Shown one piece after another: positions 1-48,715 of a DNA stretch of 48,715 nt (its first letter is position 1; the number at the start of each line of letters is the position of its first letter). The position numbers were made by a program, and so were the translations under genes. This DNA comes from an uncultured Pirellulaceae bacterium (GTDB lineage: Bacteria > Planctomycetota > Planctomycetia > Pirellulales > Pirellulaceae): positions 1 through 48,715 of the forward strand of contig CALFWL010000080.1 in the NCBI GenBank assembly GCA_937928215.1, read 5' to 3'. The notes under the pieces were generated by a model. It did not search any database. It was not told where the DNA came from and saw nothing but the letters and a program-made list of their open reading frames with translations.

Positions 1-201
1 GAGAAATACGCCAGGTTCACGGTTGTAGGCGATCTCGCGATCGTGAAACTTGACAGCAACCTGGTCGATGCGGCTGGATGAATGGGATGGAATATTGACG
101 TATACACTACCTTGAGTCCCATCGCCCAAGCGTGAATCGATCGAGTAGCCACGGCGATCGCAATAGTCTCGGGCTCGTTGTTCAACCTCGGGAGTGACCA
201 T
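1..201 (-). CDS. Kinase-like protein, N-terminal fragment (runs off window)
   Basis: The first 67 residues of a minus-strand gene are present; the rest lies outside the window. The segment reads like a protein-kinase N-lobe: a glycine-rich loop (LGDGTQGSVYV, about residues 24-34) is followed by an AVKF strand whose lysine would be the ATP-contacting VAIK lysine (about residue 54), then a helix containing YNRE. The catalytic loop and DFG are not in the window, so activity cannot be judged. The ATG is the only in-frame start, because a TGA lies five codons upstream. It overlaps the start codon of the plus-strand gene at 200 by two bases. A kinase-like fold is an inference from this short piece; an unrelated glycine-rich protein is possible. 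Confidence 0.55.
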   Translation of the reverse strand, partial: MVTPEVEQRARDYCDRRGYSIDSRLGDGTQGSVYVNIPSHSSSRIDQVAVKFHDREIAYNREPGVFL

Positions 202-451
202 GATTTCGAATGCTCAAAATGAAAATGGAATTTTTTCAGCGGATGTGAAATTGCATTTGCACATTGGCGATCAGCGTATTGAGTTAGGTCAAGTTGGGCC
301 CGGTTTGGCAATTCTGCGTGATGCCCAGGCGATCGACGCCACCGAAGGTGAGATTGAAACGATCGTGGATGAAAAGGTCAGTCGCTGGAAAGTCCGATTC
401 ACCAGCCCGATTACTGGTGAGGCGAAACAGTTTACGTTTGAGGCGGTTTAG
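200..451 (+). CDS. Small hypothetical protein (83 aa)
   Basis: I do not recognise this family. The ATG at 200 is preceded at good spacing by a GGGAG Shine-Dalgarno (190-194), which favours it over the GTG at 194. The product is short and acidic, with alternating hydrophobic residues suggesting a small beta-rich soluble protein. It has no signal peptide, membrane segment or cysteine. It lies head-to-head with the kinase-like gene, their start codons overlapping, and its stop is only 17 bases from the convergent cas7c stop. It occupies the place where cas4-cas1-cas2 would follow cas7c in a standard type I-C locus, but shows no similarity to adaptation proteins. Confidence 0.6.
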   Translation: MISNAQNENGIFSADVKLHLHIGDQRIELGQVGPGLAILRDAQAIDATEGEIETIVDEKVSRWKVRFTSPITGEAKQFTFEAV

Positions 452-468
452 AACCGCTCATCAGTATT

Positions 469-1332
469 CTAAAACACGTGCTCTACAGTCACCTCTTTGG
501 GAACAGCCCTCTGATCAACTGAGACGCTGTAGTCGGAAAAAGATCTGGCCGGTGAGTATTCTTCTGTGCTCGCGGCAGATCTTTCGATCGTTACTGAGTC
601 AAACAATTTGTGTGCCGGTGCGTTTCCGAGACTGTCTTTGTGTTTGAAGGCGATCAGTTGCCTCGCCGCCATTTCACCACGAGCCGCGCTGCGATCAAGT
701 TCGAACATTTGCTCCATGGACTTCCATAGCAGCTTTAAGTCGTCATCTGAAAACCCGGTTTGCTCCGCAAGGAACGGATTGACGAAACCGTGAGCCACGT
801 AGAGTCCGTAGGGAACGGTGAACTTGCGTCCCATCGTTCTCTCTTTTTCGAGATCCTTTACATTCGTGACGGCACAGCGCGTCACAGCATGCTCCTGCGA
901 GACAATCGGATCAACGCTTCTTGCCATCGAAAACTGAATCGGGCCGCGAACTTGTCCACAATTGATTTCCGTTGTCATGACGGCCCCGAATGCTCTGATG
1001 TCAAAAAAGTTCTGACACATCCATTTCGTCAGCTGGATCGCGTCTTCTGTTTTCTTTGGCAGTTTCTTGGAGACGGGCTTCAGCTTGTACTCTTTGTAAG
1101 CTCGCTCATGTTGACTGTTCAAAACAGCCTTTTCCTTGACGTAAATTTCGTGCGGGGGCTCTTCGCCGTGCGTCACGCCGACAAAGTTGCGAATCTTGCG
1201 TTTCAGGCAAACGTCCGTCACCAAACCTTGTCCGGTTTCCGGATCGATTCGTGGCAAGTTCCCTGCATCAGGGTCGCCGTTTGGATTGCCATCTTTGACA
1301 TCAAATAGAAAAACAAAATCGTATCGGTTCAT
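469..1332 (-). CDS. cas7c: Type I-C CRISPR effector backbone protein Cas7c (Csd2)
   Basis: This is the 287-aa backbone subunit, several copies of which coat the crRNA spacer in the type I-C Cascade complex. The N-terminus ([20 protein letters not shown]) is the typical Csd2 opening, with the NGDPDAGN motif, followed by a [12 protein letters not shown] helix and the [15 protein letters not shown] segment. The length matches the family. The start is supported by AGGA eight bases upstream. It lies 70 bp after cas8c on the same strand, as in the canonical order cas3-cas5-cas8-cas7. The expected cas4-cas1-cas2 genes do not follow; a convergent unrelated gene does. Family assignment is secure. Confidence 0.95.
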
Positions 1333-1402
1333 CGCTTATTCCTATGTTTATCGAGTTGGGTTGTAATTGTTGGGATCCACCATTTGCATGGACAAACGTT
1401 AT

Positions 1403-3804
<2,402 letters not shown>

Positions 3805-3865
3805 CTAGTTCCTTTCGTTATTGAGAACGTTAAATTCTCTAGAGTCCATTTCGTTATTTCTGTTC

Positions 3866-3919
3866 GTAGTACCGGCTTTAGCCGGAAGACCGCGAGTTTC
3901 CGCCTGAAGGCGGTACTAC
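3866..3919. repeat. 54-bp clover-shaped palindromic element
   Basis: The outer arms GTAGTACCG (3866-3874) and CGGTACTAC (3911-3919) are perfect 9-bp complements. Inside them sit two small hairpins: CCGGC-TTTA-GCCGG (3872-3885) and CCGCC-TGAA-GGCGG (3900-3913). The design resembles REP/BIME-like mobile palindromes. It lies in the divergent gap between cas5c and the 82-aa gene, where both promoters must also be. Only one copy is present in this window. Confidence 0.75.
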
Positions 3920-3981
3920 AAACTTTCGAATACGGCCTTTTAGTTGGCTCTAGGGACCTTCCCCAAATGCAGAGGTAACCA

Positions 3982-4230
3982 ATGTCCATCATTGAAGAAC
4001 AACCGATATATGACGAGCTGTTGACGATGTTGGCCGACGGCTTTGATCCGCAGAAGCTGGCAACTTTTCGGCTTCCTAAATCGGCCCAGCAGCGGCTCGA
4101 ATTGCTGCTTGAGAGAAACCGAAACGGCGACCTAAGTAACTCAGACCGGGCTGAATTGGACTCGTATGAGAAACTCGAGCACGTGTTTCGAATGCTGAAA
4201 GCAAGAACGCTGGGAAAGCGAAATAAATGA
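3982..4230 (+). CDS. Small helical protein paired with HNH nuclease (82 aa)
   Basis: The protein is short, acidic and helical, with sequence features such as YDELLTMLADGFDP, RLPKSAQQRLELLLERNRNG and a DSYEKLEHVFRMLKA helix. From memory, proteins of this type commonly precede HNH endonuclease genes in cyanobacteria and planctomycetes; their function is unknown to me. The ATG has a good AGAGG Shine-Dalgarno six bases upstream. Its TGA overlaps the ATG of the HNH gene (ATGA), so the two are translationally coupled. The pair runs opposite to the cas genes and splits cas3 from cas5c. A role as antitoxin, inhibitor or DNA-binding partner of the nuclease is conjecture. Confidence 0.75.
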   Translation: MSIIEEQPIYDELLTMLADGFDPQKLATFRLPKSAQQRLELLLERNRNGDLSNSDRAELDSYEKLEHVFRMLKARTLGKRNK

Positions 4231-4649
4231 CGCGACCGTCTGCCGAGTTGCGACGCCAAGTCATAGAACTTGCACACGATCGTTGCGAATATTGTCGCGT
4301 TCCCCAGATTCTTGCTCTGGCAACGCACCAAGTCGATCATGTGATTGCTGAAAAGCATGGCGGCGAAACGATTCTTTCGAACCTCGCCCTTTCGTGCGCC
4401 GTTTGCAATCGCAGAAAAGGAAGCGACATCGGCTCGCTTGATCCAGTCAGTCGAAACCTGACTGCCTTGTTCCACCCCCGAGCGATGAATTGGGTTGAAC
4501 ACTTCGAGGTTGATGGCGCCGAGTTTTTGGGAAAGACTTCCGAGGCTCGTACGACGATCGAGTTTCTGAAACTTAACGCGCCTGATCGTCTGGCAGAACG
4601 AAGGCTGATATTGCTCAACGGTTGGGACATTGCCGGGTTGGACGAATAG
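4227..4649 (+). CDS. HNH endonuclease
   Basis: This 140-aa protein has a full HNH/beta-beta-alpha-metal nuclease motif: CEYC (about residues 20-23), VDHVIAEKHGG with the catalytic His near residue 39, the Asn in LSNLALSC, and CAVCNRRKG, giving two CxxC zinc knuckles flanking the active site. It is expected to nick or cut DNA in a metal-dependent way. It is coupled by a 4-bp overlap to the 82-aa gene upstream and ends 8 bp before the convergent cas3 stop. No homing or group I intron context is visible. The C-terminal half (from about residue 70) has no motif I can name. Family is secure; biological role is open. Confidence 0.88.
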   Translation: MTRPSAELRRQVIELAHDRCEYCRVPQILALATHQVDHVIAEKHGGETILSNLALSCAVCNRRKGSDIGSLDPVSRNLTALFHPRAMNWVEHFEVDGAEFLGKTSEARTTIEFLKLNAPDRLAERRLILLNGWDIAGLDE

Positions 4650-4657
4650 AAGCTCAT

Positions 4658-6904
4658 TCATGCGATCAAGCCTTCCGGTTCGTGCTGGCCAGCTTTCTCC
4701 AGTCTTAGCCCTAAATGATCGCTCTCGTACATATCGCTGTTGACCAAAACGGCAACCGTGTCATGCAGCAATTCTATGTCGGCACCGAGTAGCGACCGAT
4801 AGACGTTGTCGTAAACGGTGACCATAAATCGCTGGCATTTTCGCAGCGTCTGACGTCGAAAAAACGGGTTGTCCGCAAACGCTTTGCTCCTAATCGACTT
4901 TTCCAGTTGTGCGCCGCTATCGCCCCAAGCAACAAAGACTGGCTGACCCTTGTCTTCGATCATCTTGTAGCGGTCGGCAGCTGTTTTAAACTGAAACACC
5001 AACGCTCCGGGATCCCGAAAACAGGGCATGACGGCACGTTCGTCGTAACGCTCTTTTTGGTTGAAAAAGTGCAACTGGAAATATTCGGATACCGCCTCGA
5101 GCGAAAGTGGATCGTCAAAGATGCCACAAACTTCAGCGCCGGTTTCGGCGGTGTTCTTTAGGTAACCTATCAACCGCATGTCGATCGGCTCAAACAAAAA
5201 AAGCGTTCCCTGCTTCAGAAGCCCTTCGCGATTACATCGTCCTGCTGCCTGTGAGACAGAATCCAATCCGGTCATGGCGCGAAAAACGACCGGGAAATCA
5301 ACGTCTACCCCAGCTTCGATCAGTTGCGTACTGAAAACCTTGCATGGCATTTTGTCCTTGAGCCTTTGCCTGATCTTGTCCAGCACTGACTTTCTGTGTG
5401 CTCCACACATAAATGTACTGAGATGAAAGATGTCGCTTTTCGATTCCTTGGCGGACGATGTCGCCATCCCAAACAGCCGGGCCGCATGATTACGAGTGTT
5501 GACAATGCAAAGGAACGAATCATGCTCGGATAAAGCTTCGACCAATTCGCTGTCCGTCACTTTACCCAGAGATTGATGCATTACACGTCTGAGCTTTTTA
5601 AATAATTCCTCCGGTTTCGACACGATTTCCGTGATGTTTTTCAGTCCAATCTGGAAGTCCTCACGAAATGCAATGGCCGGCTGAGTCGCTGTGCAGATAA
5701 CAACCGTGCAACCAAACAGATCGACTAGCTCTCTGATTGCATTCAGCGTCGGTTTGAGCAAATCAACCGGGATGGTCTGAGCTTCATCAAGAATTATCAC
5801 GCTGTTGGCAATTCGGTGCAGCTTTCGGCAGCGACTGGTTTTGTTGGCAAACAGAGACTCAAAGAGCTGAACGTTTGTTGTCACGATTAGCGACGCATCC
5901 CAGTTTTCAGTTACCAGCCTTGCAACTCGCGATTCTTTTTCTGGGTCAATCGAACTGTGGTGTTCCAGCACAACATCGTCTCCAAGATCTTTCAAAGCGT
6001 CTTGAAACACCGATGTTGTTTGCTCAACGATACTAGTGAACGGAATTGCATAGATGATTCGATCAAGATCGTGCGCGATTGCGTGGTTGACCGCGAATGC
6101 CAAGGAGGACAAAGTCTTGCCCCCACCCGTTGGCACCGTCAGTGAGAAGATTCCGGGCTCCAGTTTTGCGGCGTCCTTGCATTGGCGAAGGATCTCAGCT
6201 CGTTGTTGGTTGACTTCTGTCGGTTCCGCTTTTTCCGCCAGTCGCTGCAGGTGCAAGCCGAGGCTTTGTTTCAGTTGGCTCATGGGGACGCGTTTTCGCA
6301 AATCACGTTCGGATTTTCGCTCGGGCGACATGAAACTTTCGGTTGCCAGGAAATCCGCATCGCACAAGGCGGAAAACATCATTCGACAAAGCATTGAAAT
6401 TTGGAATGCGCAGCGTTCGGGGCAGGTCGAATCGAAGGGCAGGTTCGGCAAATTCGGCTGGGGAAGTTCAAGCAGTTCTTTTGGTGCATTCTCGTACGAA
6501 TCAATTTTCTTGATCAACCGCTGATTCAGACCACTTCCGCCTTTCGCCGAATCGGCGTCGGCGAGACCTGCATGGTGTCCTGCAATGACGTATGCGATTA
6601 GCTTGCCGAGTTGTTTGAATTTTTCGACTGCGTGCTGGGCTCCCGCGGTCGCATGATCTCGACTTGTTACAGCAACTCCATCATCGAAAGGTAATTCATT
6701 TTCGAACCTCAAGTAGTTTTGAAACTCGTCTGAGTATTTCCCTAGATCATGCCACCGCCCCAACAGATCGCCCCAAGGTTCCAGCGTTGGATTGATTCGT
6801 TTCAGAAACTTGCAGCAAAATGTCGCCACCAGATCTTCATGCTCCGACATCGTTTCCCAGTCGCTTGGGGGTCGGTTTTCGAGGCTGTGGGCGTAGTAGC
6901 GCAT
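4658..6904 (-). CDS. cas3: CRISPR-associated helicase-nuclease Cas3 (HD domain plus SF2 helicase)
   Basis: Cas3 is recruited to the Cascade R-loop, unwinds target DNA and degrades it. The N-terminal HD nuclease is seen in YYAHSLEN, RWHDLGKYSDEF (about residue 50) and AGHHAGLAD. The SF2 helicase shows Walker A TVPTGGGKT (about residue 260), ILDEAQ, CTATQP, FSTQLIEAGVDVDFP and QAAGRCNREG, so all active residues I can check are present. I start at the ATG at 6904 (748 aa) because type I-C Cas3 usually begins with YYAHS. The GTG at 6991 would add 29 residues that look like translated non-coding DNA. It is separated from cas5c by the HNH cassette. Confidence 0.94.
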   Translation of the reverse strand: MRYYAHSLENRPPSDWETMSEHEDLVATFCCKFLKRINPTLEPWGDLLGRWHDLGKYSDEFQNYLRFENELPFDDGVAVTSRDHATAGAQHAVEKFKQLGKLIAYVIAGHHAGLADADSAKGGSGLNQRLIKKIDSYENAPKELLELPQPNLPNLPFDSTCPERCAFQISMLCRMMFSALCDADFLATESFMSPERKSERDLRKRVPMSQLKQSLGLHLQRLAEKAEPTEVNQQRAEILRQCKDAAKLEPGIFSLTVPTGGGKTLSSLAFAVNHAIAHDLDRIIYAIPFTSIVEQTTSVFQDALKDLGDDVVLEHHSSIDPEKESRVARLVTENWDASLIVTTNVQLFESLFANKTSRCRKLHRIANSVIILDEAQTIPVDLLKPTLNAIRELVDLFGCTVVICTATQPAIAFREDFQIGLKNITEIVSKPEELFKKLRRVMHQSLGKVTDSELVEALSEHDSFLCIVNTRNHAARLFGMATSSAKESKSDIFHLSTFMCGAHRKSVLDKIRQRLKDKMPCKVFSTQLIEAGVDVDFPVVFRAMTGLDSVSQAAGRCNREGLLKQGTLFLFEPIDMRLIGYLKNTAETGAEVCGIFDDPLSLEAVSEYFQLHFFNQKERYDERAVMPCFRDPGALVFQFKTAADRYKMIEDKGQPVFVAWGDSGAQLEKSIRSKAFADNPFFRRQTLRKCQRFMVTVYDNVYRSLLGADIELLHDTVAVLVNSDMYESDHLGLRLEKAGQHEPEGLIA

Positions 6905-8066
6905 GTTGGATGCAATGATGTTGCTGTTCTTGCCGTGTTTCGAGCCTGCGGTTTTGGATGCTGGACGCCAGTATCGTGACCGATTGGACACATCTGGTCA
7001 GTTCGCTGCAAACGATTGATTTTTTTCGAAAATCAATTCGTTTTGAATACAAGTCGATCGTGCGAAACTGAACAGAGGATTCTCTCAACGAATAGCACTC
7101 ATGGTCAAAAATTCAGATGAACCATGCAGATGAACTAAAATACAAATGTCATTCGTGAAGAAAGCGCACAAAAAGCGCATTTTTGCCGGCACTTCCAAAA
7201 AGAATCGGAATTGAGGTTCGCCGGCGCGGTCAGCCCGAATCGCTGAGCAACCAAATCGCTGGGGTCGTTGAACCTTGAGCCGAAGGGGGCGGCTAGGCGA
7301 CTTGTGCGATTAACGGTTCAAGTCTGGTTGTTTTGAGAAGATCTGACGACCAACGGAAGTGGAGCTTTTCCTTGGCTCGGAAAGCCTTTTGATTGGTGCC
7401 ACTCTCGCGTTGGGAGAATCGGCCGCTGATGGGCAGCGGAGGTGGCGTTCGGAATCTGGCCACAGATACGCACGGATTGACTCGGATCGGGCGTGGAAAA
7501 ATGGTGCTGCGCGGGTCGGAATTCTGGGGAAATCGGCAGCTTCTTGAGCAGGAGCTCGCTGAGGAAACGGACAGTGGGGAGGCAATGGGTTCGGAAGAAC
7601 GCGTGCTTTTCTTTCTCTGTCGCCTCGGTTACCTCCTGCCCCTTGTTTTGATTGCGGTCAAGCCGCACCGGGAGCTTTGTGGAGACGCTCGAAACTTCAT
7701 CATGTGGCCCTTTGTGCCTGGGGCTTTGGGCTTGAGACCGTCGGAACTTTAAGTGGCGGCCAACCGTTCAAAACTCTGTCGAATTTACGGACTCGGAACT
7801 CATGCACCGTCACCAATTGTTCCGAAGGTACTCAGCGAATCCAATTGAGTTCGCGATCGAAAACGCAGGGCTGTCTGAGTTCGTCCTTCGCACTTTTTCA
7901 TAACCCCGCGATGCGAAGGCTGTTTTTTTGGGAATCGTCGACGCTTGCCTCGAACATGGCAGATCAGAAATCACCACAAACGCGAGTAAAATCAATTTCT
8001 GCGAAAGTCGTACCAAGCCGTCGTCAGAAAAACGCTCGACTGGCGCGAACTTTTCGTAGTGCGGGA
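6905..8066. other. Gene-free, repeat-like stretch upstream of cas3
   Basis: No convincing gene is visible. The part next to cas3 (7000-7200) is AT-richer and probably contains its promoter, though I could not fix -35 and -10 boxes; it has a repeated TGCGCTTT pair (minus strand, near 7162-7184). From about 7318 to 7670 the minus strand translates to phrases such as KGQEVTEATEKEK and LSELLLKKLPISPEF. They look to me like the dispersed non-coding repeats of planctomycete genomes that give rise to spurious short genes. A CRISPR array would show regularly spaced 30-37-bp repeats here, and I see none. Confidence 0.5.
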
Positions 8067-9431
8067 TCAGCCGCCGAATCGTTTTTTGATCTCTTCCTTG
8101 ACCGCTTCAACGGTTGCGGGCAGATGAGTCGCGGGGTTGGCCATGTCGCTGACGATGCCTGGCAGTTTCGATTCGTGATATCCGACCTTGAAGTCGGTGA
8201 ACTTCAACCCGTGGGCGGTGCTGACAACGACGGTGCGATCTTCCTTTTTGATCTGACCTTGAGCGACCAGCTTTTTCAGGACTGCCAGCGCGACTCCGGT
8301 GTGGGGGCAGGTGAACATGCCGGTTAAATCCGCTTGAGCTGAGGCTTCTGCCAATTCCTGTTCGGATGCTTGTTCGACGAGGCCGTTCGATTCTTTGACG
8401 GCGGCAACCGCTTTGGCGTAGCTGACCGGATCACCGATTCGAATCGCATTGGCCAGCGTATCCTGCGCCGTGACGGAAACCTTTTTCTTGAACTGATCTT
8501 TGAACGACTGGAAGAACGGGTTGGCCGTTTCAGCTTGCGCGGCCACCAGTCGAGGCATCTTGTTCACGACGCCTAGGTCCATCATCAGCCTGAACCCTTT
8601 ATGCAAGGCGCTGATGTTGCCGAGGTTGCCGACCGGGATGATGATCCAGTCAGGGACTTCCCAATCAAACTGGCGACAGATTTCCATGCCGACCGTTTTT
8701 TGTCCTTCGATGCGAAGGCTATTCATGCTGTTGGCCAGGTAGATGGATTGATCGCTGGTGACTTCTTGAACGATCTTCATGCAGCCGTCGAAGTCCGTGT
8801 CCAACGCCAACACATGGGCACCGTTGGCAACCGGTTGGATCAGCTGGGCCGTGCTGACTTTGCCCGCCGGCAGAAAGATGACCGCTGGGATTCCCGCGTA
8901 CGCAGCGTAAGCCGCTAACGCCGCGCTGGTGTCACCGGTGCTGGCACACGCGACCGCTTTGACAGGGCTGCCGTCCGCCATCATCTGTTTGACGACGCTG
9001 ACCAGGACGGTCATGCCAAGATCTTTGAAGCTGCCGGTGTGGCTGTTGCCGCAAAGTTTGATCCACAGGTCGGGCACGCCCAGTTGTTTGCCAAGCCGAT
9101 CGGCCCAGAACAAGTTCGTGTTGCCCTCGCACATGCTAACCACGTTTTCGTTCCGCAGGCTGGGCACCACCCACTCTTTCATCGACCAGACGCCACTGCC
9201 ATACGGCCAGACGGTGGTGCTGGCTCGGCTGGCAAACAGCTGTTTCCATTGGTACGCGTTACGCTCTTCCAACGGCTGACGTGGGTGATAAACTTCCAGC
9301 AGCCCGTCACAGTTGGGGCAGCGATACATCACGTCGTAGATCGAGTACTCGCCATCACAACCATTGAAGCAGCGAAAGTGGACCTGTTGATTTTCTGTGG
9401 CGGTGGCAGCGGAAGACATTTTAGTTGACAT
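8067..9431 (-). CDS. thrC: Threonine synthase
   Basis: It converts O-phospho-L-homoserine to threonine with pyridoxal phosphate, the last step of threonine synthesis. The PLP lysine lies in [11 protein letters not shown] (about residue 115), and the phosphate-binding loop is [10 protein letters not shown]. An N-terminal zinc-ribbon-like segment ([20 protein letters not shown]) is the usual opening of the bacterial/archaeal class I-type enzyme. I start at ATG 9431 (MSTKMSS, 454 aa); a second ATG at 9419 is equally possible, and longer versions add residues unlike the family. It stands alone, with no other threonine pathway gene nearby. Confidence 0.93.
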
Positions 9432-9678
9432 GGTTTCGGTTTCGCGCCGAATGGGAATCGAACGCCTGATGACGGTTAAAAGACAAGTGTACGATGATAC
9501 TAAACGCTCGTCGCCAGCGGCAAACGCAATCCATCCCAATTCCATATTTGCAGCGAAAACCTTGAATCGTACAGGCTGCACGGTGCGTTTCCGACCTTGG
9601 CGATCTTTCTGTTTTGGCGGGTGAAATGCGAAGAAAAACGAATTACCGGTCGAAAACGTGTCTTGGATCGAGCGTCTG

Positions 9679-10164
9679 ATGTCCGAAGATTGCGAAATTA
9701 CCGCTTGGCACGAGGCTGGACACGCGATGATGGCCATCCTGCGGGGCGGCTATCTGGAGCGAGTCACGTTGGAACCGCCGTTCGATGACGGCCCTGCCCG
9801 CTACGGCGACACGGTGACTCGTTGGACAGGGCTTGATGCGACCGAGTTGGCGATGGCCGAGATCCACGTCAGTTTGGCGGGGCCAGTCGTCGAAATGATT
9901 TACACTGGGGATCGAGTCGCCATCGCGTCGGTGCCCGAATGGAGGGCCGATTGGGACCGAGCGACGCTTAACGCGACCGCAGGCAGCCGTAATGCCGCGT
10001 CGGCCGATCGGCTGCTTCGTCAGACGGTGAGCGCGATTTTCGATTTGTTTGACGACCGCAACCGGTGGGCAGCCGTTAGCTCGATCGCGGACGACCTGCT
10101 GGCGTTCGAAACGCTTGAACACGATCAAGTTGCAGCCACCGTTGCCTTTTGGCAGCGGCGGTGA
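9679..10164 (+). CDS. Standalone M41 (FtsH-type) metalloprotease domain protein
   Basis: The protein (161 aa) carries HEAGH, a gluzincin zinc motif, about 12 residues from the start ([12 protein letters not shown]). It then has LAGPVVEMI, matching the GGRxAEE region of FtsH, and ADWDRAT, where FtsH has its third zinc ligand in NDIERAT. All three inferred ligands (two His, one Asp) are therefore present. There is no AAA+ ATPase domain and no membrane segment, so it is a protease domain without its unfoldase. I use the ATG at 9679; the GTG at 9658 would add seven residues. No strong Shine-Dalgarno distinguishes them. Substrate unknown. Confidence 0.75.
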
Positions 10165-10285
10165 GTTTTTGCTGGCCAACCCGATACACTGGAAGAATAT
10201 CGCGAGATTCGTGTTCAATCGCTTATTCAATCGTGCTTCGTGCTTGTATTATTCCGAAGAACCTCACCGGGCCAAAGTCAAATCT

Positions 10286-10819
10286 ATGAATGTAAAACAA
10301 GACGACGCGGACCCTGAGGTTTTGGCGTCCACTCGGTACCTTGAACTGGTGCAGCGTGGTCATTGGTCGTTCGCGCGAAGGCCCAACAGTCGTGGCGCCG
10401 TCGCGATTGTGGCGGTGAACTGCGAGCGGAAGTTGTTGCTGGTCGAGCAGTTTCGTGTTCCGGTTGATGGACCGGTGATCGAGTTGCCGGCCGGGCTGGC
10501 AGGAGACACCGGTGATCCAGACGAACCACTCCAGATCGCTGCGGAGCGTGAGCTACTAGAGGAAACGGGTTACCGGGCGGAGTCATGGACCGAGTTGGCA
10601 ACGGTGACTTCTTCCGCAGGGATGACCAACGAACAAGTTACGATTTTTCGGGCGAAGGGGTTGCAAAAGGAATCGGCGGGTGGAGGCGTCGACGGTGAAC
10701 AAATCACCGTTCATGAAATCCTGCTTGACGAACTTGAGAACTGGCTGCGCGAGCGAGCGGTCAGTGGGAGCATGATTGACGGCCGAGTCTATGCCGCGAT
10801 TCATTGGGCGAACACATAG
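10286..10819 (+). CDS. NUDIX hydrolase (ADP-ribose pyrophosphatase-like)
   Basis: This 177-aa protein has a near-canonical NUDIX box, E-PLQIAAE-RELLEETGY, at about residues 85-101; the leading glycine spacing is one residue longer than the consensus. The flanking VEQFRVPVDGPVIELPAGL matches the ADP-ribose pyrophosphatase subgroup, which hydrolyses ADP-sugars to AMP plus a sugar phosphate. The exact substrate cannot be read from sequence. The ATG at 10286 gives the usual length; upstream in-frame codons look non-coding. It follows the M41-type gene by about 120 bp on the same strand and is followed by a repeat-rich gap. Confidence 0.85.
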   Translation: MNVKQDDADPEVLASTRYLELVQRGHWSFARRPNSRGAVAIVAVNCERKLLLVEQFRVPVDGPVIELPAGLAGDTGDPDEPLQIAAERELLEETGYRAESWTELATVTSSAGMTNEQVTIFRAKGLQKESAGGGVDGEQITVHEILLDELENWLRERAVSGSMIDGRVYAAIHWANT

Positions 10820-10825
10820 CGGCGC

Positions 10826-10984
10826 GCTCCGTCCGACCCGATACCCAAGCTGGGGCTTTCCGATTCAAAGGGATGCGGACGGAGCGTTACCGTCCCGTGT
10901 TCGTACACGTTGGTCGGGAGGGCGCGGCTCCGCCCAAGCTGGATCCGATAACAAGCGCAAACCAGTGATCGGGGCGGACGGAGC
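10826..10984. repeat. Dispersed GC-rich repeat (copy A)
   Basis: The 69 bases at 10916-10984, read on the minus strand, match 38126-38194 at 57 of 69 positions by my alignment. They include the shared core GCTTGGGCGGAGCCGCGCC. A partial copy of the left end (GCTCCGTCCGACCCGAT) occurs at 10826-10842 in the opposite orientation. It lies in the 275-bp gap between the NUDIX and TOPRIM genes. This is a genome-repeat family, with no coding potential that I can see. Confidence 0.8.
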
Positions 10985-11094
10985 GTTTTGCAAATGGGAC
11001 GGACGGAGCCTTCCCCTCCCTGTGACGGCACATTCTCACGTTACTTGCAATCATTCTGCCAGAAAATTTCTGGGCGAGTGCTTACAATGCCGTC

Positions 11095-11790
11095 ATGCGT
11101 TTTTCTGCTCCCAAACTGATCGATTGCATCCATGACGAGCGAGGTGTGGACTGTCCGACGGAGCTGTTTATTGTCGAGGGTGATTCAGCGGCCAGTACGA
11201 TCAACCGAGTCCGTGATGCGTCCTTTCAGGCGATCCTGCCAATGCAGGGAAAACCTATGAATGCGGTCAAGGCAAGTCTGAAGGATTTGAAACAGAATCT
11301 TCAATTCGCGGCGCTGCTGGAGTCGCTGGGCATTGATCTGGCAAATCAGAATCGTGAAGAAGATATTCGGTACGAGAAAATTATCTTGTTGTTCGATCCG
11401 GATGCCGACGGGATTCACGCTCGCACGCTGATGCTGTTGTTCTTTCATCGTTGGATGCGTTGGTGGTTGGACGCTGGCCGTATCTTCGATGCGCATGCTC
11501 CACAGTGGGAGATCATTTCGCCGGCCCTACCTGAACCGGCTTATGCCGCGACGCCCGATCACTTGCAACGCGTCCGGCAGCACTTGGGTGAACAAGGCGT
11601 TACCGAAATCAAGACGCGACGGTTTCGTGGACTTGGAAGCATTGACGGTCAGATTCTGAAGGACCGCTGTGTCGATCCAAAGTCGCGAGCACTAACCACG
11701 CTGACGGCTGAGCACGCTCAGATGGCGATGGAAGTCTTCCGTGATCTGCGATCGGTTGGGCGCGGGGCGGCGCAAAATGGGATGGAGTGA
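11095..11790 (+). CDS. Standalone TOPRIM protein resembling the GyrB C-terminal half
   Basis: The 231 residues align with the TOPRIM and tail region of DNA gyrase subunit B. ELFIVEGDSAAST carries the catalytic Glu, FDPDADGIHARTLMLLFF carries the DxD metal-binding acids, and RRFRGLGSIDGQILKDR resembles the QRYKGLGEM segment near the GyrB end. The GHKL ATPase and transducer domains (about 400 residues in GyrB) are absent, and the upstream DNA is repeat sequence, not a broken gyrB. The metal site is intact, which argues against a decaying pseudogene. The start is the ATG at 11095. It may be a nucleic-acid enzyme or a gyrase regulator; both are guesses. Confidence 0.75.
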   Translation: MRFSAPKLIDCIHDERGVDCPTELFIVEGDSAASTINRVRDASFQAILPMQGKPMNAVKASLKDLKQNLQFAALLESLGIDLANQNREEDIRYEKIILLFDPDADGIHARTLMLLFFHRWMRWWLDAGRIFDAHAPQWEIISPALPEPAYAATPDHLQRVRQHLGEQGVTEIKTRRFRGLGSIDGQILKDRCVDPKSRALTTLTAEHAQMAMEVFRDLRSVGRGAAQNGME

Positions 11791-12170
11791 GCACTCACCG
11801 AGAGGTAAATGACCGATTTGAGTACTCGAAACCCACCTGTTTCGTCGCTTAATCTTCTTGCAAATCCGCAGGTTATTGTTTCGCGAGTGCTAAGTTCTTG
11901 AACCGGGAGGCAACGGGAAGAGCAGAGAAGTCGCTCGATTTCGTTTCTTCTGCATTGTTTCCTCTGTTTTGCCCTCTTTCCTGTGTCATGTTCCATTTTG
12001 TTGGGGTTGGGTGCCACTCAGTCGAGAGATTTTTGCCTTTCCCGACCGATCTACAAAACCGATTTGCTTCGTTGGGACAAGTTTGGGCGCGAGCCGTATA
12101 ATCTCGGTCCCCGAATTACCACATTCGCATCCACATTCACTTCGATACTTTACTTCACAGGATTGCCTCG
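11791..12170. other. Intergenic region upstream of mnmA
   Basis: This 380-bp gap contains a credible promoter for mnmA near its right end. I see no gene, repeat or RNA structure in the rest. Confidence 0.5.
12074..12102 (+). promoter_or_regulatory. Probable sigma-70-type promoter of mnmA
   Basis: A perfect -10 box TATAAT (12097-12102) lies 17 bp after GGGACA (12074-12079), which matches 4 of 6 bases of the TTGACA -35 consensus. The mnmA ATG follows about 68 bp downstream. Confidence 0.55.
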
Positions 12171-13328
12171 ATGGCACGAGTTGTCTTAGCCATGTCGGGC
12201 GGCGTTGATTCCAGCGTCGCTGCTCACTTGCTCCAGGAACAAGGGCACGAAGTGATTGGTGTGTTCATGCGGCATGGCGAAAAATCGGTTTCCGCATGTG
12301 CGATTGATGGGCAGGCCAATTCGTCGCCTCTGCTGCCAGTGTTAAATAACCGAGCCGACCACAAGCAGGGCTGTTGCAGTGCATCGGATGCGGAGGACGG
12401 TCGCCGCGTTGCCGAGAAGCTGAGCATTCCGTTTTATGCGTTGAACTTGGAGGAAGAGTTTCGCGGCATCATTGATTACTTTGTGGACGAGTACACTGTT
12501 GGTCGGACGCCCAATCCGTGTGTGATGTGCAACAACAAAATCAAGTTTGGCAAACTGTTTGACTACGCGGACAGCGTTGGAGCGGAGTTTCTGGCGACAG
12601 GCCATTACGCTCAATTGATTCGCGATGATTCGAACGAGAAGTGCGAAGTGAACGATCGACCTCGTTTGATTCGTGGTGTCGATGAAGGTAAAGACCAGTC
12701 CTATGTTTTATTTGGCATCCAGCCGAAGTTTCTCGATCGGATGTTGCTTCCCGTCGGGCAGTACGACAAAACGTTCATTCGAAAGATTGCCGGGCAGCTG
12801 GGACTGAACGTGGCAGAGAAAAAAGACAGCCAAGAGATCTGCTTTGTGACCTCGGGCAAACACGACGAGTTTGTGCGTCAACGAAGAGGCGATGTGACCA
12901 ACGAGTCGGGTGGCATCACGGCGGGCAATATTATGACGACTGCCGGGAAGGTTGTCGGGCAACATCCGGGTATCGAGGGCTTTACGATTGGTCAGCGGCG
13001 CGGGTTGGGTGTGGCAATGGGCGAGCCGTATTTCGTGGTGCGGATCGAACGTGAAACGAATGACGTGGTGATCGGGCCAATCGATGATCTGGGGCGATCG
13101 GACCTGACAGCCAGTGAGACAAATTGGCTGATCGAGCCAACCGCATCCGAGTTTCGCTGCGAGGCTCAGATTCGCTACAACGGTTCGGCGTATCCCGCGA
13201 GGGCGACCATTGAGCCCGACCGAAAGCTGACGATCGAATTCGATTCACCTCAAAATGGCGTGGCTCCTGGCCAAGCAGTTGTTTGCTACCAAGGCGATCA
13301 AGTGCTGGGCGGCGGCTGGATCGATTAG
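12171..13328 (+). CDS. mnmA: tRNA-specific 2-thiouridylase MnmA
   Basis: MnmA makes the 2-thio modification of wobble uridine 34 in Lys, Glu and Gln tRNAs, using ATP and sulfur relayed by persulfide carriers. The PP-loop SGGVDSS is at residues 9-15. The first catalytic cysteine is in GRTPNPCVMCNNKIKFG and the second in KDSQEICFVTSG, with the tRNA-binding beta-barrel at the C-terminus. The 385-aa length is close to the usual 360-380; the extra residues come from an insertion after HGEKS (about residues 35-65), including a GCCS motif. The start ATG follows a TATAAT promoter. It appears monocistronic. Confidence 0.95.
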   Translation: MARVVLAMSGGVDSSVAAHLLQEQGHEVIGVFMRHGEKSVSACAIDGQANSSPLLPVLNNRADHKQGCCSASDAEDGRRVAEKLSIPFYALNLEEEFRGIIDYFVDEYTVGRTPNPCVMCNNKIKFGKLFDYADSVGAEFLATGHYAQLIRDDSNEKCEVNDRPRLIRGVDEGKDQSYVLFGIQPKFLDRMLLPVGQYDKTFIRKIAGQLGLNVAEKKDSQEICFVTSGKHDEFVRQRRGDVTNESGGITAGNIMTTAGKVVGQHPGIEGFTIGQRRGLGVAMGEPYFVVRIERETNDVVIGPIDDLGRSDLTASETNWLIEPTASEFRCEAQIRYNGSAYPARATIEPDRKLTIEFDSPQNGVAPGQAVVCYQGDQVLGGGWID

Positions 13329-13346
13329 GGCACGGGCAATCAACCA

Positions 13347-13417
13347 GTGGCGTAAGCTTCCAGCTTGCGTTCGTGAATTTCGGAAGCTGGAAGCTGGAAG
13401 CTGGAAGCTTACGCCAC
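13347..13417. repeat. 20-bp perfect inverted repeat with short tandem units
   Basis: GTGGCGTAAGCTTCCAGCTT (13347-13366) is exactly complementary to 13398-13417, separated by 31 bases. The right arm is preceded by tandem GGAAGCT units. It starts 18 bp after the mnmA stop, so it could act as an RNA-stabilising or terminating hairpin, but there is no following T-run. I interpret it as a REP-like dispersed element. Confidence 0.75.
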
Positions 13418-13650
13418 GACGCTTCGTGCGATCGATAGTTTCAGCTTCGTCCACCCGGAAGTTTTGTTGCTCACGCGGGTTATTAACAGGCAAAACCCAA
13501 CAAGTAAAGCGCCCGGTTCTGCGCAGCTACCCTCTCTAGCCAAACGACGTTATCATGGGCGTTGTTGCCGGGTTATCCATTCGGCATTCAAGACATAAAA
13601 GCGCTTGGTCTAAATTTCGGAGAAACTCTGTGAGTGCCATCCCGGTTGCT

Positions 13651-14679
13651 ATGACGAACTTCGTTGAATTTTCTCAGTGGTTACTGATCGCTCAAGCGGA
13701 AGCCGATGGCGGCGAGTTTCAATTGAGTGAACTGTGGAGCTACGGCGGCCCGGTCGTGCTGGGCATTGCGTTTATGGTCGCTGCGGCGATTGCGATGGCC
13801 TTCATCAAGTACGGCAAGCTGTGGGTTCAGGCGTTCATGTCGAGTGCCAATGTCAGCATGCTCAGTTTGATCGGCATGGAGTTTCGAAAGGTTCGCCCCA
13901 CGGTGATCGTGACCGCGAAGATCATGGCCAAGCAGGCAGGGCTGGATGTTTCTCGCCGAACCGGGATCACGACCGAAACGCTGGAGGCTCATTACTTGGC
14001 TGGCGGCGACGTGATGCGAGTGATCAATGCAATCATTGCGGCTCAGCGGGCCAACATCGATCTGGATTTCGATCGAGCCGCCGCGATCGACTTGGCAGGG
14101 CGGGATGTGATGGATGCGGTCAAGACCAGCGTGTATCCGAAAGTGATCGATTGTCCCGATCCACAACGCAGCGGCAAGAATTTCCTGTCTGCCATGTCGA
14201 AGGACGGCGTCGAGCTGAAGATTCGTGCTCGTGTGACGGTGCGAACAAACCTAGAGCAACTGATTGGCGGAGCCACCGAGGAAACGATCATTGCGCGAGT
14301 GGGCGAAAGTATTATTTCTTCGATCGGTTCAGCCGAACAGCATCAAGACGTGTTGGAGAACCCGCATTTGATTTCGCGTGCGGTCCTTGAGCGCGGTCTG
14401 GATGCTCATACGGCGTTCGAAATCGTCTCCATTGACATCGCCGACATCGACGTGGGTGAAAACATTGGCGCTCGATTGCAGGCTGATCAGGCGGAAGCCG
14501 ACACGCGGGTCGCTCAGGCTGCCGCCGCCAAGCGCCGCGCCGACGCGATCGCGCACGAGCAGGAAATGAAGGCGGATGTTGCCAAGCAGAAGGCGCAGCT
14601 GGTGCTCGCCGAAGCCGATGTTCCTCATGCGATGGCCGAAGCCTTCCGTGCTGGCAACATGATGGGAAAAGCGAAATAG
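13651..14679 (+). CDS. floA: Flotillin-like protein FloA
   Basis: FloA is a membrane scaffold of bacterial lipid-raft-like domains. After a short N-terminus there is one hydrophobic segment ([18 protein letters not shown], about residues 30-47) and a SPFH-type region. The long diagnostic C-terminal part includes [39 protein letters not shown] and an Ala/Glu-rich coiled coil ([20 protein letters not shown]). The 342-aa length and these motifs match the FloA/YqfA family. I chose ATG 13651; GTG 13630 is an alternative. It is not accompanied by the usual NfeD partner in this window. Confidence 0.93.
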
Positions 14680-14772
14680 CTTGTCCAGTTTTACTTAATG
14701 AAATCACTCCGGTCGATGTTTCCGGCGATTGTGTGACCCAAAAACACCGAATTCTAAACTTGAGATCTAACG

Positions 14773-15279
14773 ATGCCTGAGAATAAGACTTCGAAGACCA
14801 AGGACTCGAAAACCAAGCATTACTGGTTGATGAAATCCGAGCCGAATTGTTACTCGATTGATGATTTGGCTGCGGAGAAAACCAAGACGACTCATTGGGA
14901 TGGCGTGCGAAACTATCAGGCTCGTAACTTCATGCGAGACGACATGAAACAGGGGGACGAAGTCCTGTTTTATCATTCCAATGCGAAACCGCCGGGTGTT
15001 GCCGGGCTGGCGACGATATCCAAAGAGGCTTATCCGGACTTCACAGCTTTTGATCCGAATGAAAAGCACTTTGATCCGAAGTCCAAACAGGAGTCACCGA
15101 CTTGGATGATGGTCGATGTGAAATTCAAGAAGAAATTCAAGCGTCTGATTCCGCTTGAAGAGCTCAAGCAGTTGAAATCGCTTGATGGGATGGAGCTGCT
15201 GCGAAAGGGATCCCGTCTATCGATCCAGCCGGTTTCGAAAAAGCACTTCGAAACGGTTGTCAAACTGGCTTCGAAATAA
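14773..15279 (+). CDS. EVE domain protein (THYN1-like)
   Basis: This 168-aa protein has the whole EVE fold of the PUA-like superfamily. HYWLMKSEPNCYSIDDL opens the domain, followed by THWDGVRNYQARNFMRDDMK and GDEVLFYHSNAKPPGVAGLA, with SPTWMMVDVKF further on. EVE domains bind modified bases in RNA or DNA, and the family is most often seen fused to restriction or RNA-modification proteins; here it stands alone, as in the THYN1 group. A short lysine-rich N-terminal extension (residues 1-17) precedes the domain. It follows floA by about 90 bp on the same strand, which does not suggest a functional link. Confidence 0.9.
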   Translation: MPENKTSKTKDSKTKHYWLMKSEPNCYSIDDLAAEKTKTTHWDGVRNYQARNFMRDDMKQGDEVLFYHSNAKPPGVAGLATISKEAYPDFTAFDPNEKHFDPKSKQESPTWMMVDVKFKKKFKRLIPLEELKQLKSLDGMELLRKGSRLSIQPVSKKHFETVVKLASK

Positions 15280-15548
15280 CCGGCAAACCCGACTGGACCG
15301 GTGCGATGGTGATGATCGGTTAATCGGTTCGATCGGTAATTCTACCGAGCGCGTTGCAGGTGGTCTGTGTTTTGCTTGTTGGCACTTGGCCAAGTCATTC
15401 TGATTTGACTTTCCGCGATTGCCGGTCCGATCAACCGAACGAATGCGTCATTTATGCCAAGTTTTTTCAAACTGGCGGGCGTAATGGAATTCACGAACGG
15501 GTGCTCGCTTCATCCGAATCGCACCTGCGGCAGAAAACGGGACCAAAG

Positions 15549-17024
15549 ATGACTCAACGACACACTCACGGTTTTTGGTTGGCGATTTTGATTTGCCTGC
15601 TCAGTTCGACCAGCATTCAGGCCCAGCCTCCTTTTGGTGGTTTGCCCGACACTGCGCCGCCGCCAACCGAGGACACTGGGGACGAAGGCGAAGCAGCAGC
15701 GGCGGCGGATGCGGCTCGTGCTCGTCCACCCGCACAAAGGCCGATTCGACCGTTCGCTCGTCCCGACGATGGTGAAGAAGATCCAGATCAGCCAGTCGAA
15801 CTGAATGTCAAGTACGTAGGCTGGGAGGGTGCCGGCGTTGGTGGCGAGAATGGCCAGGTGAGTGACGAAATTCGTGGGAACTGGATCATGGTTGATTCGA
15901 ACGGTCGATTCGAAGGTCGAGTCGTCCCGATGGACAACGCTCAACTTGGAAACATGGTCGTGTTCTTGATGAACAAAGGGCGCTTGGTCAAACAAGCTTT
16001 CGTTGACGAACAAGGAATGTATGAATTCAAGAGTGTCCGCCAGGGTGCCTATGCTTTGGTTGGTTGGAGCGACGGAGCATTTTTCGCATTCGGGCTGAAT
16101 ATTCTTTCATACACCGAGGATTCGAATCCTCAGATTCCCAACCGCGTCACGACGTTGGCTTTCCAGAACCGAACAACCATCAACACCGACTGGATTCAGT
16201 TTTTCGCTCCACAGGTCGGCTATCGGGTCTACGGTCGTTATCCAGAAGGTGAAGGACCGAACGATGCAGAAGCGTTGTACGGATTTGTTGGTTTGGTTGA
16301 AAATCAGCCGGATGCTGTTCCTGCGACCTCGATCTCTGGCCACAACGTGGCAAAAACTCCTGACGGCCGTCTGGTGGGACGAGTCCATCAGTTGACATCT
16401 GACACAGGACGGCCGGTGGATGTTCGCAGCACCAAAGTCATGTTGTTGCAGAACGACGGAGTCTACGCATCGACGACCACGGACAACCACGGGGTTTTCG
16501 AATTTTCAGACGTCGCACCAGGTCGATATGCGCTTGCCGCCGCTGGAACGGATGGAGCCGGGTTGGTCGGAATGAATGTGGTGGATAACAATCAGCCTCT
16601 GATGAACGAAGACGGCGAACTGGCCAATGGCGAAGAATTTGACGACAGTCAGTTGTTCGATTTCACGCTGATTCCAGCAGAAACGATGGGCTGGCTGAAC
16701 CACTACGCAGCCGAGGTCGCGTATCGCCGTGTCTTGCTGTCACCACGTCCGCCAATGAACGACGGCCAATGCAACAATTGCAATGGAGCGGGTTGCAATC
16801 AGTGCAATCAAGGCTACCAAGGATTTTGCACATCGCGATCCACCACGTTCCAACAGTGGGCTTCTCAATGTCGAGGCCCTTACTGCAAGGATCAAGCCGG
16901 TAAGCCCGACGGCTTTATTCGCAGAGCTGTCGAAGGTTTGGACGATACGTTTGAAAAAGCATTCTATCCGACTAGCAACAGCGGGATTTCGGGCGGATTG
17001 AGAGGCGGGGTCGGAGTGGAGTAA
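15549..17024 (+). CDS. Exported protein with carboxypeptidase-regulatory-like repeats and a cysteine knuckle
   Basis: A clear Sec signal peptide (FWLAILICLLSSTSIQAQ) ends near residue 25, so the start is the ATG at 15549. A low-complexity Pro/Ala/Glu segment follows (about residues 30-80). Two similar beta modules end in FKSVRQGAYALVGWSDG and FSDVAPGRYALAAAGTDG, typical of carboxypeptidase-regulatory-like folds in planctomycete surface proteins. Near the C-terminus CNNCNGAGCNQCNQGYQGFC resembles a DnaJ-type CxxCxGxG zinc knuckle, unusual for an exported protein. I cannot name a function; a cell-surface or envelope role is an inference. Confidence 0.75.
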   Translation: MTQRHTHGFWLAILICLLSSTSIQAQPPFGGLPDTAPPPTEDTGDEGEAAAAADAARARPPAQRPIRPFARPDDGEEDPDQPVELNVKYVGWEGAGVGGENGQVSDEIRGNWIMVDSNGRFEGRVVPMDNAQLGNMVVFLMNKGRLVKQAFVDEQGMYEFKSVRQGAYALVGWSDGAFFAFGLNILSYTEDSNPQIPNRVTTLAFQNRTTINTDWIQFFAPQVGYRVYGRYPEGEGPNDAEALYGFVGLVENQPDAVPATSISGHNVAKTPDGRLVGRVHQLTSDTGRPVDVRSTKVMLLQNDGVYASTTTDNHGVFEFSDVAPGRYALAAAGTDGAGLVGMNVVDNNQPLMNEDGELANGEEFDDSQLFDFTLIPAETMGWLNHYAAEVAYRRVLLSPRPPMNDGQCNNCNGAGCNQCNQGYQGFCTSRSTTFQQWASQCRGPYCKDQAGKPDGFIRRAVEGLDDTFEKAFYPTSNSGISGGLRGGVGVE

Positions 17025-17050
17025 CGGTCCCATCGTTTTGTGACTTAAAG

Positions 17051-17150
17051 GTTCGGGCCGAGTGGTAACACAATCCATTGGACGGCAGCAATTGATGTCG
17101 TCGTCAAGCCCGAACATTTAGAGGTGACAATGGCACTCGTCCGATCACCT
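17051..17150. other. Convergent gap with two inverted repeats
   Basis: GTTCGGGC (17051-17058) pairs with GCCCGAAC (17108-17115), and AGGTGA (17122-17127) pairs with TCACCT (17145-17150). They lie between the stops of two convergent genes and could form a bidirectional terminator, but neither is followed by a T-run. Support is weak. Confidence 0.3.
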
Positions 17151-18837
17151 AAAAATTTCCACCACCGCCTTGGGGCATCGCCAGTGCCTCGGTGCCGACT
17201 TGGATCAATTCCAGCACGCCATCTTGCAGATCCATACGAACACTGAAGCCGTTCTTGAGCGGCTTCAGTTCGTATTGCAAGCGATCGCGACCACCCTGAG
17301 CCAGCCGGTCAGCCATCGTTTGCAGCATGGGCTGATCAGGTTCCATTTGAGCCGCAAGGTTCAGGATGGGAGCGATGTAGATGTTGTACAATCCCAGCGT
17401 GGCCGGGGCCTCTTTTGCTTCCGTCCCGTCAATGGCTCGCGTCAGCAAAGCAGTTGGGTCGCTGCCCATGGCAAAATAAGTTTCTTGCTGGCCAACGCCA
17501 ATGACAATCTGAATCTGTTCGCCGAATGCCTCGACGGCTTCTTCGGTGTCCTGCGGAGTGGCCATCGAGAACGTGTGGAACGTGACATCCCGGTGCGACC
17601 CTGAATTAAGGGTCACGGTTCCTAGTTCGCTGAGCTTGCCCTCAAACTTTGCAGCCAAATCTTTGGCCACTTGTTCGAATTTTTTCGGGTCGGTGGTCAG
17701 GAATCCACCCGCCATGTTGATATTCCCTTTGGCCAACTCAACGACAAAGCCCGCATCCGCGACACCGTCTTCCATCGTTTCCAGCAACGCGGCTGAAAGA
17801 TCGGAAAATACTTTTTCAAGACCAGCGATTTCGTCGGTGGTTACATCGGCTTCTTCGTTGATCGCCTTCAAGATGGTATCAATGCCGGTTTCCGACAGTT
17901 GTGTGTACTGATCGATATCTTCCTGAATCAAATTGGTTCGACTGAGTGCCGTGAACGCGGCACCCGGAATCGCGAAACCTGCGAAGCGACTTTTGTCGGG
18001 AGTCATATTCGCGGCGGCTCGTTTGGCAAGTGTCGAATCCTCGGTCCCAATAATCTCGATCTCGCCGGAGAGCGTTTTATTTTCCTCATCGATTACCATA
18101 CCAATCGCCAGTTGGTCGGTCCCCTGAATCAGATCCTCGATTTGTTTCATGTTCATTTCGTAGGATTTTTGCTGTAACTGGGTTTGAGCCGAATTCTCTT
18201 CGTCGGCTTCCAGTTCGTCCAACTGCTGTTCGTACGCGTCACGAATCGTGGATATTGCCTTGTCCCGCAGCGATTTAGGAATTTGCTGCCCGAACAATCG
18301 AGCCGCCAAATTGAACCGCGTTGGCAGATCACCTAACAGAGAAGCCGGAGGAACGTCCGGGATTCGCTCGAACATTTCTGCCTTGTCGGTGATAAACGCG
18401 TGGTTGCCGACCAGCTTGACCAGAATTTCTTGCTCGTTGTCGGTAACGATAGTCGTGTAGTCGTCGCCTTCATCGACTTCGGCAAAACCAGCCAGTGTGT
18501 CCAGCAGGTCGTCCAGCTCTTCCACTGGCAGGAAACCTAATGCGGATGGCTGCTCGGCTCCTTCGTCCATGTAAAGTAGCACGCCACTGGGCCGAGTCTG
18601 ATCGATCCCTTTTAGGAAGTGCGTGATCTGCGTCTGGACCATGAACTTCATCTGCCCGAATCCGGAAGCGTCGACTAGGTAATCGATGTCACCCAGAGTG
18701 TCTTCAAGATTGGTAATCGAGATCACGGCTGCTGGTTTGGGCAAACTCTGAGCCGCAGCCGATTGGCAGGTCAAGGTACTCAAAGCCAGACAAGCAGTAG
18801 CGATAGCTGATGTGAGCGTAATGCAAACGTTCTTCAC
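17149..18837 (-). CDS. Exported hypothetical protein (562 aa)
   Basis: I do not recognise the family. A signal peptide (ITLTSAIATACLALSTL... ending SAAAQ, about residue 30) shows export, and the mature protein is acidic and rich in alternating strands and helices. A hydrophilic coiled-coil-like segment (YEQQLDELEADEENSAQTQL) is near residue 205, and a glycine run (QGGGGNF) ends the protein. The start is the GTG at 18837, which has GGAGA six bases upstream; a more upstream ATG would place foreign residues before the signal peptide. It lies on the same strand as infA but 510 bp away. Confidence 0.75.
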   Translation of the reverse strand: MKNVCITLTSAIATACLALSTLTCQSAAAQSLPKPAAVISITNLEDTLGDIDYLVDASGFGQMKFMVQTQITHFLKGIDQTRPSGVLLYMDEGAEQPSALGFLPVEELDDLLDTLAGFAEVDEGDDYTTIVTDNEQEILVKLVGNHAFITDKAEMFERIPDVPPASLLGDLPTRFNLAARLFGQQIPKSLRDKAISTIRDAYEQQLDELEADEENSAQTQLQQKSYEMNMKQIEDLIQGTDQLAIGMVIDEENKTLSGEIEIIGTEDSTLAKRAAANMTPDKSRFAGFAIPGAAFTALSRTNLIQEDIDQYTQLSETGIDTILKAINEEADVTTDEIAGLEKVFSDLSAALLETMEDGVADAGFVVELAKGNINMAGGFLTTDPKKFEQVAKDLAAKFEGKLSELGTVTLNSGSHRDVTFHTFSMATPQDTEEAVEAFGEQIQIVIGVGQQETYFAMGSDPTALLTRAIDGTEAKEAPATLGLYNIYIAPILNLAAQMEPDQPMLQTMADRLAQGGRDRLQYELKPLKNGFSVRMDLQDGVLELIQVGTEALAMPQGGGGNF

Positions 18838-19347
18838 AACGAATCTCCATTGAAGGGGTGCAAGACCAGAGAGCATTCAAGGTTTTGATCCGCTCTGATC
18901 CCGCATTCTTTTATTTTTTGAATCTATTGAAGCGTCTTATCTGTATCGAAACGTCTTAGACGGCTCAGGTACGTGAACTGATACAAGTGTGAATTGATAA
19001 AAGCGTGAACCGAGATCAGCAACGCGGCGGACAACGCTGGCGACTGGATCGACTGAGTATCGGATACCAACAAGGTCGCACGAGCCCGCAGAACTTTAAC
19101 AATTTCCGCACGAGTTTAACATGATCGATCATGATTCGCACCGCCGGGCGCAACCTTGCCACCAAATTCCGATAAAGTCAGCTTGATTGCATGGAACGGA
19201 ATTAAGCGATCCGTCATGACGAAGGCGCAAGGATATCCCGAGTCACCCGTATCTTGAAAACATTTGAGGTTGAAAAGCAGCCTTTGCTCGGAAGCCCAAC
19301 GATGGTGCCGACCAGCGAGAACGGCCAGTGTTGAGCGATGGCGGTGA
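18838..19347. other. Intergenic region between infA and the exported protein gene
   Basis: I see no gene in these 510 bp. The only notable item is a perfect 12-bp palindrome, ATGATCGATCAT, at 19121-19132, which could be an operator or chance. Confidence 0.45.
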
Positions 19348-19566
19348 TTATCGTTCTCGAAAGACGATACGACCTTTCGTCAGGTCGTAAGGCGACAGTT
19401 CGACGCGGACTTTGTCTCCCGGTACGATACGAATAAAGTGCCGGCGCATACGGCCTGACACGTGAGCAAGAACCTCATTGCCGGTCTCCAGCTCAACGCG
19501 GAAGCGGGTGTTAGCGAGCGCTTGCGTGACGGTGCCGTCAACTTCAAATGATTCTTCTTTAGGCAT
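19348..19566 (-). CDS. infA: Translation initiation factor IF-1
   Basis: The 72-aa protein is a full OB-fold IF-1, which binds the ribosomal A site with IF-2 and IF-3 during initiation. Diagnostic segments are [38 protein letters not shown] and [18 protein letters not shown], with the usual R-rich end. The length equals that of most bacterial IF-1 proteins. A strong Shine-Dalgarno (AGAGGGG, on + as CCCCTCT at 19570-19576) supports the ATG at 19566, and a perfect hairpin sits just upstream of it. It is outside any ribosomal protein operon in this window. Confidence 0.96.
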
Positions 19567-19580
19567 AAACCCCTCTGTGG

Positions 19581-19601
19581 CGACCGAAATTAATTCGGTC
19601 G
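19581..19601 (-). promoter_or_regulatory. Hairpin in the 5' leader of infA
   Basis: CGACCGAA (19581-19588) and TTCGGTCG (19594-19601) are perfect complements around a 5-base loop. The hairpin ends four bases before the infA Shine-Dalgarno, so it could modulate initiation. No protein or ligand can be assigned. Confidence 0.5.
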
Positions 19602-19966
19602 TCGGTCAAAATAGTGATTAATTGGGTGGTATCTTAGACAATTAGGTTGCCTAAAGTCCAGTGTCAGCTGCCTGCCAATGCCTGATTTTACGACTGCTTT
19701 ACGCCAGCTTAGCAGGATTTCGGCTTGTTGAGGGGTAAGCCAGTCGATTATGATCCGGGACTACGCTCAGCCAACGGAAATCGTCGGCAGGGCTTTTTCT
19801 GTCGATCGATGGTCTTCCGGGCGGAAGACGAGTTAAAACATACCTGTCAGTCAGCTGATATCCCGTTGTATCGGTACGCTTTACAGTAGATTTCATTCCG
19901 CCCCTTGCCCTACAGGGCCGCCCAAGATTCGACTTCACCAAAATTACATTTCAGGAGAGTGTCCGC
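19602..19966. other. Divergent intergenic region
   Basis: Between infA and the small basic peptide gene I see no coding sequence or repeat. Promoters for both must lie here, but no convincing -10/-35 pair stands out. Confidence 0.4.
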
Positions 19967-20056
19967 GTGGGAACGAAAAAGACTGGCAAAGGTCGTCGAA
20001 AAGTTGGTAGGAAAAAGCGACGGATGCGTGCGAAAATTCGACATCGCAAGAAGTAA
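19967..20056 (+). CDS. Very basic 29-aa peptide, possibly ribosome-associated
   Basis: A GTG start with an excellent AGGAG Shine-Dalgarno (19953-19957, nine bases upstream) opens a 29-codon frame. More than half of the residues are Lys or Arg (TKKTGKGRRKVGRKKRRMRA and on to RHRKK). The pattern resembles tiny ribosomal proteins and the COX24/AURKAIP1-type (mS38-like) tail found as short proteins in several bacterial phyla. It is too short for routine gene finders. It is divergent from infA and 50 bp upstream of the NTF2-like gene. Translation is well supported by the ribosome binding site; the ribosomal role is an inference. Confidence 0.6.
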   Translation: MGTKKTGKGRRKVGRKKRRMRAKIRHRKK

Positions 20057-20108
20057 GCCTGACTTGGCACTGTGTTGAGCCAACCTGTTTGAAACAAGGG
20101 TTTCTCCA

Positions 20109-20474
20109 ATGAATACGCAAGCAGTTGCCGACCGCCTGGTTCAGCTTTGCCGAGAAGGCAAAAACATGGAAGCCATCGAGGAACTTTATGCCGACGATGT
20201 CGTCAGCACCGAAGCCGACGGCGCCGCTGATCCGGTGACTCACGGTAAGGAAGCCGTTGCAAAAAAAAGTAGCGACTGGTTGGCCAATGTGCAAGAGTTT
20301 CATGGCGGCGGAGTCTCTGACCCAATCGTGGCCGGAGATTATTTTTCCTGCCGCATGGACTTTGATGTCACGTTCAAAGAACGCGAACGAATGCAGATGG
20401 AGGAAATCTGTGTCTTCCGAGTCTCAGGCGGAAAAATCACGTTTGAGCAGTTCTTCTACAACTTGCCCGGCTGA
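20109..20474 (+). CDS. NTF2-like / SnoaL-type protein
   Basis: This 121-aa protein fits the NTF2-like cone fold: an opening helix (AVADRLVQLCREGKNMEAIEE), LYADDVVSTEADG, a GKEAVAKKSSDW helix, and closing strands ICVFRVSGGKITFEQFFYN. Members of this superfamily include SnoaL-like cyclases, ketosteroid isomerases and many small-molecule-binding proteins of unknown role. No catalytic residues could be assigned. It has no signal peptide. It is convergent with the photolyase-flavoprotein gene, with 45 bp between stops. Confidence 0.8.
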   Translation: MNTQAVADRLVQLCREGKNMEAIEELYADDVVSTEADGAADPVTHGKEAVAKKSSDWLANVQEFHGGGVSDPIVAGDYFSCRMDFDVTFKERERMQMEEICVFRVSGGKITFEQFFYNLPG

Positions 20475-20519
20475 TTGGCTAGGCTTGCAGGCGGGCTGAT
20501 TGCCGGTGTCGGAACGTCT

Positions 20520-23015
20520 TCAGCTGAGTCGTTGTTTCTGCTGCGGTCGCGCTTCATTCTGTTCGTCAGCCGACAACGTTCCTAGGATTCTTCCTGCAGC
20601 TGCCATCCCGCTAAGGAAAGCCCCTTCAACGCGCGGCCCGCCCAACCAATCGCCGCAGCAACCGATACTCCTGTCATCACTGAATAATGTCCGTTCCGTT
20701 GCGGGATCGACGGGAATTGCGTGCCTCCAGCGATGAGCCTGCAAATGATTGGGTGATTGACTCGACAAGCCCGAGACACGCCAGAACTCGGCCAGCATTT
20801 CGGCTGCGATCTCATCCGCGTCGCGTTCGAGATTTTCAAGGCTCCATTGAGCCGTTGCGTGCAGCACCAGTGATTCACCGTGCTCCGTATCCCGCTGAGG
20901 CTTCGAACTATCTCGCGAGATCCAGCCGAGCAAAGATTCGTGGACAAAAGCGCCGGCCCAAGACGGACTCGCATCCAATGGCTTTCCTAGCCGGATCATC
21001 GTGGCCCACGACGGATTCATTTTGATGTGCTTGATTGCTTGGAGCATCGCGTCGCAGTGCTCCGTATTGAGCGTCGCCAACAAAGCGGATGCTTGTGGAG
21101 CGGGAATCGAAACAATCACGTGATCAAACGGTCCGTAAAGATTGTCGTCCGCATCTTGAAGATACAGTTGGTCACGCAGATCGCGGCTGATGTTCCTGAT
21201 CGTCGTGCGAAAGTTGATCTCCATCCCGCTTGCCAGATGTTCGACGACCGATCGCATGCCCGGCGTGCCCACGAAACGCTCGACCGAGTCAGATTTTTGC
21301 TCGAGCACTCCGTTCTTCATCACCACGATGGAGCCTGCCACCTCAGGCCATTTCGCCACAACTCCCTGCTGTCGCCATGAATTTACATGACGAGCGAATC
21401 GTTGGTCTCGAGCCGTGAAGTACTGGGCCCCGTGGTCGAAAACTGGTTGTCCTTCGCGACGACGAGTCGCCATCCGCCCACCCGCATGGCGGCTCTTTTC
21501 GAAAATGTTGACCTTCACGCCGTGGTCCAACAAAGTGCGAGCCGCGATCGTGCCGGACATGCCCGCGCCGATGATGGCGACTCGTGGGTTGGGCGAAAAC
21601 CGAGGCGTGGTGGCTTTGGTGGTGTATTTTTGAGTGTCGAGGCGTTGCGCATGTTGCTCCGCCGGTCGCGGTCGAACGGTGCCCAGGATCGGTCGCTCGG
21701 GTTCGAAGGGTCGATCGAATTGCCCCAGACACCATAGCAATCCTCCATAGGAAGCCGGGTCGCGACCATCGAGTGCATAGCGATGATTCAAGTCGATCAT
21801 CATGTGCAACGCGTTTTCCGGATCGGCTGTCCAGTTGAGAATCGCCTTCCCCCAAGTCATCCGCACATTGTTGTGCAGTTCGCCCTGCATCAGCAACGAT
21901 CGCTGGGCCGCATTCCAAAGTTCGTCGTCGGTTTGGGCTCGAGCGAGCTGTTCCCACGAATAGATGTTCGATCGCGGATCGTTTTGATGAGCCTTCAAAG
22001 TCTGCTGAGCCCACTGCGAAATCGCTGACCATTGGTCGTGGTCCTCACGGTGAAAGCAGAAATGGTGCGCCAGCTCTCGCCAAGTCAGCAATTCGTCCAG
22101 AAACTTTTCGCTGCCGGGGCCTTCAAAGGCGGCTGCTTCCCGAGCAATCCGCATCGGTGACACCATCCCATCGTGCAAATAGGGCGACATGCGACTGACT
22201 CCGTCGATCAACGCATTGTTTCGCTTTGATGCGTAGCCGCTCAAGCCGGACTGCTTGAAACTTTCCCAGCGTTGGTAGCCGGCCTCGCTTCCGCCGACGG
22301 TATCGACCACCGGTGCGACGGAGTGATCAATTTCGCATTGTGCGACCAGTTCGTTAACGGATTCGATTTCGAAATCAATTGGTTGAAAGGGTAACTTGGA
22401 AAGATCAAAGCGTTGGGCGTTGAGTTTCTGTTCAGGCCATGCCCTGTGCACTCGATCGGAATACAGGAGTTTGGTGGCCTTGCGAAACTCGAACGCGCGG
22501 GTGAACGGTTTGTCCGTCAGTTGCATCGGTACCACGCAAGCCGTGTCGACGCACACGATGGCGGTTTTCGTCTGAGCTCGTAGCGCTTTCAAGAATCTTC
22601 GAGGCGGGTCGACGGGCATGTCTTCCGTTACGACCAACACGGCTCGGTCCGCCAGATCGACCAAGTGCTTGGCATCGTCTTGGGGCGTTGCCAGATGAAA
22701 GGCGTAGCTGATGTTTACGCCGGAGAGTTGACACTGCACATCTGCGGCGCCTTGCAGCATGAAGGTGTGGTGTCGATCCGACGCGTATTGGTAATGTTGG
22801 GACAGGCCATGATAAACCAACAATGGCAGGTTTAACCGATTGGCCAAAGAGGCTGCGACATCAATCGCAGGGTTTTCTTCGGATCGAATCGCGGTCCTCA
22901 TCCAGTACAGGACCATTTCTCTGGCAGAACTCACGTGATCTGAAACCGCGCGGGTTCGTTCACGCAGATGTTCGGGCAGTTGGTCAAGCAGGCGGTCAAT
23001 TGAAAGCTCAGACAT
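20520..23015 (-). CDS. Class II photolyase fused to a renalase-like FAD oxidoreductase
   Basis: Residues 1 to about 460 form a class II CPD photolyase, which repairs UV pyrimidine dimers with light and FAD. Its class II hallmarks include MVLYWMRTAIRSEENPAID, SRMSPYLHDGMVSP, LLTWRELAHHFCFH and MQGELHNNVRMTWGKAILNW. After a short linker, residues from about 477 start a second flavoprotein with a Rossmann dinucleotide motif (VAIIGAGMSGTIAARTLLDHG), then EKSRHAGGRMATRR and DHGAQYFTARD, typical of renalase-like amine-oxidase-type FAD proteins. The C-terminal GDWLGGPRVEGAFLSG closes its FAD site. The frame is unbroken for 831 residues. Whether the second flavoprotein feeds electrons to the first is unknown. 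Confidence 0.88.
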   Translation of the reverse strand: MSELSIDRLLDQLPEHLRERTRAVSDHVSSAREMVLYWMRTAIRSEENPAIDVAASLANRLNLPLLVYHGLSQHYQYASDRHHTFMLQGAADVQCQLSGVNISYAFHLATPQDDAKHLVDLADRAVLVVTEDMPVDPPRRFLKALRAQTKTAIVCVDTACVVPMQLTDKPFTRAFEFRKATKLLYSDRVHRAWPEQKLNAQRFDLSKLPFQPIDFEIESVNELVAQCEIDHSVAPVVDTVGGSEAGYQRWESFKQSGLSGYASKRNNALIDGVSRMSPYLHDGMVSPMRIAREAAAFEGPGSEKFLDELLTWRELAHHFCFHREDHDQWSAISQWAQQTLKAHQNDPRSNIYSWEQLARAQTDDELWNAAQRSLLMQGELHNNVRMTWGKAILNWTADPENALHMMIDLNHRYALDGRDPASYGGLLWCLGQFDRPFEPERPILGTVRPRPAEQHAQRLDTQKYTTKATTPRFSPNPRVAIIGAGMSGTIAARTLLDHGVKVNIFEKSRHAGGRMATRRREGQPVFDHGAQYFTARDQRFARHVNSWRQQGVVAKWPEVAGSIVVMKNGVLEQKSDSVERFVGTPGMRSVVEHLASGMEINFRTTIRNISRDLRDQLYLQDADDNLYGPFDHVIVSIPAPQASALLATLNTEHCDAMLQAIKHIKMNPSWATMIRLGKPLDASPSWAGAFVHESLLGWISRDSSKPQRDTEHGESLVLHATAQWSLENLERDADEIAAEMLAEFWRVSGLSSQSPNHLQAHRWRHAIPVDPATERTLFSDDRSIGCCGDWLGGPRVEGAFLSGMAAAGRILGTLSADEQNEARPQQKQRLS

Positions 23016-23072
23016 GTTGCCGGAACCGTTTTACTGACGCTCAAGTAACGGCGTGATCCTGTCTGGCTTTGC

Positions 23073-23210
23073 TCAGGGAGCCACGACGGGCAACTCAATC
23101 GTCAACGGCGGTGGTGGAATGATCGCTTGAGAGTCCAGCTGAAACGTGACCTTGGCTACGCCGGACACCACACCTGAAGGGGCTCGAACCGAGCCCGAAA
23201 ATAGGCCGCC
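23073..23210 (-). other. In-frame coding continuation beyond a TGA
   Basis: After the TGA at 23211-23213 the same frame stays open for 45 codons and ends with TIELPVVAP and a second TGA (23073-23075). The residues continue the beta-strand-like pattern of the upstream gene. A hairpin with arms GGGCTC/GAGCCC and a GGTTC loop (minus-strand sequence, 23180-23196) starts 14 bases after the TGA. A nonsense mutation or sequencing error, stop read-through, or selenocysteine insertion are the alternatives. Confidence 0.55.
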
Positions 23211-23966
23211 TCAGCAAAACTGATCGAGGTCATAACGTTTGGTGATGGTTTTATCGGATTGAGTGGGGAATTCGATCGATGCTGTTGGGACCAGCGTGCC
23301 GGGAGCGGTGGTCGTCGTGTTGCTGCAAAACGTCTTTTCCGTCTGAATCTTGCATCTGACTCGCGGTGTTGAGATCGCCAATCGCAGGTCAACGCGAGGT
23401 CCGTCTGGCCCGGGCAACGCCAAACCATCGTCAAAGAATTCAAACGACAGTGGTCCGTCAAAATGCGCCCAACCGTGTTCTGCTGCCTGTGGGCGGACTG
23501 TGATCATTCCCGTCTGTTGGAACTTGATGGACTCTGGCTGATCGGGCTGGTGAACGTTCACGTTCAGAATGATGTGTTGCGGCATGGTTTCCGAAACGCT
23601 GTCGAGGCTCAATCCAACAACGGCTTTGGTCAGGCGATAGCGCGATCGACCGTCGGAGGATACCACTTGGAAAGTGTTGCCGCTGCTATTGAATTTTTCT
23701 GTTGGTTCGGGAAGTTTGTTGTTGTTGGCGTCAAAGAAAACATCGCGTCCGACAACGATAAAGTGAGCCAGGTTATCCGTGATCGGTTCTGCATCCGCGT
23801 CAGATCGACCTGGCGTAGAAGACGTGGGTGTTTTTTGATTGGATTGGGTGCCAAACACGGCATGACCATACAAAGGCTTTGGCCGCTGATTGAACGCCTG
23901 AGCGGCGAAGATGATTCCGGCGGCCACGAGTATGGCTATCAGAATGGAGAGTCGATTCGAAATCAT
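23211..23966 (-). CDS. Membrane-anchored hypothetical protein, possibly truncated by TGA
   Basis: The likely start at 23966 gives a 251-aa product with one N-terminal hydrophobic segment (LSILIAILVAAGIIFAAQ, residues about 6-23) acting as signal or anchor, followed by a Ser/Thr/Pro linker and a beta-rich domain (for example IILNVNVHQPDQPESIKFQQ). The ATG at 24017 is an alternative, but adds residues before the membrane segment. I do not recognise the family. The last residues before the stop (YDLDQFC) are followed in frame by 45 more plausible codons, so the C-terminus given here may not be the real one. Upstream on the same strand, but 252 bp away, are glycosyltransferases. Confidence 0.6.
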   Translation of the reverse strand: MISNRLSILIAILVAAGIIFAAQAFNQRPKPLYGHAVFGTQSNQKTPTSSTPGRSDADAEPITDNLAHFIVVGRDVFFDANNNKLPEPTEKFNSSGNTFQVVSSDGRSRYRLTKAVVGLSLDSVSETMPQHIILNVNVHQPDQPESIKFQQTGMITVRPQAAEHGWAHFDGPLSFEFFDDGLALPGPDGPRVDLRLAISTPRVRCKIQTEKTFCSNTTTTAPGTLVPTASIEFPTQSDKTITKRYDLDQFC

Positions 23967-24217
23967 TGGTCGCCAGTTCGTTCTGACAGTTTGTATCGAG
24001 ACGCCGTCGTGACGCATTCTGTACCAATTATCGTTGAACCAGGCTCAGAGAACTGCGAGACGGCAAACGAAACGCAGAAAATTCGCACGAATTTATTCAT
24101 GAGCGTGTGATAAATAAGTGTCGCCTTTCGATCCGCGAAAGTCACGTAAAATGTCGCTTTTGAGGAGGAAAAGGCGGTTTTAATGAACGCTCGGTCCTAA
24201 GTTGCTGTCAGAACGAG

Positions 24218-25372
24218 TCATGGCAAGTGGCTGGCCGAGCCCTGTTGTCGGCCTTCGTATAAATCCAGGTATCGGTGCACCATGACGTCGAGGGGAAAGT
24301 TTTGTTCTGCGAACGATTGTCCCTGAAGGCATAGCTGGTTGGCGGATTCGACCTGTTCGATCAAGTACTTGGTCCATCGAGCGAATTCATCGCGGGCTCC
24401 GAAATTGACCGCGAACCCCGTTTCCTGATGTCGAATCAGATCACTCGTCCCGCTTCCCAGCACGGAAATCGCGGGCGTGCTGGCCGCCATCGAGTGCAAC
24501 ATTGGCGAAGCGAGGGGCGTGATCAAGTTGGCGTTCCAGTAAACATCCGAGCCTAAAAACAGGTCGGCAGCGGTCAGTTTTTCGGGCGGCGAATCGAGAA
24601 TGTGGACGTGGCTTGCTGCTTCGGTTTGCGATGCGAATTTTCTCAGACGAGTCTTTTGATTGCCTCGGCCAACGATCAACAGATGGAAATCGTCACAGAT
24701 ACAGGTTAGCAGGTCCGTCGCCCACACGAGATCCTTCAAACGGAATCGTGGCTGTAGCGGCGCGAAGGTGGTGGCAAGGTAAATTGATTCGGGCAAACCA
24801 AGATAGTCGGTGAGATTGCGTTTCGCGTCGCTTCGACTGGACTTCTGATCGAGTGAAACGGCTGGTGGTATCAAAACGATTTGTTCTTCCGGGCAACCAG
24901 CATCGGTCAGGTGTTCGATCAGGCTCCGGTGCGGCACCACGACCGGACCTTTCCAAGTAGTGATACGATTTCTGAGCATCTGCCTGAAGTGGCTTAGCGG
25001 CATGGTCGGACTGGAGATTGTTTCCACGCGGTGAATGGACGGAAAGTTCTGGCTGGCCCAGGCGATCTCCAATCGAGCATTGGCGTCCCATGAGTGAACG
25101 ATGTCGGGCCGTAGCGATTTCAACAGTTCACCAATGGATCCCGCGAGGGCAACCGCATGATGAGGCGCCCTGCGTCGCTTCTGCGCTGGCCCGATTCCCA
25201 GCGAGTGAATGGTCACGTTGCTGATGCTGGTAGGCGAGCCGACGGGATCGCAGATCGCAGCGACATGCACGTCAAAGTGTTCACCGGCCAAGCCAGCGCT
25301 TAGTAAGCGTAGCTGCGACGAGTCCGATGGCAGTTGCAATGAGGGCGCGATGAATAGAAGGCGACGTTTCAC
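24218..25372 (-). CDS. Family 4-like glycosyltransferase
   Basis: This 384-aa GT-B-type enzyme is expected to transfer a sugar from a nucleotide sugar onto a glycan or lipid. The N-terminal Rossmann part begins LLFIAPSLQLPSDSSQLRLL and contains LRPDIVHSWDANARLEIAW. The C-terminal half has LLIVGRGNQKTRLRKFA, the donor-site region around SDVYWNANLITPLASPMLHSMA, and GSGTSDLIRHQETGF. The EX7E-type element is not exact, so it is a divergent member. It lies 71 bp downstream of a second glycosyltransferase on the same strand, suggesting that both work on the same polymer. Acceptor unknown. Confidence 0.85.
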   Translation of the reverse strand: MKRRLLFIAPSLQLPSDSSQLRLLSAGLAGEHFDVHVAAICDPVGSPTSISNVTIHSLGIGPAQKRRRAPHHAVALAGSIGELLKSLRPDIVHSWDANARLEIAWASQNFPSIHRVETISSPTMPLSHFRQMLRNRITTWKGPVVVPHRSLIEHLTDAGCPEEQIVLIPPAVSLDQKSSRSDAKRNLTDYLGLPESIYLATTFAPLQPRFRLKDLVWATDLLTCICDDFHLLIVGRGNQKTRLRKFASQTEAASHVHILDSPPEKLTAADLFLGSDVYWNANLITPLASPMLHSMAASTPAISVLGSGTSDLIRHQETGFAVNFGARDEFARWTKYLIEQVESANQLCLQGQSFAEQNFPLDVMVHRYLDLYEGRQQGSASHLP

Positions 25373-25443
25373 GATGGCAGATCAAAAGTTGGGGCGATGG
25401 AACATCATGTTCGACATCGTGATGTTCGGTAGGTTGATGCTGC

Positions 25444-26661
25444 CTATTCTACTGCGGAAAGCGACCGTTCCGCACCGGTGTAGAACGGTTTCAGGAAGCT
25501 CGACAGAATCTTTTGCGATTCGAATCGATTTTTGTTTGCATGGTACCCCGCGGTGCCGAGCCTTTGTCGGAGTTCCGGCTGCGAAAGTGCCTCGATCAGC
25601 GTATCCGCAATATGGTCGGTTTGTTGCGAATCGGCGATCAGCCCGGTCCGGTCATGTTGAATCAGGCCTTCGTGTTGGCTTTCGGGGCCAGCCAAGCAGC
25701 AGATGCCGGAAAGGAGTGCCTCGCCCAAGCGACTGTCGTATCCCGCGTGGCGTAGCGGGTGGACGTACAGATCTGCTGCCAGCAGAACTTCCGACAGGTC
25801 GTCGAAAAAGCCGGGCATGATCACCGAATAGACTAGGTCCAGTTCGTTGATTTCATCCCAAACCGTCTTGCCTGACGGTCCGTCGCCCAGAATCCACAGC
25901 CGAGCTTTCGGAAATTGGTGCAGGACCGACGGCCACGCTCGGACCAGATCCAGGACACCTGTGTCTCGGTACAGCGGAGCGGCACAAACGACCAGCGGTT
26001 GATCCGTTTCGATCGAGAGAACCGGGTGAGCATCACTGAGAGCGTTACGTGCTGCGTTTTGCTTGGCAAGAGTTCGCTGGTCTGGATGGGAGGCATTGAT
26101 CAGTTCTGGAACGACTTGAATTTTGTGGCCGCAGCTTAAGTTTCGACGTTCAAGTTCATCTCCTGTCTTTCGGCAATCAACCAGAATCGATGAAGCCATC
26201 TCAAAAACCTGGGCCTGTCTGGACGCGGTGTTTGTTCGTGAACGATCCGGCTCTAGAGATTGACCGTCCATCCGCACGACCAATGGTATTCGGTCGGAGA
26301 ACGCTCTGGCCGCCGTCCACGTTTCGTCATCGGCTCCGAAAGCCAAGACTCCATCCGGCTGAAAGTCGACGATGTGCCGCGACAACGGCCGAATGGCTCG
26401 AAGGGACGACCACGGACTCGACGCAGATTTTGGCAGGCGTCTGACGGGGACTTCGCCAAAGTGAAGGTTGGTAGGCCACGTCTTTTGCCAGCAGACTGTA
26501 AAGATCTCAACCGTGTGCCCTGCTGCGTCGATCGCTTGAGCCAGTCTGCCGATCGCCAGTTCGGTGGGGCCAGAAACCGGCCAGAATCGCCGGGCAATGA
26601 TCGCCAACCGTTTCGGTTTCCGGCCAGATTCTTTTGGTGCTGGTGCTGGCTCGATTTCCAT
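25444..26661 (-). CDS. Family 4 glycosyltransferase
   Basis: This 405-aa GT-B enzyme has LAIIARRFWPVSGPTELAIG at the start, the GT4-type ARLWILGDGPSGKTVWDEI near residue 270, and the donor-site signature YVHPLRHAGYDSRLGEALLSG (quoted in part) with its conserved E, followed by GPESQHEGLIQHDRTGL. It lies between hpt and the other glycosyltransferase gene, all on the minus strand; the spacing of 21 bp to hpt suggests co-transcription. Role in exopolysaccharide, lipopolysaccharide or surface glycan synthesis is inferred. No secretion signal is visible. Confidence 0.88.
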   Translation of the reverse strand: MEIEPAPAPKESGRKPKRLAIIARRFWPVSGPTELAIGRLAQAIDAAGHTVEIFTVCWQKTWPTNLHFGEVPVRRLPKSASSPWSSLRAIRPLSRHIVDFQPDGVLAFGADDETWTAARAFSDRIPLVVRMDGQSLEPDRSRTNTASRQAQVFEMASSILVDCRKTGDELERRNLSCGHKIQVVPELINASHPDQRTLAKQNAARNALSDAHPVLSIETDQPLVVCAAPLYRDTGVLDLVRAWPSVLHQFPKARLWILGDGPSGKTVWDEINELDLVYSVIMPGFFDDLSEVLLAADLYVHPLRHAGYDSRLGEALLSGICCLAGPESQHEGLIQHDRTGLIADSQQTDHIADTLIEALSQPELRQRLGTAGYHANKNRFESQKILSSFLKPFYTGAERSLSAVE

Positions 26662-26682
26662 GATCTTGATGGCAAGGGTGAA

Positions 26683-27228
26683 TCAGCTGGGCAGGTCTGC
26701 GGGGTCGAGGCAGGCCAGATAAGGCAGGTTTCGGTATTCGTCATTGTAATCCAGTCCGTAACCCACGACGAACTCATCCGGGATATCAAACGCGATGAAG
26801 TCGGGCTTCCAATCCACTTTCTGGCATCCGGTCTTCAGCAGCAGTACGGCAGACTTCAGGCTGGCAGGGCCAAGATCGTTCATCAGCTGAGTCACTTCAG
26901 CCAGCGTATGGCCGGTGTCGAAAATGTCATCGATCAGCAACACATCGCGCCCGGTGATGTCGAGCATCATTTCTGAATTGATCGTTAGGCGTCCTCGTTC
27001 GGAGCCTTGGTAGCTGCTGGTCTGGACAACGCCGACTCGCATGGGCATCTGAAGTTTTCGGATCAAGTCAGCCATCAACACGACGCTGCCGGTCAACACG
27101 CCGACGATTGTCAGCGGAGTGTCTCCGTAGGCTTCGTTGATTTGCCGAGCCAAGTCTTCGACCCCGGCGTTAAGCTGCTGTTCATCAAGTAAAGTTTTCA
27201 CGGCACTTTCAGATGGCGGAGGCGTCAA
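26683..27228 (-). CDS. hpt: Hypoxanthine phosphoribosyltransferase
   Basis: The enzyme salvages hypoxanthine (and often guanine) to IMP or GMP using PRPP. The PRPP-binding loop VLLIDDIFDTGHT is at about residues 95-107, TIVGVLTGSVVLMADLIRKL forms the first core segment, the flexible loop is QTSSYQGSERG, and FVVGYGLDYNDEYRNLPYLA ends the purine-binding region. At 181 aa the length matches the Hpt family. It sits on the minus strand between trpE (77 bp upstream) and a glycosyltransferase. Confidence 0.94.
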   Translation of the reverse strand: MTPPPSESAVKTLLDEQQLNAGVEDLARQINEAYGDTPLTIVGVLTGSVVLMADLIRKLQMPMRVGVVQTSSYQGSERGRLTINSEMMLDITGRDVLLIDDIFDTGHTLAEVTQLMNDLGPASLKSAVLLLKTGCQKVDWKPDFIAFDIPDEFVVGYGLDYNDEYRNLPYLACLDPADLPS

Positions 27229-27305
27229 TTGGGCTGATCGGACGAGGAGATTTCAGCTTGGTCTAAATTTCAGCTTGGTTTAATTAAGTTACGGTTTGCC
27301 TAGAG

Positions 27306-28841
27306 TTAATCTTTGTGGCGTTGGTTTTTGTGGCACGAGCTTGTTCGATCGTGCGTCATCTGGATCGCTCGAAGCAGGCCGCGAGCTTTATTCAAAGTCT
27401 CCTCGTATTCGCTGGAAGGATCACTATCAGCGACGATGCCCGCTCCGGCTTGAACGAATGCCGTATCGCCTTTGATGACCATGGTTCGCAATGCGATGCA
27501 GGTGTCCATGTTGCCCGAGTAATCGATGTAGCCGACCGCCCCTGCGTACGGGCCTCGTCGATGCGGCTCAAATTCGTCAATGATTTCCATCGCTCGAACT
27601 TTGGGCGCGCCCGATACGGTTCCGGCGGGTAAGCTGGCCATCAAGGCATCGAAGGCGTCTGTGTCTTTGCGAAGTTGTCCGGTGACGGTGGATGAAATGT
27701 GCATCACGTGGCTGTAGCGTTCGACGATCATGACATCGGGAATCTTGATTGAACCATACTGGGCGACTCGACCGACATCGTTGCGGCCTAGGTCGACCAG
27801 CATCACATGTTCGGCTCGTTCTTTTTCGTCGGCCAGCAGTTCCGTTTCCAGTGCGTCGTCTTGTTCGGGAGTGGCACCGCGAGGGCGGGTTCCCGCCAGC
27901 GGACGGACCGTCATTTCGTTATCGACCACGCGGCACATAATCTCGGGCGAACTGCCAACAAGAGTTGTGTCACCGCTGCGCACGAAGAACATAAACGGGC
28001 TGGGGTTCAGGATTCTCAGCGAGCGATAAATCTCGAACGGATCGCAATGAATTTTCAATTGCAATCGTTGGCTGAGTACCACTTGGAAAATGTCGCCTGC
28101 TTTGATGTACTCGATACAGTCCAGAACGGCCTGTTCGAATTGCGCTTGGGTGAAGTTCGATTGGTAGCCTTCGGGGTCGCGGTCGGGCAAGGTTGCATCG
28201 ACGCACGCCGAACCTTCGCTGGGCTGGTTCAACTGTTCGATCAAGTGGTCCAGGCGTTGGCAGGCATCGTGGTAGGCTCGCTCCGGTGAATCATGTTTTT
28301 CTGGCCACGCGAGTGCAATCGCGGTGATGGTCTTGGTGATGTGGTCAAATACCAGCATCGAGTCATAGAACGCGAACGACATGTCCGCCAATTCACGGTC
28401 GTCCTCGGGGGCGTCGGGGAGTGATTCGACGTATCTCACCACGTCGTAACCTGCGTATCCGATCGCTCCGCCAGTAAACGGCGGCAAGCCAGGCAATTCG
28501 GCAACTCGAACGCTACCCATGAATTTGCGTATCACGTCCAAAGGGTTGGGGGATTCGAACTCCTCAGCAGTGGTTTGGCCGTTCTCATTCACTTCGGTGA
28601 TGGTGACTTGATTGGCAAAAGCGGAGACCTCTTTGGTGGGGCGGGTCGCCAGAAAGCTGAAGCGACCGACGTTATCCCCACCCACAACGCTTTCGAACAG
28701 ACAGGCTGTCCCTCCGTCATCGATTTTCTGAAACGCGGAAACGGGTGTCAGGGAATCGGAAATCAACCGGCGGAACACGGGGATCGCGTCGTGAGCGTCC
28801 GCTAGCTGGCGGAAATGTTTCAGATCGGGAAGAACGGCCAT
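27306..28841 (-). CDS. trpE: Anthranilate synthase component I
   Basis: TrpE makes anthranilate from chorismate with ammonia supplied by TrpG, the first committed step of tryptophan synthesis. The 511-aa protein has the full chorismate-binding domain: GDIFQVVLSQRL, TLVGSSPEIMCRV, RPLAGTRPRGATPEQD, VDLGRNDVGRVA, LPAGTVSGAPKVRAMEIID and VQAGAGIVADSDPSSEYEET. The N-terminal region includes PFTGGAIGYAGYDVVRYVE; the short leucine/serine motif for tryptophan feedback (LLES in enterics) reads LFES here, so feedback control is plausible. No trpG or other trp gene is adjacent. A leader peptide could not be identified upstream. Confidence 0.95.
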   Translation of the reverse strand: MAVLPDLKHFRQLADAHDAIPVFRRLISDSLTPVSAFQKIDDGGTACLFESVVGGDNVGRFSFLATRPTKEVSAFANQVTITEVNENGQTTAEEFESPNPLDVIRKFMGSVRVAELPGLPPFTGGAIGYAGYDVVRYVESLPDAPEDDRELADMSFAFYDSMLVFDHITKTITAIALAWPEKHDSPERAYHDACQRLDHLIEQLNQPSEGSACVDATLPDRDPEGYQSNFTQAQFEQAVLDCIEYIKAGDIFQVVLSQRLQLKIHCDPFEIYRSLRILNPSPFMFFVRSGDTTLVGSSPEIMCRVVDNEMTVRPLAGTRPRGATPEQDDALETELLADEKERAEHVMLVDLGRNDVGRVAQYGSIKIPDVMIVERYSHVMHISSTVTGQLRKDTDAFDALMASLPAGTVSGAPKVRAMEIIDEFEPHRRGPYAGAVGYIDYSGNMDTCIALRTMVIKGDTAFVQAGAGIVADSDPSSEYEETLNKARGLLRAIQMTHDRTSSCHKNQRHKD

Positions 28842-29022
28842 TTAAGTTGACAGGTGATCGGTGGATAGTCGTGAAATACAGCAGAGTAAGTTGCTGGGTG
28901 CCGGTGGGCATTGAACCGAAGTGGTTTCCGACAACCTTGTAAGGCGGGATGGGCCAAGATAAAATTCGGCGGACGACCCATCAAATAATCTCGGTCGACC
29001 GATCCGAGCGAGAAATCATATC

Positions 29023-29538
29023 ATGAAATGCCAAAAGTGTGAGAAGCCTGCCACGTTTCACATCACCGACCTGACGGGGGACGAATTGCTGGCCCTCCAT
29101 CTGTGCCCGGACTGCGCGAAAGAGTACTTGCAGACGGAGGACAGCGAGGAACCTACCGCGCCGACGATGACCGGGATGCTCAATCAGCAGTTGAAATTGG
29201 AACAGACGGCAGAAGATCTGAAGGCGCTCGACGCGAGGAAATGCCCAATTTGCGGAATTTCGTTCTACGAGTTCCGTCACGCCGGTCGGCTGGGATGCCC
29301 GCATGACTACGTTTTCTTCGGGGATGAACTCGATCCGCTGCTGGTAAATGTGCACGGCGAAAGCAAGCACACCGGCAAAGAGCCCAAGCGCGGCGTCCGT
29401 GATGCCGAGTCGCAAACGGAGCTCATTCGCCTGCGTCGCGAGATGCGCGAAGTGATTGAACAGGAAGACTATGAGCGTGCAACCGAACTTCGCGATCAGA
29501 TTCGTACGATCGAAGGCGAGGGGCAGAGTGACCGTTAA
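29023..29538 (+). CDS. mcsA: McsA-like activator of protein arginine kinase
   Basis: The 171-aa protein has two zinc-binding CxxC pairs at the N-terminus (MKCQKCEKPATFHI and HLCPDCAKEY), a second pair-type segment CPICGISFYEFRHAGRLGCP, and a C-terminal UvrB/UvrC motif (LRREMREVIEQEDYERATEL). This is the architecture of McsA, which activates the McsB arginine kinase and is also a metal-stress protein in Firmicutes. mcsB follows 57 bp downstream on the same strand. The usual partners ctsR and clpC are not in the window. Confidence 0.93.
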   Translation: MKCQKCEKPATFHITDLTGDELLALHLCPDCAKEYLQTEDSEEPTAPTMTGMLNQQLKLEQTAEDLKALDARKCPICGISFYEFRHAGRLGCPHDYVFFGDELDPLLVNVHGESKHTGKEPKRGVRDAESQTELIRLRREMREVIEQEDYERATELRDQIRTIEGEGQSDR

Positions 29539-29595
29539 CAGAGTGGTCGTTAAAGAACGCAGTTTCATTGCTTCGATTGATCCCCGGGAGTCCAC

Positions 29596-30672
29596 ATGCT
29601 GATCGACGACATGGCGAGCCGCTGCGGAGAGTGGCTGCGCGGGAGCGGTCCGGAATCTGATATCGTGATGAGCAGCCGAATTCGGCTGGCTCGTAACCTA
29701 GCCGATTATCCGTTCATCCAGCGTTGCACCGATATCGATCGGGCGAACATCGAATCGACGGTGCGCGAACGGTTGGAGCGTAGCGAGAGCCTGAAAGATC
29801 TGACGTTCATCAACGTTGCGGATCTTGAACTGATCGATCGACAGTTTCTGGTGGAACGTCAGCTGATCAGTCGTGAACACGCGAACTCAGACGGTGCTAG
29901 AGCGGTCGCGATTGACAGTAATGAACGTTGCAGCCTGATGGTGAATGAAGAAGACCATCTTCGAATTCAGGTCATGAAAAGCGGTTTTGATCTGGAAGGA
30001 GCTTGGAAGCAGATCGACAGTTTGGACGATTCGATCGAAGAACAGCTGACCTATGCCTTCAACCCGAACTTGGGCTACCTGACGGCGTGCCCTACCAATG
30101 TTGGTACCGGGATGCGAGTCAGCGTACTGGTTCATCTGCCGGCGTTGGTGATTACCAAGCAGATCGAAAAAGTTTTTCGTAGCTTGCAACGAATCAACTT
30201 GGTCGTGCGTGGTTTGTACGGCGAGGGGTCGCAGGCGATGGGCGACTTCTACCAAGTCAGTAATCAAGTGACCTTGGGAAAAACCGAGGCTGAGTTGGTT
30301 CAGCAGGTGGGGGATGTCGTGCCGGTGGTGATCGACTACGAACGCAAGGCGCGCGATTTCCTGATCAACGAGCAGCAGAACGATTTGTTTGACCGAGTCA
30401 GTCGAGCTTATGGCACCTTGCAGAACGCTCGCCAGATCAGCAGCGAGGAAACGATGTTCTTGCTGTCACGAGTCCGAATGGGAATCAACTTAGGGCTGAT
30501 TGGCGACCTCGAAATCCCCAAAATCAACCAGCTGTTCATTCATACTCAGCCTGCTCATTTGCAAAAGCTGTATCAGTCGACGCTCGATACGGATGAGCGA
30601 AACGTCGAGCGTGCCAAATATTTGAAGGGGCAGCTGAAGCTCAGCCGCGAAGGCGATCCTGATCAGAATTGA
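29596..30672 (+). CDS. mcsB: Protein arginine kinase McsB
   Basis: McsB phosphorylates arginine residues in proteins, in Bacillus marking them for ClpCP degradation. The 358-aa phosphagen-kinase-like domain has VMSSRIRLARNLADYPF, the active-site MVNEEDHLRIQ, LTACPTNVGTGMRVSVLVHL and GLYGEGSQAMGDFYQVSNQ, all conserved, plus the C-terminal helical region with RVRMGINLGLI. Catalytic Glu and Arg positions look intact. It follows mcsA, so an operon is likely. With no CtsR or ClpC nearby, the target system must be encoded elsewhere or differ from that of Firmicutes. Confidence 0.95.
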   Translation: MLIDDMASRCGEWLRGSGPESDIVMSSRIRLARNLADYPFIQRCTDIDRANIESTVRERLERSESLKDLTFINVADLELIDRQFLVERQLISREHANSDGARAVAIDSNERCSLMVNEEDHLRIQVMKSGFDLEGAWKQIDSLDDSIEEQLTYAFNPNLGYLTACPTNVGTGMRVSVLVHLPALVITKQIEKVFRSLQRINLVVRGLYGEGSQAMGDFYQVSNQVTLGKTEAELVQQVGDVVPVVIDYERKARDFLINEQQNDLFDRVSRAYGTLQNARQISSEETMFLLSRVRMGINLGLIGDLEIPKINQLFIHTQPAHLQKLYQSTLDTDERNVERAKYLKGQLKLSREGDPDQN

Positions 30673-30772
30673 TTAAATATCAGTTTCTCTGCCTGTGGAT
30701 GGCTTGAATTGTTGGGATTTCACGTGGCCGCGCGGGACTCGATCATGGCACGTGGGTTAGACGGTTGTTAGA

Positions 30773-30798
30773 GTAAGGGAGCGATTGCGGTCCCTTAC
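30773..30798. repeat. Inverted repeat upstream of acyl ligase-like gene
   Basis: GTAAGGGA (30773-30780) and TCCCTTAC (30791-30798) are perfect 8-bp arms around a 10-base loop, 86 bp before the next gene. It may be a terminator for mcsB, an operator, or a REP-like element. Confidence 0.5.
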
Positions 30799-30884
30799 GG
30801 CGTGCAGGCAATCAGCGTTTGTGACGCAAGAAACCGGACGGTTTCCCTTCGTAACGTTTCCCCTCGATAACTCAACGCGGCAAG

Positions 30885-32009
30885 ATGACCAACACTCCAA
30901 ATAACGACCTCGATTCGGCAATCGCAACGGCGAAAAAGCAGCTCGATCAGCATACCGTTGAGATTGTTCAGCGACATTTCCACGAATCGACCGGGTGCCC
31001 ATTCTGGCTGCAGAAGAAGTCGGAACTGAACTTCGATCCGTTGACCGAAGTGAAATGCTATGACGATCTGAAGAAGTTTCCTCTGTTCGAAGACGATTGG
31101 CTGCGAGGCGGTCCGGTCGAACGATGGCGGATGAAAGACCACGCTGATCGACCGACTTACGTTTTTGAAACAGGCGGTACGACGGGTGTGCCGAAGAGCC
31201 GAGTCGTCGTCGATGATTTTCGCACCGACTACGAAGTCTTCAGTCACACGCTGCCTGACGAGTATTTTCCTCGCGGAGGAAACTGGTTGATGCTGGGGCC
31301 GTCTGGGCCAAGGCGTTTGCGGTTGGCGGTCGAACATCTGGCTCAGTATCGCGGCGGAATCAGTTTTTGCATCGACCTTGATCCTCGCTGGGTCGTCAAG
31401 CTGATCAAGAAAGGCTGGATGGACCATCTGGAGGAATACAAAAAACACTGCATCGATCAGGCGATCACGATCCTGACGGCCAATCACAACATCAAGTGCA
31501 TGTTCGGCACGCCCAAGTTGATCGAGTCGCTATGCCTAGAGCTGGAAGAGCGAGACATGACGCTGGCGGAAACGGGTGTGACGGGAATTTTTTCAGGCGG
31601 GACGGAATTCACGCCTCAGTGGACTCGGTATTGCGTCGAAGAATTGTTTGGCGGTCCACCAGAAGAGAGTGGCATCTACATGACGCCGACTTATGGCAAC
31701 ACACTGATGGGCCTAGCGTGCAGCAAGCCGGTGACTGCCGAGGAGAAGTACAAGATTTCTTATTACGCGCCGCAGCCACGTGCCGTCACGGAAGTGATGG
31801 AGTTTGATGACTCGAATCAGGCGGTCGGTTACGGCGAAACGGGTCGTGTGAAATTGACAACACTGACGCCCGAGTTTTTTGTGCCGGGATTTCTTGAGCG
31901 TGACGAAGGCGAACGCGAAAAACCTTTCGACAAATTCCCATGGGACGGTGTCAGCGGCGTGCGTCCGTATCATAAGCTGGCGTCCGCGACGACGGTGGGT
32001 GTGTACTAG
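30885..32009 (+). CDS. AMP-binding (ANL superfamily) acyl ligase-like protein
   Basis: Expected to adenylate a carboxylic acid. The phosphate-loop motif FETGGTTGVPKSR is at about residues 92-104, GIFSGGTEFTP is the A4-like region, and YMTPTYGNTLMG matches the aromatic/A5 motif. At 374 aa it stops before the small C-terminal lid of full acyl-CoA synthetases, a size close to PaaK-like and LuxE acyl-protein synthetase domains. The next two genes encode an aldehyde dehydrogenase and an iron alcohol dehydrogenase, so acid activation followed by reduction, or the reverse, is a reasonable model. Substrate unknown. Confidence 0.75.
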   Translation: MTNTPNNDLDSAIATAKKQLDQHTVEIVQRHFHESTGCPFWLQKKSELNFDPLTEVKCYDDLKKFPLFEDDWLRGGPVERWRMKDHADRPTYVFETGGTTGVPKSRVVVDDFRTDYEVFSHTLPDEYFPRGGNWLMLGPSGPRRLRLAVEHLAQYRGGISFCIDLDPRWVVKLIKKGWMDHLEEYKKHCIDQAITILTANHNIKCMFGTPKLIESLCLELEERDMTLAETGVTGIFSGGTEFTPQWTRYCVEELFGGPPEESGIYMTPTYGNTLMGLACSKPVTAEEKYKISYYAPQPRAVTEVMEFDDSNQAVGYGETGRVKLTTLTPEFFVPGFLERDEGEREKPFDKFPWDGVSGVRPYHKLASATTVGVY

Positions 32010-32091
32010 CGGCGAGCGAAGTGCCTCGGACTGACGAGTGACCAAGAGCCGTTGAGATTTTCTAAGTAATAACCTCACGACGAGAGTAGTG

Positions 32092-32159
32092 TCACGCAAA
32101 GGCGCAAATTTCGCGACGTCCGATGAGAAAGGCTTTGCGTGCTTCGCACCTTTGCGTGA
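32092..32159. repeat. Inverted repeat of the cacgcaaagg type
   Basis: TCACGCAAAGG (32092-32102) and CCTTTGCGTGA (32149-32159) are perfect arms. The minus-strand translation reads SRKGAKHAKPF and FAPLRD, a phrase I know from many spurious genes that arise from a widespread non-coding repeat. It fills the gap between the acyl ligase-like gene and the aldehyde dehydrogenase gene. Confidence 0.65.
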
Positions 32160-32189
32160 TACCATTAATCAAAAATTGGAAGCGGAAAC

Positions 32190-33629
32190 ATGTTAGATAT
32201 TCCTGTCATTCGTTGGGGAAAGCCTTACGAGTCGCTCGAGAAAACGGAAGTCGTCCATTTCAATACGGGGGAGCCGATCGCGTCCGTCAGTGCGGCCAAT
32301 GGTGGGTTGGTTTCGCGCGATATGCGGAAGGCTCAACAGGCTCGCAATCGGCTGCGGGAATTCTCTTGTGAAGATTTGATTGCCAAGGTTGGCAAAGCGG
32401 CGGATTGTTTTGAGAACGATACCCTGACGTTGGGCAATGGAACTCAGTCGCCGGACGAGTTTGTACATCATCAGTCCGCGTCGACGGGCTTGCCCGAACA
32501 TATGTGTCGCAGCAACATGGCGAAGAATTGCTTTGTTATGCGGAACATGACCGAGATTCTGGACTGCCTGACTCGCGGGTTGGACTTGGGCATTCTTACC
32601 AATGGTTACGGAACCGAATCGCGCGGGGTGATCGTTAGTTATCAGGCTCAGACGCCTGTGCTCGGTGCCGTATTGCCCTCGAATTCGCCGGGTGTGCACA
32701 CGCTTTGGCTGCCCGCGATCCCGTTGCAGATGGGGTTGGTGCTGAAGCCCGGATCGCAGGAGCCATGGACCGCGTATCGCGTTGCAGCGGCGTTCGAAGC
32801 GGCAGGAATTCCGCCGGAAGTGATTTCCCTTTATCCGGGCGGCCACGATGTGGGCAGTGCTTTGATGACCAGTTGCGATCGAAGCATGATTTTCGGCAGT
32901 CAGAAAACAATCGATCAATACGCGGGCAATCCGGGAGTCCAAGTTCACGGGCCGGGTTTTTCCAAAATTTTTCTGGGTGACGATTGCGTCGACCGTTGGG
33001 AAGAATACATCGATGTGATGGCAGAAAGCATTTACATCAATGGTGGTCGCAGTTGCATCAACTGTTCGGGCATCTGGGCATCGCGCCACACCAAAGAGAT
33101 TGCGCAGGCGCTCGCGGAACGGTTGGGGCCGATTGATGCGTTGCCTCCGGATGATCCGAAGGCCGGTCTGGCCGCGTTTACTGTCCCCGGAATGGGCAAG
33201 GCGGTTTGGGATATGATCAAACAAGACCTTGAGGCCGACGGAGTGACAGATTGCACCGCTGAGTACGGTGACCGTGTGGTGGAATTGGAACGCGCTTCCT
33301 ACCTGCGGCCAGTGATTGCTCATGCGTCCAGCCCCGAGTGTGAGATCGCCAACAAGGAGTTCATGTTCCCCTTCGCAACGGTTGTCGAATGTCCGCAGGC
33401 GAAAATGATCAAAGCAGCCGGACCGACGTTGGTGGGAACCGCGATCACTGATGACCCGAATTGGATCGATCAGCTTTTGTCGGCGACTAACATCGACCGT
33501 TTGAACGTCGGGCCGGTGCCGACCAACCGATTGAACTGGCTTCAGCCTCACGAAGGGAATATCATTGATTTCCTGTTCCGGTCACGAGCCTACCAGGTCG
33601 CCGAGAACAAAGTCGCTGCCATGGCGTAG
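32190..33629 (+). CDS. Aldehyde dehydrogenase superfamily protein
   Basis: This 479-aa protein belongs to the NAD(P)-dependent aldehyde dehydrogenase superfamily. The nucleophile cysteine is in YINGGRSCINCSGIWASR (about residue 287), AVLPSNSPGVHTLWLPAIPL and LVLKPGSQEPWTAYRVA form the cofactor-binding part, and NKEFMFPFATVVE closes the site. A canonical catalytic-base Glu motif is not obvious, which is more like acylating (CoA- or acyl-enzyme-using) members. It lies between the acyl ligase-like and alcohol dehydrogenase genes. The ATG has a GGA-rich ribosome site upstream (GGAAGCGGAAAC). Confidence 0.88.
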   Translation: MLDIPVIRWGKPYESLEKTEVVHFNTGEPIASVSAANGGLVSRDMRKAQQARNRLREFSCEDLIAKVGKAADCFENDTLTLGNGTQSPDEFVHHQSASTGLPEHMCRSNMAKNCFVMRNMTEILDCLTRGLDLGILTNGYGTESRGVIVSYQAQTPVLGAVLPSNSPGVHTLWLPAIPLQMGLVLKPGSQEPWTAYRVAAAFEAAGIPPEVISLYPGGHDVGSALMTSCDRSMIFGSQKTIDQYAGNPGVQVHGPGFSKIFLGDDCVDRWEEYIDVMAESIYINGGRSCINCSGIWASRHTKEIAQALAERLGPIDALPPDDPKAGLAAFTVPGMGKAVWDMIKQDLEADGVTDCTAEYGDRVVELERASYLRPVIAHASSPECEIANKEFMFPFATVVECPQAKMIKAAGPTLVGTAITDDPNWIDQLLSATNIDRLNVGPVPTNRLNWLQPHEGNIIDFLFRSRAYQVAENKVAAMA

Positions 33630-33739
33630 TTGGATCAGGGCCGTGGCGCGTTGCTTGTTGGCTTCGTGGTCTTGCCTCAAGCCGCAGCGCCAATCATTGG
33701 CCGCGTTTTCTTTTAACTCTGTTTCATCCCTGCCGCGTC

Positions 33740-34897
33740 ATGCAACCATTCGATTTTGTCATGCGGACGCGCGTTGTGTCGGGTGAAAACTCACTCGCGC
33801 GAATAGGGAGGTTGGCCGCTGAGCTGACAACCGGACGAGTGTTGCTGGTGACCGATCCCGGCATCGTTGCGGCCGGTCACGTCGAGCGGGCTGTTGCGGC
33901 GATTCAAGCCGAGAATCTTGAGGTGCATGTATTCGATGGAGCGGCCGAGAACCCGACCACCGAAGATGTTGATCGTGGCGTGCAGATCGCGAAAGAGGTT
34001 CAGCCGGATCTATTGATTGGCCTAGGTGGCGGAAGCTCAATGGATTGCGCGAAGGGGATAAATTTTATCCACTGTTGCGGCGGGACGATGCATGACTATG
34101 CGGGCGTCGGAAAAGCGACCGCTCCTTTGCTGCCAATGATTGCTGTGCCGACGACTGCGGGAACGGGTAGCGAGCTTCAATCGTTTGCGCTGATTTCTGA
34201 CGCGAAGACTCATGTGAAGATGGCGTGCGGCGATCCAGCGGCAAGTTGTCGGTTTGCGATTCTAGACCCTTTGTTGACGCTGACTCAGCCACGTAACGTC
34301 ACCGCGTTGACGGGGATCGATGCGATCTCTCATGCGATCGAGACGATGGTGACCACTCGTCGCAATCCGGTCTCCCGAATGTTTTCAGTCACGTCTTGGA
34401 AGTGCCTGGCCAATTATTTCGAAGTCGTCATGAATTCGCCCGATGATGTTGAAGCTCGATCAGCGATGCAACTGGGGGCGGCTTGGGCCGGGCTGGCGAT
34501 CGAGAATTCGATGTTGGGAGCCAGTCACGCGTTGGCTAATCCGTTGACTGCCAAGTTTGGAATTGCGCATGGCCAAGCGGTCGGATTGATGTTGCCTCAT
34601 GTGATTCGCTTCAATGGGCGAGATGAAGGTTGCCAGCAAGCTTACGCAGAATTGTTGTCGTACGGAATCGCAGCAGAGAAAGTTTCGAACACCAAGAACG
34701 CGGCGGAAACGCTTGCGAAGCGAGTTGCTCATCTGGTCGAGGTTGCCGGAATGAAGCTGAAGCTATCCGATTTGAACGTGACGGAAGAACATTTTTCCGC
34801 CATGGCAGCGGATGCGTCAAAGCAGTGGACGGGAACGTTTAACCCTGTGCCAGTCGACGAAAACGACCTGCTGCAACTTTATCGGAACGCCGTGTAG
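33740..34897 (+). CDS. Iron-containing (type III) alcohol dehydrogenase
   Basis: The 385-aa enzyme interconverts alcohol and aldehyde with NAD(P)H and a divalent metal. GLGGGSSMDCAKGINFIH is the nucleotide-binding loop, VPTTAGTGSE follows, and metal ligands are seen in LTGIDAISHAIE (Asp, His), NSMLGASHALANPL (His) and FGIAHGQAV (His). It lies 110 bp downstream of the aldehyde dehydrogenase and completes an acid/aldehyde/alcohol trio. No signal peptide, so it acts in the cytoplasm. Physiological substrate unknown. Confidence 0.93.
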   Translation: MQPFDFVMRTRVVSGENSLARIGRLAAELTTGRVLLVTDPGIVAAGHVERAVAAIQAENLEVHVFDGAAENPTTEDVDRGVQIAKEVQPDLLIGLGGGSSMDCAKGINFIHCCGGTMHDYAGVGKATAPLLPMIAVPTTAGTGSELQSFALISDAKTHVKMACGDPAASCRFAILDPLLTLTQPRNVTALTGIDAISHAIETMVTTRRNPVSRMFSVTSWKCLANYFEVVMNSPDDVEARSAMQLGAAWAGLAIENSMLGASHALANPLTAKFGIAHGQAVGLMLPHVIRFNGRDEGCQQAYAELLSYGIAAEKVSNTKNAAETLAKRVAHLVEVAGMKLKLSDLNVTEEHFSAMAADASKQWTGTFNPVPVDENDLLQLYRNAV

Positions 34898-34953
34898 GCT
34901 GAGGTGTTAAACTTGAGACGTCAGCAAGAACGAGCAAGTATTCAGAATCTCCC

Positions 34954-36120
34954 ATGACCTTTCGCCGAAAAAACGCATCGAAATTGTTTGGGTTGGCAGC
35001 AGTTTTTTTCACCTGCCTAGCCTTCGCGTCTGAAACAACTGCTCAATCGAGCGACGAAGGTTGGCATTGGTTCCGGGGCGATGCAGGATCATCCGGCGTC
35101 GCAAAAACAACGCTGCCCGCCGAGCCCGAAGTGATTTGGAAGCACAAGGTGGACAAAGGCTCTTTTGAGAGCACGCCCGTCATTATCGCAGCCGATAAGC
35201 GTCCTCCGATGGTGGTCATCGGTGACTTGGACGGTCGGATCATCGCGTTGGACTTCAGGGGAGGGAAGTTGCTGTGGGAACGAGACCTTGGTGAACTTGG
35301 TTTCACGGCGGCGGCCGTTTCTCACCAAGGGAGGATCTTCATTGGTGACTTTGATGGTTTCTTTCATTGCCTTGATCTGGATGGCAAACCCATTTGGAAA
35401 TACCAGGCAGAAGGTGAGGTCATGGGAAGCGCAAACTTCTACAAAGACTTGGTCCTCTTTGGTGCCCAAGACGGATGTTTATATGCGGTGAATCGTGAGA
35501 CCGGAAAATTGGTTTGGAAATATGAGGCCGATGACCAGATTCAATGCTCCACCACCGTGGTCGACAATCGCGCGTTTCTTGCTGGCTGTGATGGGAAACT
35601 ACACATCATCGATCTGGATACTGGTAAAGATGTCGCCAAGGTTAATATCGAATCACCAACCGGAACGACCCCTGCCACGATGAAGGATCGAGTCTACTTT
35701 GGCACGCAGCAGGGAGCGTTTTTGGCCATCGATTGGAAGCAAGCAAAGATCGATTGGCAACGTGACGATCCGCTGGGCGGGACGACGATCGTCGCGTCGG
35801 CGGCCGTGAGCGATCGACAGGTTGTTTACTCGGTCCGAAATCGTCAGGTGATTTCGCTCGATCCCCGCAACGGCAAAGAACGTTGGGTCACGCGGCTGAA
35901 AAGTAAGGCGGATGCTTCGCCTGTGATTGTAGGTGACCGAGTGTTGATTGCGACAACCGATGGCCGATTGTTTCTGCTCGATCAGGAAACGGGTGATTCT
36001 GTCTGGCAGACGCAGCTCAACGGGTCGATTATTGGCTCGCCCGCCGTGGCATTCGAACGATTAGTCGTTGCGACTGATCGGGGGCTGGTCTATTGTCTAG
36101 GTTCATCTAAAAAAGAATAA
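34954..36120 (+). CDS. Exported PQQ-like beta-propeller protein
   Basis: The 388-aa protein starts with a signal peptide (LFGLAAVFFTCLAFASETTAQ) and then carries about seven propeller blades marked by tryptophan-docking repeats such as GGKLLWERDLG, DGKPIWKYQAEG, TGKLVWKYEAD and TGDSVWQTQL. It resembles BamB/PQQ-type propellers, but no alcohol-dehydrogenase active site is visible, so cofactor binding is uncertain. It ends 14 bp before the radical SAM gene, which makes one transcript likely, although one product is periplasmic and the other cytoplasmic. Confidence 0.9.
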   Translation: MTFRRKNASKLFGLAAVFFTCLAFASETTAQSSDEGWHWFRGDAGSSGVAKTTLPAEPEVIWKHKVDKGSFESTPVIIAADKRPPMVVIGDLDGRIIALDFRGGKLLWERDLGELGFTAAAVSHQGRIFIGDFDGFFHCLDLDGKPIWKYQAEGEVMGSANFYKDLVLFGAQDGCLYAVNRETGKLVWKYEADDQIQCSTTVVDNRAFLAGCDGKLHIIDLDTGKDVAKVNIESPTGTTPATMKDRVYFGTQQGAFLAIDWKQAKIDWQRDDPLGGTTIVASAAVSDRQVVYSVRNRQVISLDPRNGKERWVTRLKSKADASPVIVGDRVLIATTDGRLFLLDQETGDSVWQTQLNGSIIGSPAVAFERLVVATDRGLVYCLGSSKKE

Positions 36121-36134
36121 GCGGCGCGAGAAGC

Positions 36135-37448
36135 ATGGCTGAAAGCTCAAAAACCGAAGTTGGCAGTTACTTCATTTCCAACTACCCCCCGTTTTCTCAA
36201 TGGACGGGAGATAAATTGGACGATGTCGAACGCGCGCTGTCGCAACCGCCTCGGCCTGACGTGCCGTTAGGTTTGTATCTGCACATTCCGTTCTGCCGGA
36301 AGCGTTGCAAGTTCTGCTACTTCAAAGTTTTCACCGATCAAAACGCCAAAGACATTGAAGCGTATGTTTCTGCCCTGTGTCGCGAGATTGAACTGGTCAG
36401 CCAGCAACCGGTGATGGGAGACCGGCCGTTTCGTTTCGTGTACTTCGGTGGTGGCACTCCGTCTTTTTTGAGCGTGCGTCAGCTGCGATCGTTGGTCGAG
36501 CGCCTTCAGGCGAACATCAATTGGGACAAGGCCGAAGAAGTCACCTTCGAGTGTGAGCCCGGCACGTTGCAAGAAAGCAAGGTTCACGCACTGCGTGAGC
36601 TTGGGGTGACTCGGTTGAGCCTCGGGATCGAAAACTTTAGCGATTCGATCCTTGAGGAAAATGGACGGGCTCATCTGACGAAGGAAGTGTACAAAGCGTG
36701 GGATTGGATTCAGGCCGCAGACTTTGCCAACGTGAACATCGACTTGATCTCCGGGATGGTCGGAGAAAACTGGGATAACTGGAAACACAACATCCGCGAA
36801 ACGATCAAGTTGTCGCCCCATAGTGTCACGATCTACCAGATGGAGCTGCCCTTCAACACGGTTTACAGCAAAGATATTCTCGGCGAAAAAATTGAAACGC
36901 CTGTCGCCGACTGGGACACCAAACGCGAGTGGCTCAACTACGCCTACGACGAATTGCAATCGGCAGGTTACAAGATCAGCAGTGCTTACACGATGGTCAA
37001 GGATCTGAAAGACGACGTCGTCAGTTTCAGCTACCGTGACAATTTATGGCAGGGCTCCGATTTGTTGGCGACCGGTATCGCCAGTTTTGGACATGTTTCG
37101 GGGGTTCATTATCAGAACAAACCCGACATGAAACAGTATCAGGCTGACTTGCTGGAAGAAGGGAAACTGCCATTGGGTCGAGCCTTCACTCCGACCGTTC
37201 ATCAGGCGTTGATCCGTGAGATGATACTTCAGTTAAAGCGAGGATTTCTTGAGGTCGACTATTTTCGTCAAAAATTTGATGCCGACATTGTCGATCACTG
37301 GCGCGAAGAATTTCAGGCTCACCAGGCCGACGGAATGTTGACGTTTGATCAGGACCGAGTCGAATTGACTCGTAAAGGATTCCTGCACGCGGACTCACTG
37401 CTGCCGGTGTTTTTTGAATCCGAGCATCAGGGTGTACGCTATACGTAA
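36135..37448 (+). CDS. HemN-like radical SAM protein
   Basis: The 437-aa protein has the radical SAM CxxxCxxC cluster motif in YLHIPFCRKRCKFCYF (about residues 52-67), the SAM-binding YFGGGTPSFLS, and the GVTRLSLGIENFSD and HSVTIYQMELPFNTV segments shared with HemN/HemW-type coproporphyrinogen oxidase relatives, plus a HemN-like C-terminal domain. Canonical HemN has CxxxCxxCxC; here the residue after the third Cys is Tyr-Phe, closer to HemW-like and uncharacterised groups, so heme synthesis should not be assumed. It follows the propeller gene closely and precedes the lipoyl carrier. Confidence 0.85.
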   Translation: MAESSKTEVGSYFISNYPPFSQWTGDKLDDVERALSQPPRPDVPLGLYLHIPFCRKRCKFCYFKVFTDQNAKDIEAYVSALCREIELVSQQPVMGDRPFRFVYFGGGTPSFLSVRQLRSLVERLQANINWDKAEEVTFECEPGTLQESKVHALRELGVTRLSLGIENFSDSILEENGRAHLTKEVYKAWDWIQAADFANVNIDLISGMVGENWDNWKHNIRETIKLSPHSVTIYQMELPFNTVYSKDILGEKIETPVADWDTKREWLNYAYDELQSAGYKISSAYTMVKDLKDDVVSFSYRDNLWQGSDLLATGIASFGHVSGVHYQNKPDMKQYQADLLEEGKLPLGRAFTPTVHQALIREMILQLKRGFLEVDYFRQKFDADIVDHWREEFQAHQADGMLTFDQDRVELTRKGFLHADSLLPVFFESEHQGVRYT

Positions 37449-37535
37449 AGTTGACACGGCACCGATCGGCGATTGGGTTTTCGATTTTCAGCCTGCTTGA
37501 TTTCCACCGACAATGGCTTTGGCCAGATTCACGCA

Positions 37536-38000
37536 ATGCAAACGCTGACCTTCATGATGGGCGAATTCGCGGCGGAGTTTCCTGCTGATATTTGTTATGC
37601 GAGAAATCACATGTGGGCTCGCACGATCGATGGGCAGGCCGGTCAGTTTCAATTTGGATTTACCGCGTATGCCGTTCGACTGCTTCAGGACGTGTACTTT
37701 CTGGATTGGTTGTTTGATGCACCGGGGGACTTGCGCGATGGGCAGGAGATTGGCACGATTGAGAGCAAGAAAGCGGAAAGCTCGTTGTACTCGCCAGTGG
37801 AAGGTCAACTGTTGGCTTTTAACGATGAACTGATGGAAGACCCGTCTGCGATTAACGTCGATAAATACGGTGACGGGTGGCTGTTTACGATGAAATGCAG
37901 CGGTTCGCCGGACTTCATGGATGCCAATGGCTATTTGAGTTATCTTGAAGATGTTTGGGTAAAAACGCAGCGTACAATCAAGGGCCAGCTGAACGATTGA
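37536..38000 (+). CDS. GcvH-like lipoyl carrier protein
   Basis: The 154-aa protein has the glycine-cleavage H-protein fold: RNHMWARTIDGQ opening, QFGFTAYAVRLLQDVYFLDW and GTIESKKAESSLYSPVEGQL, where the second Lys of SKK is the predicted lipoylation site. Standard GcvH is about 125-130 aa; here the tail (FMDANGYLSYLEDVWVKTQR) is a little longer. No gcvP or gcvT is nearby. Its neighbours are a radical SAM gene and a ferredoxin gene, so it may carry lipoyl-bound intermediates in another pathway, as lipoate-binding proteins do in sulfur oxidation. I start at ATG 37536; ATG 37554 is possible. Confidence 0.87.
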   Translation: MQTLTFMMGEFAAEFPADICYARNHMWARTIDGQAGQFQFGFTAYAVRLLQDVYFLDWLFDAPGDLRDGQEIGTIESKKAESSLYSPVEGQLLAFNDELMEDPSAINVDKYGDGWLFTMKCSGSPDFMDANGYLSYLEDVWVKTQRTIKGQLND

Positions 38001-38125
38001 GCACAAGGAGCATTTGGTGTGCTGGGAGGGAGGTCCACTCCGTCGAGTACCAAGGAGTTCGCACGTGACGATTTCGAATGGGAAGGGGAGCAATGGAATG
38101 GGGAAGAATGGAATGGGAGGGGGAG

Positions 38126-38194
38126 GCTCTGTCCGACCCGATAGCTGGCTTACGTTTGTCATTGAACCCGGCTTGGGCGGAGCCGCGCCCTCCC
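38126..38194 (+). repeat. Dispersed GC-rich repeat (copy B)
   Basis: This 69-bp unit matches 10916-10984 (opposite strand) at 57 of 69 positions by eye. Its end merges into the 30-bp tandem array that follows. Confidence 0.8.
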
Positions 38195-38290
38195 AGAATG
38201 GCTTGGGCGGAGCGGTGCCCTCCCGGAACGGCTTGGGCCGAGCCGCGCCCTCCCAGAATGGGCTTGGACGGAGCCGCGCCCTCCCAAAGC
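38170..38290 (+). repeat. Four copies of a 30-bp GC-rich repeat
   Basis: Units beginning GGCTTGGGCGGAGCCGCGCC start at 38170, 38200, 38230 and 38261. Each contains the palindromic core GGGCGGAGCCGCGCCC-type hairpin, with small substitutions (GGAGCGGTGCCC in unit 2). The array fills the gap between the lipoyl carrier and 4Fe-4S genes. Apparent open frames across it are not real genes. Confidence 0.85.
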
Positions 38291-38386
38291 TTGCTTGGAC
38301 TCCTACTATTCAACCGTCGATGAGCAGCTCGGTTTCATCAAGTGATCGACGAATTTCTGAAAACCTCAAACCATAGCCTTTCTACC

Positions 38387-39457
38387 ATGGCAAAACGACT
38401 GTCAGTCATTATCTCACAGGCTCAAGGCAAGAATCCTGCCAAGCGAAAGCTGGAAGAGGACATTGTCGCTGGCTTGCTGTTCGAGAACGGTGTCGATGTG
38501 ACCATCGTTCCCAACCTGTACGACATTCAAGCGGACAGCACCAGCGTCGTTGCGTTACAGGGCGTCAGTGGGAACGCAGTGCTCTGTTCGTGGCTGTTCG
38601 AACGAGCGGCGCGGTGGGTGTTGGATCGCCACGGAGTGCATGGCCAACGTGGAACCGTGTTGTTACAAACCGACGAACAAGACGAAGACGCGGACGAAGA
38701 GGAAGACGGTCCAGAGGCCACGGACGGACAGAAGGATCGCGTGATTGATTCTCGGGAGATTCCTGATCGCAAAATTTACTGCCTTGATCTGAAGGCTTCG
38801 AACTCCGCAGACGATTTCATTGCCGAAGTGAAACGGATTCAGGCTGAGAATGCAGTGCAGTTGGTGGGGCTGGCCGATGTCTTGAATGCCGCACCGCTTG
38901 CCACCGCAGGAAACCCGAATGGAAGTAATCAGGCGGGGCAGGCGAAATCACGTGCCGAGTCCGAATCGGCCGTCAATCGTATCGAGGAAACATCCGGTCG
39001 CCGTTGGTATCCGGTCATCGATTACAGTCGTTGCACCAACTGCATGGAGTGTATCGATTTTTGTCTGTTCGGCGTGTACGGTGTCGACCGGATTGATACG
39101 ATTTTGGTCGAGGAACCGGATAACTGCCGCAAGGGCTGCCCGGCGTGCAGCCGAGTCTGTCCTGAGAACGCGATCATGTTTCCGCAGCACAAAACACCGG
39201 CGATCGCGGGATCGATGGATGTCGCTGAGAGTTTGAAGATCGACTTGTCTCAGTTGTTTGGAGCACCGACGGAGGGTAAGTCAGCTGCCGAACTCGCAGC
39301 GCTTGAGCGAGACGAGCAGTTGATGATGGCGGGACGCGACGCAGTGGGCTTGGCAAGTTTGAACGAACGGGCCTCGCGATCAAAACGGCCCGTCGGTTCC
39401 ACTCAAAACGACGATCTGGACGATCTGGTGGACGAGCTCAACGATCTGGACTTGTAA
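38387..39457 (+). CDS. 2x[4Fe-4S] ferredoxin-like protein with unknown N-terminal domain
   Basis: The 356-aa protein has a ferredoxin module near residues 215-265: CTNCMECIDFC (CxxCxxCxxxC) and CRKGCPACSRVCPENAI give two four-iron clusters, so it probably moves electrons. The N-terminal 100 residues (LSVIISQAQGKNPAKRKLEE onward) have no motif I can name, followed by an acidic linker (EDADEEEDGPEATDG). The C-terminal tail is rich in Asp (DDLDDLVDELNDLDL). The ATG at 38387 is preferred to the GTG at 38342. It may supply electrons to the neighbouring radical SAM or dehydrogenase enzymes. Confidence 0.85.
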   Translation: MAKRLSVIISQAQGKNPAKRKLEEDIVAGLLFENGVDVTIVPNLYDIQADSTSVVALQGVSGNAVLCSWLFERAARWVLDRHGVHGQRGTVLLQTDEQDEDADEEEDGPEATDGQKDRVIDSREIPDRKIYCLDLKASNSADDFIAEVKRIQAENAVQLVGLADVLNAAPLATAGNPNGSNQAGQAKSRAESESAVNRIEETSGRRWYPVIDYSRCTNCMECIDFCLFGVYGVDRIDTILVEEPDNCRKGCPACSRVCPENAIMFPQHKTPAIAGSMDVAESLKIDLSQLFGAPTEGKSAAELAALERDEQLMMAGRDAVGLASLNERASRSKRPVGSTQNDDLDDLVDELNDLDL

Positions 39458-39570
39458 CACGAACTGTCGTTGAAGAAACGGATTCGATGCAAGGCCCAGA
39501 CGCAAGCAAGCAAGCAAGCGAGTGAACACCTTCGCGACGGATCGATTTGCTGGCTCGTGCTTCGTGTTTG

Positions 39571-39675
39571 TATTGCTCGTGCCCGTATTGTTCACGCGTG
39601 TATTGTTCACGCGTGTATTGCTCACGCGTGTATTGCTCACGCGTGTATTGCTCACGCGTGTATTGTTTGCGCGTA
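39571..39675 (+). repeat. 15-bp tandem repeat, seven units
   Basis: The unit TATTGCTCACGCGTG repeats from 39571 to 39675. The middle five units are almost identical (one C/T change) and the outer two have diverged. It sits between convergent genes. Frames crossing it give pentapeptide repeats (REQYT), which are artefacts. Confidence 0.9.
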
Positions 39676-39709
39676 CGTTCTCTTTGAAACAAATCGGTTC
39701 GGCACCCGA

Positions 39710-40375
39710 TCACGCATCGACCAGACAGCCGAAGACGCGGTAAGCGTCAGCCAGCAGGTCTTTGATCTCATCCGCTTTGACAATTCTTCCCGACCGGTAA
39801 AAGCAAATCGAGTTTGCGATTCCCTCGACACTGATACCCGGCTGCAACTCAAAGAACTCCAGGACCGGCGGTTGAAAAAAAACGCGAATCCGTTCTTCGT
39901 TGGGGCCTTTGAGGACAAAACGCTTTGAAAATTCCGGGTGGCTGTCGAAGTCGATGTCTTGAAACCCCAGTAGTCCTCCGACGCGATCAAAAATTCCTTC
40001 CGGACGCATTGAAAATTCTGGACAGCTTAATTGATCAGACGACAACGAAGCCACGGTTTGCTTGACCGTGCGTTGGTTTTTGCCGCTGCCCGTCGTGAAC
40101 TGATAGTCGAAGATGCAGATGCGAACCTCATCGGTCACACCTTCGATCACATTGTTGACCTTTCTCGCTCGGCCTTGGTTGAACAGATTGAAGCCCGAGT
40201 GATTGGTGATCTGGTCGAGGGTACCTGACTCGTACCAAGTCAGCCCCAGTTCATGGGCTACTTCTTCTGTCGCGGCGCGACGTTTCTTGGCCGCGATGTG
40301 GGAATGAATCATTCCGTAGACGATCACCAGCAGTACTAAACTGATGAACAGCAATGGAATCAGTTGCTCAATCAT
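39710..40375 (-). CDS. Small membrane-anchored hypothetical protein (221 aa)
   Basis: One N-terminal transmembrane helix (LIPLLFISLVLLVIVYGMI, residues 5-23) is followed by a charged stretch and a cytoplasmic-looking beta-rich domain (EVRICIFDYQFTTGSGKNQR, FDRVGGLLGFQDIDFDSHPE). It lies 7 bp downstream of the radical SAM gene at 40383, so the two are probably co-transcribed. The family is unknown to me, and the close spacing is the only clue to its role. Confidence 0.75.
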   Translation of the reverse strand: MIEQLIPLLFISLVLLVIVYGMIHSHIAAKKRRAATEEVAHELGLTWYESGTLDQITNHSGFNLFNQGRARKVNNVIEGVTDEVRICIFDYQFTTGSGKNQRTVKQTVASLSSDQLSCPEFSMRPEGIFDRVGGLLGFQDIDFDSHPEFSKRFVLKGPNEERIRVFFQPPVLEFFELQPGISVEGIANSICFYRSGRIVKADEIKDLLADAYRVFGCLVDA

Positions 40376-40382
40376 TCGACGG

Positions 40383-41675
40383 TCAGCTTTTCAACTGGAT
40401 CAGGTCTTCGCGGGTTGAATTATTCGCCGAAGGCTGCTCGATCTTGCCAGGATCTTCCCAGTTATCCGCCGAGAAATGCTCGCCATAGACGCCATAATCA
40501 TGGAAGGCAATTTTTTTGGCGATTCGATAGGCCCAGCTTTTTTCTGGAATCGGTTCCACGTCCGGCATGTATTGCGAGGGATGCCGATTGGCCGCCCGCA
40601 GTTCCGCCAAGGCTGTTTTGCGAGCCGTCGAATCTTTCGCTCCGTGGCGGTCGGCCAACGCTTCGATCAAGTCAGGGCGCTCCAGTGCGATGCAGCCCCG
40701 AGTGTGTTGTGCGGCGGTTTTTCGAAAGTCCTTCAGGTACTCCGATTCGTTGAAGACTTGGTCGAGTGGTCGTTCGTCGTGAATCGACTCTTTCGCGAAT
40801 TGGATGATCGGACATGGTTCGATGTCACCCCATGGGCTGATGTGATGAGTGAAACCTGTCGCTGCCGGGCACAAAGCATTTCCGTCGGCATCGTAGTACG
40901 CGTCGATCACGATGATGGGCTTCTTGCAGCGCATGTCGACGACAAACTGCCGAGCCTTTCGTTGCTGCGCTGGCGTCAGCGCCAGTTCCGGTGCGGCGTC
41001 GGGACCGACGGGGCGATAAATATGGAACCACGTGTACATCACGCCCATCTCGATCAGTCGGTCAACCCATTCCTCACGCAGCAAGTCATCAAAGTTGGTT
41101 TGGCACAGGCTGGTGCAAACCCCCGTCATGACTTTATTGTTCAGACAGTTTTCGATTCCTCGCATCGTGTCGGAATACACGTTCGCTTTGCCACGACGTT
41201 GGTCACTGATGATTTCGGAACCTTCGACGCTGATCAGTACCGTCACGTTGCCGCATTTTCGCAAACGTTTGGCGACCTCGTCGGTGATGAAGTGCCCGTT
41301 GCTGAAAACCTGAAAGTAGGCATCCGGGTGAGCTTCCAAAATCTCAAACAATTCCTTGTGCATGAACGGTTCACCCCCCAGCAATCCAAAGAACGAGTTC
41401 CCCATTTCTTTCGCTCGATCAATCATCCGATTCATCGCGGTGACATCGATTTTCTGTTGCTTGGCGGACACATCGACCCAGCAACCCTGGCACCGTAAGT
41501 TGCAGCTATTGATGATTGAGATATAAAGGTATGGGGGAAAGAATTGACCGTTGCGTAGTCGTTTCTTGTGGGCCTGTACGCTACGCAGGCCTCGCACGCC
41601 CATGTTCCATGCCAGCTTCCAGACGAGTCGTTTGTCAGTCTCTAGGAGCAATCGCTTTGCGAATCGAAGATACAT
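40383..41675 (-). CDS. Radical SAM protein
   Basis: The 430-aa protein has a radical SAM CxxxCxxC in IINSCNLRCQGCWVD (about residues 52-66) and GLLGGEPFMHKELFEILEAH (SAM-binding GGEP), then CPAATGFTHHISPWGDIEPC, a SPASM-like C-terminal cysteine cluster, and TRGCIALERPD with a further Cys. It resembles uncharacterised planctomycete/deltaproteobacterial proteins distantly related to HpnH and maturases. It is transcribed toward the lipoyl/ferredoxin group, with the membrane gene at 39710 behind it. Substrate unknown. Confidence 0.88.
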   Translation of the reverse strand: MYLRFAKRLLLETDKRLVWKLAWNMGVRGLRSVQAHKKRLRNGQFFPPYLYISIINSCNLRCQGCWVDVSAKQQKIDVTAMNRMIDRAKEMGNSFFGLLGGEPFMHKELFEILEAHPDAYFQVFSNGHFITDEVAKRLRKCGNVTVLISVEGSEIISDQRRGKANVYSDTMRGIENCLNNKVMTGVCTSLCQTNFDDLLREEWVDRLIEMGVMYTWFHIYRPVGPDAAPELALTPAQQRKARQFVVDMRCKKPIIVIDAYYDADGNALCPAATGFTHHISPWGDIEPCPIIQFAKESIHDERPLDQVFNESEYLKDFRKTAAQHTRGCIALERPDLIEALADRHGAKDSTARKTALAELRAANRHPSQYMPDVEPIPEKSWAYRIAKKIAFHDYGVYGEHFSADNWEDPGKIEQPSANNSTREDLIQLKS

Positions 41676-41932
41676 GTTGGGTCAATCGAAAGGGCGATAA
41701 GGTAATTCTAGTTCGTGGTGTTCAGTATATCGGTTTGAGCTGTACCTTGTAGGCGAAACGGGAAGCGATGGATTGGATGGGTCATTTCGTCTCAAGGGAT
41801 TCGCGATCTGACCAGTGGGACGATTTCGCATCCTGATATGAACGAATCTTTGTAATCTTCTGCGGAAGACAGCGAATAACGGCCGATGACGATGCGGAAT
41901 GTTGAAAGCAATTCGAGTTTCAAGGCAAATCG

Positions 41933-43330
41933 ATGACGACCCATGGTCCAATTTCAGAAGGTAGCAAGAACTCAAGCGGAGCGGGCTGCGCTGTAGTAGT
42001 CGGCTTGATTTTTGCCTTGGTTGGTTTTGGGGTTCTTGGTGGAGCGATCTATGGGGCTTTCCATGCGATTGAGGTTCAGACGTGGCCCGAATCGCCTTGC
42101 AAAATCCTGACTGCGTCCATGGATGAGTCTCACAGCGACGACGGGACGAGCTATCGAGCCGATTTTACGTTTGAGTATGAAGTCGAGGGCGTGAAATTTG
42201 TCGGAGAACGAGATCGTGCGTTCAAATCTTTTGGTAGTCGGAAAGCAGCAAAGAATCAACTGGCTTTGCTACCGGTTGGCACTGAAACCGTGTGCCACGT
42301 CAATCCAGAAGATCCCGCCGACGCCGTATTGGACGCATCGTTTCCATGGTGGTCAATCGGCGGTTTTTCTGTGTTCGGGGCGGTTTTCGCATTGGTTGGT
42401 AGCAGTGTCGCGTACGTGTCATTGAGAAGTGTCAGGGCGTCCAAGCGTCGTCAAGCTGCTCAGCGATCATCAAGCGCCGGAAGATCGAGCCTGGCGGTGT
42501 CGGGGCAAGCTGGTGGTTACTTTCATACCGACGTGATTGATCGTGAACATGACCCTGAAAATCGATACCGTGCAGGTGGTGGCGTCAGCGAGCCCGGTCA
42601 CGAACCAACGCACCTTCAAGGTCAGCTTGGGAAGCGAGTCTATCAAGCCGACAGCGACGATCGTGAAGCGGATGTGCCGCAGAGGCTGAAATCGGAATCA
42701 TCACGATGGGGGACATTGTTGGGGGCAATCTTTATCGCATTATTCTGGAACGGGATTGTCAGCGCGCTTGTGTGTGGTGTGTTGTCCGATGGACCGGGTA
42801 TTTTTGCGAGTTGGGCGATCGGCTTGTTTCTGGTCCCGTTCGTGTTGATTGGTTTGGTGTTGATCGCCGCCGTCATTCATTCCTTCATCGCGTTATTCAA
42901 CCCGACGGTTTCGATCGCATTGTCATCCGGGGCCGTGTCCCGTGGGGGCACGTTGGACGTGGCATGGGAAGTCAGCAGCGGATTGCGGAACATCGATCGA
43001 CTGACAATCAGCGTCGTAGGGACTGAGTGGGCTCAATATCAGCGAGGTACGGATACGATCACGGATGAATTGACTTTTGAAATCGTTCCGGTGTTGTCGA
43101 CAGATCGCCCTGATGAAATCAAATTTGGCAGCGGGACAATCAGGATTCCCGTCGAAACGATGCACACGCTTGATCTTGATAACAACAAAATCAAATGGAC
43201 CGTGCTCGTCAACGGATCGATCGCTTGGTGGCCGGATGTCACGAATCGTTTCCCGTTTCGAGTCACACCGTATCAAGTTGCTGCCGAGTATCCTACAGCC
43301 GCGCCTGTGGAAGGAGTAAACGATGACTGA
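41933..43330 (+). CDS. DUF3592 membrane protein
   Basis: The 465-aa protein has four hydrophobic segments: AVVVGLIFALVGFGVLGGAI near residue 20, WSIGGFSVFGAVFALVGSSV near 145, LLGAIFIALFWNGIVSALVC near 265 and FLVPFVLIGLVLIAAVIHSF near 295. Between the first two is the DUF3592 beta domain (YRADFTFEYEVEGVKFVGER, VCHVNPEDPADAVLD). A soluble C-terminal domain follows the last helix. Its stop overlaps the next gene by eight bases, so the two are coupled. Function is unknown; the fold suggests a membrane sensor or scaffold. Confidence 0.8.
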   Translation: MTTHGPISEGSKNSSGAGCAVVVGLIFALVGFGVLGGAIYGAFHAIEVQTWPESPCKILTASMDESHSDDGTSYRADFTFEYEVEGVKFVGERDRAFKSFGSRKAAKNQLALLPVGTETVCHVNPEDPADAVLDASFPWWSIGGFSVFGAVFALVGSSVAYVSLRSVRASKRRQAAQRSSSAGRSSLAVSGQAGGYFHTDVIDREHDPENRYRAGGGVSEPGHEPTHLQGQLGKRVYQADSDDREADVPQRLKSESSRWGTLLGAIFIALFWNGIVSALVCGVLSDGPGIFASWAIGLFLVPFVLIGLVLIAAVIHSFIALFNPTVSIALSSGAVSRGGTLDVAWEVSSGLRNIDRLTISVVGTEWAQYQRGTDTITDELTFEIVPVLSTDRPDEIKFGSGTIRIPVETMHTLDLDNNKIKWTVLVNGSIAWWPDVTNRFPFRVTPYQVAAEYPTAAPVEGVNDD

Positions 43331-43745
43331 TTTGAAGGTGATTCTAGAACGTGATGTCTATTGTCCCGGCGAACAGCTGGCTGGCAAAGTGAAATGGTCC
43401 GCGGTTTCGGACGGAAGTGAATCGTTGGCGATTCGTATGCTCTGGTACACGCAGGGGAAAGGCGACCGCGATTACAAAACGATGGACTCGGTCGAGCTGT
43501 CTCTGACAGGAACGATGTCCGTGGCTTCATTTGAGTTCGTGGTCCCACACCGACCGATCAGTTTTTCCGGCAAACTGATTTCGCTCCATTGGGGAGTCGA
43601 AGTTGTCGTGAATCCTTCCAAGCAATCCGCCCTTGCGGAGTTCGCGTTGTGTGACCAAATGACAAAAATTGTGTTACAGGATAAGTCAAAGATGATGAAA
43701 GAGCTTGGTATCAAGAAGCCATTTTTTTCGATGGGCAGCAAGTGA
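43323..43745 (+). CDS. Arrestin-like beta-sandwich protein (140 aa)
   Basis: A cytoplasmic beta-sandwich: LKVILERDVYCPGEQLAGKVKW, FEFVVPHRPISFSGKLISLHW and VNPSKQSALAEFAL recall the N-domain of arrestin-like (Spo0M/arrestin-N) proteins. I cannot see a catalytic site. Its start overlaps the DUF3592 gene by eight bases and it is followed 30 bp later by a P-loop gene, so the three probably act together. Confidence 0.65.
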   Translation: MTDLKVILERDVYCPGEQLAGKVKWSAVSDGSESLAIRMLWYTQGKGDRDYKTMDSVELSLTGTMSVASFEFVVPHRPISFSGKLISLHWGVEVVVNPSKQSALAEFALCDQMTKIVLQDKSKMMKELGIKKPFFSMGSK

Positions 43746-43775
43746 TCATCGCTATCGCGGAAACTGGACTGTCAC

Positions 43776-44558
43776 ATGCATGATTCCCGTCAATTTGGTT
43801 TGCCCCAACGGAGCGACGTCAGGAATCTGGATGTTCGTAGGTCGGAGAACCCATTCGCTCAGCAGAAAATCGAACGTTTGAGCTACCGTTTCCCCGACGG
43901 AGGAAGTTGGGCTTCCAACCTGTCACGGCTGGCGGCATTGAATTTTCGAGCCGTTGTCGTTGGTGGATACGGAACTGGCAAATCTACTCTGATTCGCGAA
44001 CTACAGCATGAATTGGCAGGTGTCACGACCGATCGCCCCATCACTGAGCCGCTGCAACGCTGGAATCCGGTCTCCCAAACGCCTTCGCCTTCGACTTCGA
44101 TCACGCACTCGATGCTGCTTGACGTTCCACGTGCAGGTTCCCGGTTCCGTCGCGGCAGAAACGGTGGCGTGGCTCGTAGGCAACAGCAAGCAATGGTTGC
44201 CGATCAATTGCTGGGATTGAATCGCGGCACGCTTCTTTTGGTTGACGGCATCGAACGATTGACCTGGCTTGACCGTCAGCGGTTGGTTCACCAAACCGCT
44301 ACAGTATCGCAAGTGGCGGGGTTGATCGTGATTGTGCATCAACCGCGGCACTGGCTTCGTTTGCCAACTTGGATTGAAACCCAACCATCGGCGGCGTTAT
44401 TGAATGATCTGATCAACGAACTTCTGTCAGATCGCACGGCAATGGAGCGATCGTTTTTCCAGCAACGTGGAACCGAGTTGCTCAAACAAAGCCGCAATAA
44501 CATTCGAGCGACTTTGCGGCAACTGTATGATGAATGGTCTTTGGTTCTGCCGATCTGA
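43776..44558 (+). CDS. P-loop ATPase-like protein (260 aa)
   Basis: It has a clear Walker A GGYGTGKST (residues 63-71) and a Walker B-like TLLLVDGIE near residue 155, followed by an IVIVHQPRHW strand that looks like sensor I, typical of AAA-type or STAND-like NTPases, but no lid motif I can name. The N-terminus is poorly structured (RNLDVRRSENPFAQQ). It follows the arrestin-like gene by 30 bp. Its role with the DUF3592 and arrestin-like proteins is not known. Confidence 0.65.
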   Translation: MHDSRQFGLPQRSDVRNLDVRRSENPFAQQKIERLSYRFPDGGSWASNLSRLAALNFRAVVVGGYGTGKSTLIRELQHELAGVTTDRPITEPLQRWNPVSQTPSPSTSITHSMLLDVPRAGSRFRRGRNGGVARRQQQAMVADQLLGLNRGTLLLVDGIERLTWLDRQRLVHQTATVSQVAGLIVIVHQPRHWLRLPTWIETQPSAALLNDLINELLSDRTAMERSFFQQRGTELLKQSRNNIRATLRQLYDEWSLVLPI

Positions 44559-44871
44559 ATTGACCAATTGGAAACTCAACGTCGAATCATTTGCTGACGG
44601 TTCGAGCCTCTAGAGCCGGTCAATTCAACATTGATCGACCACTTGTGCCACCGTATGGGTTGAAGCGGTGTCAGGCTTGTCGTTTGCAAACCGTTAACAT
44701 CCGGAGGTTTGCCCGGTTTAGCACTTGCCTAACAATAGCTGCCAGATTTGATTTGAGTTCATTTCATTTCGCTCGGATAGGATCGGCATTGAATCACGCT
44801 TATCCGGCATCGTATTGATTCGCGAGTGCTTTGTTCGAAATTGGTTTGTGCGTATTTTCAAGTGACGTTCA
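44559..44871. other. Intergenic region before the DUF2071 gene
   Basis: I see no gene, RNA or repeat in these 313 bp. Confidence 0.45.
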
Positions 44872-45615
44872 ATGACAGATAGATGCAATGAATCAACAGT
44901 TGGGTCGGGTTTGATGCGGATGGACTGGCACGACTTGCTGTTCATGCATTGGCGAGTTGACGAGGACCAGCTGCGGCGGCATTTGCCTGATTCGTTGACC
45001 TTGGACACGTTTGAAGGCCAAGCTTGGGTTGGCGTCGTGCCGTTTCGAATGAGTGGCGTATCGCTCAGTTGGCTACCTGATTTGCCATGGCTGTCAAAAT
45101 TTCCTGAGCTGAACGTTCGCACCTATGTCGTCGGTCCCGATGGGCGACGTGGCGTCTGGTTTTACTCGCTTGACGCGACCAATCCGGTAGCGGTTCGCGG
45201 CGCACGCTGGTTGTATTGCTTGAAGTACATGGACGCGAAAATCACGTGTGTCGAAGACGGACGGCCAGCAGAAGATGCATGGATTCGTTACGACAGCGTA
45301 AGGACTCACCGCAATGAACCTGCGGCGACGCTGAAGGTCGACTATCGACCCGTTGGCCCAGCTTTCCGTGCCCAGCCCGGAACACTGGTCGATTGGTTGA
45401 CCAGTCGCTATTCGCTTTTTTCGGCGAGTGCGAATGGACAAGTGTTTCGTGGTGACATTGCTCACGATCCGTGGCAGCTTCGTGATGCCGAAGCGGTGAC
45501 GCACGAAAACACCATGACCGATGGCATCGGCGTCAAGCTGCCCGCGACGGAGCCATTACTGCACTTTTCGCGGATCACGAAAGTCAGTGCTTCCGCGATC
45601 CGAAAAGTGAAGTAG
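44872..45615 (+). CDS. DUF2071 protein
   Basis: The 247-aa protein matches DUF2071 (YqjF-like), cytoplasmic, with FMHWRVDEDQLRRHLPDSL, WVGVVPFRMSGVSL, FPELNVRTYVVGPDGRRGVW and FLTERYSLF-like LTSRYSLFSASANGQVFRG. The biochemical role is unknown; the family is related to acetoacetate decarboxylase-type folds in some annotations. The ATG at 44872 has a poor ribosome site; ATG 44914 (MRMDWHD) would be nearer the conserved domain. It stands alone and converges on infC. Confidence 0.85.
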   Translation: MTDRCNESTVGSGLMRMDWHDLLFMHWRVDEDQLRRHLPDSLTLDTFEGQAWVGVVPFRMSGVSLSWLPDLPWLSKFPELNVRTYVVGPDGRRGVWFYSLDATNPVAVRGARWLYCLKYMDAKITCVEDGRPAEDAWIRYDSVRTHRNEPAATLKVDYRPVGPAFRAQPGTLVDWLTSRYSLFSASANGQVFRGDIAHDPWQLRDAEAVTHENTMTDGIGVKLPATEPLLHFSRITKVSASAIRKVK

Positions 45616-45767
45616 TTCGGTGCAACGGTCGGAACGCGAGGAAAGTGTCGTGCCCCGAATGCTGTTCAGGCGAGCGGCTATCGAGAATGTGACCGGAGCA
45701 TCGATTGTCTCTCGACGTTCCGTTAAATTTGCCGGTGTGGTTCATCCTGTCAATCGCCTCACCCTAC

Positions 45768-46274
45768 TCACTTATTCGGCGCGATGGTGCAGATCATGCG
45801 GCGTGATTGTTGCGAAGGGTGGCTTTCGACTTTGCCGTGCTCGGAAAGCTGAGCGATGATGCCTTCCATCACTTTGCGACCTTCATCGATATGAGCATTC
45901 TCGCGACCACGGAAGAGTACCGTCACTTGCACCTTGTCGTTGTGCTCTAAAAAGTTGATCGCTTGCTTGACTTTGAAGTTGATATCGTGGTCACCGGTCT
46001 TTGGGCGGACGCGGATCTCTTTCAACTTTGTCTGATGAGTCTTGCCCTTCTCTCGTTTCTTCTTCTTGTCGTACTTGAACTTTCCAAAGTCCATGATGCG
46101 GCACACAGGCGGCTTCGCTTCAGCTGCGACTTCGACCAAGTCCAAGCCAGATTCACGAGCACGATTAAGAGCGTCCTGCGTCGGGATCACACCAAGTTGC
46201 TCGCCATTCTCATCAACGACACGGACGGGAGTGATACGGATCTGTTCATTGATCCGATTCTGATTCTTATCGAT
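45768..46274 (-). CDS. infC: Translation initiation factor IF-3, probable AUC start
   Basis: IF-3 keeps ribosomal subunits apart and checks the start codon. [42 protein letters not shown] and [18 protein letters not shown] are the N-domain and linker; [20 protein letters not shown] and [15 protein letters not shown] the C-domain. The first ATG upstream (46349) would add 25 atypical residues. ATC at 46274 has AGAGGA seven bases before it and starts the normal N-terminus, so a non-canonical start, as in E. coli infC (AUU), is likely and would allow self-control. It follows thrS; rpmI and rplT do not follow. Confidence 0.92.
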
Positions 46275-46281
46275 TGTTGGT

Positions 46282-46287
46282 TCCTCT
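46282..46287 (-). promoter_or_regulatory. Shine-Dalgarno that decides the infC start
   Basis: AGAGGA on the minus strand lies seven bases before the ATC at 46274-46272. No comparable site precedes the in-frame ATG at 46349. Confidence 0.7.
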
Positions 46288-46432
46288 CTAATTGAAAAAT
46301 GGATCGCGGCTGACGCTGGAAATCGGGGATCACCCGCACGTCCGCTCACGAATCAGGCAAATTATGGACGATTCGACCGTCAGGTCAACAGAAACTCGGC
46401 ATATTTGCTACCGAAATCAAGCCATTACACGC

Positions 46433-48430
46433 TCATGCCTGCTCTTCTTCTTGAAATCGGGCAATCGCATCGGTGATCGGCATCGCTCCCTGGTCCCCAT
46501 CGGTCAGGCTTCGCACGGAAACCGTGCCAGCGTCGGCGTCGCGAGGACCAACCACCAGCATGTATGGAATCCGAGCCATCTGGCCGTCTCGAATCTTGGC
46601 TCCCAGCTTTTCACTGCGAAAGTCCCCAGTGACCCGCAGCCCGGCTGCTTTCAATTGGTCATGGACCTGCTGCCCGTAAGCCTCGGATTTTTCACTGACG
46701 GTCAGAACCCGAACCTGCTCAGGAGCCAACCACATCGGGAACGAACCACCAAAGTGCTCGATTAGCACGCCAATGAACCGTTCCATGCTTCCAAACGGAG
46801 CGCGGTGGATCATGATCGGTCGATGCGATGCGTTATCGGCACCCACATATTCCAGGCCGAAACGCTCGGGCAAGTTGTAGTCCACCTGAACCGTGCCAAG
46901 CTGCCACTTGCGTCCGATGCAATCCTTGACCACGAAGTCAATCTTTGGTCCGTAGAAGGCGGCTTCTCCCGGATCCTGACTGAACGGTTTTCCTAATGTT
47001 TCAGCCGCATTGCGACAGGCTTCTTCGGCCAGATCCCAGTTATTCGGATCGCCCACGTACTTGCTGCTATCCGGGTCGCGAAGTCCGACGCGAACGTGGT
47101 AGTCCGTCATGCCCATCTTTTCGAACACGATTTTAACTAGGTCCAGACATCCGGCCAGTTCGTCGGCCAGCTGATCTTGGGTCACGAACAAGTGAGCGTC
47201 ATCCTGAGTAAACCCTCGCACACGAGTCAGTCCGCCGATCTCGCCCGATTGCTCCCAGCGGTAAACCGTTCCGAATTCCGACAGTCGAATCGGCAAGTCG
47301 CGATAACTTCGCTGCTCGCTGCCAAAAATTTTGATGTGATGCGGGCAGTTCATCGGCTTCAGCAAGTAGCCTTCGATTTCTCCTTCTTTCATCATGTTGG
47401 ACAGTTGGCTACAGCTGCAACCTTCGTTCGACAGTTTGTTCATCAAGTCACGATCGACGATCGCCGGATATTGGCTTTCTTGGTAGTACGGAAAGTGACC
47501 GCTGGTTTTGTAAAGATCCAGTTTGCCGATGTGCGGAGTGAAAACCTGGTCGTATCCCTGGCGGACCAGATGCTGGCTGATGAAGTCTTGCAACTTCTGT
47601 CTGACAAATGCTCCTTTGGGAGTCCACAGGATCAGACCTTGGCCGACCATGTCATCGATGTGGAACAGACCTAGACGCTTGCCCAGCACTCGGTGGTCCC
47701 GCCGTTTTGCTTCCTCAAGCTGTTCCAGATGAGCGTCGAGCTCTTCCTGAGTGAAAAAGGCGGTCGCGTAGAGTCGCTGAAGTTGTTCGCGGTCTTGATC
47801 GCCCTTCCAATAAGCACCCGCAATCGACAGTAACTTGAAAGCGCCAATCGATTTGGGCGAAGGGACGTGAGGGCCTCGACAAAGGTCGATGAACTCGCCC
47901 TGCTGATAAAAAGAAAGTGTTTCATCATCGACCAAGCCGGTTTCAATGTGCTCGACCTTGAATTCCTGCTTCAGGTCTTTGCAAACCTGAACCGCTTGTA
48001 CCCGAGGCTGGACCACTCGTTCGAATGGTTCGTCCATCTTGATAATTTTGGCCATCTCTTTTTCGATGGCGGGAAAATCATCTTCGGTCAGCGGTGTATC
48101 GCACTTGATGTCGTAGTAGAAACCGTCATCGATGGAAGGACCGAATGCCAACTGTACGCCTTTTTTGACTCGCATCACTGCTCGGGCCATCACATGAGCA
48201 CAACTGTGGCGCATGGTTTCTAAGGAAACCGGATCGGTCTTGGTGATGATTTTCAGATTGACTTCTGCGTCGGTTGGCAGTGTGTAGCTCAACGGAACAG
48301 GCTGTAGATCGATCTCGCCCCACAAGGCGGCTTTGGCAAGACCGGAGCCGATGCTTTTGGCGACCTTCTTGACGGTCATCGGTTTATCGAACGTTTTAAC
48401 GCTTCCGTCGGGCAGCTTGACTGAGGTCAT
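46433..48430 (-). CDS. thrS: Threonyl-tRNA synthetase
   Basis: The 665-aa class II enzyme charges tRNA-Thr. The N-terminal TGS domain is VKLPDGSVKTFDKPMTVKKV. The N2 editing domain has MRHSCAHVMARAV and FIDLCRGPHVPS, whose His/Cys residues clear mischarged serine. The catalytic core has YLLKPMNCPHHIKIF, motif 2 RLSEFGTVYRWEQSG...GLTRVRGFTQDDAHLF and motif 3 IGVLIEHFGGSFPMWLAPEQ, with the zinc Cys and two His present. The anticodon domain ends the protein. infC follows 158 bp downstream. The leader upstream of the ATG has no clear Shine-Dalgarno. Confidence 0.96.
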   Translation of the reverse strand: MTSVKLPDGSVKTFDKPMTVKKVAKSIGSGLAKAALWGEIDLQPVPLSYTLPTDAEVNLKIITKTDPVSLETMRHSCAHVMARAVMRVKKGVQLAFGPSIDDGFYYDIKCDTPLTEDDFPAIEKEMAKIIKMDEPFERVVQPRVQAVQVCKDLKQEFKVEHIETGLVDDETLSFYQQGEFIDLCRGPHVPSPKSIGAFKLLSIAGAYWKGDQDREQLQRLYATAFFTQEELDAHLEQLEEAKRRDHRVLGKRLGLFHIDDMVGQGLILWTPKGAFVRQKLQDFISQHLVRQGYDQVFTPHIGKLDLYKTSGHFPYYQESQYPAIVDRDLMNKLSNEGCSCSQLSNMMKEGEIEGYLLKPMNCPHHIKIFGSEQRSYRDLPIRLSEFGTVYRWEQSGEIGGLTRVRGFTQDDAHLFVTQDQLADELAGCLDLVKIVFEKMGMTDYHVRVGLRDPDSSKYVGDPNNWDLAEEACRNAAETLGKPFSQDPGEAAFYGPKIDFVVKDCIGRKWQLGTVQVDYNLPERFGLEYVGADNASHRPIMIHRAPFGSMERFIGVLIEHFGGSFPMWLAPEQVRVLTVSEKSEAYGQQVHDQLKAAGLRVTGDFRSEKLGAKIRDGQMARIPYMLVVGPRDADAGTVSVRSLTDGDQGAMPITDAIARFQEEEQA

Positions 48431-48715
48431 GTCTGAATTCTAGCTTTGAAAGCCAACATTGGAACTGGTTTGGGCCGCCCCCAAAACAAATGGGGACCTG
48501 ACCGGCTTGGCAGTATAGAAGGTCTGGCCAAGCCGCGAAACGTCGAATCATCGTTGAAAATATTGGCACCGATAAACGACACTTCTCGGTGAACGGCACC
48601 AACATCATGGTCGCGAACCGGATTTGCCCCTGCAAGTCGCAGCTACTTGCAACTGAATCATCGATTGATTGAGATCCCGTTGGGGCTGGCAGAGTCTATC
48701 GCGATCTGGAACGGA
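48431..48715. other. Upstream region of thrS to window edge
   Basis: No gene is evident. Promoter and any control elements for thrS should lie here, but I could not identify a T-box-like or operator structure. Confidence 0.35.

Follow-up and report, generated by a model that had tools for sequence, protein, structure and literature searches.

The predicted gene group of the window, by which we mean the whole stretch of 48,715 nucleotides analyzed here, is real and belongs to a larger system, and with a probability of about 0.5 we read it as part of a split pathway of ~17 genes leading to a phenolic terpenoid (meroterpenoid) lipid. Judging from the sequences, a chorismate-derived phenol is probably joined in it to a ring-closed terpene chain by radical enzymes that work with a lipoyl carrier protein. 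The pathway apparently belongs to several bacterial phyla and has no earlier description; a targeted search of the open-access literature found none.

Gene set and its two modules

All the genes named in the original prediction were recovered from the list of open reading frames (ORFs) in the places it had assigned to them, and profile searches gave matching families.

30885..32009, + strand: Lig, adenylating enzyme (phmmer against the PDB, E 8e-36 to EhpF, 3l2k/3hgu)
32190..33629, + strand: ALDH-family protein (PF00171, E 4e-24)
33740..34897, + strand: iron-type alcohol dehydrogenase, FeADH (PF00465, E 3e-48; PF25137, E 3e-39)
34954..36120, + strand: BamB/PQQ-type propeller (PF13360, E 6e-44; hydrophobic N terminus, judged by eye)
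36135..37448, + strand: HemNl, HemN-like radical SAM enzyme (HutW/ChuW, E 1e-59, below cut-off)
37473..38000, + strand: GcvHl, orphan GcvH-like lipoyl carrier (PF01597, E 2e-19)
38342..39457, + strand: Fdx, N-terminal domain of no named family plus 2x[4Fe-4S] (Fer4 families)
39710..40375, - strand: 221-aa protein (no family match)
40383..41675, - strand: second radical SAM enzyme, Twitch/SPASM-type (PF04055, E 2e-16)

Module A is represented in the window by GcvHl, Fdx, and the second (SPASM-type) radical SAM enzyme. Its partners outside the window are a fusion of DUF116 with a polyprenyl synthase (PPS), a DxDD squalene-hopene-cyclase-like protein (SHC), a prenyl toroid, a CxCC GTPase, and a cysteine desulfurase, and by neighborhood comparison its clusters occur in Planctomycetota, Verrucomicrobiota, Acidobacteriota, and Hydrogenedentota. 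Module B comprises Lig, ALDH, FeADH, the propeller, and HemNl, to which other loci add a chorismate-lyase-fold protein (ChoL), a halogenase-type flavoenzyme, an aryl-CoA ligase, and a thioesterase; the run Lig-ALDH-FeADH-(propeller)-HemNl is recurrent in its own right. The window's genome has the system split over two loci, with genes of both modules mixed in each: C80 holds the five module B genes of the window beside GcvHl, Fdx, and the SPASM gene, and C62 holds SHC, PPS, and the toroid (A) with ChoL, SSF, 4HBT, and ABC genes (B). The original prediction was made without sight of these partners elsewhere in the genome, namely, the terpenoid enzymes and the chorismate-lyase-like gene. Two genes of the stretch fall outside the set. 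The 221-aa protein, which had been counted as a membrane protein of the group, has no partner among 36 compared neighborhoods and no family match in profile searches, so that membership was dropped and the protein probably lies outside the system. A DUF3592 gene was excluded as well, as it has no partners among the compared neighborhoods.

Putative aromatic acid activation, HemNl, and ChoL

The nearest relative of Lig with a solved structure is EhpF, and its PF00501 match is below the cut-off. The gene adjoining Lig in module B loci codes for the ALDH-family protein, in which GRSC[IV]N is found in 13 of 15 members longer than 400 aa; by sequence, ALDH is the probable reductase partner of Lig, and FeADH probably catalyzes the aldehyde-to-alcohol step. 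In griseoluteic-acid phenazine synthesis, ehpF and ehpG are adjacent, according to an excerpt of PMC11278526. The same arrangement of an EhpF homolog next to an ALDH gene is seen here, with ALDH likened to EhpG by family and position, although a third gene, FeADH, follows and no phenazine genes were seen. By this analogy, Lig and ALDH are a putative pair for the activation and reduction of an aromatic carboxylate in the EhpF/EhpG manner. The propeller lies between FeADH and HemNl in L210, L211, L212, L213, L216, L217, L224, and L038 and is missing from that interval in L209, L214, and L215.

HemNl matches HemN (1olt) and NocN (9p2u) in the PDB, and all 20 family members have CxxxCxxC with a Tyr at position -6 from the first Cys. 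At the position that we take to be that of the fourth Cys of HemN (CX3CX2CXC), none of the 20 sequences has a Cys. The protein reaches 187.8 bits against the HemN family (cut-off, 324.95) and also scores under the curated cut-offs of HemW and HutW; with the fourth Cys missing as well, we rejected a plain HemN or HemW. The likeness is instead to the class C methylases (NocN/NosN, CoeI), as HemNl matches NocN, keeps the Tyr that stacks on SAM-II, and does not have the fourth Cys, although no RiPP or polyketide synthase genes were seen beside it. In NocN, the stacking residue is Tyr34 and the first Cys is Cys40 (excerpt of PMC13266988), and a HemN-like enzyme methylates an anthraquinone (excerpt of PMC9714029). 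As HemN also has the stacking Tyr, this residue alone cannot separate the two, and from its sequence HemNl is a possible class C radical SAM methylase.

ChoL has no relevant match in Pfam or NCBIfam, while its predicted structure (pLDDT 88) has as best PDB matches the DUF98 protein 2nwi (Foldseek E 1e-7) and UbiC with bound product, 1g81 (E 4e-6), at 15-19% identity. Arg88 and Glu186 are invariant in 8/8 sequences, and they are candidate counterparts of the catalytic pair R76/E155 of UbiC. A chorismate-lyase/UTRA fold is also found in GntR effector domains, so the fold is no proof of ChoL activity. The gene is close to both modules, being 54, 75, 170, and 321 bp from PPS in G000, G121, G061, and G130, respectively, and less than 300 bp from HemNl in 14 of 24 ChoL genomes. 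In the separate distance test for Lig, one copy per genome was used, which in G148 was the one on the HemNl contig.

A chorismate-lyase fold with a polyprenyl synthase next to it calls to mind the pair of precursors from which ubiquinone is made, and the product could be an isoprenoid-quinone-like redox carrier, a special case of the phenolic lipid with a 4-hydroxybenzoate ring methylated by HemNl and oxidized by the flavoenzyme and with a cyclized side chain. The anthraquinone methylation mentioned above would agree with this, as would the class C enzyme that reportedly acts in 8-methylmenaquinone formation. We consider it improbable, since the acid-to-alcohol trio, the lipoyl carrier, and the cysteine desulfurase have, to our knowledge, no counterpart in quinone synthesis.

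Lipoyl carrier, radical chemistry, and terpenoid partners

The true start of GcvHl may be an internal ATG. Lys 100, in the lipoylation site motif, is invariant in 44/44 sequences, so that GcvHl shares the lipoyl-domain family and the modifiable Lys with GcvH of glycine cleavage, but it scores under both GcvH family cut-offs (77.8 bits against 115.85 and 85 bits against 117) and was rejected as a spare glycine-cleavage protein. The genome has a separate GcvH on contig C7, followed directly by a 958-aa ORF that by size and position would be GcvP, which makes GcvHl an extra copy. Each protein of the set comes from a large superfamily, and the group might be read as ordinary unrelated neighbors (spare HemN, spare GcvH, a generic ferredoxin, and generic dehydrogenases). 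This is very unlikely, given scores that do not reach the curated HemN, HemW, HutW, and GcvH cut-offs and a conservation and co-occurrence far beyond chance; coincidental neighbors were rejected on the latter ground.

Fdx is the 2x[4Fe-4S] protein that had been predicted, with an N-terminal domain missing from that description. It was found in 37/149 genomes at E<=3.1e-17 (a count that leaves out 27 of 64 matches) and has at least 558 relatives by tblastn at E<=1e-3; eight planctomycete loci have, next to it, small genes (107-133 aa) that cluster with it. The second radical SAM enzyme has CxxxCxxC in 65/65 sequences and PDB matches to BlsE and SkfB. After the core motif, only C269, C288, and C328 are conserved, so from its three C-terminal cysteines the predicted enzyme may be of a Twitch/short-SPASM rather than a full SPASM type.

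Among the partner genes, the cyclase has DxDD in 49/49 sequences. Hopanoid synthesis uses SHC plus the HpnH radical SAM enzyme, and the likeness lies in a DxDD class II cyclase adjoining a radical SAM enzyme; as differences, the cyclase is below the SHC cut-off (105.4 bits for the L058 protein against 431.1 for TIGR01507) and the cluster has a polyprenyl synthase. Moreover, 14 of 42 PPS genomes (several incomplete; G057 listed as 99% complete) have no squalene/phytoene synthase (PF00494) match, and in 8 of these 14 the fetched stretch contains the SHC-like gene, which argues against squalene as the general substrate. We did not adopt it, and by sequence the cyclase is probably independent of squalene; the PF00494 proteins of the other 28 genomes may serve carotenoids or hopanoids. 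No confident fold match was found for the DUF116 domain.

The best matches of the toroid profile are the beta subunits of RabGGTase and FTase, and Y52, D295, and E297 are invariant. We placed on the alignment what we take to be the zinc-ligand positions of prenyltransferases (His, with Asp and Cys), and the His position of the protein prenyltransferase beta subunits aligns with a Tyr, for which protein S-prenylation was not adopted. A sulfur-containing terpenoid, with sulfur loaded by the desulfurase, carried by the lipoyl protein, and made into a thioether by the toroid or a radical SAM enzyme, would fit these thiol-alkylating relatives, the CxCC found in 67/67 module A GTPases, and a NifS-like (cysteine desulfurase) gene detected by tblastn in 28/80 named loci (which partly repeat G-handle loci: L097=L058 and L127=L045). 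The Tyr speaks against it, and the desulfurase may merely serve Fe-S assembly; we regard this product as quite improbable.

For the phenolic lipid that we prefer, we infer the following steps from the gene set and catalytic motifs. ChoL would convert chorismate to 4-hydroxybenzoate, which, or a carboxylate derived from it, Lig would turn into an acyl-adenylate, to be reduced to the aldehyde by ALDH in the manner of the EhpF/EhpG pair and to the alcohol by FeADH. HemNl would place a one-carbon unit on the ring, like class C radical SAM methylases, and the flavoenzyme would oxidize or halogenate it. PPS would build the chain, which the DxDD cyclase, possibly helped by the single-barrel toroid, would close into rings, and the second radical SAM enzyme, supplied by Fdx, would make a further modification. 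The lipoyl arm of GcvHl would carry an intermediate as a thioester or thioether, and the propellers, symporter, glycosyltransferase, and ABC genes could act in product handling or export. Tentatively, the product may even be a new class of membrane lipid in planctomycetes, verrucomicrobia, and acidobacteria, with a cyclized polyprenyl chain and a reduced, radically methylated 4-hydroxybenzoate ring, made through intermediates held on the lipoyl carrier, although we hold this specific structure to be doubtful. The chemistry is open to testing at several points (formation of the phenol from chorismate, reduction of the acid to the alcohol, the two steps by radical SAM enzymes, lipoyl carrier, and terpene cyclase). 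If true, the pathway would assign a role to DUF116, to a GcvH-like family, and to the Fdx family, would extend the lipoyl swinging arm beyond the 2-oxoacid, glycine-cleavage, and sulfur-oxidation systems, and could uncover a missing lipid of biomarker value.

Distribution and co-occurrence of the modules

Among 149 Planctomycetota genomes, PPS (counted at E<=1e-45) is present in 36, Lig in 32 (E<1e-100, leaving out 9 of 41 matches that are weaker, the best at 5e-43), and both in 26 genomes from 16 families (p 1.8e-15, ignoring shared ancestry). Within module B, Lig is present in 31/31 HemNl genomes, and Lig and HemNl are both present in 24/24 ChoL genomes; ChoL is missing from 8/32 Lig genomes, several of them drafts. 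Gene calling misses genes, which affects the gene counts of loci.

The modules could also be two linked but separate pathways, with A making a cyclized terpenoid lipid alone and B an aromatic pathway that often shares its genomes or loci. PPS is indeed found without Lig in 10/36 PPS genomes of Planctomycetota and in 19/21 of the Verrucomicrobiota draw (PPS counted at E<=1e-60), where the association has p 0.055 (ignoring shared ancestry); six Lig genomes (of 32) and five ChoL genomes, several of them drafts, have no PPS; and in many genomes A and B are at different loci. Nevertheless, the window's genome and G121, of the same family, mix the genes of both modules, four genomes have ChoL and PPS only 54-321 bp apart, and A stands beside B in L099, L138, and L149, which come from other phyla, so we consider the separate pathways unlikely. 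The single pathway to a phenolic terpenoid is favored by the mixing at both loci of the window's genome, the proximity of ChoL to PPS, the co-occurrence in genomes, and the recurrence of A across phyla. The original prediction of one uncharacterized pathway thus gains support from the module A clusters in three further phyla and from the co-occurrence of A and B, and the neighborhood conservation that it proposed to check is kept in Planctomycetota and other phyla, including Verrucomicrobiota; what does not hold is a strict link between the modules, as many genomes carry A without B.

In other phyla, Lig was found in 31/35 genomes chosen through Fdx versus 3/145 Verrucomicrobiota drawn evenly, a contrast biased upward because the 35 were picked by hand from entries sorted by their resemblance to a Lig-bearing planctomycete, and the control comes from a single phylum. 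The 35 (24 Verrucomicrobiota, 10 Acidobacteriota, and one Hydrogenedentota) come from 36 of the 80 named loci, chosen outside Planctomycetota, and one of them, G168, is also in the control. Among the B12-type loci, G107 has Lig. Records with Fdx, a SPASM-type gene, and Lig also exist for the cultured genera, in Verrucomicrobium sp. BvORR034 and Brevifollis gellanilyticus.

Genes of the window and their module A neighbours

All the genes claimed for this region in the original prediction were found in the window as open reading frames, as described there. The window, contig C80, belongs to a genome of 4.1 Mb in 247 contigs (G000), and the features relevant here are as follows.

29023-30672: two adjoining genes directly upstream of the pathway genes, resembling McsA and McsB (arginine kinase) by eye
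30885-39457: seven co-directional genes, for an adenylating enzyme (Lig), ALDH, Fe-ADH, a propeller, a HemN-like radical SAM enzyme (HemNl), a GcvH-like lipoyl carrier (GcvHl) and a 2x[4Fe-4S] protein (Fdx), with successive gaps of 180, 110, 56, 14, 24 and 341 bp
Between Fe-ADH and HemNl: the propeller of this run, BamB/PQQ-type
38170-38286: tandem repeat, 30-bp unit, 3.9 copies, inside the 341 bp that separate GcvHl from Fdx
39569-39665: tandem repeat, 15-bp unit, 6.5 copies, between Fdx and a 221-aa gene
40383-41675, strand opposite to the seven-gene run: second radical SAM gene (Twitch/SPASM type, called SPASM below)

Fdx had matches at E<=0.001 in 64 of 149 genomes of the phylum, Planctomycetota, 37 of them at E<=3.1e-17, the weaker matches covering chiefly the Fe-S part. 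Neighbourhoods were fetched from 36 of the 37 strong-match genomes, leaving out the window's own, and tblastn with window proteins as queries recovered GcvHl in 24/36 and the second radical SAM gene in 20/36. Gene clustering of these neighbourhoods added a fusion of DUF116 to a polyprenyl synthase (PPS), a squalene-hopene-cyclase-like protein (SHC), a single alpha-alpha toroid, a CobW-type GTPase and a cysteine desulfurase (NifS), which together with GcvHl, Fdx and the SPASM enzyme we call module A. A scan of genome contigs with the Fdx alignment gave at least 589 stretches, of which at least 558 contain a relative at E<=1e-3; the best 80 of these stretches come from Verrucomicrobiota, Planctomycetota, Acidobacteriota and Hydrogenedentota, plus a few records otherwise labelled. 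Within these 80 loci, many of them on short contigs, we counted CobW in 53, SPASM in 51, PPS in 50, GcvHl in 48, the toroid in 43, and SHC and NifS in 28 each (tblastn E<=1e-15, one query per family).

A B12/MiaB-type radical SAM protein also recurs in five of the 36 Fdx loci. Its gene adjoins Fdx or PPS in L046 (10348-11883), L054, L061, L062, L065 and L101, and as no Twitch/SPASM gene was found within the fetched stretches of these loci, it is possibly a functional replacement.

Module B and its association with module A

Lig matched 41/149 genomes at E<=1e-20, and 32 of these matches (E<1e-100) are clearly separated from the remainder. HemNl is present in 31 genomes of the same draw, all 31 with Lig; the two lie within 14 kb in 18 (13 families), far apart on one contig in 6 and on different contigs in 7. 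Gene order in this set, which we call module B, is recurrent across 20 Lig/HemNl stretches and most complete in L212 and L218:

Start: two propellers, SSF symporter, Lig, ALDH, FeADH, propeller, HemNl
Middle: chorismate-lyase-fold protein (ChoL), flavoenzyme, GT4, 4HBT thioesterase
End: small membrane protein, PaaK-type ligase, ABC ATPase, FtsX-like permease

The flavoenzyme matches Trp_halogenase (PF04820) and, below cut-off, CmlS, QhpG and geranylgeranyl-reductase models, with a WxWxIP motif in 12/12. For the PaaK-type ligase the matches, also below cut-off, are to BagE/FevW and FlxY models.

The idea that these genes form one uncharacterised pathway is supported by the recurrence of module A genes across phyla and by the co-occurrence of PPS (36 genomes) and Lig (32) in 26/149 genomes from 16 families (p 1.8e-15, a value that ignores shared ancestry, the family count being the safer guide). 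PPS and HemNl occur together in 25/149. All 24 genomes with ChoL (of 149) have Lig and HemNl, and 19 have PPS; ChoL lies <=300 bp from HemNl in 14 of them, and in a further four its distance to PPS is 54-321 bp. Lig was also present in 31/35 genomes reached via 36 Fdx loci outside Planctomycetota, but in 3/145 evenly drawn Verrucomicrobiota (with the centre genome included).

Physical linkage is found as well. The window holds module B genes together with GcvHl, Fdx and SPASM, and contig C62 of the same genome has PPS, SHC and the toroid beside ChoL, SSF, 4HBT and ABC genes. On C62, a fusion of uroporphyrinogen decarboxylase with a HemD-type domain (L091 14586-16523) lies near the SHC/PPS genes. 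G121, a member of the window genome's family, has the system at three separate places (L033, L092, L226), again with genes of both modules mixed. L038 has FeADH, propeller, HemNl, GcvHl, Fdx, SHC, PPS and ChoL in a row. Lig and ALDH adjoin module A in L099 (Verrucomicrobia), L138 (Opitutae) and L127/L045 (Planctomycetota), and Lig is beside it in L050; L149 (Acidobacteria) contains HemNl, flavoenzyme, 4HBT and PaaK-type ligase.

Against a strict link, 21 of these 145 Verrucomicrobiota have PPS and only 2 of the 21 also have Lig (p 0.055); module A is therefore wider than module B. Of the planctomycete genomes that carry the B12-type radical SAM gene, G041, G098 and G114 have PPS without Lig and G107 has both. 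We conclude that the modules belong together at least often, and our reading of genomes with module A alone is that they have a second pathway version, lacking this aromatic branch or using a different one. The component proteins fall in known families, and we found no description of this gene combination in an open-access library; we would place the system among meroterpenoid or isoprenoid-lipid pathways as a new variant, with a real chance that its product class is new.

Predicted chemistry

Judged by their motifs, the pathway proteins look catalytically intact. The lipoyl Lys of GcvHl is kept in 44/44, and among proteins above a set length we found DDxxD in 73/73 and CxxCxxC in 72/73 PPS, CxxxCxxC in 65/65 SPASM enzymes, DxDD in 49/49 SHC, the P-loop and CxCC in 67/67 CobW GTPases and the SAC[TS] loop in 10/25 cysteine desulfurases. 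HemNl has CxxxCxxC and a Tyr at -6 in 20/20 and a fourth Cys in 0/20.

The closest solved relative of Lig is EhpF, which with EhpG reduces a phenazine carboxylate. HemNl resembles HemN and NocN. In published work, ehpF (AMP-binding) and ehpG (ALDH) adjoin in a Proteus phenazine operon (PMC11278526), HemN-family class C enzymes transfer one carbon to sp2 carbons using two SAM molecules (PMC13266988), and CoeI, which is HemN-like, methylates an anthraquinone (PMC9714029).

ChoL (180-197 aa) gave no relevant match in Pfam or NCBIfam, and a profile from eight sequences retrieved the DUF98 structure 2nwi (E 5e-6). The AlphaFold model (pLDDT 88) also matches 2nwi best, followed by UbiC chorismate lyase with product. 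GntR-type effector domains are in the same match list and have the same fold, so the fold does not prove chorismate lyase activity. R88 and E186 are invariant (8/8); the UbiC active-site pair is Arg76 and Glu155. PPS adjoining a chorismate-lyase-like gene is reminiscent of ubiquinone and its two precursors.

The SHC-like cyclase scores below the SHC cut-off; among solved structures SHC is its best relative. A search for squalene/phytoene synthase in 42 genomes with PPS (33 from the phylum-genome PPS search, 9 from named loci) found no match in 14, including G057, listed as 99% complete; the SHC-like gene is in the fetched stretch of eight of these (G025, G031, G057, G079, G098, G114, G163, G178). 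This leads us to infer that the product of the adjoining PPS is the cyclase's substrate. The predicted model of DUF116 is confident (pLDDT 89) and had no Foldseek match at E<=0.001; this N-terminal domain of PPS (e.g., L091 10345-10944) has seven conserved cysteines.
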